Of a stretch of 64,000 nucleotides of DNA, positions 1 through 64,000 are shown piece by piece; position 1 is the stretch's first letter, and the number at the start of each line of letters is the position of its first letter. Both the position numbers and the translations under genes were made by a program. The stretch covers positions 186,001 to 250,000 of the forward strand of contig JAJFJQ010000057.1 in the NCBI GenBank assembly GCA_021773835.1. Direction: 5' to 3'. This stretch comes from Gammaproteobacteria bacterium (GTDB lineage: Bacteria; Pseudomonadota; Gammaproteobacteria; Ga0077536). The notes under the pieces are model-generated. The model saw only the letters and a program-made list of their open reading frames with translations. It was not told the DNA's origin and searched no databases.

Positions 1-342
1 ACCGTAGCCCCGCAACACGCTTGAGGCGTGTGGCTCGGAAACTCAACGCGCTGCATTATTCGGAGGAAGTAATTTTGAGCGGTCCTTCCAAACACTCGGT
101 GGTTTCGGGAACCATAAGCTGCATAACACTTGGAATCTTAGCCGGCAATTTCATCGGCCTATCTTTATTTTCCTTAGTTTTTTTGGGCACTGTGGTCACG
201 AACTAACACCGCCGGGATCTGCGAGCCACGATTATGTTAATTCGACTCCCCACGGCGGGCCTCCCCCGTCGCTTGATCCGGATCGGGGGCCAATCCCTCC
301 TCGCCCCCGATCCGCGATCATTTTGGGACACAAGGTAACGAA
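1..342. other. Left edge of window, no supported gene
   Basis: The only open frame (21-206, + strand) begins with TTG, has no clear ribosome binding site and encodes 61 residues with a hydrophobic C-terminal half. I do not recognise it and do not call it a gene. The rest of the stretch is GC-rich and ends in a long inverted repeat described separately. Confidence 0.5.
274..324 (+). terminator. Long GC-rich hairpin followed by TTTT, terminator-like
   Basis: The arms at 274-290 and 303-320 are complementary. The inner 12 bp (CGGATCGGGGGC with GCCCCCGATCCG) pair perfectly, and a further TGATC/GATCA pairing lies beyond one unpaired base. The loop is 12 bases and the right arm is followed by TTTT at 321-324. 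This fits a rho-independent terminator for something upstream on the + strand. It lies only 18 bases before the next start codon, so a role in the leader of that gene is also possible. Confidence 0.5.
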
Positions 343-1434
343 ATGTATCTACGCCTGAAGCCCTGCGCTATGACACAACCGCCGATCCGGCATTTCGAGA
401 GCCCGATGCGCCATCACAACTTGTCGCGTGAACTCTACGAGCACTTAATAGCACGCAATCTCGAAGGTTTCGATTGGATAAACGGCGGTCAGGGCGGCCC
501 GATAAAATTCATCGATCTGCACCAATTCGAATTCGCGATTCGACGCGCTCGGGAAGGCAGTTTCGTAGCGACGTTGATGGTGAACCTAGTCCTCAAGGGC
601 ATCACCGGCCTATGCGTGCCGAAACACGGTGGTGCCTGCCAGTACTCGACCGGTTTACAGTGGAATGCGCGTAACCGGCAATTTACGCTTAGCGGTCAGG
701 CAATCGCACTGCAAGCCCTGGCATTGGGTGCGACACTGCGCCGCCGTAGCGCTGAGTTCAAGCTCGGATTGCAGATAAATTCATTTGTCGATAATAACGC
801 CCACGAAATCGGGTTGATGTCTCGAACTATCGGCCGAGCCCAGTCCGATATTGCGGTTGGGCAGCAAATACGTGGCAACGCCTGGTATTCGATCGCACTC
901 CATCAATTCGGCGTTTCCTACGATAAGGTTGAAATGATCGTACGGGCTCGACGGTTGTTCGAATCTATTATTTCGTTCGATCCCATTGTTATTGGATCCT
1001 CCGCCGATCAAATGTACTCGGATCCGTGTGATGACCTTGACGCTACCGTAGCCATAACAGCAGCACTCACCTATTTCGGTATAGCCGAAGCGCAGCCGAA
1101 ACTACTCCGCTTAGCAGTATCCTTTATCTCCAGATCTGCCCCACAATATACCCACCAAGAAGGTGGCGTTGCGCAGTTGAATGCATCACAAACGACTGCT
1201 GATGCTGAGATCGACATCGACTGCACAATCGACTTGGTGAGGGCGTGTCTAGCACTGCTGCGCCACATTCCCGATTCCAGCATTTCGTTACTCGCACGGC
1301 ACTGCGTGTCGGCACTGTTTAATCCAACCGTCGCCTTGGCCCGGCGGCCAGAGACCGGTATCCTTCTCGTTGCTAGCGAACTGGCCGAAGTGCGGACGCT
1401 CGGCGTCGCACCAGTGGCAGAGGTATTAATTTAA
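343..1434 (+). CDS. YyaL/DUF255-like protein without the thioredoxin domain
   Basis: The 363-residue protein resembles the part of YyaL/DUF255 proteins that follows their N-terminal thioredoxin-like domain. The stretch FDWINGGQGGPIKF (about residues 44-57) matches the family pattern around GGFGGAPKF. It is followed by a region like the family's ...GGIYD..GGGF.RYS segment, here with GGACQYSTGLQW. The usual PHFEKMLYDNA motif is replaced by an unrelated alanine-rich helix, and no thioredoxin domain precedes it. Full-length relatives are about 600-700 residues. The role of the family is poorly defined. This copy is either a stand-alone alpha/alpha-barrel protein or a decayed remnant, but its frame is intact. 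It lies 114 bases upstream of the Pcm-like gene on the same strand. Confidence 0.45.
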   Translation: MYLRLKPCAMTQPPIRHFESPMRHHNLSRELYEHLIARNLEGFDWINGGQGGPIKFIDLHQFEFAIRRAREGSFVATLMVNLVLKGITGLCVPKHGGACQYSTGLQWNARNRQFTLSGQAIALQALALGATLRRRSAEFKLGLQINSFVDNNAHEIGLMSRTIGRAQSDIAVGQQIRGNAWYSIALHQFGVSYDKVEMIVRARRLFESIISFDPIVIGSSADQMYSDPCDDLDATVAITAALTYFGIAEAQPKLLRLAVSFISRSAPQYTHQEGGVAQLNASQTTADAEIDIDCTIDLVRACLALLRHIPDSSISLLARHCVSALFNPTVALARRPETGILLVASELAEVRTLGVAPVAEVLI

Positions 1435-1548
1435 ACCCCTGGCCGTGAGGCGTCGGTGCAGCGCGAACAAATAGACAGCACTTTCGATCGGCGACGCCAT
1501 GCGCGTCATCGAAATAACTACGGAAACGAGAAAGGCGGGAGCCCACTG

Positions 1549-2202
1549 ATGAACTTTGAACAGGCCAGAGCCAATATGGTCGAGCAACAGATCCGCACCT
1601 GGGACGTCTTAGACCAAGCTGTTCTCGATAGCGTTAGTGCCATCCCGCGGGATGAATTTGTACCCGATGCCTACCGTACGCTGGCCTATTCCGACTTCGA
1701 AATCCCGCTCGGGTATGGCGAAAAAATGATGATGCCTAAGGTCGAGGCGCGACTTCTCCAATCACTCAATCTGGTATCCAGCGACCGCGTGCTCGAAGTC
1801 GGTACCGGGAGTGGCTACCTGACTGCGCTGTTGGCGCACCAATGTGCGCATGTACTTACTGTGGAATTCCGGCCGGGTCTACTCGAACTAGCTCAACAAA
1901 AACTCGATCGTCGTGGCTACGGCAATATCCTGTTTGAGCATGGCGATGGTATTGACGGATGGCAGCCCAACGAGCCCTATGAAGCAATTGTATTGACCGG
2001 GTCGGTCGCTACGCCGCGCAAGGCGATTGAGCGTCAACTGACAATCGGCGGGCGCCTGTTTTTGGTGATTGGGGAAAGCCCAGCAATGGAGGCCCGTCTT
2101 ATTACCCGTGTAGGCGAATCAGAATTCAGGTCTGAAACCTTATTCGAGACCGATATTGCGCCTTTGATCGGCGGTGAAGCGGCGCCGCAATTCAAGTTCT
2201 GA
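1549..2202 (+). CDS. Pcm-like methyltransferase (protein-L-isoaspartate O-methyltransferase family)
   Basis: This is a class I S-adenosylmethionine methyltransferase of 217 residues. The SAM motif VLEVGTGSGYLTALLA lies in the middle, and the N-terminal pattern MVEQQIRTW...VPRDEFVP type (here IPRDEFVPD) is that of the Pcm family. The start at 1549 is chosen because AAAGGCGGGAG precedes it; an upstream GTG at 1456 would add 31 unlikely residues. The motif GQTISQP that builds the isoaspartate site in true Pcm is replaced by GYGEKMMMP. Repair activity is therefore doubtful, and a canonical Pcm exists at 39395-40054. A Pcm-like gene directly before tolC is a common gammaproteobacterial arrangement. 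Confidence 0.8.
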   Translation: MNFEQARANMVEQQIRTWDVLDQAVLDSVSAIPRDEFVPDAYRTLAYSDFEIPLGYGEKMMMPKVEARLLQSLNLVSSDRVLEVGTGSGYLTALLAHQCAHVLTVEFRPGLLELAQQKLDRRGYGNILFEHGDGIDGWQPNEPYEAIVLTGSVATPRKAIERQLTIGGRLFLVIGESPAMEARLITRVGESEFRSETLFETDIAPLIGGEAAPQFKF

Positions 2203-2378
2203 GTGTGAGCGTAGCGGTGACTAGCCGCGATGTTGGCCCAGGCGACGCCGGTGTGGTGCGATCTTCGGTAAGCAGTCGCATCACCCCAACGGCGTAGTGA
2301 CCCCGTCGTTTGGATCCGGCCCGACTAACTATACAATTTGAAACGTCTTGCCGTATACTCCCGATACGATTGAAATAT

Positions 2379-3713
2379 ATGCATTTTTTTATGCAATTTC
2401 CCCGCGCCTGCACAATCTTCTGCCTGCTCATTACCGCGTGGCCAACACACGCTGTGGACCTCATCGCCGTACTTGAGCAAGCCCAGCATACCGACCCGCA
2501 ATTTCGAGAAGCGCAAGCGAACGCGATGGCGGCGGCCGAAGGCATCCCACAGGCACGTGCCGATCTGTGGCTGCCGACACTCGACTTTACCGGCAGTACC
2601 TCTAAGGTCAAACAGGACATCACCCTCAGTGGCGGCTTTGGCTCCGGCGGCGAGGTGGATTTCACCACGCGAGCATTCCGCATTACATTAAATCAGCCGG
2701 TCTACCATTACGATCGCTATGTGCGGTTAGACCAAGCGGACAAGCGGTTGCAGCAATCGACCTACGAACTTGATGCGGCGCAGCAGGAATTGATAGTGCG
2801 CGTTGCAGAGCGCTATTTTGACGTGTTGGCCGCCCAGGATAATTTGGATTTTGCAACTGCCGAGAAACAATCCTTGCATGGCCAACTCGAGCAGGCCCAA
2901 CAACGCTTCGAAGTCGGGCTGATCGCGATAACCGATGTTCAGGAGGCCCAAGCCGGATTTGACCGCGCGACCGCCAGCCAGATCGTGGCGGAAAATGAAC
3001 TCGATAATTCTCGTGAAGCTTTACGCGAAACAACGGAAGTCTACTACGACAAGTTAGCGACTCTCGGAGAGTCGATAAAGCTAACCCCGCCTGACCCGTC
3101 AGACATCGACGCATGGACGGAAACAGCGCTCGAACAGAATCTCGAAATCGCAGCTGCAAAAACTGCGGCGGAAATTGCCTATAAAGAAATACGCGTGCAG
3201 TCCTCAGGACATATCCCGACAATCGACATTACCGGCAGCCACGGCTTCAACAAACAAGGCGGGCGCTTCGGGGGCAGTGAGGTGACACAAGGCGACATTG
3301 CGATTGAACTGAACGTACCTATCTTCGAAGGGGGCAGGGTAAACTCGCGAACGCGCGAAGCGACGCATGAACATACCGCGGCCGTGCAACGTTTAGAGCA
3401 GGCAAAACGCGCCGTGTACCGTGAAACCAGGCAAGCATACCTGGGCGTTATCGCCCAAATCAGCACGGTTAAGGCGCTTCAACAGGCGGTGCTATCGTCA
3501 ACTACTGCCGTCGAATCAACTCGAGCAGGATTCGAGGTGGGCACGCGAACCGCCGTTGACGTGGTTGATGCGGAACGCGGTTTATTTCAGGCTAGACGGG
3601 ATTTCTCGCGCGCACGTTACGATTACATCCTAGATATTTTGCGACTTAAGCAGGCCGCCGGGACCTTGATACCGGACGATCTGTTCGTAGCAAACAGTTG
3701 GTTGATAGACTAG
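2379..3713 (+). CDS. tolC: TolC family outer membrane efflux protein
   Basis: The 444-residue protein forms the trimeric outer membrane exit duct of type I secretion and RND/ABC efflux systems. The N-terminus is a signal peptide (MHFFMQFPRACTIFCLLITA, cleavage near THA-VDL). Two tandem outer membrane efflux repeats follow, each with long alanine/glutamine-rich helices. Examples are the segments around AERYFDVLAAQDNL, in the first half, and QAYLGVIAQISTVKALQQAV, in the second. The ATG at 2379 is preferred over a TTG at 2310 because it puts the signal peptide at the N-terminus. The gene is 176 bases downstream of the Pcm-like gene and close to waaA, the usual neighbourhood in this class. Confidence 0.93.
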   Translation: MHFFMQFPRACTIFCLLITAWPTHAVDLIAVLEQAQHTDPQFREAQANAMAAAEGIPQARADLWLPTLDFTGSTSKVKQDITLSGGFGSGGEVDFTTRAFRITLNQPVYHYDRYVRLDQADKRLQQSTYELDAAQQELIVRVAERYFDVLAAQDNLDFATAEKQSLHGQLEQAQQRFEVGLIAITDVQEAQAGFDRATASQIVAENELDNSREALRETTEVYYDKLATLGESIKLTPPDPSDIDAWTETALEQNLEIAAAKTAAEIAYKEIRVQSSGHIPTIDITGSHGFNKQGGRFGGSEVTQGDIAIELNVPIFEGGRVNSRTREATHEHTAAVQRLEQAKRAVYRETRQAYLGVIAQISTVKALQQAVLSSTTAVESTRAGFEVGTRTAVDVVDAERGLFQARRDFSRARYDYILDILRLKQAAGTLIPDDLFVANSWLID

Positions 3714-3773
3714 CGATTGGAAACCCGTGCGATTCCTTAACCATTATCGTTTTTTCTATTGGTAGAGTGCCTC

Positions 3774-4355
3774 ATGGGTCTAGCTAGCCCGTGCGACAGC
3801 GCTTCTAAGTGTTCCATCGACGGGAGTCTATTGCTGATCGTTGATATCCAACAGCAACTCGGAAATGCAATGCCTAGCAAAGTTCTCAACCGAGTGATTT
3901 CGAATTCGGTTCTGCTGGCGCACGCCGCCGGATTACTTGAGGTACCTGTACTACGTACTGAGCAATACCCCAAAGGGCTCGGCCCAACGGTCCCGGAGAT
4001 TCTTGCCGCAATTCCAGACTCATCTCAATCCTTTGAGAAAACAAGTTTTAGTTGCGTTGGTGCCGATGGATTTACCGCGGCATTGGAACGCAGCGGGCGG
4101 CGGCAAGTCGTAATCGTCGGCATGGAGGCGCACGTTTGCGTGCTCCAAAGCGCACTAGATCTTTTGGCTAACGATATTGACGTCTATGTGGTGGAAGACG
4201 CAATTTGCTCGCGGCGGTTGGAAAACTATCAGAATGCACTCGACCGAATGCGTCAATCGAGGGTGCAGGTGATCAGCGCGGAATCGGTCATCTTCGAATG
4301 GTTGGTCGACTCACGACACGAGCAATTCAAGGCTATTCAAGCAATGCTACGTTGA
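3774..4355 (+). CDS. Isochorismatase family cysteine hydrolase
   Basis: The 193-residue protein has the isochorismatase-like fold. The expected catalytic Asp is in LLIVDIQ (residues 20-26), the Lys in FEKTSF and the nucleophilic Cys in GMEAHVCV. It also has the usual non-proline cis-peptide context before the Cys. It most resembles the small YcaC/nicotinamidase-like subgroup whose substrates are mostly unknown. The ATG at 3774 follows GGTAGAG, while a TTG at 3759 is the only longer option. It lies 60 bases after tolC on the same strand and converges with the next gene. Confidence 0.85.
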   Translation: MGLASPCDSASKCSIDGSLLLIVDIQQQLGNAMPSKVLNRVISNSVLLAHAAGLLEVPVLRTEQYPKGLGPTVPEILAAIPDSSQSFEKTSFSCVGADGFTAALERSGRRQVVIVGMEAHVCVLQSALDLLANDIDVYVVEDAICSRRLENYQNALDRMRQSRVQVISAESVIFEWLVDSRHEQFKAIQAMLR

Positions 4356-4379
4356 TTTTCAGCGTCTCGCGGCACCTTA

Positions 4380-4997
4380 TTAATTGATGGTGTATTCGCG
4401 GCTCCGCATGCAAGCACCGTAGGCCCGGTTGTATTCATCAACTCGCTCAAGCCGTTCTAGATGTGCCTGGTCGGCCTGTGCTTGTTGCGCTTGCTGATAC
4501 TGATATTGTTGCTGTTGTTGTGGCGGCGGCTGTTGCGGTCGCGAACTTCGTGACATCGCGCCAAAGAGGGTTGATGAAATCGCGCCAATCGCTGCGCCCT
4601 TACCCGCATCACCAGCGATCGCGCCGCCGGCCGCACCCAGTGCCGCGCCTGTTGCCGCGTCCCCCATCATGCCACCACCCTGAAACATTCCACCATCACC
4701 GATACCGAGAAACCCGCGGTTGCGACTTTGCGGTCTATCGCTGTAACCCTGGTTATAGCCCTGATTCGGCGGCGGCGCTGCCACTCTGGCGGGCAATGGC
4801 GGTGCTGTCGTCGGATTAAATCCAGTCTGACCGACGGACCATTGATGACACTCGAACTTGTCGCGCGAAACCTGTTCTTCAGATTGACCACCGACAGGAT
4901 AGGCAAACACTTGGGATTGTCCCATCGCGGGCGCCGACGCCAGTAGTGCAGAAATTAAACTGAATAGGACCGGGCCTTTCACATCGAAATTTCGCAT
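4380..4997 (-). CDS. Glycine-zipper envelope protein
   Basis: This secreted or envelope protein has 205 residues. It has an N-terminal signal peptide (ending near SAPAMGQ), then a short conserved region with a single Cys (KFECHQWSV) and a proline-rich linker. A glycine zipper follows (AATGAALGAAGGAIAG plus a second pass), then a glutamine-rich stretch and the C-terminus YGACMRSREYTIN. That ending is typical of the YMGG-like glycine-zipper family. Such zippers insert into or span membranes, but the function is not known. The start at 4997 is chosen over an upstream ATG because GGAGAG precedes it and it begins the signal peptide. Confidence 0.75.
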   Translation of the reverse strand: MRNFDVKGPVLFSLISALLASAPAMGQSQVFAYPVGGQSEEQVSRDKFECHQWSVGQTGFNPTTAPPLPARVAAPPPNQGYNQGYSDRPQSRNRGFLGIGDGGMFQGGGMMGDAATGAALGAAGGAIAGDAGKGAAIGAISSTLFGAMSRSSRPQQPPPQQQQQYQYQQAQQAQADQAHLERLERVDEYNRAYGACMRSREYTIN

Positions 4998-5108
4998 ATT
5001 GTTCTCTCCACTGCCTAAGACCTCACATAAACCACGGCGCCACAGCATCCGAGGTTGAAGTATATCACCACCACAATTTCGATTTGCGCGATCGCGCAAA
5101 GTTCGATG

Positions 5109-6428
5109 TTATTGTGGTAATCGGTCTACTTCGGCCTTGTCTGGCGCATTGGCCCCTGAGGAGGCCGCCATCATACGGTCAATGATCCTCATCACTTTTG
5201 CTGCAGCACCGCGATTTTGCGCAACTATTTGCCGACCGGCGGCACCCGCTTGGTCACGGTCGTCGCTATTGTCGAGCCATCGATCTATGCAATCGCGAAG
5301 TGCGACGTGGTTTTCAGCAATCGCCAACGCGCCAACCGAATGCAGCAGTGCAACAATCTCGGTGAAATTATAGGTATAGGGACCAACTACGACAGGCACG
5401 CCAAGCGCTGCAGGTTCGAGCACGTTGTGCCCCCCAAATGGCATCATCGACCCGCCGACAAAGGCGACGTCGCTCGCAGCGTAAAAATTTGGCAGTTCCC
5501 CCATAGAATCAATCAGGTATATGGTTACTTCAGATGAGCACGGATCGCCGTTACTCTTACGCGACATTTGGTAGCCCAGTTTTCGGCAAAGCTCGGCGAC
5601 CACATCGAAGCGCTGCGGATGTCTCGGGGCGAGCAATAGGAGTAAATCCGGGTGCTTCGCCTTTAGGTCGGCAAACACTCGAAGTAGTATCTCTTCCTCG
5701 CCGTCGCGGGTACTACCAGCCATTAACACGGTCCGGCTAGTACCTAAAAAGCGCCGTAACGATTGCCCGGACTCGGTCACGCTTGACGGCAACTCAACGT
5801 CAAACTTAAGGCTCCCCGTAATTTCGATTGCGCTAAGCGGCGCGCCTAGCGAGACGAACCGGTCACGGTCCTCATGCCCTTGTACGGCTATATAATCGAT
5901 TGCCGAGATCATTGCTGACGTTATCGACGGGAACCGACGATAGCGCGCGGTGGACTTGTGCGAGAGGCGCGCATTTGCCATCAATACTGGAATATTTTTC
6001 TGGTGACAGCAGCTCAGAAGGTTTGGCCATAATTCGGTCTCCATCAGGATCAGATAACGCGGATTAAAATGTTCCACAAAGCGACTTACAACCATCGGTA
6101 GATCGTAAGGGAAGAAAACTTGGAGCACGGTGTCTCCGAATCTGTTGATAACGGTGTCGGCGCCGGTCGGAGTTGTCGTCGTAAATAAAATTGGTATGTG
6201 AGGAAAGCGCTCGAGTATTCCATTGACGATCGGAGTCGCCGCCACCGACTCGCCAACCGACACGGCATGTATCCACACCGGTCGCGGCACCGGTGCGTCA
6301 GGCAGGTTTAAAGAAAAACGTTCAAGCCAGCGATCACGATAGGCCTTGATTCGGCGACCCCGCCAATAAATCCGCACCAGCAAAAGTGGCGCGATTAAGA
6401 AAAAGATCGCGTTGTAGACGGTTCTCAA
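5109..6428 (-). CDS. waaA: 3-deoxy-D-manno-octulosonic acid (Kdo) transferase
   Basis: WaaA transfers Kdo from CMP-Kdo to the lipid A precursor at the inner face of the cytoplasmic membrane. The 439-residue protein has an N-terminal membrane anchor and the GT30 motifs HAVSVGES (about residues 54-61, with the presumed catalytic Glu), METELWPN, ANARLS and GGHNVLEPA in the C-terminal Rossmann domain. Its start overlaps the hldD stop by 4 bases, giving a translationally coupled hldE-hldD-waaA unit for the inner core. The length is slightly above the usual 420-430. Confidence 0.96.
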   Translation of the reverse strand: MRTVYNAIFFLIAPLLLVRIYWRGRRIKAYRDRWLERFSLNLPDAPVPRPVWIHAVSVGESVAATPIVNGILERFPHIPILFTTTTPTGADTVINRFGDTVLQVFFPYDLPMVVSRFVEHFNPRYLILMETELWPNLLSCCHQKNIPVLMANARLSHKSTARYRRFPSITSAMISAIDYIAVQGHEDRDRFVSLGAPLSAIEITGSLKFDVELPSSVTESGQSLRRFLGTSRTVLMAGSTRDGEEEILLRVFADLKAKHPDLLLLLAPRHPQRFDVVAELCRKLGYQMSRKSNGDPCSSEVTIYLIDSMGELPNFYAASDVAFVGGSMMPFGGHNVLEPAALGVPVVVGPYTYNFTEIVALLHSVGALAIAENHVALRDCIDRWLDNSDDRDQAGAAGRQIVAQNRGAAAKVMRIIDRMMAASSGANAPDKAEVDRLPQ

Positions 6429-7369
6429 GCGTTCAACCAGTCAAGGTACCGATGCACTCCATCGCTGACGCTTCGATATTCCAGTTGACATCCCGCGGCG
6501 CGCAATGCGCCGAGATCAGCCTCTGTAAAACTCTGGTAGGCGGCCAATAGATCATCCGGAAACGGTATGTATTCAATCGTTCCGCGTCCATGCCACTGTA
6601 GAACGGCGGCGGCTAGTTGATTAAACGATTCCGCTCGCCCCGAACCACAGTTAAATATTCCCGATACCTGCTGGTTACCGTCGAACCAAAGCGTGGTGTG
6701 AACGGCGTCGTCGACGTAGATAAAATCCCGACATTGCTCGCCTGCTGCGAATCCACCGGACCCGTCGAATAGTCTCACTGTGTCCGACGAAAGCAGCTGT
6801 TGATTGAAATGATAGGCGACGCTAGCCATGCTTCCTTTGTGCCGTTCGCGCGGCCCATAAACATTGAAATACCGCAACCCTATAATCTGACTGGTGGTCG
6901 TCGGTAGCAAACGCCGAACATAACTGTCCAACAGAAGTTTGGAATAGGCATAGACATTTATTGGCTTTTCGTTGGTTGTGTGTTCGGCAAATGCGCTCGA
7001 ACCACCGTAGATTGCAGCACTTGACGCGTACACAATTGGTATCGCCCGCTTCACGCAGTAACGGATAAGATCGCGGGCGTACGCGTAATTCAAATCCAAC
7101 ATCATGCGCCCGTTCCATTCCGTAGTTGTGGAGCACGCACCCAAATGATAAACACGTTCGATTTTTGCAAATAGATCCCGATCCGCGTTAAACCACGATC
7201 GAAACTCATCCACATCCATGTAATCGGCGATTGTAGCCGCGGCAATATTCTCAAACTTACGCCCATCACTAAGGTCATCAACAACTAAAATGTTGTCGTG
7301 ACCTTGATTATTCAGCTCATGCACGAGATTGCTGCCAATAAAACCGGCGCCTCCGGTTACGATAATCAC
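6425..7369 (-). CDS. hldD: ADP-L-glycero-D-manno-heptose 6-epimerase
   Basis: HldD converts ADP-D-glycero- to ADP-L-glycero-D-manno-heptose, the precursor of the LPS inner core. The 314-residue extended short-chain dehydrogenase has the N-terminal NADP motif GGAGFIGSN. Its active-site serine segment is YASSAAIYG and the YxxxK-type motif is YAYSK. The family segment RYFNVYGPRE is also present. It overlaps waaA downstream and hldE upstream by 4 bases each (ATGA-type junctions), so expression of the three is probably coupled. Confidence 0.96.
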   Translation of the reverse strand: MIIVTGGAGFIGSNLVHELNNQGHDNILVVDDLSDGRKFENIAAATIADYMDVDEFRSWFNADRDLFAKIERVYHLGACSTTTEWNGRMMLDLNYAYARDLIRYCVKRAIPIVYASSAAIYGGSSAFAEHTTNEKPINVYAYSKLLLDSYVRRLLPTTTSQIIGLRYFNVYGPRERHKGSMASVAYHFNQQLLSSDTVRLFDGSGGFAAGEQCRDFIYVDDAVHTTLWFDGNQQVSGIFNCGSGRAESFNQLAAAVLQWHGRGTIEYIPFPDDLLAAYQSFTEADLGALRAAGCQLEYRSVSDGVHRYLDWLNA

Positions 7370-8817
7370 CGCTTACCCGCCTTCACTGTGCCTTGTGCCA
7401 CCAGCTTCTCGATTATCGCGCTTGAGGACAACCCGTCGACGTACGGCAGCGTTCGCACCTCGCCGCCGTTAGCCAAGACATGGTCACCCCCTACGATATC
7501 TTCAATATTGTAGTCACCACCTTTTGCCAGGACGTCGGGATTTATTGCTTCTACTAAAGCGCCGGGATCGTCCTCATCAAAGCTAATCACCCAATCGACA
7601 CATGCGAGCGCGCTTACGATAGCCATGCGGTCGGTGAGCTGATGGATCGGCCGCCCCGCTCCTTTCAGTCGTGCAACAGATTTATCGGAATTCAAGGCAA
7701 CGACTAATCGTGACCCAAGCGCCTTCGCCAATTTCAAATAAGCGACGTGGCCGGCATGCAAAATATCGAAGCAACCATTTGTCATTACGATGCGCTCGCC
7801 ACGTCTCTTTGCCGCCGAGATCTGCGGCAATAATTCCTGAATATCCACAACACCATTTGTTTGCGGTTCTGCGGACGCTTGCAGCGCATTTTCGAGTTCT
7901 TCTGTTGTTACAATCGCCGTACCCATTTTTCCGACGGCAACGCCAGCCGCGGAATTCGCATACACAACTGCGTCGGCTAACTCCACTCCCGCGGCGAGTG
8001 CCGCGGAGACAACAGCACAAACAGTATCTCCGGCACCGGTTACATCAAAAACGTCTCGCGCTTGGGCGTTGAGCGTTATTGCGGCGAAGTTTGGTGAGAC
8101 GAGGGTCATGCCGTGCTCCCCTCGTGTGACCAACACTGCCTCGAAGTTGTGATTCCGACATAAGTTAGCACCACGCTCTTCGATTTCCGCTTCGTTATCG
8201 CACTTTCCAACAGTCGCCTCGAATTCTGCGAAGTTCGGCGTAATTAAATAGGCACCAGAATATCGTGAAAAATCGGTCGATTTCGGATCGACGATGACGC
8301 GTTTATCCGCGACTTGGGCGGCTGCAATGAGCGTGCGGCTATCTGCAACAAAGCCTTTGCCGTAGTCGGACAAGACTACGATATCTGCTTCATTTAACTT
8401 TTTCGCAAATACCTGGTGAAGGTGTTCTACGTCATAGATGGGCACATACGCCTCGAAATCGAGCCGCAATAGCTGTTGGTGTTGACTCATCACCCGAAGC
8501 TTCACCGTAGTCTCGCATTTCGGACCACAGACAAACTCAGCAGCAATGCCACATGCATCGCAGAGCTCCTGTAAACGCGCGGATGCCGGATCATTTCCGG
8601 CGCCGCCGATCAGGTCGGCATCCATTCCGAGGGCTACAATATTCGCTGCGACATTAGCGGCTCCGCCAACCCGTTCGAATTCTTCCGAAACGTGCACGAC
8701 GGGTACCGGTGCCTCCGGTGAAATTCGGGCAGCAGGACCACTCCAATAGCGATCGAGCATGACATCGCCCACAACCAGTACCCTTCCTGGCCGCCAATCT
8801 CTAATGCGGGAGTTCAT
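7366..8817 (-). CDS. hldE: Bifunctional heptose-7-phosphate kinase / heptose-1-phosphate adenylyltransferase
   Basis: HldE carries out two steps of ADP-heptose synthesis. The N-terminal PfkB-type kinase domain (about residues 1-315) ends with the catalytic GAGDTVCAV. The C-terminal nucleotidyltransferase domain carries TNGCFDILHAGHV with the HxGH signature. Starting at 8817 gives 483 residues, close to the usual 475-480; a longer frame from 8907 would add 30 residues with no similarity. The intergenic region of 129 bases upstream holds divergent promoters for this operon and the DUF3108 gene. Confidence 0.95.
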   Translation of the reverse strand: MNSRIRDWRPGRVLVVGDVMLDRYWSGPAARISPEAPVPVVHVSEEFERVGGAANVAANIVALGMDADLIGGAGNDPASARLQELCDACGIAAEFVCGPKCETTVKLRVMSQHQQLLRLDFEAYVPIYDVEHLHQVFAKKLNEADIVVLSDYGKGFVADSRTLIAAAQVADKRVIVDPKSTDFSRYSGAYLITPNFAEFEATVGKCDNEAEIEERGANLCRNHNFEAVLVTRGEHGMTLVSPNFAAITLNAQARDVFDVTGAGDTVCAVVSAALAAGVELADAVVYANSAAGVAVGKMGTAIVTTEELENALQASAEPQTNGVVDIQELLPQISAAKRRGERIVMTNGCFDILHAGHVAYLKLAKALGSRLVVALNSDKSVARLKGAGRPIHQLTDRMAIVSALACVDWVISFDEDDPGALVEAINPDVLAKGGDYNIEDIVGGDHVLANGGEVRTLPYVDGLSSSAIIEKLVAQGTVKAGKR

Positions 8818-8946
8818 GTGAATGACGTTTGGCTCGTAGGTTACAATCGAATCTGAAGTTTGGACTGTTAAGTAAAGGCGACGCATTACCGTTGCCGATA
8901 TTATCACTAAGCGGTCGTTTAATCAGTCACGTAGTTACTCAATGTT

Positions 8947-9684
8947 ATGGCGCGCTATATTTTTGTAATTCTGTTGTGGTTACTTTTCTGTCGCGCAAAC
9001 GCCGCGCAAGAATCCTACGTCGCAACCTACAAACTGGTGATTGGACCGCTAACCGTAGGGAAGATGGTGCGGTCATTCGAAATTCAACCGAACGGGGCCT
9101 ATCAGTTCGAATCAAGGCTGCGCTCAACCGGACTAGCATCGCTAGTTCGTAGGGATGAACTTCTTGAATCCAGTGCTGGAATCTTCCGCCATGGAAAATT
9201 CTATCCCGACACCTACACCCATGTGCGCAAAAACAAGAAGAAACCGCTAAATGTCCATATGCGTTTCGATAGAGAAAACGCGAATGTTCATACTGTGGTA
9301 AATGGTACTCAATTGTCCTCCCCGCTTCTCGAGGACATGCTGGATAAACTCATCTATCAAGCCGCAATCATGCACGATTTGGTCACAGGGAGGTCCGAAT
9401 TAAGCTATCGGATCACAGATCGAGGTAAAGAAAAAAGCTACGATCCGGTCTTCGGCGAAAATACCGTAGTTAATACAAAGCTCGGTCGATTTAACACCGT
9501 TGAAATTATTCGTCGGCGATCGGGTGACAAGCGGCGGACAATATTTTGGTGCGCGCGAGATCTTGGGTACCTACCGATTAAGGTAAGCTACCGCGACAAA
9601 GATGGGACAGAAACACTCGCTTTGCTCACCAACTATCGTCGACTCGATAACCCGGACTCTCCTCAGTCGCAATCGGAACGTTGA
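8947..9684 (+). CDS. DUF3108 periplasmic protein
   Basis: The 245-residue protein has a cleavable signal peptide (MARYIFVILLWLLFCRANA) followed by one DUF3108 domain. The typical start YVATYKLVIGPLTVGKM is present and the typical end is DLGYLPIKVSYRDKDG. DUF3108 is a beta-rich periplasmic domain of unknown function that is widespread in Proteobacteria. It is divergent from hldE and convergent with the PrsT-like gene. Confidence 0.85.
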   Translation: MARYIFVILLWLLFCRANAAQESYVATYKLVIGPLTVGKMVRSFEIQPNGAYQFESRLRSTGLASLVRRDELLESSAGIFRHGKFYPDTYTHVRKNKKKPLNVHMRFDRENANVHTVVNGTQLSSPLLEDMLDKLIYQAAIMHDLVTGRSELSYRITDRGKEKSYDPVFGENTVVNTKLGRFNTVEIIRRRSGDKRRTIFWCARDLGYLPIKVSYRDKDGTETLALLTNYRRLDNPDSPQSQSER

Positions 9685-9706
9685 ACGCCATCGGTGTCGA
9701 ACTCGC

Positions 9707-12520
9707 CTATTGGCGCAACTCCTCAAGCAAGGTTACCGCCTGGGCGCGAGACGCAAACGCGTCCTCTTTTGACAATATGGTTTCTAATTCTCGAATTGCA
9801 CCCGTCTCGTCTCCTGATTTGGCCAGCGCACTGGCAAAATGGAAACGAATGTCGTCGTTCTTTGGAGCACCATCGAGCGCCTTGCTCAACAACTCAAAGG
9901 CCTGCTCAGTATTGCCTTTGCGCAGCATAATCCATCCATAGGTATCGGCGATCTCGGGTCGTGACGGTGCAGCTTCATAGGCTCGCCGGGCATACTCAAG
10001 CGCCCGGTCATCCCCGCCATCATCATAAATCCAAGCCAAATTATTCAACGCGATAATGTGGTTTGGCACCGTTTCGAGGACCTTCTCGTATTGCAAAACG
10101 GCCTCCGCTTGCCGACCGGCTGAAATATCTGCCATCGCCTTCGTGACGCGGACCGGGACATCATCGTCATGCTCTGCCAACCACTCGTCCAACATCTCAG
10201 TGTCCCCACCGTTTTGTTGATGCGCCGCATAAAGTTTTAGTAGCGATTGCGAATCGGCTTCTCGTTCGTGCGCCTTACGGTAAGCATCGAGCGCCTTGGG
10301 TATTTCCCGCTGGGCAAAGTTAATGTCCCCTTGCAGGGAATAGCCCGCAGCCTTATCTGGGCCGATCACGATAAGTTCATCTGCCAATTTCTGCGCCGCT
10401 GTGTAGTCGCTTTTTGTCAAATGCAAACGCGCCAACGCCACGCGTGCTTTTATCGCTTCGGGAAAACGCTGCAAATGGTCGACCAAGGTCGTCTTGAGCG
10501 CTTCTGCATCACCCGACTGGTTATAGGCTTGCGCCAGTAACTCCATCGCCTGTTCAGAACTTGGAAAGCGCTCAACGATGGCCTGTATTATCGGGACCGC
10601 CTCTTTCGGCTCGCCTGCGCTCATCTTGGCGATTGCAAATTCGAACTGGGCCGCGGGCGAATACGGTGCCAGCTCATAGGCCTCTTTTGCCATTGCAAGT
10701 GCTGCAGGCAGATCCTTCTTGCCTCTGTAGTAGCGAGCTAGGTGGATCCGAGGCTCCACCGCCTTCGGGTTATTCTCCCGCGCCTGCTCCCACAGTTTTA
10801 CCGCCTCGCTCTCCTTGCCGTCCTTCTGCAGCAAGGACGCAAGCGCCAGCAACGCTTGTGGTTGATTGGGCGCGCGATCGAGAATTAACTGCAGACGCTG
10901 GCGCGCAGCAGGGGTGTCCTGCTTCTTCATCGCCATCCGTGCAAGATTAAAATTCGCCGGATGAAAGTTGGGATCTTTTTTTAGTGCGGTTTCGAAATCT
11001 GCTACTGCTTTATCAGAAGCATCGAATATATCGTACAGATAACCACGTACGTTATATAAAACAGGAACGTCTGGCTGTTGCTCAATTAGTTCATTAGCGA
11101 TTTTTAGCGACTCTGCTTGATCTTTCTTGGAGGCATGGCCAAACGCCTGCAAAATTCCCGCAAGAAGAAAGCTGGGATCATCTTTACGAATCGCTTCAAG
11201 TTCTTTTAACGCCTCAGGCAACTTGCCGCTGCGCATCTTACTAAACGCCAACTGAGTGCGAATTGGAACGGACTCGGGCGCAAGCTCGTGCGCACGCTCG
11301 AGACTGCGAGTGCCATCTTCGAACTTGCCATGCTTCAAGTAGGCGGTCCCGAGGAGCGCCAAGATACTGGGGTCCGAGAGGTTCTCAATATCGACGTCTT
11401 TCATGTCGCCGATTCCAGTCTCCAATCGGCCATCAGCGAGTTGTACGGCAGAGAGCATTCGGCGATAGTCTGCGTTGTTCGGATCAATCTCCAACAACCG
11501 ATTGAGATATTTTTCCGCTTCACGGTGTTCGTTCATCTTGAAGTGCAATTGAGCCGCTTGACGTAAGCTATCGCGGTGGTTCGGGACTACCTGTAAAACT
11601 TGCCGCAGATACCGCAGCGCTTCGATACCTTGATCTTTTTGTGTGGCAATGACGGCTCGCAAATAGAGTGCCCTCGGATCCTCATTCGACGCCGCACCAA
11701 TAGCCGCCAAGTCCTCTAGCGCGCCGTCATTGTCTAGCATCGCTGTCCGGACCGCGGACCTTTGTAATAAAGCCAATGGATTATTTGGAACAATTTCCAG
11801 CGCCTTCGTGTACGCATCGCGGGCTTCTGCGTATTTTTTATCTTGTCGTTCCAAATCACCTTTCAAAATCCAGACTGCGAAATCATCCTGGGTAAGCTTT
11901 AACGCATCATCTACGAAACGCCGCGCTTGTTCCGTGTCACCTAGTTGAATCGCTGTTCTTACGGCTGCTCGACTTGCATCAACGTTGGTAGGATCCAGTT
12001 CCAATGCACGTTCGAACCCAACCTTTGCCTCGGCAAATCTCCCGGCATTAAAGTCAACCAAGCCCTGCAATGTCATCCATTCGGAATTCGATTCGTCGAT
12101 ATTAAGTGCGAGTTCGGTTGCGGCTTCGCCGACGTTTCCGCTTTCGATTAGTCCCCGAGTGATACCTCGGCTCAATTCGTCAGACGACAGCCCAAGTGTA
12201 CGAGCGCGTTTGAATTCCTTTAAAGCGGCTTCGGCGTTACTAGCCTTAAGGTAGGCCTTGCCCAATGTTAGTCGGGCCTCTGGGTTCTGTGGTGCGGCTT
12301 GGACGGCATTCTTAAGTTCGATTAAGGCCGTGGCGACATCTCCTGATTCGAGCAATGCGCGTCCCTTACTCAGCATTTCCTCAGGGTCCACCGCTTCACC
12401 GCAGGATAATAGGCAGACCAAACTAATTATGAAAATCCACAATCTGGGTGTGCCGGGTGGGCGCTTTTTGTAATAGCCATCGGCTTGATTAATCGTGTAG
12501 CAGAAATGATTTATGCTCAT
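9707..12520 (-). CDS. prsT: TPR-repeat lipoprotein, PrsT-like (PEP-CTERM system type)
   Basis: The 937-residue protein has a basic N-terminal region and a lipobox (LLSC, Cys40). About 20 consecutive tetratricopeptide repeats then run to the C-terminus. The opening after the lipobox (DPEEMLSKGRALLESGD) and the overall size match the PrsT family, the TPR lipoprotein of exosortase XrtA/PEP-CTERM exopolysaccharide systems. It probably acts as a scaffold at the outer membrane. No exosortase, PEP-CTERM target or polysaccharide gene is in the window, so the link to that system is by family only. A generic TPR lipoprotein is the alternative. Confidence 0.75.
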   Translation of the reverse strand: MSINHFCYTINQADGYYKKRPPGTPRLWIFIISLVCLLSCGEAVDPEEMLSKGRALLESGDVATALIELKNAVQAAPQNPEARLTLGKAYLKASNAEAALKEFKRARTLGLSSDELSRGITRGLIESGNVGEAATELALNIDESNSEWMTLQGLVDFNAGRFAEAKVGFERALELDPTNVDASRAAVRTAIQLGDTEQARRFVDDALKLTQDDFAVWILKGDLERQDKKYAEARDAYTKALEIVPNNPLALLQRSAVRTAMLDNDGALEDLAAIGAASNEDPRALYLRAVIATQKDQGIEALRYLRQVLQVVPNHRDSLRQAAQLHFKMNEHREAEKYLNRLLEIDPNNADYRRMLSAVQLADGRLETGIGDMKDVDIENLSDPSILALLGTAYLKHGKFEDGTRSLERAHELAPESVPIRTQLAFSKMRSGKLPEALKELEAIRKDDPSFLLAGILQAFGHASKKDQAESLKIANELIEQQPDVPVLYNVRGYLYDIFDASDKAVADFETALKKDPNFHPANFNLARMAMKKQDTPAARQRLQLILDRAPNQPQALLALASLLQKDGKESEAVKLWEQARENNPKAVEPRIHLARYYRGKKDLPAALAMAKEAYELAPYSPAAQFEFAIAKMSAGEPKEAVPIIQAIVERFPSSEQAMELLAQAYNQSGDAEALKTTLVDHLQRFPEAIKARVALARLHLTKSDYTAAQKLADELIVIGPDKAAGYSLQGDINFAQREIPKALDAYRKAHEREADSQSLLKLYAAHQQNGGDTEMLDEWLAEHDDDVPVRVTKAMADISAGRQAEAVLQYEKVLETVPNHIIALNNLAWIYDDGGDDRALEYARRAYEAAPSRPEIADTYGWIMLRKGNTEQAFELLSKALDGAPKNDDIRFHFASALAKSGDETGAIRELETILSKEDAFASRAQAVTLLEELRQ

Positions 12521-12608
12521 ACGTATCGCTCATTTAGATTTTCGGTTGACTGAAGTTTTTTTCGGCGGCCTGCATTCCGGGGTATGGTGGGCCAGGAGTC
12601 GCCACGCT

Positions 12609-13337
12609 CTAGCCTTTTGCTGGAATTAACATCTGAATCAATTCCTGGGCCGGAACATAGCCACCAATCTGGTCTCCGTCGTCGAGATAGACCGCAGGCG
12701 TTCCTCGAAGTCCCATCGCTTCACCCATCCGATAATGCTCCGTGACTGGATTTTCACAGGTCGATGGTTTTATCGTTTTCCCAGCCTTCGATGCGGTCAG
12801 TGCGTTTCGCCGATTGTCGGCGCACCATACCGAAACAGCCTTATCATACGATTCGCTACCGATACCGGAGCGCGGATACGCGAGATATCGAACGGCAATT
12901 CCAGCATCATTTAACTTGCCAACCTCCAAATGCATCTTACGACAATAGCCGCAGTCGATATCGGTATAGACATATAAGGTTCGGATGGCTTTACGGTTCT
13001 TCGGTGCAAATTCGATCATGTTTTCGACGCCCAATTCGGCGAATGCATCAACGCGCGCCTGGGCTCGACGGATCTTGGTCATATTTTCTAGCGAATCGAG
13101 GTCAAATACGTCGCCCTTGATGAGAAAACGGCCGTCCTCGCTGATATATAGAACTGACGGACCCAACATCACCTCATATAGGCCTGGAATCGGCCCGGGG
13201 GCCACGGTTGTGACTGGCGTACCTGGCAGCACTTTTTCGATTGTTTTCGCTAGGCGTGCGTTGAGTTCAACATCCGCGCGCACGCCTACTACGAAACACA
13301 GCAGGACGCACATTACAGCCATCTTGGCACCGGTCAT
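12609..13337 (-). CDS. dsbC: Periplasmic thiol:disulfide interchange protein DsbC
   Basis: DsbC isomerises wrong disulfides in periplasmic proteins. The 242-residue precursor has a signal peptide ending near VGVRA. Next comes the N-terminal dimerisation domain (to about residue 95) and a thioredoxin domain with the CGYC active site in YTDIDCGYCRKMH. A cis-Pro loop lies near RGTPAVYLDDG, and there is a second structural Cys pair. The ATG at 13337 is preceded by GAGGAA; an open frame to 13520 upstream has no similarity. XerD lies 3.4 kb away, whereas in Escherichia coli xerD and dsbC are adjacent. Confidence 0.93.
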   Translation of the reverse strand: MTGAKMAVMCVLLCFVVGVRADVELNARLAKTIEKVLPGTPVTTVAPGPIPGLYEVMLGPSVLYISEDGRFLIKGDVFDLDSLENMTKIRRAQARVDAFAELGVENMIEFAPKNRKAIRTLYVYTDIDCGYCRKMHLEVGKLNDAGIAVRYLAYPRSGIGSESYDKAVSVWCADNRRNALTASKAGKTIKPSTCENPVTEHYRMGEAMGLRGTPAVYLDDGDQIGGYVPAQELIQMLIPAKG

Positions 13338-13575
13338 ATCGATTTCCTCGGGAGATATCTGCGGACTTGGGTCAGCCGACGCCCATTGTAAAAGTATCCC
13401 GTTTACAACACCACGTTTGTTAACGACTTTTGACGCTCTCAAGAACAAGGTGTTCCATAAAACTGTAGCGGCAATATCGTGTGCCGCTATAATCGAGCGA
13501 CAGCATCGCCCCACGGTCAATTAGGCAAATAATGGCATCAATCGACGCTAATACCTGCAACATGGTTCACCAAAT

Positions 13576-14880
13576 ATGACAACGGTTGAGCCGGATATGC
13601 TTGAAGGACAGGCATTGGGCAAATACCAAGTCTTGAAATCCATTGGCAAGGGCAATATGGCGACCGTGTACCTCGGCCATGACCCATTTATCGATCGTCC
13701 AGTTGCGATCAAAGTCGCATTTGACGAATATGTTCAGTCGCTTGAAAGCGGAGCGCTGTATCGCCGGATGTTTTTCAATGAAGCGCAAGCGGCTGGCATG
13801 CTGAAGCATCCAAATGTTACGACCATATTCGATGCTGGAGTGGATCAACAACGCTACTACATTGTCATGGAGTATATCCACGGCGGTACAACCTTGGACA
13901 ATTACACGGAACCGGAGCATCTGCTTAGCATAAAAAGCATAACTGACGTTCTTTACCAATGTGCAATGGCACTAAACTACGCACATGGGAAAGGCGTGAT
14001 TCATCGAGATATTAAGCCGCGGAACATTTTGGTAACTGAAAACCTGGAGGCAAAAATCACGGACTTTGGCGTCGCCGTTGTACCGCATCTGCAGGAAGGC
14101 CAAGCGGCGGAACACGCGGGCTCTCCACTGTACATGGCCCCCGAGCAATTGCGCCTCGAGGAGCTAACGCATCAATGCGACTTGTTTGCATTGGGGGTCG
14201 TAGCCTATGAACTATTGACCGGCAAGCATCCATTCGCGGGTAGAAACATGGAGGCGATCCAGCATCGAATACAAGACACGCCGCCAACTCCAATAGATGA
14301 ATTACGCGCTGACATCCCGGACATCTATCAGCGAATCATTGACAAGGCGTTAGCCAAAAAGCCGGAACATCGATACAAATCTGGCGCCGATATGGCCGGT
14401 GATTTGTCACTGGTGTATGACTTTATTAGGGAAACCGATGACCAACCTGCACAACAGGAAAAATTTACCCGGGTGCAATGTCTAGAATTTTTCGCCGAAT
14501 TCTCCGATGCAGAATTGTGGGAGATCATAAACGCTGGTGATTGGATAACTGTAGAAACTGGGTTACCGATCATTCGCGAAGGCGAAGAAGACCCGTCATT
14601 CTATGTACTGGTCGATGGAGAGGTGTCGGTGTTCAAAAAGGACCGTAAAATTGTTGAACTAGGAAAAGGCGATTGCTTCGGTGAAATGGGGATACTGCCC
14701 GGGCGCCACCGAACGGCCACGATCCTAGCGGCGTCGGTGGTCACGGTACTAAGACTCCGCAGCTCTGTAATTGAACGTGCATCGATCAACTGCCAATTGC
14801 GATTTCAGCGTAAATTTCTTTTTACCCTAATCGAACGCCTCGAGTACGCGACCGATCGCATGGTTGATACGTCAACCTAG
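13576..14880 (+). CDS. Ser/Thr protein kinase fused to a cyclic-nucleotide-binding domain
   Basis: The N-terminal half is an intact Hanks-type kinase. It has the glycine loop GKGNMATVY, VAIK with the ATP lysine, HRDIKPRN (catalytic Asp145), DFG (Asp163) and an APE-like MAPEQL. The C-terminal third (about 310-425) is a cNMP-binding domain of the CRP type. Its phosphate-binding cassette FGEMGILPGRHRTA (from residue 368) keeps the Glu and Arg that contact cyclic nucleotide. There is no transmembrane segment, so it is cytoplasmic. The layout suggests a kinase gated by cAMP or cGMP. The GspE-like ATPase gene follows after 42 bases on the same strand and may share its transcript. Confidence 0.88.
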   Translation: MTTVEPDMLEGQALGKYQVLKSIGKGNMATVYLGHDPFIDRPVAIKVAFDEYVQSLESGALYRRMFFNEAQAAGMLKHPNVTTIFDAGVDQQRYYIVMEYIHGGTTLDNYTEPEHLLSIKSITDVLYQCAMALNYAHGKGVIHRDIKPRNILVTENLEAKITDFGVAVVPHLQEGQAAEHAGSPLYMAPEQLRLEELTHQCDLFALGVVAYELLTGKHPFAGRNMEAIQHRIQDTPPTPIDELRADIPDIYQRIIDKALAKKPEHRYKSGADMAGDLSLVYDFIRETDDQPAQQEKFTRVQCLEFFAEFSDAELWEIINAGDWITVETGLPIIREGEEDPSFYVLVDGEVSVFKKDRKIVELGKGDCFGEMGILPGRHRTATILAASVVTVLRLRSSVIERASINCQLRFQRKFLFTLIERLEYATDRMVDTST

Positions 14881-14922
14881 CCAACGACTTTAGTAGTAGC
14901 ATATTTCCGATACCCGAATCAC

Positions 14923-16722
14923 ATGACTACAGCTATAGAGCGCGACGTTCATCCAAGCCGCAACATCACTCTAGACGACGTCACACAATTACTCGTGCGG
15001 CGAAAGGCCATTTCCGCCGCCACAGCGGAGCAAGCGACAAAGTCAATCAACCCAGATGACGAGCGGCATCCGTTTATACAATTGGGTGATCTTGAGCTAC
15101 GCGATCCGTCGAACCGTAAGCAACGCCTCAGCGCAGAAACCATCACCCGTCTCGTTGCAGAAGCCTGCAACCTACCCTACTTCAGGATCGATCCGCTCAA
15201 AATTGATGTTGAAACGGTAACCAGCCTTGTCTCTCAAGCCTACGCGTCGCGCTTCCAATTCTTACCAGTGAAGGTTACCGACTCAAGCGTAACGATTGCG
15301 ACCGCGGAACCTTATATGCGGGATTGGGAGGAGGAGCTAGCCCCAGTTCTCAAACGAGAAATACGGAGAGTCCTCGCAAATCCTGTAGACGTCGCAAAGT
15401 TTCTCAAGGAATTTTATGGTGTGAGCCGCTCGCTCTTCGGTGCCGCTAACAAAACTGCGAACGAGAAAGGCATCGGACTTGGCGACTTTGAACAACTGAC
15501 GGAACTAGGCTCGGTTGGGGAACTTGACGCCAACGACCAGCATGTGGTCCATCTAGTCGACTGGTTGCTGCAATATGCCTTCGACCAGCGTGCCAGCGAT
15601 ATCCATATCGAGCCACGCCGGGAGCAAGGAAACGTCAGGTTTAGGATCGACGGTGTTCTCCATGTTGTACATCAGCTGGCACCGACGATCATGGCCGCAA
15701 TTACAAGTCGGCTTAAATCCCTTGGACGAATGGACGTGGCTGATAAAAGACGGCCGCAGGATGGTCGAATTAAAACCAAAACGCCCGCCGGACGCGAAGT
15801 CGAATTAAGATTATCTACGATGCCGATCACGTTTGGCGAAAAGCTGGTGCTACGCATCTTCGATCCGGACAAACTCACACAACCATTCAGCGAGCTTGGT
15901 TTCAGCCAACATGACGAGACGCTATGGGCTGACATGACAAGCCAACCGCATGGCGTGATTCTCGTCACAGGGCCGACCGGATCCGGGAAAACCACCACAC
16001 TGTATTCGGCGCTTAAGCAATTGGCGAGGCCCGAGATAAACGTCTGCACAATCGAAGATCCGATCGAAATGGTTGAACCCACGTTCAACCAAATGCAGGT
16101 ACAAACAGCGATAGAGCTCGACTTTGCGGCGGGTGTACGAACTCTGCTACGACAAGACCCGGACATCATCATGATTGGTGAAGTCCGTGATCGAGAAACC
16201 GCGGACGTGGCCGCGCAGGCAGCACTTACCGGGCATTTAGTGTTGTCGACGTTACATACAAACGACGCACCTTCTGCAATCACGCGACTAATGGATATTG
16301 GTGTTCCGAGTTATTTGATCAGCGCCACCTTGCTCGGTGTCGTAGCCCAGCGACTTGTGCGCACGCTGTGTGGGCACTGTAAGGCACCGGTAAAACTGAC
16401 TTCATCGGCCTGGAAATCGCTCGTTGGTCTACGACCGCTGGAAATTGAGACCAGTTTTCACGGTGCCGTTGGCTGCGACGAATGCCGCAAGACGGGTTTT
16501 AGAGGCCGCGAAGGGCTATATGAGATTTTGGTCGTCACGGAATCGCTGACCGAACTAATTCAACCCGATACGCCAGCGCTCACGCTTCGAAGGCATGCAC
16601 TGGTGCAAGGCATGCAACCCTTGCGTCGCGCCGGCGCATTGAAGGTTGCGTCCGGCACAACGACACTAGAAGAAGTGCTGAGTGTTAGCCCTGTCGCCAA
16701 TTTCGACGATGACCCATCCTAA
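14923..16722 (+). CDS. GspE/PilB-family secretion or pilus ATPase
   Basis: The 599-residue hexameric ATPase belongs to the type II secretion/type IV pilus family. Its N-terminal domain (to about 190) is of the GspE-N type. The core has Walker A GPTGSGKTTT (about 348-357), an Asp box in the segment CTIEDPIE, Walker B DPDIIMIGEVRD and the His box LSTLHTNDA. The tetracysteine zinc motif CGHC (about 482) with CDEC (about 518) is intact. No pilin or other secretion gene is nearby, so its machine is encoded elsewhere. Pairing with the upstream kinase suggests shared regulation, but this is inference. Confidence 0.9.
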   Translation: MTTAIERDVHPSRNITLDDVTQLLVRRKAISAATAEQATKSINPDDERHPFIQLGDLELRDPSNRKQRLSAETITRLVAEACNLPYFRIDPLKIDVETVTSLVSQAYASRFQFLPVKVTDSSVTIATAEPYMRDWEEELAPVLKREIRRVLANPVDVAKFLKEFYGVSRSLFGAANKTANEKGIGLGDFEQLTELGSVGELDANDQHVVHLVDWLLQYAFDQRASDIHIEPRREQGNVRFRIDGVLHVVHQLAPTIMAAITSRLKSLGRMDVADKRRPQDGRIKTKTPAGREVELRLSTMPITFGEKLVLRIFDPDKLTQPFSELGFSQHDETLWADMTSQPHGVILVTGPTGSGKTTTLYSALKQLARPEINVCTIEDPIEMVEPTFNQMQVQTAIELDFAAGVRTLLRQDPDIIMIGEVRDRETADVAAQAALTGHLVLSTLHTNDAPSAITRLMDIGVPSYLISATLLGVVAQRLVRTLCGHCKAPVKLTSSAWKSLVGLRPLEIETSFHGAVGCDECRKTGFRGREGLYEILVVTESLTELIQPDTPALTLRRHALVQGMQPLRRAGALKVASGTTTLEEVLSVSPVANFDDDPS

Positions 16723-16739
16723 AGGTCGTCTCAAACCCC

Positions 16740-17669
16740 TTATCCTCGCGGGTGATGGAGCGAATGCAGATCTTTCAGACGTTCGGCCGCAACATGCGTA
16801 TATATTTGAGTCGTAGAAATATCGCTGTGCCCAAGGAGCATTTGCACAACTCGCAGATCCGCTCCGTGATTCAATAGGTGAGTAGCAAATGCGTGTCTCA
16901 ACGTATGCGGGGACAATTCCAAAGAAACGTCTGCTTGACGTGCATATTTTTTTATCGCGTACCAAAATGCTTGGCGAGTCATCGCATTGCCCCGACTAGT
17001 CGGAAACATAGCATCGGTTATGCGCCCGCGAACAATGTTCGCGCGGGCCTCACTCAAATAGCGTTCGACCCAGGTCTGTGCAATCTCCCCGAACGGCACA
17101 AGACGCTCCTTGCTACCTTTTCCAACGACGCGCACAACCCCTTGGCGAAGATTGACTTCGGCGAGCGTCATATTCACCAATTCTGAAACGCGTAGGCCGG
17201 TCGCATACAAGACTTCAAGCATGGTTCGGTCCCGAAGCCCAAGCGCCGTTGCCGTGTTCGGCGCTGCTAGCAACATCTCAACGTCTCGCTCGCTGAGTGA
17301 TCTAGGCAGCTTTTGACCGATGCGTGGTGAATTGAGCCTTAGCGTTGGGTCGCTTGCGATAAGTCCTTCACGGACAAGATAACGAAAATAGCGCCGTAAC
17401 GCTGACAGCCGACGCGCAAGTGTGCGATGGGATTGAGTAACATTTTCGCTCAGATAGGCGAGCAAATCGTGGTCACGAGCGTCGGCGAGCTGCACGGCCG
17501 TTCTGGCCAAATACGCCTGCACCGCTTTGAGGTCCGATCGGTAAGCACTAACCGTATTTTCACTAAGTCCGAATTCGACCCAAAGGTGGTCGATAAATCG
17601 TTCGATATGAGAGTCGTCATTCACCGTAGTGCCGCAACACGGCAGGGCCACGATGTCTGCGGTTCGCAT
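16740..17669 (-). CDS. xerD: Site-specific tyrosine recombinase XerD
   Basis: XerD acts with XerC at the dif site to resolve chromosome dimers. The 309-residue protein has an N-terminal SAM-like core-binding domain and a catalytic domain. The catalytic residues are Arg in ATGLRVSEL, HTLRHAFATHL (His-x-x-Arg), LGHSDISTTQIY (His) and the nucleophilic Tyr in QIYTHV. The ATG at 17669 is preceded by CGGAAA; a GTG at 17624 would give 294 residues, closer to typical XerD. It is a housekeeping gene here, as no element ends or integron features flank it. Confidence 0.93.
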   Translation of the reverse strand: MRTADIVALPCCGTTVNDDSHIERFIDHLWVEFGLSENTVSAYRSDLKAVQAYLARTAVQLADARDHDLLAYLSENVTQSHRTLARRLSALRRYFRYLVREGLIASDPTLRLNSPRIGQKLPRSLSERDVEMLLAAPNTATALGLRDRTMLEVLYATGLRVSELVNMTLAEVNLRQGVVRVVGKGSKERLVPFGEIAQTWVERYLSEARANIVRGRITDAMFPTSRGNAMTRQAFWYAIKKYARQADVSLELSPHTLRHAFATHLLNHGADLRVVQMLLGHSDISTTQIYTHVAAERLKDLHSLHHPRG

Positions 17670-17744
17670 GCGTGTTTCCGATGAGAATCATTTGATGGTA
17701 CTTTATCCTGCCACCCAAGAATCCGCCATAAGGGGAATTTAATA

Positions 17745-18101
17745 ATGTTGGAGTCGTGGTTCAACGATAAAAATGAAGCAGCATCTGGCGGCATCGAGCG
17801 TACGCCCGAAGCACAATCGGAGGTCGATCGTGCGACCGAAAAACTAGCCCTGTACTACTATGAAACCTGCTGGTTCTGTGGGACTGTGCGCTCGACAATC
17901 GATCGGCTGAACCTCAACATAGAACTCCGCGACATCCACGGCAACGAGGGCCATCTAGATCGACTCATGCGTGAGGGCGGCTCGGGTACGGTCCCGTGCC
18001 TTTATATCGAACAAACTGACGGTCCCGGAGAGTGGCTTTATGAATCGAGGGACATTTCCAGTTATTTAGTGGACAGATTTGGCGAACAAAGCCCCGCGTG
18101 A
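17745..18101 (+). CDS. Glutaredoxin / GST N-terminal-domain-like protein
   Basis: The 118-residue protein is a single thioredoxin-fold domain. The stretch LALYYYETCWFCGTVR carries a CxxC redox pair (CWFC), and GGSGTVPCLYIE has the cis-Pro (TVP) loop. The final helix resembles the end of GST N-terminal domains (SRDISSYLVDRF). The first 30 residues are a charged extension. It is probably a small cytoplasmic thiol-redox or glutathione-dependent protein. The partner is unknown. It is divergent from xerD. Confidence 0.75.
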   Translation: MLESWFNDKNEAASGGIERTPEAQSEVDRATEKLALYYYETCWFCGTVRSTIDRLNLNIELRDIHGNEGHLDRLMREGGSGTVPCLYIEQTDGPGEWLYESRDISSYLVDRFGEQSPA

Positions 18102-18184
18102 TTTAGGCCGGCCAGCGAGACGCACAGCTCAGATTTCGCCTGTCTTGCCCTCAACAGCCAATCCGGCAAACCTTGCGATTCAAC

Positions 18185-18535
18185 TTAGCGCCGAATCTTT
18201 TCCTTGATCCGTGCTGCCTTACCACGCAGATCACGCATGTAATATAGCTTCGCTCGACGGACCGCCCCGCGGCGCTTTACCGCGATATCGGCAATTAAGG
18301 GACTATACGTCTGGAACACGCGTTCGACACCCTCGCCGTGTGATATTTTCCGAACCGTGAACGCGGAGTTCAGACCTCGGTTTCGTTTAGCGATGACAAC
18401 GCCCTCAAATGCTTGAAGACGCTCCCGCGTTCCCTCTTTGACTTTTACCTGCACAACGATGGTATCGCCCGGCGCAAATTCCGGCACCTCACGTTGCATT
18501 TGCTCCGCTTCCAACTCTTGAATGATATTTGACAT
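18185..18535 (-). CDS. rplS: 50S ribosomal protein L19
   Basis: L19 sits at the 30S-50S interface. The 116-residue protein has the family features [31 protein letters not shown] and a basic tail ending KIRR. The start at 18535 gives the expected length. It is the last gene of rpsP-rimM-trmD-rplS, 157 bases after trmD. Confidence 0.97.
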
Positions 18536-18692
18536 GATGCTCTTCCAGCCGTGAGGGCGTTTCCCAAGGCGCGCGATTGTACAACATTTATCGATGTCGG
18601 ATCTCCGACTATTTTTGGGCGAGCGTAGCCGGCCATGAAATTGCTCGCTTTGACCCAGATTGCCCCGAATATTCGACGGTACCGTGATCGCT

Positions 18693-19466
18693 TCAACCGC
18701 CCCCATCTAGTGCGGCGTCACCAGCTGCACGCATCTCAGCACGAAACTCTTGCAACAATTCTCGGTCATTTTGACTCAAATCAGCATTCTCAAGGAGATC
18801 GGGCCGCTTTAACCAAGTCCTCCCTAAACTTTGCTTTCGCCGCCAGCGCTGAATTTCGGCATGATTCCCGCTGAGCAGAACCTGTGGCACGTACTGACCA
18901 TCCACACACTCCGGCCTAGTATATTGAGCATGCTCTAGTAGTCCCGCCGAGAACGAATCTGCGGACGCCGACAAATCACTTCCAAGCGATCCCGGCAGCA
19001 GTCGGACTACCGCGTCAATTATCGCCATCGCGGCTACTTCACCACCGCTCAAGACAAAATCGCCGAGTGACAATTCCATGTCTACATCATCCTCGATCAC
19101 CCGCTCATCAATACCTTCGTAACGCCCGCAAACCAAGACCAGATGCTCGATAGATGTTAGCTCGCTAATTTTATCTTGGTCGACCGGGCGGCCTTGTGGG
19201 GTTAAGTACACGACCGTCGACCTATTTGCCGACAACTTGCGTGCAGCCCGAATGGCGCTGCGTAGCGGCGACACCATCATCACCATACCGGGACCGCCAC
19301 CATAGGGGGCGTCATCAATTTTGCCTTTGCCGTCGACGCTGAACGACCGTAGGTCGATCGTATTAAGTACAACATGCCCGCTATCCTGGGCTCGTCGAAC
19401 AATCCCCGTGATCCCAAAAGCGTCGATGAGTTCGGGAAAGATGGTAACGACAGTGAAAACGTTCAC
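18693..19466 (-). CDS. trmD: tRNA (guanine37-N1)-methyltransferase
   Basis: TrmD methylates G37 next to the anticodon and so prevents +1 frameshifting. The 257-residue SPOUT enzyme shows the trefoil-knot segments VYLTPQGRP and [14 protein letters not shown] and the characteristic [12 protein letters not shown]. The start is 4 bases after the rimM stop, so coupling is likely. Confidence 0.97.
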
Positions 19467-19470
19467 AACA

Positions 19471-19980
19471 TCAATCGTCCGGATGCCAGTCGACGGTCAT
19501 CTGACCGTGCTTGAGATCGACGTCGATGACGTGGATATCCCGCACATACGGAATTAGCCGCTCCTTGTCGCCGTCGACTACGAGCACATCGTTGGCGCCG
19601 GTGGCAAGCAGTCGAGACACTTTTCCAAAGCTTATCCCCTCAAGGTTGACCACCTCGATGCCGACCAAGTCGACCCAATAGAACTCGCCGGTCGCGTTTT
19701 CCGGCAGCGCATCACGGTCTACTGCGATCTCATTGCCAATGTAGGCAGCAGCCGCATCCCGATCATCAACACCCTCAAGTGATACAACCAAACTACCGCC
19801 CTGTTGGCGATGCTCATTGACAGGGAAAGACCGCCATTGCTTGCTGATCGACAGCTGCCACTCGGGATATATCAGGATATTTTCGCGCGGACGCGTATAG
19901 GAATAAATTTTGAGCCAGCCCCGCGTTCCGAACACGCCACTGACACGTCCAAGCACTATACGATTGGCGTCATGCGACAT
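19471..19980 (-). CDS. rimM: Ribosome maturation factor RimM
   Basis: RimM binds S19 and helps mature the head of the 30S subunit. The 169-residue protein has the N-terminal beta-barrel (VLGRVSGVFGTRGWLKIYSYT) and the C-terminal PRC barrel (FYWVDLVGIEVVN to IPYVRDIHVIDVD). It lies between rpsP and trmD as usual. Confidence 0.96.
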   Translation of the reverse strand: MSHDANRIVLGRVSGVFGTRGWLKIYSYTRPRENILIYPEWQLSISKQWRSFPVNEHRQQGGSLVVSLEGVDDRDAAAAYIGNEIAVDRDALPENATGEFYWVDLVGIEVVNLEGISFGKVSRLLATGANDVLVVDGDKERLIPYVRDIHVIDVDLKHGQMTVDWHPDD

Positions 19981-20068
19981 CGTGGGATGGTCTGAGCATG
20001 GTCGGTCGTCGACCAGGCGCGCCCGCGAGACTCAAACGCGGGCGGCTAAGTCCTAAAGTTGCGATAAC

Positions 20069-20332
20069 TTAAGCAGCAGTTGCGGGCACCGTGGTCGCGA
20101 ACTGCTTGACCAGTTTCTTGATCCGCAACGACGGTTGCGCCCCGACGGAGAGCCAATACGCGTAACGCGCATCATCTAAGCGAAAGCTCTCCTCGTGATC
20201 GACCGCGATGGGATTAAAGAAGCCCAAACGCTCGATATGGTTTCCGTCACGTTTGTCGCGGCTGTCCGCGACGACGATATGATAGAACGGACGTGCTTTG
20301 GCCCCGCCGCGTGCGAGTCTTATAGTTACCAT
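20069..20332 (-). CDS. rpsP: 30S ribosomal protein S16
   Basis: The 87-residue protein begins [20 protein letters not shown] and has the typical FFNPIA segment. It is the first gene of the rpsP operon, 88 bases before rimM. In many gammaproteobacteria ffh lies just upstream; here the divergent fthC region lies upstream instead. Confidence 0.97.
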
Positions 20333-20612
20333 TGAATAGATTTACTCCGGAAATTGATGGCCGCTAAAATCTGCCGGCTCGAAGGGCGCGTATTGTAAGG
20401 TAATCAATGACTGGAGTTAAGTGCCACGCACAATCGTATGCACCAAGCGACGACAGCGCGCGTTGTCCGTCCGGTTATTTCGATGACAACATTGTTGTTG
20501 CGCGCCGGATGCCGCATCGCCGGACACGGCGTAATACCGCTGTAAACTGACGCCCGATACCAGTCCGAGCCATACAAGACCGCATTTCCATGGTTGAGAT
20601 CGAGATCCAATT
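20333..20612. other. Divergent intergenic region with a rod-like fold, candidate structured RNA
   Basis: This 280-base region separates rpsP from fthC and should hold promoters in both directions. On the + strand, nested complementary segments can close a long rod. GACTGG (20409-20414) pairs with CCAGTC (20560-20565). TGTCCG (20464-20469) pairs with CGGACA (20521-20526), and TCCGG (20470-20474) with CCGGA (20505-20509). ACAAC/GTTGT forms an apical hairpin (20486-20498). The place and size (about 157 bases, 47 before fthC) are those of 6S RNA in relatives, but I see no clear sequence match. Confidence 0.25.
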
Positions 20613-21185
20613 ATGAGTCCAGTTATCGATAAAGCAGCACTACGTCGGACCCTACTGGCGCATCGAGAGGCGTACCGACATGTCAATAATAACGTTATAA
20701 ATCAATCGATTAAAGAGAATGTCCTGCAAATAGCTAATGTTGAAAAGGCCGCCGTTGCTTTCGTGTACGTGTCGCTAGCCGGTGAGGTCGAAACGCATGG
20801 TTTGATCGATCGCCTTACTGCAATGGGGATCACGGTCTTGGTGCCTCGTCTCATCGATAAAGCACGGATGCAGGCCATGGAATTTCCTGGATGGGATGTA
20901 ATGGAACCGGGCCCGATGGGCATATTAGCGCCGCCGGCGGGACCTAGTTGGAAACATGGTATCGACGTCGCGATCATTCCTGGATTAGGTTTCTCCTTAG
21001 CCGGAGACAGACTTGGATTTGGCGCTGGCTTCTACGATCGGTGGCTTAGTCTCCACGATGAATCGCTAAAGGTTGGATTGGGGTATGACTATCAAATCGT
21101 ACCGGAGATACCAGTTGCGGCACATGATGTGAAGATGGATCTGATCGTGACGGAAAGCCGCCTAGTCTGGATCGATACCGCGTGA
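20613..21185 (+). CDS. fthC: 5-formyltetrahydrofolate cyclo-ligase
   Basis: The enzyme turns 5-formyl-THF into 5,10-methenyl-THF using ATP. The 190-residue protein has a basic N-terminal region (KAALRRTLLAHRE) that helps bind ATP. It also has YVSLAGEVETHG, GILAP and the signature IPGLGFSLAGDRLGFGAGFYDR. In gammaproteobacteria this gene (ygfA) often lies directly downstream of the 6S RNA gene. Confidence 0.93.
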   Translation: MSPVIDKAALRRTLLAHREAYRHVNNNVINQSIKENVLQIANVEKAAVAFVYVSLAGEVETHGLIDRLTAMGITVLVPRLIDKARMQAMEFPGWDVMEPGPMGILAPPAGPSWKHGIDVAIIPGLGFSLAGDRLGFGAGFYDRWLSLHDESLKVGLGYDYQIVPEIPVAAHDVKMDLIVTESRLVWIDTA

Positions 21186-21327
21186 GGGGGCTTAGCGGTA
21201 AGGACCGTAGCACTCGTTAGATTTAATATTTTTAATTAAATGTATTCTATAACTTGTTATTAGTTAACTATTTTTAATTGGCAATTAAAGTGCTTCTTTA
21301 ACTACCCTTAGAACCCAACTCGTAAGG
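21186..21327. other. AT-rich convergent intergenic island with palindromes
   Basis: Between the ends of fthC and pnp lies a stretch (about 21215-21300) far more AT-rich than its surroundings. It contains the perfect palindrome TAGTTAACTA (21261-21270) and the inverted repeat TTAATTG-G-CAATTAA (21274-21288). No gene or classical GC-rich terminator is visible. It may serve as a bidirectional transcript end, a protein-binding site, or have no function. Confidence 0.5.
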
Positions 21328-23415
21328 CTACTCGCCATCCACGGCTTTCATACTTAAGCGCACTCGACCTTGCTTATCAACTTCGAGAACCTTGACCTTG
21401 ACGGTATCGCCCTCCGACAGTTTGTCACTGACATTCTCAACCCGCTCATGAGAAATTTGGGATATATGCACCAAACCGTCTTTGCCGGGGAGAATATTCA
21501 CAAACGCGCCGAAGTCCATCAATTTCTGCACGCGACCTTCGTATATCGCGCCTACTTCAACATCTGCCGTGATCGCCTCAACCCGACGCAGCGCTTCTTT
21601 GCCAGCGGCGCTATCGACCGAGGCAATCTTCACCGTTCCATCGTCGGTAATATCGATTGTAGTGCCGGTTTCCTCTGTGATCTGTCGGATTGTTGCGCCA
21701 CCCTTACCAATAACGTCCCGAATTTTTTCAGGATCTATTTTTATCGCAATGATACGGGGCGCATGCTCCGACATTTCTTCACGATGCGTACTCAGCACGA
21801 CGTTCATCTCGCCGAGAATGTGGATCCTGCCGGCTTGGGCCTGAGTGAGCGCAGCTTCCATAATTTCCTTAGTAATGCCGTCAATCTTGATATCCATCTG
21901 CAGCGCAGTGACGCCGTTGGCGGTGCCTGCGACCTTGAAATCCATATCGCCGAGATGATCCTCGTCGCCCATAATGTCCGACAGGACGACAAATTCATCA
22001 CCTTGCTTGATCAAGCCCATCGCGATTCCGGCGACCGGCGCTACAATTGGCACACCCGCATCCATCAACGATAGGCTGGTGCCGCATACCGAAGCCATCG
22101 AACTCGATCCGTTGGATTCCGTAATTTCGGAGACGACCCGGAGCACGTACGGGAATTCGTCCATATCGGGCATGACGGCCTGAATACCGCGTTTGGCCAA
22201 CCGACCGTGTCCGATCTCACGACGCTTTGGTGATCCCACTCGTCCGGTCTCTCCCACGCAATAAGGTGGAAAATTGTAATGCAGCATAAACGGATCGCGG
22301 CGCTCGCCTTCGATGGCGTCAATAACCTGCGAATCCCGACCAGTACCTAGGGTTGTGACAACAATGGCTTGCGTCTCGCCGCGCGTGAACAAGGCCGACC
22401 CATGTGTTCGAGGTAAGACACCAACTTCAACCGAAATGTCACGGATATCGCTTGGACCGCGGCCGTCGATGCGGGCATTACCCGCTACTATGGAACCGCG
22501 CACGATGTCGTGCTCTAGATTTTCGATCGCATCACCGATATCGGCCGCGGTCCATTCGACCGCGTCGTCGGCCGTCAATGCCGTTATGGCTTGTTCTCGA
22601 ATCTTCGAAAGTGCGTCACGTCGCTGGAGCTTATCAACAATGCCATACGCGTCGGAAATGGCCGCGCTGCATTGTCCGGCAACGGCCTCGGCTAATCCGG
22701 CTATCGGTGGTGGCGGTTCCCAGTTCCATGGTTCGGCCCCGGCTTGTGATACCAAGTCATTTACCGCCGCAATTACTGCTTGTAGCTGTTCGTGGCCGTA
22801 CATGACCGCACCCAACATCACCGCTTCAGATAATTGGTTCGCCTCCGACTCGACCATCAACACGGAACTAGCCGTTCCGGCGACGACGAGGTTTAGTGCA
22901 GACTCGTCCAGTTCCGCGAAACTCGGGTTGAGCACATATTGCTCTCCAACATAACCGACTCTGGCGGCACCGATAGGACCCTTAAACGGCATACCGGTGA
23001 TACTCATAGCCGCCGATGAGGCGATTAGGGCGACGATATCCGGGTCAACGGTAGGGTCTAGCGACATCACCGTGCAGACAATTTGAACGTCCTTACGGAA
23101 ACCTTTTGGAAATAGCGGTCGAATCGGGCGATCTATCAAACGACAGGTCAGCGTTTCCTTTTCGCTCGGCCGCCCTTCGCGCTTGAAAAAGCCGCCGGGG
23201 ATCTTACCTGCCGCATAAGTACGTTCTTGGTAGTCAACCGTGAGCGGAAAGAAATAGGGGTTGTCGTTCGCATTTCGGTTACCGACGACGTTGGCCATGA
23301 CCACGGTATCGCCCATGCTCGCAATGACGGATCCCGAAGCCTGCTTCGCGACCTTTGCGGTCTCTAAATTGACCGTATGATTCCCATACTGAAACGAAAT
23401 TGTGATCGGCGCCAT
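21328..23415 (-). CDS. pnp: Polyribonucleotide nucleotidyltransferase (PNPase)
   Basis: PNPase degrades RNA 3' to 5' using phosphate and is part of the degradosome. The 695-residue protein has two RNase PH domains and a helical linker between them. A KH domain follows ([18 protein letters not shown], about 560-580), then an S1 domain ([18 protein letters not shown], about 620-690). It lacks a long C-terminal extension. It follows rpsO with a terminator/processing hairpin between them, the arrangement known from Escherichia coli, where RNase III cleavage there controls pnp. Confidence 0.97.
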
Positions 23416-23442
23416 AGCTTATTTTCTAATCGATAAATAGAT

Positions 23443-23482
23443 AAAAAAAAACCGGGTGCCGAAATTATTTTCGTGCCCCGGT
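23443..23482 (-). terminator. rpsO-pnp intergenic hairpin with U tract
   Basis: Reading leftward, ACCGGG pairs with CCCGGT and CGAAA with TTTCG, separated by a 3x3 internal loop, and a run of at least eight T follows. It would end most rpsO transcripts, and read-through supplies pnp. By analogy it may also be an RNase III site. Confidence 0.8.
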
Positions 23483-23504
23483 ACTGTTTCGGTAGTAGTC
23501 GAAC

Positions 23505-23774
23505 TTACTTCCTAAGTCCCAAACGAGAGATCAGCGTGCGGTATCGTTCGATGTCGTTGGCTTTGAGGTAATCGAGCATTTTGCGGCGGCGATTAACCAT
23601 CCTCAGCAGCCCTTGGCGGGAGTGATTATCGTGCTTATGAGTTTTGAAATGGTCAGACAAATCGTTGATTCGAGCTGACAACAGCGCAACTTGTACCTCC
23701 GGGGAACCGGTGTCCGTTCCACTCGTTTGGTAGTCGGTAATAACTGCGCTTTTCTGTACGTTCGTTAAAGCCAT
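23505..23774 (-). CDS. rpsO: 30S ribosomal protein S15
   Basis: The 89-residue protein has the typical [16 protein letters not shown] and [12 protein letters not shown] segments that contact 16S rRNA helix 22. S15 represses its own translation in Escherichia coli. It lies between truB and pnp. Confidence 0.98.
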
Positions 23775-23898
23775 GCAATGACTCTCCTAAATTCCACGCT
23801 TGCCCTGCTTCAAAGCCCGCGTATTCTAACCGCGAGTACCGCCTCTAACAAGGAATTTCGGTGGTAAATCATGATTTTGCGAAACCAACCGATGTGCT

Positions 23899-24825
23899 TC
23901 AACGCATCAATCGCCGCGGTGCGATGCGCCCATCATCCAAAATGGCGCCGACGCCGATAAACTGACGCTCGTCTCGGTAGAGCCGAACCAAGCCACTACT
24001 GGGGGCGTTCGCCACCCGTACGGCTTGACCCTGCTTAACGTTTAACGCGGATTCATCTGTCAAATGGATATCCGGTAGGTTAACCAGCGCGGTGTCGGTT
24101 GCGAGTAGAAGGCCCTGTAGTTTTTGCTCCCGGTCCGGTCTATCGGAAATCTCGGTCAGATCGTCCAAGGAAATGGCGCCGTCAATTGTATACGGCCCCG
24201 CCTGAAGCCGACGTAATGAACTCACGTAGGCACCGCACTTCAGAACCTCACCGATATCCTCCGCCAGCGTTCGAATATAGGTCCCTTTACTGCAGCTAAC
24301 GTCAACCGTAAGCAAATCCCCCACAATGTTTGTTGCTTCAAGTTGATAAATCGTCACCGTACGGGGTTTGCGCTCCACGTCGATACCTTTGCGAGCAAGC
24401 TTGTATAACGGCTGCCCATCCCGTTTCAACGCGGAAAACATCGGTGGGACCTGTTCAATAGCGCCGCGAAATTTATCTAAGGCACGCTCAATAGAGGCCG
24501 CATCAACTGCAACCGTCGATCCGCGCCTAACGACTTCACCTTCACTATCGCCGGTATTCGTCACCGCTCCAAGCTGAAATTCGGACACATAGCGCTTATC
24601 TGCGTCGAGCAAAAACGCGCAAACTTTGGTGGCCTCCCCGAAACAAATTGGCAACAGCCCGGTTGCGAGTACGTCCAGACTACCGGTATGTCCTGCTTTA
24701 CGCGCGCCGAAAATCCACTTAACGCGTTGCAAGGCACCGTTTGAACTGATGCCCTGCGGCTTGTCCAAGAGAAAGATCCCGTCGATGTCCCGCTTCGCAG
24801 GACGATTCAAAGGTTGATCAGTCAT
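23899..24825 (-). CDS. truB: tRNA pseudouridine-55 synthase
   Basis: TruB makes pseudouridine 55 in the T loop of tRNAs. The 308-residue protein has GIFLLDKPQGISSN at the N-terminus, the catalytic segment AGHTGSLDVLATGLLP (with the nucleophilic Asp) and SKGTYIRTLAEDIG. A C-terminal PUA-like part follows. Its start overlaps the end of rbfA by 8 bases. Confidence 0.96.
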   Translation of the reverse strand: MTDQPLNRPAKRDIDGIFLLDKPQGISSNGALQRVKWIFGARKAGHTGSLDVLATGLLPICFGEATKVCAFLLDADKRYVSEFQLGAVTNTGDSEGEVVRRGSTVAVDAASIERALDKFRGAIEQVPPMFSALKRDGQPLYKLARKGIDVERKPRTVTIYQLEATNIVGDLLTVDVSCSKGTYIRTLAEDIGEVLKCGAYVSSLRRLQAGPYTIDGAISLDDLTEISDRPDREQKLQGLLLATDTALVNLPDIHLTDESALNVKQGQAVRVANAPSSGLVRLYRDERQFIGVGAILDDGRIAPRRLMR

Positions 24826-25180
24826 CTCGATCTTCCGATCTCAAAGATTCAAGCATTCGACTGATCTCGTCCCCCTGTTCGATCGATTCATCAAGGACAA
24901 ACTCGATGGCCGGGATATTCCGTATCCGAACCTCCCTGCTTAGTGCATGGCGAAAACGGCCCACGTCGTTGTTTAATGCGGCGATAGCGCTCGTTTTATC
25001 CTCGCACCCGTAGACGCTAACGTATACTCGCGATCGCTTCATATCGGGGGAAACATCGGCATCCGTAACCGAGCCCATACCGACCTGATGCTCGCGCATC
25101 CAATCACTGACGAGCGGGGCCATCGCCCGCTTAACAGTTTCGGCAATGCGAACGCTTCTGCTAAATTCGCGCGGCATCAT
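24818..25180 (-). CDS. rbfA: 30S ribosome-binding factor RbfA
   Basis: RbfA is a KH-fold protein that matures the 5' end of 16S rRNA and helps cold adaptation. The 120-residue protein begins MMPREFSRSVRIAETVKR and has VSPDMKRSRVYVSVYG and IPAIEFVLDESIEQGD. It is separated from infB by 183 bases, wider than the other junctions in this operon, and overlaps truB. Confidence 0.95.
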   Translation of the reverse strand: MMPREFSRSVRIAETVKRAMAPLVSDWMREHQVGMGSVTDADVSPDMKRSRVYVSVYGCEDKTSAIAALNNDVGRFRHALSREVRIRNIPAIEFVLDESIEQGDEISRMLESLRSEDRDD

Positions 25181-25254
25181 GGACTCATGTCCGTTTGACC
25201 ATTACCTAAAATTCGCACGCGAGTTTTGACCCGAACGGTTTCGAAAAATGCAAA

Positions 25255-25294
25255 CGGGTGAGCGTTTTGCGGCGAGTAGATGTTCTCTCACCCG
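25255..25294 (-). terminator. Hairpin between infB and rbfA, possible attenuator
   Basis: CGGGTGAG (25255-25262) and CTCACCCG (25287-25294) form a perfect 8-bp inverted repeat with a 24-base loop. Reading leftward it is followed by TTTGCATTTTT. It could act as a partial terminator or processing site inside the nusA-pnp operon. The large loop makes it weak evidence. Confidence 0.35.
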
Positions 25295-25363
25295 CTAGCG
25301 ACGGCAATGCTGGTTGAATGCGCCTGGGATGTTCGAAGAGTTCGATACGACGAGAAATTCGCA

Positions 25364-27952
25364 CTACGCCGTGCGTGCTATTTCCACGCGTTCGAAGACT
25401 TCTATCTGATCACCGGGTTTCACATCGTTGTAATTCTTAACGCCGATGCCGCACTCGGTACCCGATTTAACTTCGCTTACGTCATCTTTAAAGCGCCGCA
25501 GAGACTCTAGCTCGCCTTCGTAAATGACCACGTTGTCGCGCAAGACACGGATTGGGCTACTACGTTTAACGACACCGCTTGAGACAATGGAGCCCGCGAT
25601 CGCGCCCATCTTCGAAGATCGAAATACATCCCGAACTTCAGCGACTCCGATAATGGTTTCACGAATTTCCGGCGCCAGTAAATTGGTAACCATCGCTCGA
25701 ACATCATCGATGACATCGTAGATAACGCTGTAATAACGCAATTCCAGACCTTCGTCTTCGATGATTTTTCTTGCGGACGCGTCGGCGCGCACATTAAAAC
25801 CGACCATCATGGCTTCGGAGGCCAGCGCGAGATTCGCATCAGATCCATTTATACCACCGACACCGCTAGCGACGATCTCAACGCGAACCTCGTCATGGGT
25901 CAATTTACTCAACGCATCGGTCAACGCTTCAGACGAACCTTGAACATCCGCTTTCAACATGATCCGCACGTATGAAAGCTCACCGTCTTTCATCTGCGAA
26001 AACATATTGTCGAGCTTCGACGCCTGCTGACGCGAAAGTTTTGTTTCGCGATCCCGGTCGCTGCGGAAATTTGAGATTTCCCGCGCTTTACGCTCGTCTT
26101 CGACGACCGCCGCTTCGTCGCCGGCGTTAGGCGTACCGGATAATCCTAATACCTCTACGGGGTCAGACGGCCCGGCTGTGTCGACTGGTTCGCCGCGGGC
26201 ATCCGTCATTGCCCTTACTCGGCCAAACTCCGTGCCGGCCAGAAGAATGTCGCTGCGATTCAGGCGTCCGCCTTGTACCAATACTGTAGCAACTGGACCG
26301 CGGCCCTTATCAAGTCGCGATTCGATAACGACGCCCTTCGCGGGACCGTCCAGCGGCGCTACTAACTCAAGGACCTCCGCTTGCAGTGAAATCGCTTCGA
26401 GCAGACTGTCAATCCCAAGTCCTGTCAAGGCTGAAACTGGAATGAACTGTGTATCGCCACCCCAGTCTTCCGGAATGACCTCATGGTTTGCCAACTCTTG
26501 CTTAATACGGTCGAGATCGGCGTCTTCCTTGTCCATTTTGTTGACCGCGACGATCATCGGCACCTCACCTGCCTTCGCATGCTGGATCGCTTCTTCGGTT
26601 TGCGGCATCACGCCGTCATCGGCGGCGACCACGAGAATAACGATGTCCGTAGCCTTGGCACCGCGCGATCGCATGGCGGTAAACGCTTCGTGACCTGGGG
26701 TGTCTAAAAATGTAATTGACCCATGATCCGTATCCACCCGGTAAGCACCAATGTGTTGTGTGATACCACCGGCTTCACCGGCTGCAACCTTGGCGTCGCG
26801 GATGTAATCCAATAGCGATGTTTTGCCGTGGTCAACGTGACCCATGATGGTCACAACGGGAGCGCGAGGAGCGACCTCGGCGTCCGTTTGAGTCGTCGTT
26901 TCTAGGAGATCTTCCTCGATCGCGTTTTCACGGATCAGCTTAGCTTTGTGGCCCATTTCCTCGACGACGACCATTGCCGTGTCTTGGTCCAACACCTGGT
27001 TAATCGTTGCCATGCTTCCCAAAGTCATCATTACTTTTATGACTTCAGCCGCCTTTACAGACATTCGTTGGGCGAGCTCCGCAACGGTCTGGTTGTCTGA
27101 AATGGCAACCTCGCGGATAACCGGCTCGGTTGGGCGTTCGAACCCATGCTTCGCGGTGGACGGCGCGACAACGCGGCGGGAACCCGGTTTTTTACGCCGA
27201 CGTCCCGATTTATCGCTGGCAACATGCAATTCCTTGCGACCATAACGGGTCGATTTCGGATCGCGCTTGTCACCACCCTTACCGCGACGTTGCTCTGTCG
27301 GTGCGGGAGGTTCCGACTGGACTTGTGCCACCAGGTCTTCTACCGCAACCTTGGGTTCAGGCGGTTTTTCGGGAGCAACATTTTCGCGCTGATTTAATGC
27401 CTCTAGTGCATCCGCTTCTGCCTTTGCCTTAGCTGCCTCGATGGCTGCAACGCGTGCCTCCTCCTCTGCAATTAAGGCCGCTTCGGCTGCATCTTTTTCC
27501 GCCTGGACCGCCGCCCGTGCCTCTTCTGCTTCGCGTTTGACGGCTTCTTCTTCAGCCCGCAGGCGATCACGCTCAGCGGTCTCTTTCTCGATCCGAGAGG
27601 CCTCTTCTTCCGCAACGACACTACGTTTTACGTACGTCCGTTTGCGTCGGAACTCAACACTTACAGTCTTTGATGGGCCGGCTTTCGGTCGCGAGCGCAT
27701 ACGAGTGCGCTCCGCAGGCACCTTCAGCTCGGTCACAGTCTTACGTTTCAGAGTCACTTTGGACGGTTCCGTACCCGTCTCATCCTTGCCATGGGCGCGG
27801 CGTAAATGCGTAAGAAGCTGCGATTTTTCCTCATCGGAAATGAGGTCGCCCGACTGCTTGTCCGACAAACCGGCCTCATCGAGTTGCGCGAGTAGCCGCT
27901 CGATGGTGACACCAACCACATCGGCAAACTGTTTAACCGTTACCTCAGCCAT
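25364..27952 (-). CDS. infB: Translation initiation factor IF-2
   Basis: IF-2 is the GTPase that delivers fMet-tRNA to the 30S subunit. The 862-residue protein has an N-terminal IF2-N domain ([13 protein letters not shown]), a long lysine/glutamate/alanine-rich coiled linker and a second IF2-N domain. The G domain has [24 protein letters not shown] and NKMDK, and the C-terminal domains II-IV are present. The ATG at 27952 overlaps the nusA stop by 8 bases and begins the expected MAEVTV; longer starts at 28000 and 27976 are unlikely. Confidence 0.97.
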
Positions 27953-29504
27953 CAGCGCCCTCCGAAGATTGTTCATCCGCCTCGGCAAACCAAGGAGCAC
28001 GTGCCGTCATGATGAGTTCGCCGGCTCGCTCGGGCTCGATTCCCTCAATTTCCAGGATGTCATCCACAGCTTGATCAGCGAGGTCTTCCATCGTGATGAT
28101 TCCGGCAGCGGCAAATTTATAGGCGAGGTCTTCATCCATGCCATCCATACCGAGCAAATCTTCTGCCGGACGCGCATCACCGAGGCGCTCTTCAGAGGCG
28201 ATAGCCCGCGTTAGCAGAAGGTCCTTCGCCCGTTGGCGCAGCTCACGAACTAACTGTTCATCAAATTCTTCGACGTCGAGCATTTCCTGCTCAGGAACAT
28301 AGGCGACTTCTTCAATCGTCGCGAAACCTTCTTGCACGAGGATCACTGCTATTTCCTCGTCAACGTCGAGCAATTCCATAAACACTTTCTGATTTTTTTG
28401 CGTTTCTTCTTCGCTCTTACTCTCAGCGTCCGATTCATTCATGACGTTGAGTTCCCAGCCGGTCAATTGACTGGCTAGGCGCACGTTCTGGCCATTGCGT
28501 CCGATAGCTTGAGATAGTTGTTCCTCAATTACGGCGACGTCCATGCTCCCGGCATCCTCGTCGACCAATATCGATACCACCTCTGCCGGCGACATGGCAT
28601 TAATAACAAACTGCGCGGGATTCTCGTCCCACAATATGATGTCCACTCGCTCACCGCCGAGTTCATTGGAGACCGCCTGTACGCGTGAGCCACGCATACC
28701 AACGCAAGCACCAACTGGATCGATTCTAGGATCTTCACTGCGTACTGCGATCTTCGCCCGCAATCCCGGATCTCGGGCGGCGCCCAAAATCTGGATCAGC
28801 CCTTCGCCTATCTCAGGAACTTCGAGTTTGAACAATTCGATCAATAGGTCTTTTGAAGTACGACTAACGAAGAGCTGCGGCCCTCGCTTTTCTGAGCGAA
28901 CGTCATACAGGTAGCCGCGAATACGATCGCCAGGCCGCACCAGCTCACGAGGGATCACGTGCTCTTTCAACACGACTGCTTCCGCGTTGCCGCCGAGGTC
29001 GACAAAAATATTACCGCGTTCAACCCGCTTGACCACGCCCATGACGAGTTCGCCGACACGGTCTTGGAAAGCCTCGACAACTTGTGCGCGCTCTGCTTCG
29101 CGCACCTTCTGCACAATAACCTGTTTGGCAATCTGTGCCGCGATCCGCCCAAAGTCCGCCGCTTCCAGCGGCTCTTCGACAAATTCACCGGCGAGAAATT
29201 CTGGATTAATCTCCAGCGCATCGGTTAACCAGATTTGCCGCTCTTTGTATTCCAACACGACATTGTTGAGATCTTCGACCTCTATCTCTTCGGCGAACGC
29301 AATTTTATCGACGATCTCCCAACGCCGAAACGCAGCGTAGTCTCCGGTCTCACGGTCGATAGCCACCCGGACATCAATTTCATCCGAATAGCGCTTCTTT
29401 GTCGCACTTGCCAGCGCTGCTTCCAGCGCTTCAAATATGATTTCTTTGCTGACGCTCTTCTCGTTTGAGACAACGTCAACTGTCGTGAGGATCTCTTTAT
29501 TCAT
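27945..29504 (-). CDS. nusA: Transcription termination/antitermination protein NusA
   Basis: NusA binds RNA polymerase and modulates pausing, termination and antitermination. The 519-residue protein has the N-terminal polymerase-binding domain ([16 protein letters not shown]), S1 ([15 protein letters not shown]) and two KH domains ([16 protein letters not shown]). Two acidic C-terminal repeats are present ([17 protein letters not shown] and [19 protein letters not shown]), as in gammaproteobacteria. It lies between rimP and infB. Confidence 0.97.
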
Positions 29505-29571
29505 TGTTTCGATTTATCTACCGAACCTCGCGTATTGGGTACACGCAATAATGCTCAAGCTATCGGTGCTG

Positions 29572-30027
29572 TCACGGCCACTGCGGTTCGAGTCGGGCGC
29601 GCTCGACAAGCTTGTACGGCACATCAAATTTTTCCTCTCCAATACAAATTGTCACGAATTCGTCTGTCGCGTCGACTAATTTACCCGACAGTCGACGCCT
29701 ACCATTGACCAATGCTCGTAACCGGACGCGAACCTCAGCACCGATGTATGCGCGGTAATGTTCGGGCGTAAATAGCGGCCGGTCCAACCCTGGTGAGGAC
29801 ACTTCGAGCGTGTACTCGCCGCCAATAGCCTGTTCAACATCCAGAAAATCACTAACCTGCCGAGAGACCGCTACGCAATCCTCGACTGCAATACCATGCT
29901 CGCTATCTATATACAGCCGCACAATCGACCCATCTGCCGTACGCTGCTGTTCAACGCCAAGCAGCGCATAACCTAGACCTTCGACCGTCGGGGTCAATAA
30001 TCCGGTAAGTCCATCTTGTACGGCCAC
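29572..30027 (-). CDS. rimP: Ribosome maturation factor RimP
   Basis: RimP is needed for early 30S assembly. The 151-residue protein has the typical LRLYIDSE-type strand (here VRLYIDSEHGIAVEDC) and the EVSSPGLDRPLFTPEHY signature. The start codon is GTG at 30027, supported by GGAG seven bases upstream. It is the first protein gene after the initiator tRNA. Confidence 0.95.
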   Translation of the reverse strand: MAVQDGLTGLLTPTVEGLGYALLGVEQQRTADGSIVRLYIDSEHGIAVEDCVAVSRQVSDFLDVEQAIGGEYTLEVSSPGLDRPLFTPEHYRAYIGAEVRVRLRALVNGRRRLSGKLVDATDEFVTICIGEEKFDVPYKLVERARLEPQWP

Positions 30028-30044
30028 CCCAATACTCCAAAAGC

Positions 30045-30067
30045 AAAAAGCCCCGCTTACCCGGGGC
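30045..30067 (-). terminator. Terminator between initiator tRNA and rimP
   Basis: Reading leftward, GCCCCG (30067-30062) and CGGGGC (30055-30050) form a 6-bp stem with a 6-base loop, followed by TTTTT. It probably trims most transcripts after the tRNA and lets some polymerase continue into rimP-nusA, as in the metY operon of relatives. Confidence 0.8.
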
Positions 30068-30082
30068 CTTTATCGAAAATAC

Positions 30083-30159
30083 TGGTAGCGGGGGCAGGAT
30101 TTGAACCTGCGACCTTCGGGTTATGAGCCCGACGAGCTGCCAGACTGCTCCACCCCGCA
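30083..30159 (-). tRNA. metY: Initiator tRNA-fMet (CAU)
   Basis: The 77-base cloverleaf includes an encoded CCA. The anticodon loop CTCATAA is flanked by three G-C pairs (GGG...CCC), the hallmark of initiator tRNAs, and the T loop is TTCAAAT. Positions 1 and 72 do not pair, as required for formylation. They read as U and U rather than the usual C and A. The location directly before rimP-nusA-infB matches metY of Escherichia coli. Confidence 0.96.
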
Positions 30160-30174
30160 ATTGAGCAATCGGTG

Positions 30175-30203
30175 ATGTTAATGATTACCTGTTGTTTTTT
30201 CAA
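30175..30203 (-). promoter_or_regulatory. Sigma-70 promoter of the metY-rimP-nusA operon
   Basis: Reading leftward, a -35 box TTGAAA (30203-30198) lies 17 bases from a -10 box TAACAT (30180-30175). The -10 box ends about 15 bases before the mature tRNA 5' end. The -35 box matches consensus at 5 of 6 positions and the -10 box at 4 of 6. Confidence 0.65.
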
Positions 30204-30746
30204 GCGAGATGGTGCTATCGGACACCGTAAAGCTACCCAAAGGCACGATTATTTTTGCCACGTCTTCAATACCATAAGCCATATCCCTAAGGTCGCATGG
30301 CGCTACGCGGTCACAATTTGTGCGCCACAGCAGAGGTACGGGCAATTTCAGCTATAACGATCCTACATTCTCGCGGGTCTGCCCACGCTAGTCTTGCCCA
30401 AGGCAAATCGTCATAACGCAAGTCGACTGCGAAACATTTGTATGCCGCAACTTCGCCTCGCCTAAGTCGCCGAGGTCGTACAGGCTTCTTACAGTGCGGG
30501 ACGCTGGGGTACCTTGGTAGGCTCGATAATCGTGTAATCAATCCGGCGGACGGCGTGCCGCAAGGTTCAAGACCATGCGATCTGCCCTGGCGACGCAGCT
30601 CATCTCACGCACGGCAGCCTTACCCACGATCACGCTTGCGCAGCGCCGGCGAGAAGGTCGCAGTGGACGAATCGCCCGAGTCCTAGGCTCGATCAATCGG
30701 TCGTGCCGGCCCTTCAGTTTCGACCGCCAGCGCCGCTTAACTACAA
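30204..30746. other. Non-coding stretch upstream of the FliK-like gene
   Basis: These 543 bases hold no open frame with a credible start or family similarity. No tRNA or strong terminator is visible. It should contain the promoter of the fliK-like gene. It might be the remains of a lost gene, but I see no recognisable fragment. Confidence 0.5.
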
Positions 30747-31970
30747 ATGCACGTCGACCTTTCCGCAATTAAGCTTGCCCCAGCAAGTGCTAGCCCATCG
30801 GCGCTTCGACATTGGGCCTTGGGCCAATTGCTCGATGCGACCGTCATCGGGCGAGATAGCAATGACGCCATTCGACTCAGGGTCTCTGGTACAACCGTTA
30901 GTGCAGCGACCAAGCTGCCGCTTCAGGCCGGTCAAAACCTGAAACTCAAGGTCACGCAATTGAAGCCTATTGTTACGCTTAGTGTCGACAACCCAGCGCC
31001 CGCAGTCGAAAAAAATCTGGTCCGTGCCGCTATCAACCGGACGCTGCCGATACAACGACCAATTGATCCATTGCTTACTGAACTCGATTTCGTCCGAAAA
31101 TCACTGAATTCTAAAATCAGACACAGTGCTCCCTCCAGTGGGATCCCACCGGCCGTGGCGCAGGCAGCGCAAAAGATATTGCAGACGATTCCAACGTGGC
31201 AGGAACTACGCGACGCCAATCGACTGCCCGAATTGTTGCGCCGTGCCGGTATATTTTCTGAGGCCGGTACGAAACATGCCATATCCAATAAGCAATCACC
31301 GTTCCCGGAGAATGATCTAAAATGGCAATTGCTGCGTTTGCGAGGAACGATCCGGGAGTCAGGCCAAGCGGCGCCCTTAAAATCGTCAACCCGAGAACAG
31401 GTATCACGCCCAAGTCCGCATCCCGCAAAATCTCAATTACCAGCAATCATACCGACGGTCTCACCGGCCGCAAAAAACCAAAGTGAAGCACTTTCTCCAG
31501 TCGACTCACCGCCATTGCGGAAGCTATCGCAGCTCGTCGACGGCGTGATCGCGAAAATTGAAACCAATCAGCTTAAAGCCGTTAGTGCCCTATTGAACGG
31601 AGAATCCCAATTGGTGTTGGACCTCCCAATCGCATTTGAAGATGGCCCCAGAGTTGTTCAGTTCAAGATTGCCCAAGAACAACATAATCAAACGGACGAC
31701 CAACCCACCACTACGACGGTAGTCTTGCAAGTTCCGATTGACGCAAGCGCAACGCTTCAAGCGGTTGTGTCAATCGTCGCCGATACGGTGTCCATTCGTC
31801 TGTGGTCGAACGACGACCAGATCCGCGAATCGATCGCAAGTAGGCGCGGCTCGCTGGTCGATCGCATGCAGGGAAACGGCATTGAAAAGGTCACGGTCAC
31901 TGTCGGTGAGATAACGCCAATCGATGATTGGGGCAGTGGGTTCGACCAGCTCGTAGACGATACCGCATGA
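30747..31970 (+). CDS. FliK-like flagellar hook-length control protein
   Basis: The 407-residue protein ends in a FliK C-terminal-type domain (about 275-400), with LDLPIAFEDGPRVVQFKI and VTVTVGEITP. A low-complexity proline/serine linker precedes it (about 215-260). The N-terminal third has the beta-rich VSGTTVSAATKLPLQAGQ segment seen in FliK-like proteins. FliK measures hook length and switches the export gate. The next gene encodes the matching FlhB C-domain and overlaps in ATGA. No other flagellar gene is in the window. Confidence 0.7.
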   Translation: MHVDLSAIKLAPASASPSALRHWALGQLLDATVIGRDSNDAIRLRVSGTTVSAATKLPLQAGQNLKLKVTQLKPIVTLSVDNPAPAVEKNLVRAAINRTLPIQRPIDPLLTELDFVRKSLNSKIRHSAPSSGIPPAVAQAAQKILQTIPTWQELRDANRLPELLRRAGIFSEAGTKHAISNKQSPFPENDLKWQLLRLRGTIRESGQAAPLKSSTREQVSRPSPHPAKSQLPAIIPTVSPAAKNQSEALSPVDSPPLRKLSQLVDGVIAKIETNQLKAVSALLNGESQLVLDLPIAFEDGPRVVQFKIAQEQHNQTDDQPTTTTVVLQVPIDASATLQAVVSIVADTVSIRLWSNDDQIRESIASRRGSLVDRMQGNGIEKVTVTVGEITPIDDWGSGFDQLVDDTA

Positions 31971-32254
31971 GTTTAGAGACCGAAAAAGGACAATCCTTAG
32001 ATCTCGCCGTTGCGCTTAAATGGGACGGTAACGGCGCGCCTCGAGTTACCGCCAAAGGGCGAGGTGCTACCGCGGAGCGGATCCTCGAATTAGCACATGA
32101 CCACAAAGTCCCCCTACAGCACGAACAAGAACTTGTTGAGTTACTATTGCTCGTCGATCTCGATAGCGAAATTCCGCAATCGTTATATGTCGCGGTAGCA
32201 GAGATAATTGCATTTGCGTATTCGCTCGGTGACCGCACCTCGACGAATCCTTAA
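31967..32254 (+). CDS. Stand-alone FlhB C-terminal-domain protein (EscU/YscU/HrcU family)
   Basis: The 95-residue protein matches only the cytoplasmic domain of FlhB, the export-specificity switch. It has VALKWDGNGAPRVTAKG, RILELAHDHKVPLQHEQELVE and the ending IPQSLYVAVAEIIAFAYSL. It lacks the membrane part and the NPTH self-cleavage motif. This corresponds to the FlhB2/FhlB-type proteins that pair with FliK-like genes. The start codon overlaps the stop of the FliK-like gene (ATGA), so the two are coupled. Confidence 0.85.
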   Translation: MSLETEKGQSLDLAVALKWDGNGAPRVTAKGRGATAERILELAHDHKVPLQHEQELVELLLLVDLDSEIPQSLYVAVAEIIAFAYSLGDRTSTNP

Positions 32255-32853
32255 TCTCCACCTACGATTGAGTCATCGTCTAATTTTGATTCTGCCTTTG
32301 CGTAAGCCGCCTGCGCTGCAGCCTCGTCGCCAGCTGCACGTTCGATGTCGGCGATCAGAAACCAATTAGCAGCTGCAACACGCGCTGTCGCACTCGGCAA
32401 CGCATTCGATCGCAGCGCAATACTTTTCGCTTGACCATGATCGTCTTGAACGAAATGGAGCTGCGCAAGCTTATGCCAGGCCCAGGCATCGCCCGGATTG
32501 ATGCGCAATACTCGCTCGATCCCCGCAGTTGCCGCATCGTAATCGCGTCGTTCAATGTCCCCATCGATCGCCGCAAGCAATTGTTGAGTCGCAGCATTTT
32601 TCGGATCGACGTCTGCAGGAATGTGAATTTTCTTCGCGCGGGGAGGCTTTTGTTCCAAGACGCCAACGGCGGCTGAATCGGACTCGGGAACGTCGTTGAT
32701 ATCGCGCCCATCAACTTTGCCGCTCGTAGCTCGGTCGACTATCGGCGCCGGCGGTGATGTTGCGCAGCCAACTATAGTCAAACCAAATATGACGGCAACG
32801 GAAAAACGAGACGCCGATGTTCTCAACGAAACATCTCTCGAACCTTGTCCCAC
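32251..32853 (-). CDS. TPR-containing lipoprotein of unknown function
   Basis: The 200-residue protein has a signal peptide with lipobox IVGC (Cys30), a proline-rich linker and two or three TPR-like helical repeats (residues about 90-195). The segment RVLRINPGDAWAWHKLAQLHF is a clear TPR, here in parts RVLRINPGD and AWHKLAQLHF. The likely start is GTG at 32853, which overlaps the 3' end of mrcB by 31 bases; TTG at 32826 is an alternative. The operon position suggests a role linked to the cell wall. The stop overlaps that of the FlhB-like gene on the opposite strand. Confidence 0.7.
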   Translation of the reverse strand: MGQGSRDVSLRTSASRFSVAVIFGLTIVGCATSPPAPIVDRATSGKVDGRDINDVPESDSAAVGVLEQKPPRAKKIHIPADVDPKNAATQQLLAAIDGDIERRDYDAATAGIERVLRINPGDAWAWHKLAQLHFVQDDHGQAKSIALRSNALPSATARVAAANWFLIADIERAAGDEAAAQAAYAKAESKLDDDSIVGGD

Positions 32854-35141
32854 AATTTTGGCTCGTCCATCTTAATCTCGTCACAGCCTACATGGATCAG
32901 CAATCCATGCGGCAGGGCCAGTGGAATCTGAGTCGCATTACCGCATCCGGCGGGGACAATCGCGTCGCCGGTGGGCGTCACCCAATCCACCTGAAGCTGT
33001 TCAGGACGAGCAAATTGCATAGGTGTGATCCCGATCCGTTGCATTAGTGCAATCCAAATCTTTAGTGCACCGCTTGCGCCTGTCAAGCCTGTTTTACCGT
33101 TGTCATCGCGTCCAACCCATACCACCGACAGTAGATTTCCGCCAAATCCAGCGAACCAACTATCGCGCCCATCGTTACTGGTGCCGGTTTTTCCCGCCAG
33201 CGGTAGCTGCTGAGGCAGCGCCAGCGCGGCGGCCTTTGCCGTTCCTTCGGCAATGACGCCGGTAAGTAAATATTGCAGCAGATAGGCAGGGGCTGCATCG
33301 ATAACCTGCTCAACCCGAGGCCCATAGCGGGTCAAGGTGACGTTTTGCGAATCAGCAACCGCCCGGATCGCGCGTAGCGGAATTCTATATCCATCGTTGG
33401 CAAGCGCCTGATACAGGCTTGCAACCTCCGCTGGACTTAGTTCAATCGCACCAAGTAGTAACGACGGAAAATCTTTTACTTCACGATTTAGTCCTAAATC
33501 TTGCAAACGCCGGATCACCGTACCCACCCCAACTCTTAGGCCAAGGTCAACCGTCGCTAAGTTATATGAGCGGACCAAGGCCTCGCGGAGGGAAACCTTT
33601 CCATGAAATTTGCCGTTGTAATTACTTGGAGACCAAATCGCACCATCTGCACCGGTTAAACTCACCGGCTTGTCATCGAGAGTCGATAATACGTTAAACC
33701 GCTTGGTTTGCTCCAAGGCTGCTAAGTAGACGAACGGTTTTACCAGTGACCCGATTGAACGCTGAGCGTTGAGCGCACGATTGAATCCAGCATTTGAAGT
33801 CTCGCGACCACCGACCAATGCTTTGATCTCCGCCGTTCGAGGATCTATCACAATCGCTGCACTCTGCAAGGATCTGAGATCGATACCGCGGCTATTCTCG
33901 ATCGCTGTCAGCCCGCTACTAGTCATAGATTGGGCGGCGTGTTGGGTATTGAGATCTAAGCTTGTGAATATATTGAGCCCGGCTTGCTGCAAATCAGAAT
34001 CTCGATAGTCACGCTTTAATTGGCTGCGCACAAAATCGATGAACGCGTCATAGCTTTGTGTGTGAAGCGAAGATCGATCACGCACAAACACTGCGCTGGC
34101 GGTTTCGAGCGAATATTCGTCGCTACTGATCAGCCCACGTTTGTGCAGCAAATCCAATACGAGGTCGCGCCGCGCTTTCGCCGCGTCTCGATGTCGAAGT
34201 GGGTTGTATGCGCTAGGTGCCTTTACCATTCCAATCAACATTGCCGACTCTGCAAGGCTGAGTTCTGCTAGTGGCTTTCCGAAATAGAATCGTGCTCCTA
34301 AGCCAAAACCATGAATCGCTCGATTGCCATCTTGACCTAAAAATATTTCATTTACGTAGGATTCGATAATCAAATCTTTACCGTATTGCCGTTCCAGCGA
34401 AATAGCCATGAGCGCTTCGCGAAACTTCCTACCAAACGTTCGCTTATTCGATAGATACATATTTTTGACTAATTGCTGCGTAATCGTGCTCGCGCCTTGC
34501 TCGATTTTGCCTGACTTTAAATTGCTAAATGCGGCTCTCGCGATCCCGACGGGGTCCACACCAAAATGCTGGTGGAACCTACGGTCCTCCACGGCAAGTA
34601 GGATCTGTATAAATCGATCGGGGATTTCCGCGAACGACAACATAACCCGATCTTCGAATTCATCGCGGTGGATACTGCCGATTTCAACGGGCTCTAAACG
34701 CGCCAAAGAAAGCGGCTCTCCGGACTTGCTGTCAATCAGCCTGGCCACGACGCCATTCGAAATGCGGATATCGATGTTTCGCGCCGGTTCGGTACCATCT
34801 GGGAACCGGTACCCCCGAGAATATATTTCGAGGCCTCCTCGATTGCGAACGAATGTACCCGGCGTAACGACTGTTGTGCCACTGCCATACCCAAGTTGTA
34901 GCAATGTGGATTCCAAATAATCCGGATCGAGTCGCACCCCTTGGTACAGTTCTATGGGACTCGCAAATAAGCGCGCCGGAACGGCCCATCGACGCATTGC
35001 AAATGATTGGCCAACTGTATGGTCTAGCCACATCCAATACGCGGCGAAGGCCAAGCACAGCCACAAAGCACCATGACGGAACAGAAATTTAAACCACGCA
35101 ACGTGCTCATTTTGAACTCGCTTTTTTTTCTTACGCGGCAT
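32823..35141 (-). CDS. mrcB: Penicillin-binding protein 1B (bifunctional glycosyltransferase/transpeptidase)
   Basis: PBP1B polymerises and crosslinks peptidoglycan. The 772-residue protein has a basic cytoplasmic tail (MPRKKKKR), one transmembrane helix (about 25-42) and a UB2H-like domain. The GT51 domain has AVEDRRFHQHFGVDP (catalytic Glu) and GASTITQQLVKN. The transpeptidase domain has SIGSLVKPF (SxxK), SYN and KTGTS. The C-terminus is a short variable domain with two Cys. All catalytic motifs are intact. The GT partner LpoB is not evident, but the downstream TPR lipoprotein is a candidate partner. Confidence 0.96.
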   Translation of the reverse strand: MPRKKKKRVQNEHVAWFKFLFRHGALWLCLAFAAYWMWLDHTVGQSFAMRRWAVPARLFASPIELYQGVRLDPDYLESTLLQLGYGSGTTVVTPGTFVRNRGGLEIYSRGYRFPDGTEPARNIDIRISNGVVARLIDSKSGEPLSLARLEPVEIGSIHRDEFEDRVMLSFAEIPDRFIQILLAVEDRRFHQHFGVDPVGIARAAFSNLKSGKIEQGASTITQQLVKNMYLSNKRTFGRKFREALMAISLERQYGKDLIIESYVNEIFLGQDGNRAIHGFGLGARFYFGKPLAELSLAESAMLIGMVKAPSAYNPLRHRDAAKARRDLVLDLLHKRGLISSDEYSLETASAVFVRDRSSLHTQSYDAFIDFVRSQLKRDYRDSDLQQAGLNIFTSLDLNTQHAAQSMTSSGLTAIENSRGIDLRSLQSAAIVIDPRTAEIKALVGGRETSNAGFNRALNAQRSIGSLVKPFVYLAALEQTKRFNVLSTLDDKPVSLTGADGAIWSPSNYNGKFHGKVSLREALVRSYNLATVDLGLRVGVGTVIRRLQDLGLNREVKDFPSLLLGAIELSPAEVASLYQALANDGYRIPLRAIRAVADSQNVTLTRYGPRVEQVIDAAPAYLLQYLLTGVIAEGTAKAAALALPQQLPLAGKTGTSNDGRDSWFAGFGGNLLSVVWVGRDDNGKTGLTGASGALKIWIALMQRIGITPMQFARPEQLQVDWVTPTGDAIVPAGCGNATQIPLALPHGLLIHVGCDEIKMDEPKLWDKVREMFR

Positions 35142-35407
35142 GAACTTTTGTAAAAATATTAATCGCAGCCATTTTTCTAGTACGCATTTGCGAGGTCCAG
35201 GTCACTGCGACTATTCAAGTTGAGTAAGCCCGCGTCATCGAGATCGCTAGGAATTTGCGAGAGTATTTACATTGCTTCGACGGCAACGCATGGACATAGT
35301 CCGTCGATAAAAGTTTTTGAAATCGTCGGTGCCAGTACACGTGGACAGGCGACGGCCGCATTGCGCGAACTGCCGCAAGAAATAATAAGCGTACAGAATT
35401 CTAGAGA

Positions 35408-35440
35408 AATAAAAAGGCCTCGCCCTAATGGGCGAGGCCT
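35408..35440 (-). terminator. Strong terminator of the histone-like gene
   Basis: A perfect 11-bp stem (AGGCCTCGCCC with GGGCGAGGCCT) and a 4-base loop is followed, reading leftward, by TTTTATTT. It lies 286 bases beyond the zero-frame stop of the lysine-rich gene but only 74 beyond the stop of the -1 frame extension. This supports a longer gene product. Confidence 0.9.
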
Positions 35441-35514
35441 GAATGGTTCGACATTGGCTGGGGACCGACGGTCGGAAGGGCTTTACGCCAAATCGTTTCC
35501 ACCTTGTCGCCACT

Positions 35515-35730
35515 CTAGCTACTATGCTTGCGATCGTAATCGCGCTCCCATCTTTTCGCAAACGCGGCAATCGCACGTTGCATCGCATCGCGTTTACGAT
35601 GCTCCGCTCGTCGTTGTCGCGCCGCCTCCTTGCGTGCAGCTATTTTTGCCCTTGCCTCTGCGACTTCGCGCTGCAACCGTGCTTTCTTCTCGCGTTCGGC
35701 TGCTTGCGCTTGAGCCGCATCAGATATTAC
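35515..35730 (-). CDS. -1 frame extension of the lysine-rich protein (71 codons)
   Basis: This frame begins at GTA directly after the A8-G run that ends the lysine-rich ORF and is open for 71 codons to TAG at 35517-35515. It encodes an alanine/arginine/glutamate-rich, probably helical tail (VISDAAQAQAAEREKKAR at the start, RWERDYDRKHSS at the end). It has no start codon near its beginning and no ribosome binding site of its own. The zero frame is interrupted at A AAA AAG TAA, a dnaX-type slippery site, and slipping back one base enters this frame. Product by recoding is inference; an indel is the alternative. Confidence 0.55.
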   Translation of the reverse strand, partial: VISDAAQAQAAEREKKARLQREVAEARAKIAARKEAARQRRAEHRKRDAMQRAIAAFAKRWERDYDRKHSS

Positions 35731-36113
35731 TTTTTTTTGGCGGCCTTTCTTCTCGCCGGCCGTTTTTTGCTTGCCTTTTTTTTGGCAGGCTTTCTCTTGG
35801 CCACTTTTTTCTTCGCGGCTTTCCGTTTGGCCTTTTTCTTGGTCGCTTTCTTCTTGGTAGCTTTCCGCTTAGCTACCTTTTTCTTGGCGGCTTTCTTTTT
35901 AGTCGCCTTCCGCTTGGTTGCCTTCCGCTTGGTTGCCTTCCTCTTCGTTGCTTTCTTCTTGGTAGCCTTACGTTTCGCTACCTTTTTCTTGGCGGCTTTC
36001 TTCTTAGTCGCCTTTCTCTTGGTTGCCTTCTTCTTGACTACTCTCTTTTTAGCAGTCGATTTCTTTCGGCTTGCGGATTTCTTTTTCGCAGCCTTCTTTT
36101 TCGCTTTCGCCAT
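35727..36113 (-). CDS. Lysine-rich histone H1-like DNA-binding protein
   Basis: The 128-residue protein is almost entirely Lys, Ala, Arg and Thr in repeats such as KRKATK and KKAAKKKVAK, and so extremely basic. Such proteins (AlgP, BpH1 and other eukaryotic H1-tail-like proteins in bacteria) bind DNA nonspecifically and condense or regulate chromatin. The DNA contains imperfect tandem repeats of about 15 bases. Only Val, Ser and Pro break the pattern. The C-terminal codons are AAA AAA AAG TAA, see the extension at 35515-35730. The N-terminus MAKAKKKAAKKKSA follows a 260-base AT-rich upstream region. Confidence 0.85.
   Translation of the reverse strand: MAKAKKKAAKKKSASRKKSTAKKRVVKKKATKRKATKKKAAKKKVAKRKATKKKATKRKATKRKATKRKATKKKAAKKKVAKRKATKKKATKKKAKRKAAKKKVAKRKPAKKKASKKRPARRKAAKKK
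35800..36010 (-). repeat. Tandem coding repeats in the lysine-rich gene
   Basis: Units of about 15 bases encoding K-R/K-K-A-T recur with small changes, most regularly near 35905-35950 where the + strand repeats TTGGTTGCCTTCC. Such arrays expand and contract by slippage, so the length may vary between strains. Confidence 0.8.
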
Positions 36114-36376
36114 AACAAAAGCCCCCCTTAAACATTTAGTTGAGATTAAAACGCAACACCACGTTCGTTTATATACATTACAACAACACGTTGTGCAAAC
36201 TATTATAGTACAAATTTCGAATGATCAATCGGATTTGTGTTGTTATCACAACAAACTGTTAACACGATCAAAAACACGACGTGTCGTAATTCGCAAATTT
36301 TTGAAATCGATTACATGCTAACGACGCGACTCATCGCACACATATTTATCGTCAGGTTTGAATTTTTTCTTGAATC

Positions 36377-37042
<666 letters not shown>

Positions 37043-37131
37043 TTAAAATTGACATTTACGTCGCTAACCCGACATAAGATATCGAATCGGTCTCTAACGC
37101 CCAGAATATTAAGCCTAGACCCAATCGCGTA

Positions 37132-37503
37132 ATGAAACTTGATTTCGACCAACATACGATTAATTTGAGTATCACCGCCTACTCTGAAGACGGGATCACC
37201 CTCGGCGGACGCATGCTTACCGCGCCATTTGTCGTTTCGGGAAACGATATTTTACCCGACCTCGTGCCGAATTCTGTATCGGCGATTGAGCCCACCCACA
37301 TTGAACGGATAATGCAACTCGAACCGAGTCTAGTAATTATTGGGACGGGGAGTAAGCAAACGTTTCTCGATGCACGTGTCTTGAAGCCGGCGCTCGATGC
37401 CAACGTTGGTATCGAAGTGATGGGTACCGCCGCCGCTTGTCGTAGTTTTAATGTCCTTGTTGCAGAGAACCGAGCAGTGGTTGGCGTGTTCTACATGCTC
37501 TGA
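37132..37503 (+). CDS. Mth938-like domain protein (DUF498/NDUFAF3 family)
   Basis: The 123-residue single-domain protein has the family pattern FVVSGNDILPD, LVIIGTGSKQTFLD and VMGTAAACRSFNVLVAENR. The human member NDUFAF3 helps assemble complex I; the bacterial role is not established. It is divergent from adk and converges with rpoS. Confidence 0.88.
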   Translation: MKLDFDQHTINLSITAYSEDGITLGGRMLTAPFVVSGNDILPDLVPNSVSAIEPTHIERIMQLEPSLVIIGTGSKQTFLDARVLKPALDANVGIEVMGTAAACRSFNVLVAENRAVVGVFYML

Positions 37504-37514
37504 TTAACCCACGG

Positions 37515-38576
37515 CTACATCTCGGCGAATAGCGCGTCGATTGAAAACCCTTCCCGCTCCAAAATTTGCCGTAGCCTGCGTAACGCCTCGATTTGGATCT
37601 GGCGAACTCTTTCGCGGGTAACCCCAATCTCCTCGCCGACCTGCTCCAACGTAGATATCTCGCGCCCATACAACCCGAATCGTCTCTCTACGACGGCTCG
37701 TTGCTTGTCATTCAACTGTCCCAGCCAAGTATCGATATGCCGTTGGACGTCGTCATCCTGCAATATTAGCGACGGATCCGGATTTTGCTCATCTGGAATA
37801 GTATCGAGCAGCGAACGATCGGAATCACGTTCAGCCGGAACGTCGACGGAGGCAATACGCTCGTTAAGTCCAAGCATCCGCTGCACATCTTCTATCGGCC
37901 GATCCAGCATTTCGGCAACATCTTCGGGGCTCGGCTCGCGGTCGAGCTTCTGCGCCAACTTACGCGCTGCCCGCAAATATATATTAATTTCCTTAACCAC
38001 ATGAATTGGCAATCGAATCGTACGCGTTTGGTTCATCAGCGCACGCTCAATGGTTTGACGGATCCACCAGGTTGCATAGGTTGAAAAACGGAAACCGCGC
38101 TCCGGATCGAACTTTTCAACGGCCCGCATGAGACCAAGGTTGCCTTCTTCAATCAGGTCTAATAGCGCTAAACCCCGATTCATGTAACGACGAGCGATTT
38201 TGACGACCAAACGCAGGTTCGACACGATCATTCGCTTACGCGCCGCCTCGTCACCTTTTAACGAAAGTCGAGCGAAATGAACTTCCTCTTCGGCGGACAA
38301 TAGAGACGAGTATCCTATTTCGCTCAAATACATTCTCGTTGCATCGAGCTCGCCGACGGAAAATTCACTCGCCTTGGACGTTTTAGGTTTGGACTCATCG
38401 GAGCTTACTGAGGCGGCTCCGTCGATTTCCGAAATCGTATCGGACACCTCGCTTGCGGCGTCAAGGTCGCTTGGATCAAGCTCGTCGTCTGGTGGCAGCT
38501 CTTCACCCCCGATCGGAGTGACCTCCGATTTCCCGGTGGTTTTTTTACGTTTCGGTTTTTTACCTGATGGAGCCAT
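37515..38576 (-). CDS. rpoS: RNA polymerase sigma factor RpoS
   Basis: RpoS directs stationary-phase and general stress transcription. The 353-residue protein has an acidic extension of about 75 residues and then [11 protein letters not shown] (region 1.2). Region 2 has [32 protein letters not shown] in parts [18 protein letters not shown] and [11 protein letters not shown]. Region 3 and region 4 with the helix-turn-helix [19 protein letters not shown] follow. It is downstream of nlpD, the order in which nlpD carries the main rpoS promoter in other species. Confidence 0.95.
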
Positions 38577-38584
38577 GCAATGCC

Positions 38585-39379
38585 TTAGCGCCGAGGAAGA
38601 TATTTAAGCGGTTCGACGGCTTTACCGTCGCGTCGGATCTCGAAATGCAACATGACGCGTTTCGCGTCGGAATCGCCCATCATTGCAATTTGTTGGCCCG
38701 ATTTCACAGTGGTACCTTCGGTTACCAGCAATTGATCGTTGTGCGCGTATGCGCTTAGAAAATCCTCATTGTGCTTGACGATAATAAGCGCTCCGTATCC
38801 CCGTAGTCCACTGCCGCTATAAACTACCGAGCCACCGGCTGCCGCCTTTACTGGCTTTCCGCGCTGCCCAAAAATTTCAATCCCCTTGGTACCCAATGCA
38901 GAGGTGGCCGGTTTGACCGTTCCGTCCGCGGGCCAGGACCATTTGATTGGCCGCGACGTTAACTTCACGGCTGGCGAAGGTTTTATTAGCTTAGGCTTTG
39001 TCGGCGGAGTGCGGGGATTCGTTCTCGCCGTCGGTGGCCTCGGCTGCGCCCGCGGGGCGTGCAGTCTTAAGCCTTGTCCAACCCTGATCAGGTTAGGGTT
39101 CGACAGTCGATTCCACGTCGCAAGCTTCCGAAAATCAACGCCAAATCGCCATGCAATTGAATACAAGGTATCGCCGGATCGCACCTTATACGTTGCTGGG
39201 CGGGAATCCGTTGGCCGCTTTTGTGGGTCCCCCGCGCGTTGCAGCGTGACTGAGCGTTGCTTGGCACTTGATTTGTTGGTGATAGGTGCAACCGCGTTAT
39301 TCACACATCCGCATAGTGCCATGACGGATACTGTTATGATCACACCGAAGAGCTTTGTGGAAATGACACGTTCCAGCAC
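38585..39379 (-). CDS. nlpD: NlpD-like lipoprotein with LysM and M23 domains
   Basis: NlpD activates septal amidases. The 264-residue lipoprotein has lipobox LCGC (Cys25) and one LysM domain ([19 protein letters not shown], about 64-107). A proline-rich linker and a C-terminal LytM/M23 domain follow. The LytM domain keeps little of the catalytic His/Asp set ([24 protein letters not shown]), consistent with a non-enzymatic activator. It lies 8 bases before rpoS and 15 after pcm. Confidence 0.93.
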
Positions 39380-39394
39380 AGCAAACAGAAGACC

Positions 39395-40054
39395 TTAAGT
39401 AATACCACCCACCATCGGCACAAAACTTACCAATTCCAAGATTTGCTCCTCCAGGCCGTTGGCTGTTTTTGTTAGTAACATAAGTTTCTGATCGCCGGGG
39501 CGCCCGACCGGAATTACGAGCCGACCGCCCAGCGCGAGCTGGTCGGTTAGCGCCGAAGGTATACCAACCGCTGCGGCCGCCACTAAGATTGCATCGTAAG
39601 GTGCGTTTTTTTCCCACCCCAACGTTCCGTCACCGTGGCGCACACGCACGTTGTTTACGTGCAGCTGATGGAGGCGATTACGCAATTTGCTGGCAAGCGC
39701 TCCAATGCGTTCGATGCTGTAAACCGTTTCTGCGACCTTGGCTAAAATGACACTCTGGTAGCCGCAGCCCGCGCCAATCTCGAGTGCTTTTACAATTTTG
39801 CCGTTATTAATCAATGCCGCAGTCATTACCGCAACAATGTACGGCTGCGAAATTGTTTGTCCCAATCCGATTGGTAACGCATTATTTTCGTAGGCTCTGC
39901 TGGCCAGCGCCTCATCGACGAAAAGATGCCGCGGCGTCGTACCGATGAGGTTTAAGACCAGTTCTGAATCGACTCCCATTTTGCGTATTTGCGCCACCAA
40001 ACGATCGCGTGCCCGCTGCGAGGTCATGCCGATGCCGCGCAGATCAGCGGTCAT
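39395..40054 (-). CDS. pcm: Protein-L-isoaspartate O-methyltransferase
   Basis: Pcm repairs damaged aspartyl/asparaginyl residues. The 219-residue protein has the substrate motif GLGQTISQPYIVAVM and the SAM motif ALEIGAGCGYQSVILA, with GDGTLGWEKNAPYDAILV downstream. In relatives surE precedes it; here surE is missing and argF lies upstream. Confidence 0.95.
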   Translation of the reverse strand: MTADLRGIGMTSQRARDRLVAQIRKMGVDSELVLNLIGTTPRHLFVDEALASRAYENNALPIGLGQTISQPYIVAVMTAALINNGKIVKALEIGAGCGYQSVILAKVAETVYSIERIGALASKLRNRLHQLHVNNVRVRHGDGTLGWEKNAPYDAILVAAAAVGIPSALTDQLALGGRLVIPVGRPGDQKLMLLTKTANGLEEQILELVSFVPMVGGIT

Positions 40055-40182
40055 TTACTGGGACCCTTAACGACGTCGACACCGTTTCGCGACTCACCTT
40101 AGGATAACCGGTCAGCACAGCTGTATTACATCCAGTTTCGCGCGCCAAATGGTAGATTTGTTACGAATGATACGAGCTTGCA

Positions 40183-41097
40183 TTACGCGGCAGATCCGAC
40201 AATCAGCATTTCCAGTAGCGCTTTTTGCGCGTGGAGTCGATTCCCTGCCTCGTCCCAAACCACACTGTCGGGTCTATCGAGCACGGCCGCTTCGACTTCC
40301 TGCCCGCGATGTGCCGGCAGGCAGTGCATGAACAGTACGTCCGATCGCGCCTCGGACAGCAACGCTTCGCTAACTTGAAATTGATGGAATAGGTCGTGAC
40401 GACGCTCCGCTTCGTCCTCCTGCCCCATGCTGGCCCAAACATCGGTAACGACGAGGTTGGCATTGACTACAGCTCGCTTCGGGTCATTCGAGTATTCGAC
40501 ATCGACCGCGCTCGAAATATTACCCAAGCCGCTCGGTTCGTAACCCGGCGGTGTAGCAATGCTCAGCGCGAAGCCAAATTGCTGTGCTGCATTGATATAA
40601 GAGTTACACATGTTGTTGCCGTCTCCGACCCATGCGACTTTACGTCCTTTAATATCCCCCCGGTGCTCGAAATAGGTTTGCATGTCGGCCAGCAGCTGAC
40701 ACGGGTGGAAGCTATCGGTTAGACCATTTACAACGGGTACCGTGGAATACTTAGCCAAGGTTTCGGCCACTTCATGCGAAAACGTGCGCACCATGATCGC
40801 ATCACACATCCGCGACAGTACCCGAGCGGAATCTGCGATCGGCTCTCCTCGACCGAGCTGGGTATCACGAGGCGAGAGAAATATCGCCGCACCACCGCCC
40901 TCAACCATTGCGGTTTCAAAGGAGACACGCGTTCTAGTGGAAGATTTATCGAAGATCATCGCCAGAACTCGGTTCGAAAAAATGGGCGGTCGAGTTCCCG
41001 CGGCGCGCAGCGTCTTCAGTTCATGAGCGCGTTGGATTATTGCCCTCAATTCATCGGACGATAAATCTAGAAGCGTGAGGAAGTGCCTTACGCTCAT
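40183..41097 (-). CDS. argF: Ornithine carbamoyltransferase
   Basis: ArgF makes citrulline from ornithine and carbamoyl phosphate. The 304-residue protein has the carbamoyl phosphate motif [11 protein letters not shown], the ornithine-side motifs HPCQLLAD and [11 protein letters not shown], and [11 protein letters not shown]. It starts 3 bases after argD, so the two form an arginine-biosynthesis operon. Confidence 0.96.
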
Positions 41098-41100
41098 CGG

Positions 41101-42291
41101 CTAATTCGAGCTACAAAAAGCCTCAATAAGTCCACATACGGTATTAACCATATGGGCGGTCTCTTCATCAGACATGATGAGTGGTGGTAACAGCCTGACA
41201 ACACTATCTGCGGCCACGTTGATCAAGATACCGGCGTCTAGGCCGTGACCAACCAACTCTCCACATGGCCGGTCCAGCTGGATCCCAATCATCAAACCCT
41301 TTCCGCGAATTTCAACGACACCTGGGATCGAACTCAAACGGGTTTGAAATTCGGACATAATTTTCGTGCCGAGCCCAGCGCTGCGATCGGCCAAAGACTC
41401 GTCATGCATTACCGCTAACACGGCGAGTGCCGCGCGGCAGGCCAACGGATTACCGCCGAAGGTCGAGCCATGCGTCCCCGGCTGCAATACGCTTGCCGCC
41501 TTCTCTCCGGCCAGACAGGCGCCTATCGGCACGCCATTACCAAGTGACTTGGCCAAGGTCATGACGTCTGGTTGCAGTGATTCGTGCTGGAAGGCAAACC
41601 ATTTCCCCGTTCGGCACATACCGGATTGAATCTCGTCGAGCATCAACAGCGCATTGTTTGCATCACACAACTGGCGCAGCTCGTTGAGGTAGCCTGGCGG
41701 TGGCACGTTGATCCCGCCTTCGCCTTGGACCGGTTCGACGAGTACGGCCGTGATATCCGTACGCTCAGCCATCACCCTTCGTACCGCCTCGACATCTCCG
41801 AAGGGTACGTGGATGAATCCAGGCACCAGCGGTTCAAAGCCTTGTTGTACCTTTGGATTACCTGTCGCGCTCAACGTCGCCATTGTACGGCCGTGGAAGC
41901 TCCCGGCCATCGTAATCACCGTTGGGCAATCATGCCCGAGCTCGCGACCATAGAGACGCGCAATTTTTATTGCTGCCTCGTTGGCCTCGGCACCGGAATT
42001 GCAGAAGAAGACCTTGTCTAATCCCGAAACGTCCATTAGGCGTTCGCCGAGTTGTTCCTGCAAACCTATCCGGTATAAATTCGAGGTATGCAGAAGCTCA
42101 CCGGCCTGCAGGCATATGGCTTCTGTCACAGCAGGATGTGCGTGACCTAATCCGCATACCGCGATGCCACAGAGCGCATCGAAGTAGCGACGCCCGGCAT
42201 CGTCCCACAACCACACCCCTTCGCCATGGTCAAAGGTAATTTGTTGCCGATTATAGGTCGGCATCAGTACGTTTTCGGTAGAAGCATTCAT
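41101..42291 (-). CDS. argD: Acetylornithine aminotransferase
   Basis: ArgD is a PLP enzyme that transaminates N-acetylglutamate semialdehyde and often also acts in lysine synthesis. The protein (about 396 residues) has NSGAEANEAAIKIAR, GSFHGRT, LMLDEIQSGMCRTG (PLP Asp) and TLAKSLGNG with the Schiff-base Lys. Three starts are possible (42306, 42291, 42264); 42291 is chosen as a compromise without a decisive ribosome binding site. Confidence 0.94.
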   Translation of the reverse strand: MNASTENVLMPTYNRQQITFDHGEGVWLWDDAGRRYFDALCGIAVCGLGHAHPAVTEAICLQAGELLHTSNLYRIGLQEQLGERLMDVSGLDKVFFCNSGAEANEAAIKIARLYGRELGHDCPTVITMAGSFHGRTMATLSATGNPKVQQGFEPLVPGFIHVPFGDVEAVRRVMAERTDITAVLVEPVQGEGGINVPPPGYLNELRQLCDANNALLMLDEIQSGMCRTGKWFAFQHESLQPDVMTLAKSLGNGVPIGACLAGEKAASVLQPGTHGSTFGGNPLACRAALAVLAVMHDESLADRSAGLGTKIMSEFQTRLSSIPGVVEIRGKGLMIGIQLDRPCGELVGHGLDAGILINVAADSVVRLLPPLIMSDEETAHMVNTVCGLIEAFCSSN

Positions 42292-42316
42292 TCGCGCTTT
42301 TCGCATCCCGGAAATG

Positions 42317-42340
42317 CAAAACCCGGCCGCAGGGCCGGGC
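42317..42340 (-). terminator. Terminator after the PuuD-like gene
   Basis: Reading leftward, CCCGGCC and GGCCGGG form a 7-bp stem with a 4-base loop, followed by TTTTGC. It separates the PuuD-like transcript from argD-argF. Confidence 0.8.
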
Positions 42341-42371
42341 TCACAAGGTAAAACTTAAAAACCGGCTCAGA

Positions 42372-42881
42372 TCACATGGGTAGACCGTGGACGGTACTTT
42401 GCATGAACAGCAGCATCGGAATGGACATCATAACATTTGAGCGCGATGCCAAAAAAGCGACCCGGCGCGCCCGTGCCTTTTCTTCATCCGTTGCTTCCAC
42501 CATACCGAGAATTTTTTTCTGATTTGGCCAAATCATTACCCACACATTGAACAACATAAATGTACCCAGCCACGCGCCAATGCCGATGCTGGTAATTTGC
42601 AGGCTTTCGGCTCCGATCCCCAACATAAATGCGGCGCCGAATATTTTCATAGCGCCAAGATAGTAGGCACCTGTTAGCCAGGTGACGAGTGCAGACCACC
42701 GGAACCATAGCAACGCGCGTGGCGCAACGTATTTCCCGATTGCAGCAGGACCCGGCCCGCCTTCGTCAGCCGCTGCGGCTCCCATGGCCTGAGCCTGTAC
42801 GAAATTGAAATAGTAAAGTAATCCGATCCATGTGACGCCAGCGACGATGTGTAGCCATCTATCAATTAATGCCAGTTCCAT
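42372..42881 (-). CDS. PuuD-like (DUF989) membrane protein without cytochrome domain
   Basis: The 169-residue integral membrane protein has about five hydrophobic segments. The N-terminal motif LHIVAGVTWIGLLYYFNFVQ resembles the membrane part of the urate oxidase PuuD. His in LHIVAG could ligate haem. Full PuuD has an extra C-terminal cytochrome c domain that is absent here. Such short forms are common in proteobacteria and have no proven urate activity. No purine genes are adjacent. A 31-residue membrane protein gene lies 54 bases upstream and is probably co-transcribed. Confidence 0.75.
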   Translation of the reverse strand: MELALIDRWLHIVAGVTWIGLLYYFNFVQAQAMGAAAADEGGPGPAAIGKYVAPRALLWFRWSALVTWLTGAYYLGAMKIFGAAFMLGIGAESLQITSIGIGAWLGTFMLFNVWVMIWPNQKKILGMVEATDEEKARARRVAFLASRSNVMMSIPMLLFMQSTVHGLPM

Positions 42882-42935
42882 TCCCCGTCTCCCGTCTTTC
42901 GAATAATGAATGTATTAAACGTAAATTAGCGCGAA

Positions 42936-43031
42936 CTAAACGCCGGCTATGGCTTTGGCCACATAGATCAAAATCACGGACAATACGAGCCCCGCAATTA
43001 TTGTTCCGGTAACTGTGTCGAATGGGTTCAT
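42936..43031 (-). CDS. 31-residue single-pass membrane protein
   Basis: The 31-residue frame starts with ATG at 43031 and ends with TAG. GGGAGGT lies 7 bases upstream of the start, which is one of the strongest ribosome binding sites in the window. The translation starts MNPFDTVTG and then runs as a single hydrophobic helix (IIAGLVLSVILIYVA), ending KAIAGV. It lies upstream of the PuuD-like gene on the same strand. I do not recognise the family. It resembles small subunits that stabilise membrane oxidase complexes, but that role is inference. Confidence 0.7.
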   Translation of the reverse strand: MNPFDTVTGTIIAGLVLSVILIYVAKAIAGV

Positions 43032-43306
43032 TGGTTCTACCTCCCTCAAGGTGCGGTTTTACGCGGTTGCGACTCGGCGCAATTAGCGGCCAATTGTCAA
43101 TGGAAGCCGCGCAAGATTCAAGTCGCAAGCCAAGCTATGGCCTGCTCAGCGTTGGCCACCGATGTCCATCCTATGGCCACAACGGGTTGACGATGCCCAA
43201 GGAACTAGACGGGAATACCAGGCCAACCACTATCTTGGGCATTACCGAGGGTTTAGAATCGGCGGACCAGGCCTGTGAGCCGAGCTGAAATTTCCGAGGA
43301 ATCATT

Positions 43307-43624
43307 ATGGACCCCAAGCAACGAATCCAAGAAATCGTCGATAGCAATCGCATCGTACTGTTTATGAAAGGTACCCCACAGTTCCCTCAGTGTGGTTTCT
43401 CGAGCCGTACATCCGAGGCGCTAAAAGCGTGTGAGTGCGAGTACGCAACGGTCAATGTATTGGCTGATCCGGAAATCCGCGAGCACCTTCCGGCCTACTC
43501 ACAGTGGCCTACATTTCCGCAAGTTTTCATCGACGGCGAACTTGTCGGTGGCTGCGACATCGTCATGGACTTATTTCGATCCGGTGAATTACGAGAGCTC
43601 ATCGCTAACGCAGTACAAAACTAG
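43307..43624 (+). CDS. grxD: Monothiol glutaredoxin (Grx4 type)
   Basis: Grx4 carries and transfers [2Fe-2S] clusters. The 105-residue protein has the CGFS active site in KGTPQFPQCGFSSRT, the conserved WPTFPQVFIDGELVGG and GCDIVMD. It is convergent with dnaQ. Confidence 0.96.
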   Translation: MDPKQRIQEIVDSNRIVLFMKGTPQFPQCGFSSRTSEALKACECEYATVNVLADPEIREHLPAYSQWPTFPQVFIDGELVGGCDIVMDLFRSGELRELIANAVQN

Positions 43625-43638
43625 TTTACGGCGCTCGC

Positions 43639-44352
43639 TTAATTCAGCTGCCGCAACCATAGACATCCGCCACCACTTTCCTCATCTACCGATTCCAGGT
43701 TCTCGCGGTGGGCAGCGAGTTCAGTCGCGGTCGGTCGGATCACAGGGATGCCCGCACGCGTCTCGGCGGCAATGTCCGAATTATTGGTGACGAACTTTGT
43801 CGGTGCGGCGTCCGCCGCCAACTGTAAATCGACCTGCCCGCCGGTCATCGCAAGGTAAACATCCGCCAGCAGTTCCGCATCGAGCAAAGCGCCGTGCAAC
43901 TCACGACCGGTATTGTCGACTTCGTACCGGCGGCACAAAGCATCCAATGAATTTCGTTGCCCCGGGTGAAGTGCGCGCGCCATTACCAAGGTATCAACGA
44001 CTTCGCAGTAATCGTTCAGCGAGCCCCACGCATCACCGAAACGATCGAGTTCATGGTCAAGAAACCCGACGTCGAATGGTGCATTATGAATAATGAGCTC
44101 GGCTCCACGAACGAATTCAAGAAACTCTTGGGCGACGTCCGCAAACTTTGGTTTAGTGGCGAGCATTTCACTGGATAGACCGTGGACCTCGAATGCGCCG
44201 GGGTCGATCTCCCGTTCGGGGTTGATGTATTGGTGATACCGCCGGTCTGTGACCCGTCGGTTGGCTATTTCTACGCAGCCAATTTCTATAACACGGTGAC
44301 CGGATTCAGGATCTAGTCCCGTTGTTTCGGTATCAAGTACGATCTGTCGCAT
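43639..44352 (-). CDS. dnaQ: DNA polymerase III epsilon subunit (proofreading exonuclease)
   Basis: DnaQ is the 3'-5' exonuclease of the replicase. The 237-residue protein has the DEDDh residues in LDTETTGLD, HNAPFDVGFLDHE, and ELHGALLDAELLADVY. The C-terminal tail is the clamp and polymerase-binding extension. It follows rnhA directly (stop of rnhA at 44353). Confidence 0.96.
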   Translation of the reverse strand: MRQIVLDTETTGLDPESGHRVIEIGCVEIANRRVTDRRYHQYINPEREIDPGAFEVHGLSSEMLATKPKFADVAQEFLEFVRGAELIIHNAPFDVGFLDHELDRFGDAWGSLNDYCEVVDTLVMARALHPGQRNSLDALCRRYEVDNTGRELHGALLDAELLADVYLAMTGGQVDLQLAADAAPTKFVTNNSDIAAETRAGIPVIRPTATELAAHRENLESVDEESGGGCLWLRQLN

Positions 44353-44832
44353 CTACTTTCGCTCCATAGTTGGTTTGCGATCGAGATACTCGTCGATAGC
44401 CTCATTCGCCAATCTATCTGCGGTTTCGTTTCCGTGGTCGCCTGAATGTCCCTTGACCCAGCACCATTGTATTTCGTGTCGAGCGCTGTAGCTATCCAAT
44501 AGTTTCCACAGGTCCGCGTTCTTTACTGGTTTATTTGCACTGGTTTTCCAATTACGTTTTTTCCAATTCGGCAGCCAAGACGTAATGCCTTGCTGCACAT
44601 ACTTGGAGTCTGTCCACAATCGCACTCGGCTGGAGGTCTTTAAGGCGCGTAACGCTTCGATTGCGGCCGTAAGTTCCATTCGATTGTTGGTCGTGTCGAT
44701 CTCGGCGCCTTTCAGTGTTTTTTGGATCTGCTGATACCGTAATAGCACACCCCACCCACCTAACCCGGGATTACCGCGACAAGCGCCATCGGTGTATATC
44801 TCAACGATAGTATCAGCCTCGGACTCATTCAT
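44353..44832 (-). CDS. rnhA: Ribonuclease HI
   Basis: RNase HI cuts RNA in RNA-DNA hybrids. The protein of 159 residues has the four acidic residues in [28 protein letters not shown] and [12 protein letters not shown], plus GHSG. The start at 44832 (MNESEAD) is preferred over 44850. It lies between the yafS-like methyltransferase gene and dnaQ, as in Escherichia coli. Confidence 0.96.
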
Positions 44833-44853
44833 TAGAGCAATCCAAAGCAACTG

Positions 44854-45690
44854 TCACGGTGCACGGTCCGGATGGCTTGAGACATCGTTTCTAGTACGTG
44901 TCGTCGGCTCTGCGACGCCTCCCGCCACCAATCGCCGACGCGTTTGCCACGACGCCTTAAGCGGCGTTACCGCGGCAACACGCTTTTTCCCAACAACCAC
45001 GTAAACGTTCCCGAAGAATCGCCAACAAGCGCTACCAAGCAATTCTAAAAACCGGAGCTTCATTGTTATCGATCGCCGGCCGAGCGGCGGACGGAAAGAT
45101 GTTTTTTTTAAAAACTCGATCTCGAATCCCAATAACTTTAACCAATCTGTAATGCGCGATGCTGACAAAAACTGACCGTTCCACGGTGGCCGACCGCGCC
45201 ACCCCGCCAACACCCGCCACAATCCGCAAAGGCTCCACGGGTTAAACCCGACGAGAACAATATAACCCTCACCGATCAGAACGCGCTCGGCTTCACGCAG
45301 CACAGCATGCGGTTCGCCGGCAAATTCCAATACATGTGGCGCGACCAGGACGTCGATCGTATTTGATTGTAGCGGCAACGCATCGCAGCGACCAACGACG
45401 TTACAGTGTTCGTCGGTTTCCGTCGTATTTCCGACCAACACTGTATGCGAGATGCGGGTGGTGGTTAGAAAATTTTCCGATACCTGCTTGCCTAATTGGA
45501 CAATGTGGTATCCAAATAAATTCGGTAGGATTGCGGCAACCATTTCTAGTTCGGCATCCCGAATATCGGTACCCGCGTCGACGTTAAACCATTTATGTAG
45601 TCGTGCGGTGACGTTTTTAGTATCGATTGAGCGATATTTTTGGCCGAATGTCATATCGTCATGCCAAAGTTTAGCGACACAGGCAGACAT
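44854..45690 (-). CDS. YafS-like class I methyltransferase
   Basis: The 278-residue protein belongs to the SAM-dependent methyltransferases found next to rnhA. It shows the fold segments RCDALPLQSNTIDVLVAPHVLEF and EGYIVLVGFNPWSLCGLW, with NPWS being typical. A classic GxGxG motif I is not visible; its place is FGYHIVQLGKQ. The C-terminal part is basic. The function is unknown. The nearby gloB gene of Escherichia coli is missing here. Confidence 0.82.
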   Translation of the reverse strand: MSACVAKLWHDDMTFGQKYRSIDTKNVTARLHKWFNVDAGTDIRDAELEMVAAILPNLFGYHIVQLGKQVSENFLTTTRISHTVLVGNTTETDEHCNVVGRCDALPLQSNTIDVLVAPHVLEFAGEPHAVLREAERVLIGEGYIVLVGFNPWSLCGLWRVLAGWRGRPPWNGQFLSASRITDWLKLLGFEIEFLKKTSFRPPLGRRSITMKLRFLELLGSACWRFFGNVYVVVGKKRVAAVTPLKASWQTRRRLVAGGVAEPTTRTRNDVSSHPDRAP

Positions 45691-45811
45691 GATTCATCAC
45701 TGGCCCGCTTGTGAGTTTTTTGCTTCAACACATTTTACCCTCTCGCCTCAAATATACGATTACATCGACAACGCGCCAGTTAGTAACGCTGCGTTGATGC
45801 GGTAACCATCG

Positions 45812-47419
45812 ATGGTTACCATACAGACCATGCCAATATGTCCTGCGCACCGCGCCGTGCCATCACCGATTTTAAGCCGCCTCACCCCTGCGGAAATTTC
45901 TACGGCCGTTTGCAGATACAGCGTACTCTTAATTTGGCTCAACGGTTGCGCGATTATATCAATGCCATCAACCCCAACCCCGGATCCGCCAGCCGATAAC
46001 ATATCGGACACCGAGCTTCGGTCTGAGAAAATCTCACGCGGGCAGGATGAGCCGAAAAACAGCACGGAAATTGTCCGGCCGCACGCTGACCTGTGGCAAC
46101 AACTGAGCAGCGAGTTTAACTGGAACTACCCAGACGATCCGGCAATCCGTCGCGCCATCACTTCAATCCAGCAGCACCGGCGAGACTTCGAACGTGCAAG
46201 TGAGCGCGCTACCCCATTTTTATGGCACGTCGCAGACGAGTTGCGACGGCGAAAACTCCCCGCCGAGCTCGCCCTGGTACCGCTGATAGAAAGTGGCTGG
46301 CAGGCCCACGCTCAATCACCCCGTGGCGCAACCGGGCTGTGGCAGTTCATGCCGACGACCGGTCGTAGATTTGGACTCAAACAGACCCGTTGGTACGACG
46401 CCCGGCGCGACGTTGTCGCTTCGACGAGAGCTGCGCTTGATTACTTCGAACACCTGACTCAACGCTTCGAGGGAGATTGGCTGTTGGCCGTGGCTGCCTA
46501 CAATTGTGGACCTACAAAGGTCCGACGGGCGCTCAAAAATAATCCTTCATCTGACTTTTGGACGATCGCCGCCGACCTGCCACCAGAAACGCGACGCTAC
46601 ATTCCGCGATTGCTTGCTGCAATCCACATCGTGGGCGATCCAATTGCTAACCAGATCGCCTTACATCCAATTCCGAACAAACCGGCATTCACTCGCCTAG
46701 ACCTCAAAAGCCCAATATCACTTCACCATCTGTATGGCGTCAAAGGTTGGTCTAAAGCAGATTTTGCTGAACTGAATCCGGGATTTAGTCGAGATCACAC
46801 TGCTCCTTTTGGTCCGCATGAAATTCTCGTTCCAATTGCGCTAGCGCAACAGGTTGCTGATGCACTCGCCTCAATCCCTGCCGACCAACGCCTACCGAGT
46901 AGGATCCACATCGTTAAATCGGGCGATACCTTGTCAAAAATTGCTGCCCACTACGATGTAAACCTCTTCGAGCTTAAAGCCCATAACAAGCTACGCGGAA
47001 ATTTAATTAGAATCGGCAAGGAGCTAGTTGTTCCAATGCCTGGACAATCGAATAGTGAAATCGCGACCCAAGGCAGAAGACCCGAAGCTAAGGAGCATAT
47101 CGTAAAACGTGGCGATTCCTTGTGGACAATCGCCCGACGATACGGTGCGACCTCACAAGCTATCGCAAAACTTAATCGCCTAGCGATTACTTCAACGCTT
47201 CACCCAGGCCAGGTATTACGTGTCGACGAGCGACACAATGGCACCCTTTATGCGGTTGTTCGTGGCGACTCGTTGTGGGGTATCGCACGGAAATTCAAGG
47301 TAAGCATTGAACAGTTACAAATATGGAATAACTTGTCGCGGCATCGAGTACTACAACCGGGTGAATTACTGAACGTATCGAATCCGAATAGCGCTCGGCA
47401 TCACGAGCTCAATATATAG
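45812..47419 (+). CDS. mltD: Membrane-bound lytic murein transglycosylase D with three LysM domains
   Basis: MltD cleaves peptidoglycan glycan strands to 1,6-anhydro products. The 535-residue protein has a long signal with lipobox LNGC (Cys46) and an SLT domain. The catalytic Glu is in LVPLIESGWQ, with RGATGLWQFMPTTGR and AVAAYNCGP downstream. Three LysM repeats are at about 366-410 (HIVKSGDTLSKIAAHY), 430-473 (HIVKRGDSLWTIARRY) and 483-526 (YAVVRGDSLWGIARKF). It is divergent from the yafS-like gene. Confidence 0.95.
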   Translation: MVTIQTMPICPAHRAVPSPILSRLTPAEISTAVCRYSVLLIWLNGCAIISMPSTPTPDPPADNISDTELRSEKISRGQDEPKNSTEIVRPHADLWQQLSSEFNWNYPDDPAIRRAITSIQQHRRDFERASERATPFLWHVADELRRRKLPAELALVPLIESGWQAHAQSPRGATGLWQFMPTTGRRFGLKQTRWYDARRDVVASTRAALDYFEHLTQRFEGDWLLAVAAYNCGPTKVRRALKNNPSSDFWTIAADLPPETRRYIPRLLAAIHIVGDPIANQIALHPIPNKPAFTRLDLKSPISLHHLYGVKGWSKADFAELNPGFSRDHTAPFGPHEILVPIALAQQVADALASIPADQRLPSRIHIVKSGDTLSKIAAHYDVNLFELKAHNKLRGNLIRIGKELVVPMPGQSNSEIATQGRRPEAKEHIVKRGDSLWTIARRYGATSQAIAKLNRLAITSTLHPGQVLRVDERHNGTLYAVVRGDSLWGIARKFKVSIEQLQIWNNLSRHRVLQPGELLNVSNPNSARHHELNI

Positions 47420-47448
47420 ATGGACCAGGCCGGTCAGCGATTGATGTG

Positions 47449-49629
47449 ATGCTAAAACCGATGCGAACACTGCTGCGATGGATCGCGCGCGCGATCGTGC
47501 AACGCTTATTCCGTGTGCGGGTGATCGGACTGGATAACATTTCCCTTGCCGGTGAACGCACATTAATTGTGGCCAATCACGTGTCGCACTTAGACGCGTT
47601 ATTTCTCTACCTTTTCCTACCACAACCGCTCGTTTTCGCGCTCGAACCGGCGACAGTTTCACGCCGTTGGATCCGCTTGTTTTTACCGTTCATTGACTGG
47701 GTTGAGATGGACCCGCTGGCGCCGCACACGCTGAAGGGCATGGTCAAAATACTGAAGCATGGTGACCGCACGGTTGTGTTTCCGGAGGGCCGTATCACCG
47801 ATACCGGCTCACTGATGAAAATTTACGAAGGCCCGGCCATGATGGCCGACAGCGCCGACGCGGACGTGCTACCAGTCGGCATTGAGGGGTTGCAGTATTC
47901 ACAATTCTCGCTACTGGCACGGCTCGTGCGGGTGCGCTCGTTTCCGCCGGTGAAGATTGTCTGTCTCGCGCCGCGGAAAATTATCTTAAGCGATAGTTTG
48001 CAGGGACGCGGGCGTCGTGCGAAAGCCGCCTCAGCCTTGTTATATATCATGCGCGAAATCGCCTACGAATGCGCCTACGAACCGACCACCCTATACCAAG
48101 CCATCCTCGACGCCATGCAGCGACATGGGCCAAACCGAGTAATCATAGAAGACTCAACCAATGCCAAACTCAGCTACCGCCAGCTGCTGTTGCGGGCTGA
48201 CATCCTCGGACAATTCGTCGCGCAGGAAACCGATCGTCGGGACTGCGTTGGCGTGATGCTTCCGAGCACAGCCGCATCAATTGTGATGCTTAGTGCAATA
48301 CAATCGCGCGGCCGACGAGCAGCAATGCTCAACTTCACCGCGGGAGCAAGAGGTCTAGTAATCGCATGCGAAACCGCAAATGTGGCCGTCGTCTATACCT
48401 CGCGTCGATTTGTCCAGGAAGCTGGCCTCGAAGCGGTCGCCGAGGCACTCGAAGACATGACGAAAGTCGTCTACCTTGAAGACCTTCGAGATCGGGTCAC
48501 CATCGTACACAAGCTTCGCGGACTGCTAGCTGCCTACTTGCCGAATATTGTCTACCGCATACGCCAACGCAATAGAGACCCGCACGAAGACTGCGTGATC
48601 TTATTTACGTCCGGTTCAGAAGGGATCCCCAAGGGCGTCGTGTTAACGCATTCGAACGTGATTGCGAATCGCGCTCAAGTGCAGACCCTGCTGGCGCTCA
48701 CACATGACGATGTCGTGCTCAATGTCCTACCAATGTTTCACGCCTTCGGCCTGCTCGGTGGCGTGCTGATTCCGTTGCTCGACGGGGCTAAAATTTACTG
48801 CTATCCGTCACCTTTACATTACCGCGTGATCCCGGAATTGAGCTATCAGTTAGGCGCGACCTGTCTTTTCGGCACCAATACCTTTCTTGCCGGGTACGCG
48901 AAACAAGGCCACCCATATGACTTTCATAAAATGCGCTTCGTCATTGCCGGGGCGGAAAAGTTAAGCACCGAGACACGTCGATTATGGGCAGATAAGTACG
49001 GCATCTGCGTCTACGAAGGATATGGCGCGACGGAGGCAAGCCCTGTGATCGCCGTCAATACACCGATGGGCAACAAACCCAATTCAGTCGGGCAGTTGCT
49101 AGCGAAAATGGAATACTATATCGAGCCCGTCGAAGGGATCCCGACCGGCGGTCGCCTGGTCGTGCGGGGTCCAAATATAATGCGCGGCTATTTGTTTCAT
49201 GGCGGAGACGGGGACTACTACCCACCGTCCACCGCCTACGGTCAAGGTTGGTACGACACCGGCGATATCGTGACCGTCGATAATGACGAGTTCGTATCAA
49301 TCATCGGCCGCCAAAAACGTTTCGCCAAGATCGGCGGGGAAATGGTGCCATTACAACAAACTGAGGAAATCGCGAATCTTGCATGGCCTGAGTATTCCCA
49401 TGCAGCCGTCGCACTGGCAGACACACGCAAGGGCGAGCAGATAATACTCGTCAGCGAATATAGCGAATGCCAGCGCAGCGACCTCGTGGGCGCCGCCAAA
49501 GAATTAGGTGTTCCGGAACTATCCCTGCCTAAGCGAGTCATCTACCACGCTGCCATTCCCTTGCTGGGTAGTGGCAAGGTTAATTATCCGGCCTTACGCG
49601 ACCTTGCGAAGGAAATGGTAATTACCTAA
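47449..49629 (+). CDS. aas: Bifunctional acyl-[ACP] synthetase / 2-acyl-glycerophosphoethanolamine acyltransferase
   Basis: Aas reacylates lysophospholipids in the inner membrane. The protein of about 726 residues has an N-terminal PlsC-like acyltransferase with NHVSHLDA (HX4D) and FPEGRITDTGS. The C-terminal ANL synthetase domain has ILFTSGSEGIPKGVVLTH, YGATEASPV and WYDTGDIV. The length is close to 719 of the Escherichia coli enzyme. ATG at 47449 is preceded by GTG at 47446, and either could start. It follows mltD by 29 bases. Confidence 0.93.
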   Translation: MLKPMRTLLRWIARAIVQRLFRVRVIGLDNISLAGERTLIVANHVSHLDALFLYLFLPQPLVFALEPATVSRRWIRLFLPFIDWVEMDPLAPHTLKGMVKILKHGDRTVVFPEGRITDTGSLMKIYEGPAMMADSADADVLPVGIEGLQYSQFSLLARLVRVRSFPPVKIVCLAPRKIILSDSLQGRGRRAKAASALLYIMREIAYECAYEPTTLYQAILDAMQRHGPNRVIIEDSTNAKLSYRQLLLRADILGQFVAQETDRRDCVGVMLPSTAASIVMLSAIQSRGRRAAMLNFTAGARGLVIACETANVAVVYTSRRFVQEAGLEAVAEALEDMTKVVYLEDLRDRVTIVHKLRGLLAAYLPNIVYRIRQRNRDPHEDCVILFTSGSEGIPKGVVLTHSNVIANRAQVQTLLALTHDDVVLNVLPMFHAFGLLGGVLIPLLDGAKIYCYPSPLHYRVIPELSYQLGATCLFGTNTFLAGYAKQGHPYDFHKMRFVIAGAEKLSTETRRLWADKYGICVYEGYGATEASPVIAVNTPMGNKPNSVGQLLAKMEYYIEPVEGIPTGGRLVVRGPNIMRGYLFHGGDGDYYPPSTAYGQGWYDTGDIVTVDNDEFVSIIGRQKRFAKIGGEMVPLQQTEEIANLAWPEYSHAAVALADTRKGEQIILVSEYSECQRSDLVGAAKELGVPELSLPKRVIYHAAIPLLGSGKVNYPALRDLAKEMVIT

Positions 49630-49725
49630 ACGGCTACACAGGCTTAGAACGTGTATTGAAGTAAACCCCGTTTGGGTCTATTGCATTACTGGGTGCCGAA
49701 TTTCGGTGAGAACAGGAGAAAAAAA

Positions 49726-50775
49726 ATGCGCGAGGCAGTCGAAGCCTACTACGGTTCAGTGCTCGAATCTTCCAACGACCTAAAGACGAACGCGTGTACC
49801 ACCGCAGGTGCACCGCCAGCACACCTCAGCAGCCTATTGCGCAACATCCATCCCGACATTACATCGACCTATTATGGGTGTGGTCTCGTTTATCCACCGG
49901 AATTGTATGGGGCTCGAATATTGGACCTTGGGTGCGGTAGCGGCCGTGATTGCTACGTGTTGTCACAACTGGCGGGTCCCGACGGGTCTGTCGTCGGCGT
50001 CGACATGACCGACAACCAGCTCGAAATAGCGCGTCGCCATGTTGATTTTCACACCGAAAAATTCGGTTTCGAAAAGTCGAACGTTGAATTCCGAAAAGGC
50101 TATCTGGAGAAACTCGACGAGCTAGATTTAGCACCCGCCAGTTTCGATGTGATCGTGTCGAATTGTGTGATTAATCTCGCCATCGATAAACTTGCAGTGC
50201 TGCGTCATGCATTCACTTTACTCAAGGAAGGAGGCGAGCTCTATTTTGCGGATGTCTACGCCGATCGTAGAATTCCGGCAGCGCTGAGCCGTGATTCGGT
50301 TTTGTACGGAGAATGTCTCAGTGGCGCGTTGTACTGGAATGATTTTCACGCGCTCGCAAAGCAAGCGGGATTCCTTGATCCTCGCTTGGTGGACGATAAT
50401 CCGATCGAAATTCGCGATCCGGCCGTCGCCGAACGCATTGGCAACATTCAGTTTTATTCAGGTACGTATCGGTTGTTTAAACTCCCGCACCTGGAACCGG
50501 CGTGTGAGGACTACGGACAGGCCGTGATCTACCGCGGCACGATCGAACATGACCCGCATCGATTCGTATTGGACAAGCACCATTTGATAGACCAGGGACG
50601 AACATTTCCAGTTTGCGGTAATACCTGGCGGATGCTTCACGACACGCGCTTTCGTAAGCATTTCGACTTTATTGGTAATTGGGATCGACACTACGGCATC
50701 TTCGAGGGGTGTGGGACGAGCCTACCCTTCGATCTTTCTTCGGAGCCGAATAACGACGCCGGCGGCTGCTGCTAG
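49726..50775 (+). CDS. arsM: Arsenite S-adenosylmethionine methyltransferase ArsM
   Basis: ArsM methylates As(III) with SAM. The 349-residue protein has the SAM motif ILDLGCGSGRDCYVL and all four cysteines typical of the family at Cys24, Cys52, Cys147 (VSNCVINL) and Cys197 (GECLSGALYW). A C-terminal domain of about 130 residues ends GGCC. The ATG at 49726 is preceded by AGGAG; a longer frame from 49672 has no support. No ArsR, ArsC or Acr3/ArsB is nearby. The flavoprotein fusion gene follows after 23 bases, so the two are probably one operon. Confidence 0.92.
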   Translation: MREAVEAYYGSVLESSNDLKTNACTTAGAPPAHLSSLLRNIHPDITSTYYGCGLVYPPELYGARILDLGCGSGRDCYVLSQLAGPDGSVVGVDMTDNQLEIARRHVDFHTEKFGFEKSNVEFRKGYLEKLDELDLAPASFDVIVSNCVINLAIDKLAVLRHAFTLLKEGGELYFADVYADRRIPAALSRDSVLYGECLSGALYWNDFHALAKQAGFLDPRLVDDNPIEIRDPAVAERIGNIQFYSGTYRLFKLPHLEPACEDYGQAVIYRGTIEHDPHRFVLDKHHLIDQGRTFPVCGNTWRMLHDTRFRKHFDFIGNWDRHYGIFEGCGTSLPFDLSSEPNNDAGGCC

Positions 50776-50798
50776 CGCTAGCTAGCCCGGCGTTAACT

Positions 50799-52946
50799 AT
50801 GAGCCCTACGCGGATCTCACTTGCTGCAGTCGTCGCGATAACCATTACAGCGTTTTTTTACTTCGATCTGGCCGCCTACTTTCAGCTCGATTATCTCAAG
50901 ACAAAACAAGCTCTACTGGCGACTCATGTTGCGGCGACCCCACTGCGATCGGCCGCTATCTACTTCTTCATTTACGTCGCTGTCGCCGCCTTATCGCTAC
51001 CCGGCGCCGCAATATTAACGCTTGTTGGTGGTGCGATATTTGGGTTGTTGTGGGGTACGATTTTGGTGTCGTTCGCTAGTACACTCGGCGCCACCTGTGC
51101 GTTTCTCTTGTCTCGGTATCTGTTTCAAGACGTAGTCGGCAAACGTTTTCAAACTCGAATGGCGGCGATCAACGACGGCATCAACAAAGACGGGGCGTTC
51201 TACCTATTTACACTCCGCCTAGTGCCGATATTTCCATTTTTCGTCATCAACCTGGCGATGGGTCTAACCACGTTAAAGGCCTGGACATTTCTGTTCGTGA
51301 GCCAGCTTGGCATGTTTCCAGCGACACTTGTGTTCGTAAATGCGGGCACTCAGCTTGCAAAGATTGAATCGACCACCGATATATTGTCGCCGGCGCTAAT
51401 CGTGTCATTCGCCGCACTTGGGGTATTTCCATTGATCGCAAAAAGAATCGCTGCCTTCATAAAACGCACCCGAGCGTTGCGATCTTTCCCAAAACCTGCT
51501 CATTTCGACCGTAATTTGATCGTTATTGGCGCAGGCTCTGCCGGCCTAGTCTGTTCCTATATTGCAGCAGCAACAAATGCGAAAGTTACGCTCATCGAAA
51601 AACACTTAATGGGCGGCGACTGCCTTAACACTGGTTGTGTTCCGTCAAAAGCCTTACTGCGCAGCGCCAAGTTCATACATCAGGCACGGCATAGTCAACG
51701 ATACGGAATCGCCAAGACTAATGTTGAGTTCGACTTCCGTGAAGTGATGGAGCGAGTGAGAGGAGTCGTCGAACAAATTGCACCGCACGATTCGGTGGAG
51801 CGCTACTCTGGCCTGGGCGTCGAATGTCTCGAGGGCGAGGCGGAGATACTTAGTCCCTATCGCGTCCGCGTTGGTGATCGTGAGTTGACGACAAGAAATA
51901 TCGTTATCGCCGCTGGCGCTAGCCCATTTGTACCGCCGATACCTGGCCTCGATCAAATTGACTTCCTAAGCTCTAACAATTTATGGGATCTACAGGTGTT
52001 GCCTCCGCGACTAGTTGTTCTCGGTGGCGGCCCAATCGGATGTGAAATCAGTCAGGCCTTTGCCCGACTAGGCAGCGCAGTGACACAAATCGAAATGGCG
52101 CCACGCTTATTGATGCGCGAAGACGAAGTCGTTTCATCGACCATTCTCCAGGCGCTACAGCGCGATGGGGTGGACGTAAAGCTGGACTATCGTGCCGTTG
52201 AGTTCCGCAACAATGGAACAGATAAGACCGTCATCTGCGAAACCATTGGCGACAACTCCGAGGCAACGCTTGAAGTCGCGTTCGACGAGGTCGTTGTTGC
52301 CGTTGGCCGACGCGCAAATGTCAAAGGCTACGGCGTCGAGGAACTCGGTTTGTCATTGAACCCGGACGGCACGATTGCCACCGATAGCTACCTTGCGACC
52401 GACATCCCCAACATCTATGCCTGCGGTGATGTTGCCGGTCCTTACCAATTCACGCACACCGCTTCGCATCAAGCGTGGTACGCTGCAATTAACAGCTTGT
52501 TCGGCGGCTTTAAGCAGTTTGCCGTCGATTATTCGGTGATCCCATGGTGCACTTTCACCGACCCGGAGGTCGCGAGAGTTGGTTTAAACGAAACCGAAGC
52601 CCGCGAGCAAGGCGTGGCTTTCGAGCTCACAACATTCGACATTGCCGACCTCGATCGAGCAATCGCAGATGAGGTTGCCGAAGGTTGCGTACGCGTTCTC
52701 ACGGTGCCTGGAAAGGATACGATCATCGGGGTCACGATTGTCGGCGAACATGCCGGCGATTTACTTGCCGAATTTGTGTTTGCGATGAAACATGGTCTCG
52801 GCTTAGGCAAGATCCTCAGCACAATTCACATCTACCCGACCCTGGCGGAAGCGAATAAATTTGCAGCCGGCGCTTGGCGGCGCGAGCATGCACCCGAATG
52901 GTTACTGAAGCTTGCTACGCTTCATCATCGCCGTCGTACGGGCTAG
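50799..52946 (+). CDS. TVP38/TMEM64 membrane domain fused to a pyridine nucleotide-disulfide oxidoreductase
   Basis: Residues 1-225 form a TVP38/TMEM64 (DedA-like) membrane domain with about six hydrophobic segments and the family segments GAAILTLVGGAIFGL and FYLFTLRLVPIFPFFVIN. Residues 240-715 are a FAD/NAD(P) disulfide reductase. FAD is bound at VIGAGSAGLV, the redox pair Cys275/Cys280 is in GGDCLNTGCVPSK, and ACGDVAG and the C-terminal HIYPTLAEANKF are present. It looks like mercuric reductase but lacks the C-terminal Cys pair needed for Hg(II), and has no HMA domain. The substrate is unknown; a dithiol or arsenical is plausible from context. Confidence 0.88.
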   Translation: MSPTRISLAAVVAITITAFFYFDLAAYFQLDYLKTKQALLATHVAATPLRSAAIYFFIYVAVAALSLPGAAILTLVGGAIFGLLWGTILVSFASTLGATCAFLLSRYLFQDVVGKRFQTRMAAINDGINKDGAFYLFTLRLVPIFPFFVINLAMGLTTLKAWTFLFVSQLGMFPATLVFVNAGTQLAKIESTTDILSPALIVSFAALGVFPLIAKRIAAFIKRTRALRSFPKPAHFDRNLIVIGAGSAGLVCSYIAAATNAKVTLIEKHLMGGDCLNTGCVPSKALLRSAKFIHQARHSQRYGIAKTNVEFDFREVMERVRGVVEQIAPHDSVERYSGLGVECLEGEAEILSPYRVRVGDRELTTRNIVIAAGASPFVPPIPGLDQIDFLSSNNLWDLQVLPPRLVVLGGGPIGCEISQAFARLGSAVTQIEMAPRLLMREDEVVSSTILQALQRDGVDVKLDYRAVEFRNNGTDKTVICETIGDNSEATLEVAFDEVVVAVGRRANVKGYGVEELGLSLNPDGTIATDSYLATDIPNIYACGDVAGPYQFTHTASHQAWYAAINSLFGGFKQFAVDYSVIPWCTFTDPEVARVGLNETEAREQGVAFELTTFDIADLDRAIADEVAEGCVRVLTVPGKDTIIGVTIVGEHAGDLLAEFVFAMKHGLGLGKILSTIHIYPTLAEANKFAAGAWRREHAPEWLLKLATLHHRRRTG

Positions 52947-52971
52947 CATGCCCAATCAGCGCGACACGATC

Positions 52972-53691
52972 TTAGTTGACGCGCAGCGCCGCGAAGACGT
53001 CATCCATCATAGCTCCGATTAAGCGCTCACCTTTCTGACGCGTGGCCAAACTGGGATCGCCATTAACACCGTCTGGGGAGTAGTTTGCTTGCGACGGATC
53101 GTGACGGTTAAATCGGCCTCGCTCGATTTCAACCGGTGCTACCTTGGCACAGCCCAAATCCACTGTTTCCTCATCGATGGCCAACATCATCGACGTTTCG
53201 ATTTCATCTGCATGCCCACCCCATTCTTGCTCCGACAGCTTTTCAACCTCGCGGTTAAAATTCGGCCCGCTGTAGACGTTAATGATTTGATAGCGCGCAG
53301 AATCCGTACGTGCGGCAATAACTTGCTCTAAAGGCGGAATCGTACTGATCCCGGTATTGAGCAATATCACACGTTCTGCTCCGGCGTGTTGGATACAATC
53401 GATGACCTCTCCAACGAAGGCGATGAAGGTCTGCTCCGATAGACTGACGCTGCCGGGGTAATCGACAAAAACTGGATAGTATCCGTACGTGATCACCGGC
53501 CATACGACGAAATCCAACCTGGGTAACAGGTGATCGATGATCCAATCAACTTGCCGCTGGTCACTATTCATCGGTAAGTGACGCCCGTGCTCCTTGCACG
53601 CCGCCGCTACGGGCAGCACCGCCCCTATGCCACTTTCAAGCAGCTTCTCGACAAGGGGCCAGGCGGATGTCTCAACGCGTATACCACTCAT
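52972..53691 (-). CDS. Creatininase-family protein with altered metal site
   Basis: The 239-residue protein has the creatininase amidohydrolase fold, with segments VLPVAAACKEHGRHLPM, YGYYPVFVDYPGSVSLS and GGHADEIETSMML. Family metal ligands from EHGRHLP and the following Asp are visible, and His in GGHADE is kept. The usual NGHxxN motif reads LLNTGIST, so its His ligand is missing. Activity on creatinine is therefore unlikely and the substrate is unknown. It lies alone on the minus strand between the flavoprotein and apt. Confidence 0.82.
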   Translation of the reverse strand: MSGIRVETSAWPLVEKLLESGIGAVLPVAAACKEHGRHLPMNSDQRQVDWIIDHLLPRLDFVVWPVITYGYYPVFVDYPGSVSLSEQTFIAFVGEVIDCIQHAGAERVILLNTGISTIPPLEQVIAARTDSARYQIINVYSGPNFNREVEKLSEQEWGGHADEIETSMMLAIDEETVDLGCAKVAPVEIERGRFNRHDPSQANYSPDGVNGDPSLATRQKGERLIGAMMDDVFAALRVN

Positions 53692-53828
53692 TCCATTTCA
53701 CCAAGCTTCATCTAGGTGGAAGATACACCGCGAGCCGTGCACGCAGTTGCGCCAAGCGGCCCGCCAAAATCCCGATTGCGAGATAATTATCCTACAATCC
53801 GGCTTTGGAACTAGCCCCGAGGGCAATA

Positions 53829-54344
53829 ATGCAGCACATCAAATCGCAAATTAGAGACATACCGGATTTCCCATCTCCCGGGATCCTGTTCAAGGATTTG
53901 ACGCCCGTAATAGCGGACCCGGCATCACTGCGCCGCATTACAACGAAATTGGCTGAGCCGTTTAGACAAGCGGGCGTTACCGCCGTGGCGGGAATGGAGG
54001 CGCGTGGCTTTATTTTCGGCACACTTGTTGCGCAAGAACTCGATGTTGGGTTTATTCCACTACGAAAACCTGGAAAATTACCTGCCGACACACACACCGT
54101 AGCCTATGAGCTCGAGTACGGCGCTACCGCACTCGAAATGCATACTGACGCACTCGCAAAAAACGATCACGTGTTGTTGATTGATGACGTACTGGCCACT
54201 GGCGGGACGGCCGCCGCGAGTTGCGAGCTCGTGCGCAAGAGCGGCGCGGCGATCGCCGGTTGCGGTTTTGTCATAGAGCTGGATTTCCTGAACGGCAGAA
54301 AGCAACTTATGCCGGACACCGTTCACTCGCTGATCCATTTTTGA
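53829..54344 (+). CDS. apt: Adenine phosphoribosyltransferase
   Basis: Apt salvages adenine to AMP with PRPP. The 171-residue protein has GMEARGFIFG, PLRKPGKLP and the PRPP motif VLLIDDVLATGGTAAA. The ATG at 53829 gives the usual N-terminus (KSQIRDIPDFPSPGILFKD). A TTG at 53805 would add 8 residues. Confidence 0.96.
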   Translation: MQHIKSQIRDIPDFPSPGILFKDLTPVIADPASLRRITTKLAEPFRQAGVTAVAGMEARGFIFGTLVAQELDVGFIPLRKPGKLPADTHTVAYELEYGATALEMHTDALAKNDHVLLIDDVLATGGTAAASCELVRKSGAAIAGCGFVIELDFLNGRKQLMPDTVHSLIHF

Positions 54345-54434
54345 GGCGGTGATGGATTTTTTCAGCGCCATCAAGAGCGCTGATTGTGCTTGTAACAAAT
54401 GGCTCTGGACCATCGATAAATCGGATTAAAACTA

Positions 54435-55199
54435 ATGTGCCTCTTGTTAGCTGCCCACGCAGACCACCGCGACTACCGATTAATAATCGCCGCAAATCGC
54501 GACGAGTTCTACAGGCGACCGGCGGCGCCCGCTGCTTACTGGAAAGATGATTCGGAGATTCTCGGGGGACGCGACCTCGAGGGTGGTGGGACGTGGCTAG
54601 CGGTCAATCGACGCGGCGCTTTCGCGGCTATCACCAACATACCGAGACCTGCGAGTATAGACCCGCCACGATCGCGCGGCCTCATCGTCAACGATTATTT
54701 GTCCGGCCGCATACCGCCGCGAGATTTTGTCGATAACCTCGCCGGCGGCGGACATGGTTACGCGGGTTTCAATGTTCTAGCGAGTAACGAAAACTCGCTC
54801 GCGTGGTATTCGAACCAAAGCGAACAACCAAAGTCGCTGTCGCCTGGCATTTATGGTCTCAGTAACCATCTGCTTGATACGCCCTGGCCAAAAGTCGCAC
54901 GGATCAAAGCGGATTTTCGTGCGGCACAGGCCTTAACCGGAAGCGCGCTAGTGGAAGCGTTATTTGCATCACTGGCGAACGACGATAACGCATCACCTGA
55001 GGCCGGGCTTAGTATCGAATACGAACGTAATTCGACACCAATCTTCATTGCTGGCGATAGCTACGGAACCCGCTGTTCGACGGTGGTTTTGATCAGTTAT
55101 ACGGACAGACTGAGCTTCATCGAGCGGAGATTCGGTCCGCGCAAGTCGTTCGCTGGGGAGTCCACATTTGAATTTGAATTAGAACGCGGAGCAACATAG
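54435..55199 (+). CDS. NRDE family protein (TANGO2-like)
   Basis: The 254-residue protein begins with MCLLLAA and has the signature AANRDEFYRRP, followed by ILGGRDLEGGGTWLAV and FAAITNIP. The N-terminal Cys suggests an Ntn-hydrolase-like fold. The human homologue TANGO2 has been linked to haem or lipid handling, but the bacterial function is open. It lies 90 bases after apt and 32 before egtB on the same strand. Confidence 0.9.
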   Translation: MCLLLAAHADHRDYRLIIAANRDEFYRRPAAPAAYWKDDSEILGGRDLEGGGTWLAVNRRGAFAAITNIPRPASIDPPRSRGLIVNDYLSGRIPPRDFVDNLAGGGHGYAGFNVLASNENSLAWYSNQSEQPKSLSPGIYGLSNHLLDTPWPKVARIKADFRAAQALTGSALVEALFASLANDDNASPEAGLSIEYERNSTPIFIAGDSYGTRCSTVVLISYTDRLSFIERRFGPRKSFAGESTFEFELERGAT

Positions 55200-55231
55200 C
55201 ATGAGCTTATGAATATCTTCGAGTCCTTGAG

Positions 55232-56494
55232 ATGAGCACAGTCGCCGCTACACCGACACGTACCGTAAGCCGCCTCGCCCGGCGCTACAATGCAGTACGC
55301 ACCCAATCGACAGCACTTGCGCGGCCACTATCGAGCGAAGACGCCTGCGTCCAATCGATGGATGACGCAAGCCCGTCCAAGTGGCACCTTGCCCACACAA
55401 GTTGGTTTTTTGAAACCTTTGTGCTCGCGGCCCACAACTCGAATTACACGCCATTCGACTCCAACTATCGGGTGTTATTTAACTCTTATTACAACGCCGT
55501 CGGAGAGCAGTATTCACGACCTCACCGGGGACTACTGACACGGCCGAGCCTGACCGAAATCTACGCCTACCGCGACCACATTGACGATCGTATGTCGCGC
55601 TTGTTCGAAGGAGACCTAGACCCCGGACTATGCGACATTATCGAGGTCGGTTTACATCATGAGCAGCAGCACCAAGAGCTTCTGCTCATGGACATCAAAC
55701 ACTTGTTTTCCTGTAACCCCATTGCGCCCGCGTACACGGCGCGCGCCAACCTGCCAGACGGCGATGCGCAAGACCTGACGTTCTTTGACTTCCCCGAAGG
55801 GATCGTTCGGATCGGAGCCGAGGGGCAAGCGTTTTCTTTTGACAACGAGCGACCGTGCCACGCGGCGTTATTGCACGAGTACGCGCTTGGCTCACGCCCG
55901 ATAACAAACGGGGAATATCTGGAATTTATCCAGGACGGCGGCTACCGCAGTCCCTTGCTGTGGCTCGCTGATGGTTGGGCAACAATCCAGAAGTGTGCGT
56001 GGCAGGCACCGATGTATTGGTCCGAGATCGACGGTGAGTGGTTCGAGTTCAGCTTGAGCGGCCGAACGCCGTTGGTGTTGGCAGCTCCAGTCGTGCATGT
56101 CAGCTACTACGAGGCTGATGCCTATGCGCGATGGGCTAATGCGCGCCTGCCAACGGAGGCAGAGTGGGAATTTGCCGCCGGCGGCTCCGCCGTGGATGGA
56201 AATTTTGTTGAGAGCCAGTGTTTACAGCCGCAAGCAGGTCTTGCCTCGGACGCGCATCCAGCGCAATTGTTCGGCGACGTCTGGGAATGGACAATGAGTC
56301 CGTATACCCCCTACCCCGGATTTCAGACTCCGAGCGGGGCTATCGGTGAATACAACGGCAAGTTTATGAGCGGCCAGATGGTCTTGCGCGGGGGCTGCTG
56401 CGTCACGCCAGCGGACCATATCCGTAAGACCTATCGTAACTTCTTTTATCCGGCGAATCGTTGGCAGTTTGGAGGCATCCGGCTGGCACGCTAA
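55232..56494 (+). CDS. egtB: Ergothioneine biosynthesis sulfoxide synthase EgtB
   Basis: EgtB is a non-haem iron enzyme that joins a thiol to hercynine with O2. The 420-residue protein has a DinB-like domain with iron-ligand histidines in WHLAHTSWFFE and HHEQQHQE. A formylglycine-generating-enzyme-like domain runs from residue 185, with RLPTEAEWEFAAGG, FGDVWEWT and VLRGGCCVTP. No EgtD methyltransferase gene is adjacent or elsewhere in the window, so it must be elsewhere or the enzyme has another partner. Its stop overlaps that of the SDR gene by 4 bases. Confidence 0.92.
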   Translation: MSTVAATPTRTVSRLARRYNAVRTQSTALARPLSSEDACVQSMDDASPSKWHLAHTSWFFETFVLAAHNSNYTPFDSNYRVLFNSYYNAVGEQYSRPHRGLLTRPSLTEIYAYRDHIDDRMSRLFEGDLDPGLCDIIEVGLHHEQQHQELLLMDIKHLFSCNPIAPAYTARANLPDGDAQDLTFFDFPEGIVRIGAEGQAFSFDNERPCHAALLHEYALGSRPITNGEYLEFIQDGGYRSPLLWLADGWATIQKCAWQAPMYWSEIDGEWFEFSLSGRTPLVLAAPVVHVSYYEADAYARWANARLPTEAEWEFAAGGSAVDGNFVESQCLQPQAGLASDAHPAQLFGDVWEWTMSPYTPYPGFQTPSGAIGEYNGKFMSGQMVLRGGCCVTPADHIRKTYRNFFYPANRWQFGGIRLAR

Positions 56495-57279
56495 CTCGAC
56501 AGACCGCCGTTTACCTTTAAGGTCTGACCAGAAACAAAGGACGATTCGTCGCAAGCGAGATAGACGGCGGCATGCGCGACGTCCTCCGGACGTCCAAAAC
56601 GCGCCAGTGGCGTCTGCTCGATTACCGCTGCGCGATAGGATGGGTCCATCTCGTTCTCTGCGAATGCAGTCTCAATCCAACCCGGTGCGATCTCGTTGAC
56701 CCGAATACTCGGCGCCAATGAACGCGCGAGCGAACGCGTATAGCCTGTCACGCCGGCCTTCACCGCAGCGAACATTTCTGGGTTTCGTCCTTTCATGCCG
56801 ATCAATGCGAGGTCCCACGACAGATTGATAATTGCTCCGCCCGTCTCGATTTCTGAGCTCGCCGCCGCGCAGCACATCATGGTTCCGCGAAGATCGACAT
56901 CGATCAGGCGCGCCAGTTTGTCCGCATCGGACAACGCGGCACCGGCACCGGTCAAGATATCGAAACCCGCGATATTCGCCCATACGTCGATACCACCGAG
57001 CACCGCTTTTGCTTCAGCGACTAGCTTCTGCACAGCCTGCGCTTCGCCTACGTCCGCGCCAAGGGCCCATGCCTGACCGCCACCGTCGGTAATGACTTCT
57101 ACGCACTCGGCCGCGGCTGACGCATTGCGATTATAGTGGACGACAACCTTGGCCCCCTCGCGCGCAAATGCCAATGCAACCGCGCGCCCAATTCCTCCGC
57201 TCGCGCCGGTCACTACCGCTCGCCGGTCGGCAAGTCTCATTGGATATTCGTCAACATATCGTTGTTCACTTACGCTCAT
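56491..57279 (-). CDS. SDR-family oxidoreductase with Phe in place of the catalytic Tyr
   Basis: The 262-residue protein has the SDR fold with the nucleotide motif TGASGGIGRA, a region like NNAG reading NIAG, and an intact C-terminal IAPGWIET and FVSGQTLKVNGG. The YxxxK motif reads FAAVK (Phe170, Lys174), and the codon for Phe is TTC. The catalytic serine lies in NLSW. Loss of the Tyr usually abolishes dehydrogenase activity. The start may be 57279 or 57240. It converges with egtB. Confidence 0.85.
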   Translation of the reverse strand: MSVSEQRYVDEYPMRLADRRAVVTGASGGIGRAVALAFAREGAKVVVHYNRNASAAAECVEVITDGGGQAWALGADVGEAQAVQKLVAEAKAVLGGIDVWANIAGFDILTGAGAALSDADKLARLIDVDLRGTMMCCAAASSEIETGGAIINLSWDLALIGMKGRNPEMFAAVKAGVTGYTRSLARSLAPSIRVNEIAPGWIETAFAENEMDPSYRAAVIEQTPLARFGRPEDVAHAAVYLACDESSFVSGQTLKVNGGLSS

Positions 57280-57420
57280 TACCGCTGTGCCGAGATTAGC
57301 ATAGCCGATCGTGTGGGCGGTCTATACGAGGGCTTAGATCCGATCAGAATTACGACCATTGATCCACAAAATGTCCGTGTAGAATGAAACGATCACCCAG
57401 CACAGGCGGTCTTAGGGCTC

Positions 57421-57924
57421 ATGTGGGACAAAAAATCCCGGTTTACGATGCTGGTGGAAGCCTTATCACCCGATCTTTACCGTTATGCGTATTGGCTCGT
57501 TGGCGATCAGGATATCGCCGAAGACCTAGTGCAGGAAACCTATATGCGGGCATGGCGGTCGCTAGATAGTCTGCGCGAAGCGGGTGCGGCTAAGGCATGG
57601 TTAATCACTACCCTGCGGCGAGAGAATGCACGCCGCTTTTCGCGAAAATCGCTGGAGCGAGTCGATGTTGATGTCGATACGCTTGAGGCCACGATTGGAT
57701 CGGACGATAAGCTGGAAGTCCGAGCGCTACACCAGGCATTACGTGATTTGTCCACAGATTACCGGGACCCGTTGCTACTTCAGGTGATCGGTGGCTTTAA
57801 CATACGCGAGATCGCCGAGGAGATGAATTTGAGTACAGGAGCGGTCACAACGCGACTCTTCAGGGCTCGTCAAAAGCTACGCGCAGCACTGGACGGTGAG
57901 CGCGACAGCGAGGTATCCAAGTAA
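57421..57924 (+). CDS. ECF-type RNA polymerase sigma factor
   Basis: The 167-residue protein has sigma region 2 (LYRYAYWLVGDQDIAEDLVQET) in parts LYRYAYWLVGDQ and DIAEDLVQETYMRAW, and region 4 with the helix-turn-helix IREIAEEMNLSTGAVTTRL. It lacks regions 1 and 3. The next gene overlaps by one base (TAATG), as usual for a sigma/anti-sigma pair. The target regulon is unknown. Confidence 0.92.
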   Translation: MWDKKSRFTMLVEALSPDLYRYAYWLVGDQDIAEDLVQETYMRAWRSLDSLREAGAAKAWLITTLRRENARRFSRKSLERVDVDVDTLEATIGSDDKLEVRALHQALRDLSTDYRDPLLLQVIGGFNIREIAEEMNLSTGAVTTRLFRARQKLRAALDGERDSEVSK

Positions 57925-58616
57925 TGGACTGTCTAAGCTTCCGACGGTCGATTCTCGCCGACCCCGGGTCGAATGACGATGCCATAGTCGAGCACGCGGA
58001 CGGCTGCAAGCACTGTCGCGATTTTAGGGCCGATATACGCCGATTAGACGCATCCATCATCCAAGCGATTAAAATACCAGTACCCGAATCGTTACCCGCG
58101 AAGATCCTGCTGCGGCAATCAAACAGACCTCGTAGAGCCAGTGGTTGGCGATGGGCGATAGCAATAGCGGCATGCTGCGTTGTCGCCATAGGTATTGGGC
58201 TACGCAGCGAAACCGCGGAATCTCCGGCACAGTGGCTGGGGGCAGTAAAGCGATACGTTGATCGCTCCGGGATCTCCACAGATCCAGCGGCACAGATCGC
58301 CCATCGCGACCTCAACGAGATCCTGAATCGAATAGGGGTTCATATGGATGAGAGTATCGGAACAGTGACCGCCGCCATCCCATGTCGGATCGGGAACCGC
58401 GCTGGCGCGCATCTGGTCATTACGGGTGACGGCGGCCCGGTTACGGTGCTAATAATGCCGGAAGCCGACTTGCCTCAAATAATCGAATTCAAAACGGCAA
58501 AATCGACTGGGGTCATCGCCCCATGTCCGCGCGGTAGCATCGCCATAGTTGGCGGTGCGACGGCGCCCATCAACAGCATTAAATCGAAAGTCGAAAAAGC
58601 GATCTCATTTATTTGA
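57924..58616 (+). CDS. DUF3379 membrane protein, candidate anti-sigma factor
   Basis: The 230-residue protein has an N-terminal cytoplasmic part with a HxxxCxxC motif (HADGCKHC) like zinc-containing anti-sigma domains. One transmembrane helix (WAIAIAACCVVAIGIGL, about 73-90) leads to a periplasmic C-terminal domain. DUF3379 proteins are usually encoded right after ECF sigma factors. The overlap with the sigma gene and the zinc-type motif support an anti-sigma role, which is inference. Confidence 0.8.
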   Translation: MDCLSFRRSILADPGSNDDAIVEHADGCKHCRDFRADIRRLDASIIQAIKIPVPESLPAKILLRQSNRPRRASGWRWAIAIAACCVVAIGIGLRSETAESPAQWLGAVKRYVDRSGISTDPAAQIAHRDLNEILNRIGVHMDESIGTVTAAIPCRIGNRAGAHLVITGDGGPVTVLIMPEADLPQIIEFKTAKSTGVIAPCPRGSIAIVGGATAPINSIKSKVEKAISFI

Positions 58617-58634
58617 GCGCTTGAATCCAGCGCC

Positions 58635-58940
58635 CTATTTCTTTTCTGCTGGCCAGCTTTGTTCTGCCACGATGTCACCCATTTCGCGCCCGGGAACCAA
58701 TTGCCCTTGATAAATGACATAACGGCCCCCGTCGCGTTTATCGACGGCAGGACTCTCGACCCAGATCCACATGTGGCCGGCAACGGTGTCGAGGATCAAG
58801 GCCTTTTCCGTTCCAAACTCATATCCCGGATGCAGAGGTACAACCTGATAACGTGATTCGGCCTGGCTGACCTCACTAAACACAAAGGCGGCGACAAACA
58901 ATACGCACGCGCGGAGGCATTCAATCGTCGGAAACTTCAT
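58635..58940 (-). CDS. Small secreted protein of unknown function
   Basis: The 101-residue protein has a signal peptide (ending near EVSQAES) and a short mature part with TVAGHMWIWVES, a pattern that could form a beta strand pair. I do not recognise the family. It starts 2 bases after the upstream secreted protein on the same strand, so both are one operon. Confidence 0.7.
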   Translation of the reverse strand: MKFPTIECLRACVLFVAAFVFSEVSQAESRYQVVPLHPGYEFGTEKALILDTVAGHMWIWVESPAVDKRDGGRYVIYQGQLVPGREMGDIVAEQSWPAEKK

Positions 58941-58942
58941 GG

Positions 58943-59917
58943 TTAGCTCTCGTACATCGATGTCAGGTAGACAATTTGATCCGGTAGCGTGATCACATGT
59001 TGTGATGTCCGCCCCCTAAGATTCGCTTTCACCCAAGGAATTGCGCCGCGCCAAACGCTCTCGGCACGCGACAACCTCGGGAGGAACATGCGAACAAAAT
59101 TTCCGTTTGCGTTGTAGGTAAGCTTTTGTTCTCGGCCCGCTGCAACCTGATCGATGCGTATAGCACGCCAATCGATAGGTTTATGATGGGCATCCAATGC
59201 GGCGAATGCTTCGACGAGTAAGCGCAATTCATGCACCAAGTCTAGACATGCGTCTTTCTTCAATTTCAGATGACGACGATCGTCGAAAACACATTGCAAT
59301 CCATCCGAACTCGCGTAGGTCGGCGGTGTTTTGCGGCCAAACTCCCAAGCGCCATCGAGCCTTGATGTGCGCTCGGCCACTCGGTCCTCAATCGTCGCCG
59401 CACGTTTGCGGCAATCGGAAAAGCGACATACGGTTTCCGCGATACTGCGCTCGAATACCACTTGGTCCTCGAGTCGCGGCGCACTGAGCATAACTTGCTG
59501 GCCATCGATAACCAGTCGGATCGCACTCGGAGGCTCATTGATGACGTGCACCACTGATCCGGGTCGGATCGAGTTGGCGATTGCTTGCAGTCGTTCGATG
59601 TAGCGAAGCGTGCCCGAACGCCAGCTCGGATCGAAGCTTGGTTGTGCGCCGATGATCGCGTTCGGATGTTCAATTTCATTCATGTAAGCATCGACCATGA
59701 TCTCAATGGCGACTTCGGCGAATCGTGATTTCGCGCCGAGATCACCGTTAACGACACTCGCGATAAGGTCTTGGAATTGATTAACGCCGATTTCCGGCCC
59801 CGCCACGAGGTCAGCAGTAAATTGCCGTGGTGATGCCGTTGCCAGCGCCGTGGTGCACAGCAACAGGACAGTGATGCTGGTTAATTGCGCCATTGACTTG
59901 GTGACACGCATTTTCAT
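58943..59917 (-). CDS. Secreted protein of unknown function
   Basis: The 324-residue protein has a signal peptide (MAQLTSITVLLLCTTALATA, cleavage near ASP) and a mature domain of mixed helix and strand. It has a Cys pair in CRFSDC and two other cysteines that could form disulfides in the periplasm. No domain or motif is recognised. It is the first gene of a pair with the 101-residue secreted protein. The position next to the ECF/DUF3379 pair, which converges on it, suggests a link, but there is no direct evidence. Confidence 0.75.
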   Translation of the reverse strand: MKMRVTKSMAQLTSITVLLLCTTALATASPRQFTADLVAGPEIGVNQFQDLIASVVNGDLGAKSRFAEVAIEIMVDAYMNEIEHPNAIIGAQPSFDPSWRSGTLRYIERLQAIANSIRPGSVVHVINEPPSAIRLVIDGQQVMLSAPRLEDQVVFERSIAETVCRFSDCRKRAATIEDRVAERTSRLDGAWEFGRKTPPTYASSDGLQCVFDDRRHLKLKKDACLDLVHELRLLVEAFAALDAHHKPIDWRAIRIDQVAAGREQKLTYNANGNFVRMFLPRLSRAESVWRGAIPWVKANLRGRTSQHVITLPDQIVYLTSMYES

Positions 59918-60101
59918 TGCGGACTGGAAACTATCCTATTTGTGGGTATAGCGGCTGCGCGGCCGATGTATTTAATCATCCCGGCCTCTGTCGCCACATA
60001 TACTACACCGAACGAAGGGCGGATTTTCTGGCAGTAGTTCTCGAATGTGGCTATCAGCTATCGCGGGCTTGGACCTCTCCTGCCGCAACTACGAATTCGG
60101 A

Positions 60102-60896
60102 TCACGAATTGAGCACGCTAAGCGCGGCGGCATGTAATGTTTTGTTCGCCGCGGCGAGAACGGTACCGCCCCCGCTGATCGGCGATCCATTCCAGTCAGT
60201 AATCACCCCGCCGGCTATTTCGACAATCGGTATCAACGCAGCAACGTCGTAGAAGCCAAGCCCGGCCTCCGCGACAATATCGATATATCCGGCCGCCAAC
60301 ATGCAATATGCGTAGCTATCGACCCCGAAACGAGTAAGCCGTGCGGTGCGTGCGAGCGCCGAAAACCGTGGCAATTCGAGTTCAGGCGAAAACATATCGG
60401 GTGAGGTCGCAAACACTGACGCGTCAGCCAAGCGCGAGACGCCACTCGTGTGTAATACCGTCGACCGCCCATCACCGTCGATCCGCTCGCTAGCGCCAAA
60501 GCCGCCGATAAAATACTCGCCCACGATGGGTTGGCTCATCAGACCGAGTATCGGCGCATTCGAATCGCACAGACCGATCAGTGTTGCCCAGGTAGGCAGT
60601 CCGCACAGAAAGGCCTTAGTTCCGTCTATCGGGTCGACTACCCACTGATACGGGGCATCAGGATTGAGCGGTGCAAGTTCTTCACCGCTCACTCCGTGGT
60701 CCGGATAACGGGCGATGATTGCACGTCGGATCGCATCTTCGGTCTCTCGGTCTGCGACCGTTACCGGATCAAATCCCGCAACAGATTTATTCTCAAACGA
60801 TAAGTTACTCCGAAAATGAGGCACCGTCGTTGCTGCCGAAACGGACACCAGTTCGCGAAGAAATTCGCGCAGTTCAAGTATATTTTTTTCGTCCAC
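60102..60896 (-). CDS. Inositol monophosphatase family, HisN-type histidinol-phosphatase
   Basis: The 264-residue protein has the metal motif VSGEELAP, WVVDPIDGTKAF and FYDVAALIPIVEIAGG, which are the three metal/substrate motifs. The sequence WVVDPIDGTKAFLCGLPTW matches the HisN subgroup that dephosphorylates histidinol phosphate. The GTG at 60896 is preferred because it gives the normal length; an open frame to 61019 adds a cysteine-rich leader without similarity. Without other his genes nearby, a different monophosphate substrate cannot be excluded. Confidence 0.85.
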   Translation of the reverse strand: MDEKNILELREFLRELVSVSAATTVPHFRSNLSFENKSVAGFDPVTVADRETEDAIRRAIIARYPDHGVSGEELAPLNPDAPYQWVVDPIDGTKAFLCGLPTWATLIGLCDSNAPILGLMSQPIVGEYFIGGFGASERIDGDGRSTVLHTSGVSRLADASVFATSPDMFSPELELPRFSALARTARLTRFGVDSYAYCMLAAGYIDIVAEAGLGFYDVAALIPIVEIAGGVITDWNGSPISGGGTVLAAANKTLHAAALSVLNS

Positions 60897-61049
60897 GACG
60901 CAGCTAACACTTCCCACATTACATGCCCCGCATGATGACACTGCGGCTCGTGTGAGTAAATTGAAGTGCGGTGTATTGATCTTGACCATGCACCCGCTCA
61001 TGATCGGGCTCCGTATCAACGTGCCGATTGAAGTGTGTGAGGGTTGTGT

Positions 61050-61916
61050 ATGAGTCGAATCTTATTGTTTCTAGCGACGAATTTCGCTGTGGTCATCGTG
61101 CTTTCGGTAGTCATGAGCCTACTTGGTCTGAACCAGCCCGATTCCGGCATGCTGCCAATGATTATCTTTGCCGCTGTGTTCGGTATGGGTGGCGCCTTTA
61201 TCTCGCTGTTGCTGTCCAAGCGAATGGCTTTGAGATCGACCGGCGCTCAGGTGATCGAAACGCCAAGTAATACAACCGAAGCTTGGTTGCTGGAAACGGT
61301 GATGCGCCAAGCCAATGAGGCGAACATTGGCATGCCCGATGTCGCCATCTTCGATTCTCCGGCGATGAATGCGTTCGCGACTGGCGCAAACCGTAACGAA
61401 GCCTTAGTCGCGGTAAGTTCGGGGCTGATGCAGAGCATGGACGAAGATGAGATCGAGGCGGTATTGGGTCACGAGATCAGCCATGTGGCGAACGGCGACA
61501 TGGTCACGCTGACCCTGATCCAAGGCGTGGTGAACACGTTTGTCATGGTTTTTGCCCGGGTCGCCGCCTCGGCGCTTAGCCGCGGTCGCGACGGGCACGG
61601 CAGTGGCGTTACCTACTTCATTGCTTACATGGCGGCCCAGGCGGTTTTGGGGTTTCTCGCCTCATTCATTGTGATGTGGTTCAGCCGCTATCGTGAATAT
61701 CGCGCCGACGAAGGCGGCGCACGACTTGCTAGCCGGGATAAGATGATCGCGGCCCTAGAACGACTGGGAGCCGGCCAGGTGAGTCCGCTGCCGGAATCCA
61801 TGGCAGCCTTCGGTATTGGTGCAGCGCTAAAACGCGGCTTAGGCGCCCTACTGCGTACCCACCCGCCCCTGTCGGCACGAATCGATGCGTTGCGCGCATT
61901 ACCGCAACAATATTGA
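61050..61916 (+). CDS. htpX: Membrane zinc protease HtpX
   Basis: HtpX degrades misfolded membrane proteins. The 288-residue protein has four hydrophobic helices, the zinc motif [13 protein letters not shown] (HEISH) and a third ligand segment with [13 protein letters not shown]. The ATG at 61050 follows GTGAGGG. The gene is alone and divergent from hisN. Confidence 0.95.
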
Positions 61917-61939
61917 TCTAGTTCGGTGCAATAAAACGA

Positions 61940-63361
61940 CTAGGTCTCGCCGTCGGCGATGTCACCGTAGATCGCAAAGACGCAATTGCCCCCAACGCGC
62001 TGCGCTCGGGTCAATGCATGATCGGCGACCTCTACCAGTTGCTGTTCGGTGTCCGGCGCCGATGGTACGAAGGTAGCAACGCCGAAACTCGCCGTCACAA
62101 CGCGTTCAACCGGGGCACCGGCGTGCAATATCGTGAGGTCATGTACCGCTTGGCGAATTGACTCTGCGATATCCAGTGCCGCTTCCTCAGTGGTGTCGGG
62201 AAGCAGTACCGAAATCTGTTCACCATTGGTGCGTGCGGTCAACTCACCCGGATGGTCGATGGAATTGCTGATAGTACGCGCGATCTTGATTACGCATTGA
62301 TCGCCGGCCAAATTACCATAGTGGTCGTTGTAGGAGCGGAATAGGTCAATATTGCAAATAATCAGTGATAGCGGGATCGCCGAATCCAAGGCGGTCTGCC
62401 ATTGTTGCGCCAGTACGCGGTCGAATTCCCGCCGATTCGAGAGACTCGTCAAGGGATCTTGGCGAGAGATAGTCTCAGCCTCGTCGCGCGCGGCGCGTAA
62501 CGCAATTTCGGCTTTTTTTCGCCGTTCGATCTCATCGGACAACTCCTCGACCAAGGAATCGCTACGCTTTCGCTGCGCATCAAAATGGTGAGCTAACTGC
62601 TCAAACAACACACGGTCGCGCGCCTGATCAACCATTGCTGCGTGTGTGCGGCGGGTTACTGCATAGAAATAAGTAAACAAGATCACGTTACCCAGCGCGA
62701 TGATGGTCTGGGTTGAATCACCCGAAAATAACAGCAGACACAGCAACGGTGTCATAGCCGGTATCGCGAAGGCGAGACCGGCAACGATAATTATCCCCTG
62801 TGACAACAGTATTGAACCGGCCAATCCAGCAAGCCACAAATTAGTCACCGCAAGCAGCCAGGTTTCACTACCTAATTCAAGCCACAGCGGCGTGATGCCA
62901 TACATCGCACCAAGCGCGATGAGCACCATGATGTTGAAACGCATCCAGCGGTTGTCCGACGGACGATTCGCGGCTCGGTATTTGGAGATCAATAGCAAGC
63001 GCAAACTGGCTAAGCTAAGTACCGCGGCGAGCCAGCCGAAGACCCCCGCATGAGGTACGAAATAAGCCAGTAACGCGGCGAACGACAACGTTGCAAGAAA
63101 AAACGGCAGCATGCCTTGCTCGGCATTATGCTGGATGGTCTGCAATCGGTATTCGTCGATGCGGCGGGTTATATCGGGCGGATCCCCATGTGGATAGTCG
63201 CGCGCCAACGCTGGCGAGTACGTCGCGCTGTTATCGTCAGTGCAATGTTCATCATTGCGGCTGCTACAAAAGGATGAAGATACGGCTCTCATTATTGGTA
63301 TCGCGACCGAGCAATGCTGATTACGGTTGCTTAAAGCTAATGGCTGTTCAAATTTAAGCAC
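61940..63361 (-). CDS. Membrane protein with degenerate GGDEF domain
   Basis: The 473-residue protein has about six hydrophobic helices (residues about 85-240), a coiled segment and a C-terminal GGDEF-type domain (about 300-470). The family entry motif is LTSLSNRREFDRVLA. The signature itself reads NGEQI (379-383) where GG[D/E]EF is expected, so cyclic di-GMP synthesis is doubtful. There is no EAL domain. The start may be later (Met24). It may bind GTP or serve as a sensor. Confidence 0.85.
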   Translation of the reverse strand: MLKFEQPLALSNRNQHCSVAIPIMRAVSSSFCSSRNDEHCTDDNSATYSPALARDYPHGDPPDITRRIDEYRLQTIQHNAEQGMLPFFLATLSFAALLAYFVPHAGVFGWLAAVLSLASLRLLLISKYRAANRPSDNRWMRFNIMVLIALGAMYGITPLWLELGSETWLLAVTNLWLAGLAGSILLSQGIIIVAGLAFAIPAMTPLLCLLLFSGDSTQTIIALGNVILFTYFYAVTRRTHAAMVDQARDRVLFEQLAHHFDAQRKRSDSLVEELSDEIERRKKAEIALRAARDEAETISRQDPLTSLSNRREFDRVLAQQWQTALDSAIPLSLIICNIDLFRSYNDHYGNLAGDQCVIKIARTISNSIDHPGELTARTNGEQISVLLPDTTEEAALDIAESIRQAVHDLTILHAGAPVERVVTASFGVATFVPSAPDTEQQLVEVADHALTRAQRVGGNCVFAIYGDIADGET

Positions 63362-63802
63362 TTGCCCAAATATTTAGGCCTAGCGCCATGTTGGTGCTAA
63401 TTGTGCGCCGAGCGTATCTCGCGAACTATGCACTAGTTCCGGTTTTTCGATCTAGGTCAAAAATAATTGCGACAAATTGCCTATAGCCGCACCAGCCAAG
63501 CGACAACTACGTTAGATTTCGGGAATCAAACTAGGCGATCGCCTTCCTACCACCAACGATGCACAAAGGTCAGGCGAGCCGAAGTTGGGCTATATGTGCC
63601 GATTGTTTCACTTGCTGGACCGTAGGATAGTTTCGCGGCTAATAATCAACCGATACGCACTATCGTCGCCACCAAGTTATCGGGTTATCATGCGCTCTCG
63701 GCGCTCCAGTAATGAGCGACAGAAGAAGATCGTGCTCGGATCAGGCCTCGCCGTCGAGCACTACTGACGCCGTTCCTCGATAACACGAAAAATAACGGAC
63801 CA
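63362..63802. other. Non-coding stretch before the RND exporter
   Basis: These 441 bases contain no credible gene, tRNA or strong terminator. They must hold the divergent promoters of the GGDEF-type gene and the exporter. Confidence 0.5.
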
Positions 63803-64000
63803 ATGAGTAATATCGTCTCCGCAATTTACGACCGCACGGTACTCCGATTTCCGCACATCACGCTCATCGTCCTCGCAGCAATACTCGCGTTTTTCGCGTT
63901 ATCGGCGCCGAGTTTCAAACTAGATGCGTCATCGGACGCGTTGCTACTCGAGAATGACAAGGACCTGCGTAACTTTCGCGACCTAGCCCAGCGTTATGGG
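63803..64000 (+). CDS. RND/MMPL family exporter, 5' part only
   Basis: The first 66 residues are visible before the window ends. A hydrophobic helix (ITLIVLAAILAFFAL) is followed by APSFKLDASSDALLLENDKD, the usual start of the first periplasmic loop in MMPL-type RND permeases of the hydrophobe/lipid exporter group. The rest lies beyond the window. Confidence 0.75.
   Translation, partial: MSNIVSAIYDRTVLRFPHITLIVLAAILAFFALSAPSFKLDASSDALLLENDKDLRNFRDLAQRYG

Follow-up and report, generated by a model that had tools for sequence, protein, structure and literature searches.

Frameshifting by -1 in insertion sequences of the IS1 and IS3 families and in phages yields fusion products. To our knowledge, proven cases among bacterial chromosomal genes are few once mobile elements and phages are set aside. 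Clusters of insertion-sequence and prophage genes with A-rich slip motifs have been catalogued, and the same source, in its available portion, proposes 56 non-mobile candidate clusters, most of them without reduced synonymous variation (PMC4066793). The E. coli dnaX gene is a chromosomal cellular gene in which A AAA AAG lies on lysine codons and two products are made (PMC5009743, PMC3711429, as far as the accessible sections go). There the frameshift leads to the shorter product (PMC3711429), a Shine-Dalgarno sequence and a hairpin act as stimulators (PMC5009743, PMC3711429), and the host has a sole tRNA-Lys (PMC5009743). When accompanied by stimulators, A AAA AAG is reported in the accessible text of PMC4066793 to be among the most slip-prone motifs in E. 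coli, and iterated AAA codons pause E. coli ribosomes and allow them to slide (PMC4363877, available part). In Thermus dnaX, by the available text of PMC5009743, transcriptional slippage occurs at a run of nine A.

Here we analyze a gene in the window, that is, the whole stretch of 64,000 nucleotides of gammaproteobacterial DNA under study, which carries A AAA AAG on lysine codons in a chromosomal cellular gene and, as in E. coli dnaX, would give rise to two products. In contrast to dnaX, the shift here would lead to the longer product, the zero-frame stop follows the site directly, neither a Shine-Dalgarno sequence nor a hairpin is evident family-wide, and the genome has tRNA-Lys(CUU) besides tRNA-Lys(UUU). 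The gene shares slippage on an A-rich motif with the IS1/IS3-family and phage cases, but it lies between adk and a penicillin-binding protein 1B gene, is not seen in a mobile element or phage, has an adjacent stop, and encodes a histone-like product. Two A9 genes of another family (f12, below) resemble the Thermus arrangement; the window site is A8, and among the 12 extension genes the run is A6 in half. The low-complexity basic tail, rich in lysine and alanine, is like those of bacterial histone H1-like proteins (NF038053; AlgP and Hc2 as they appear in a search listing).

Comparison with relatives strongly indicates that the gene belongs to programmed -1 ribosomal frameshifting; it would represent a known mode of recoding, dnaX- or IS-like, in a new gene. 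We found no report of frameshifting in such a gene in the literature covered, which had the supplementary candidate tables of PMC3711429 and PMC4066793 outside its scope. The word “histone” does not occur in the main text of the survey PMC3711429, nor in the available text of PMC10885494, and its single mention in the available text of PMC5009743 concerns acetylation.

The lysine-rich gene and its -1 frame

On reading the sequence, the zero-frame ORF (35727..36113, minus strand, stop codon included) encodes a lysine-rich, histone H1-like protein of 128 aa, with 63 lysines and 13 arginines. Against the NCBIfam histone H1-like model NF038053 it scores 13.9 bits (cut-off 80), and no Pfam family matched the lysine-rich part. 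Its upstream neighbour, with conserved synteny, is the adenylate kinase gene adk (36377..37024, minus strand; NF001379, 337.9 bits against a cut-off of 268), and its downstream neighbour is the penicillin-binding protein 1B gene (32823..35141, minus strand; TIGR02071, 787.7 bits against 717.75). Further upstream than adk, and on its strand, 37515-39379 holds rpoS, which scores over cut-off, and a gene resembling nlpD, which stays below it; given these genes nearby, the neighbourhood of the histone-like gene may be of a stationary-phase type.

The gene ends, on the minus strand, with the codons GCC AAA AAA AAG TAA. The slippery heptamer A AAA AAG (35730..35736, minus strand) sits inside an A8 run (35738-35731) with G at 35730, and the stop TAA (35727..35729, minus strand) abuts it. 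The -1 extension (35515..35730, minus strand) comprises 71 sense codons and a stop; it is conserved, is predicted to form a single helix, and ends in KRWERDYDRKH. An intrinsic terminator lies 3' of it (35415..35440, minus strand; stem 35440-35415, then TTTTATTT), 74 bases past the extension stop. A preliminary description of this DNA had reported the zero-frame end, the A8-G run at 35738-35730, the -1 frame with its stop at 35517-35515, and the terminator, and on re-reading all four were located where it had placed them. Relatives also have T-tailed stems 3' of the extension, as judged by eye.

The -1 frame of the window gene is already open 46 codons upstream of the slip site, and this same open stretch contains a second in-frame A AAA AAG (35775..35781, minus strand; codons 112-113). 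An open frame of 71 codons has a chance probability of about 0.06 in this composition, so that its length alone is unremarkable; the frame rises above chance because it is conserved in relatives.

The extension in relatives and its distribution

We searched the 71-residue extension against 58 whole genomes, its own included, and obtained matches in nine genomes of four genera: the window genome, two of its three congeners, and six genomes from three other genera of the family. The third congener (G003) is unreadable at this place. Identity to the window extension is 44-85% in the eight other genomes, and 22 alignment columns are invariant. In all nine, the lysine-rich frame extends as far as A AAA AAG, with the extension in the -1 register. 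The stop is adjacent in eight of them (TAA in seven, TAG in G009) and comes six codons later in G002, and the A run has a length of eight in five genomes and six in four. In these nearest extension-bearing relatives the slip site and the open -1 frame are both preserved, which answers the alignment of orthologous loci proposed in the preliminary description. Among the 590 stretches listed, a scan of the contigs of named genomes gave at least four loci (L012-L015) with the lysine-rich frame and extension in the same -1 register; their proteins are identical to those of G022, G016, G008, and G017 and are not counted twice. L012 is a public MAG record titled Klebsiella pneumoniae that bears this family's locus, and its organism label looks wrong.

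The pN/pS values of the extension are 0.16, 0.20, and 0.22 in three congener pairs and 0.05 and 0.24 in two pairs from other genera. Summed over these five close pairs, differences at the three -1-frame codon positions number 40/19/97, where the three congener pairs share sequences, so that the events are not independent. By these comparisons, the extension is under strong purifying selection as coding sequence. A fifth genus of the family (g5) contributes G015, in which AGA AAA AAG TAG is followed by a diverged -1 extension of 39 codons; this extension scores 11.1 bits against the extension profile, while 500 shuffles reach at most 9.3.

Outside the family, the extension profile alone found 12 genomes in a class sample of 369 genomes drawn, and a wider profile found 28. 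In 24 of these 28 a single open frame joins the domain to basic sequence, which is mostly lysine-rich; the four in which the domain is not in frame are the window genome, G154, G046, and G198. G154, from another family, has GCA AAA AAG TAG followed by a 58-codon -1 extension that the family profile scores at 32 bits. The KWEREYD end is absent from this extension and from that of G015. G174, from a further family (L249), has ACG AAA AAA AAG TAA and a 43-codon basic -1 extension of weak homology (3.7 bits; shuffles reach 4.9). G046 and G198, members of one genus of family f12, both have the domain in +1 behind an A9 run (L020/L035, L023/L036), and their domains show 8, 10, and 23 differences by codon position; these f12 genes are a candidate for transcriptional slippage.

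All told, the -1 extension occurs in 12 genomes, with the heptamer in 12 of 12 and an adjacent stop in 11. The run is A8 in six and A6 in the other six (G002, G009, G010, G017, G015, and G154), and none of the 12 -1 genes has as many as nine A or T in a row where the shift would occur, a length seen only in the f12 pair. The preliminary description had counted relatives with the extension in frame and no slippery site against frameshifting. Such relatives do exist in distant families, though not among the nearest ones; in-frame occurrence at that distance marks a real protein domain and is not evidence against recoding here.

Genes without the extension provide natural controls. We located adk in 29 of the 36 genomes of the family, and 27 of those loci were read where the lysine-rich frame ends: the extension is complete in six and diverged in one (G015), three loci are cut by contig ends, and 17 have a lysine-rich gene without recognisable extension. 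None of these 17 genes ends in A AAA AAG, a typical end being AAG AAG AAG TAA. The terminal heptamer is thus present in 7/7 genes with extension versus 0/17 without (P 3e-6, nominal since the rows are related). The same holds within genes. Across the KK dipeptides of the nine extension genes that have adk on the contig (the six full-extension loci, G015, G154, and G174), the heptamer occurs at the terminal position in 9/9 versus 4/243 internally (Fisher 7e-14, again nominal for related rows), with one of the four internal heptamers sitting in the window gene.

Open -1 frames also arise by chance behind extension-less genes, reaching 70 codons in L042 and 65 in L041. A profile search of 36 genomes of the order found the domain in nine, and in none of the chance-open extension-less genes such as these two. 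The terminal heptamer is also missing from eight adk-linked lysine-rich genes beyond the family, of which three carry the domain in frame. In the class sample, adk gave a good match in 186 of the 369 genomes, and downstream DNA was read in 93 of them, made up of two sets of 27 and 60 loci and of six loci covered before these (G000, G011, G012, G018, G046, and G198). It was this reading that brought in G174; L165 and L231 offer less than 300 bases of downstream DNA. This survey took genes that begin with ATG or GTG and in which K+R make up more than one third of the residues, a filter by which less basic genes would be missed.

Among the genes read, slip site and extension are present or absent jointly. 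The comparative evidence is clean in this respect, with sister genera that have neither serving as natural negative controls. In the adk tree the genera that bear the extension fall into more than one clade, a pattern that suggests joint loss of site and extension on more than one occasion, in a tree whose supports are low and too weak to count gains or losses. One gene of a sister genus without the extension, L060 (G013), has an A10 run near its 5' end and many A6-A7 runs.

Probable frameshifting and the rival readings

We regard it as quite probable, from these sequence comparisons, that the chromosomal adk-linked gene makes two products, of 128 and 199 residues, by a programmed -1 shift of frame on A AAA AAG. 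The two products of 128 and about 199 residues put forward in the preliminary description are what the comparison with relatives fits best. Under the mechanism that we infer, the majority of ribosomes would terminate at TAA and release the 128-residue, almost purely basic protein, and a fraction would slip one base back, with lysine tRNAs re-pairing on the A run. The polybasic nascent chain and the adjacent stop may slow the ribosome during the slip. Slipped ribosomes would read 71 further codons and complete a 199-residue protein with a helical C-terminal module. The E. coli slippage data cited above support this mechanism by analogy and do not themselves show a ribosomal slip here.

The position of the frame change is narrowly bounded. 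In G008 the open -1 stretch starts only 6 codons ahead of the site, in G009 11 and in G001 12, which pins the shift close to the A run. In nine genes, the upstream part of the open -1 stretch contains no ATG, GTG, or TTG (the stretch of G002 being cut by a contig end). With an opening this late and no usable start, the frame has to change close to the A run.

Such a change could also be made by RNA polymerase, which would add one A (or drop two) on the A8 run, so that ordinary translation gives the long protein. Nine A would indeed bring the extension into frame, six of the 12 extension genes have A8, and the f12 +1 case has A9 in both genomes, a high-slippage length according to the available text of PMC5009743. 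However, the other six have only A6 and yet keep the terminal A AAA AAG, and it is the phase of the heptamer with the frame end that is conserved, not the length of the run. Ribosomal slippage is favoured because the terminal heptamer is conserved while half of the genes have A6. Of the three explanations in the preliminary description, ribosomal -1 frameshifting is therefore the best fit; its transcript slippage on A8 strikes us as rather unlikely as the general explanation, and may contribute where the run is A8. Its third explanation, a one-base deletion, real or a sequencing error, is taken here together with a pseudogene; in its favour, the run is a homopolymer and the assembly a draft in 74 contigs. 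Against this stand the same frames in nine genomes of four genera, a diverged form in a fifth genus, two more families with the arrangement, six A6 sites among the 12, and purifying selection on the extension; an error or pseudogene is refuted for the family by recurrence and selection, and we hold it to be highly improbable for the window.

The frames abut, and a TTG or GTG stands at extension codon 19 in three congeners, as might suit translation of the extension from its own start, by re-initiation after termination or as a separate downstream gene. But in all nine genes the open -1 stretch is free of start codons upstream of the site, and in G017, G010, and G008 the sole ATG, GTG, or TTG comes at codon 45-47, too late to yield most of the conserved part. 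The domain, moreover, belongs to a longer basic protein in the 24 of 28 class genomes noted above. Re-initiation is rejected on start codons, and we give a separate start in any form very little credence. Finally, lysine-rich genes abound in AAA and AAG, so the heptamer might be terminal by chance of codon use, with the -1 frame kept on some other account, for example as a regulatory RNA; weak Rfam matches do overlap the terminator. The terminal bias of 9/9 versus 4/243 speaks against chance, differences pile up at third positions of -1-frame codons as is not expected of non-coding RNA, and the Rfam matches, four in number, are all below the gathering score. We consider this reading extremely improbable.

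Candidate stimulators, lysine tRNAs, and predicted products

In place of the stem CGGCT/AGCCG, described earlier as beginning 12 bases downstream of the heptamer, the best predicted stem is another pairing that starts at the 11th base. This candidate stimulatory stem-loop (35659..35719, minus strand; spacer 10 nt after the heptamer) is strong only in the window genome (G000) and its congener G001, where it is predicted as a 17-pair hairpin with 70-nt z-scores of -3.6 and -6.4. The congener G002 breaks three of its pairs and has a z-score of +0.8; in the remaining six genes the 70-nt values fall between -0.2 and -1.7, with G022 at -2.0 over 50 nt. Covariation in the hairpin is not above shuffles, 239 of 500 of which reach it. 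With a strong stem in two of nine genes, both congeners, and covariation at shuffle level, RNA structure as a family-wide stimulator is not supported beyond these two. The weak Shine-Dalgarno-like AAAGG of the preliminary description is present (35744..35748, minus strand), but it is not specific to extension genes; AAGG occurs at the same place, by eye, in extension-less genes, for example L041 and L042.

Both lysine tRNAs, tRNA-Lys(UUU) and tRNA-Lys(CUU), were identified among 43 tRNA hits in the window genome. A missing tRNA-Lys(CUU) as the cause of slipperiness is false. All 14 family loci put to the test, chosen from 30 fetched, proved to carry the CUU gene, in a set that leaves the loci of G002, G015, and G017 outside. 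This tRNA should lower slippage on AAG, and it is the chief result against easy slippage. Such motifs have been found in IS elements of 46 of the 83 species that have both tRNAs, according to the available part of PMC4066793.

The short product has a calculated charge of about +75, and the long product of 199 aa has a calculated mass of 22.7 kDa. A helix is predicted over extension residues 2-69, with a mean pLDDT of 91.5 and a pTM of 0.51, as for a lone helix. Its amphipathic moment is not above that of shuffles (fractions 0.56 and 0.21), and because of this we make no claim of a coiled coil. No Pfam or NCBIfam family was over cut-off for the extension and its four in-frame relatives (three of the four for NCBIfam); the sub-threshold matches to Dynamitin, Mis12, phage scaffold, UBR4, and CorA (Pfam) and to NF033741 (NCBIfam) were discarded. 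Judged by composition, the basic tail should bind nucleic acid, and the helical module is likely an interaction or oligomerisation part, since in-frame relatives bear the same module. Making both forms from a single gene could tune DNA bridging versus coating.

The comparison suggests a nucleoid-type protein made as two isoforms, and annotation of the zero frame only would overlook a conserved domain. More tentatively, selection in the adk-linked family might act on the ratio of bare basic to helix-tipped protein, with the recoding device exchanged over time: a ribosomal slip on A AAA AAG in three families, A9 in a fourth, in-frame fusion in others, and joint loss in some genera. The polylysine chain itself would possibly be the stimulator, in which case charged tRNA-Lys or the stalling of ribosomes could influence output. 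These loci are also a natural setting in which to test what a lysine-rich nascent chain, a stop right after the site, and a second tRNA-Lys do to slippage on A AAA AAG.

The window genome contains a second lysine-rich gene (L002:1360-2205, on G000:C63), which has a GTG start and encodes 281 aa. In its product, an N-terminal tail rich in K, A, and P is fused to a C-terminal part that resembles DksA by eye.
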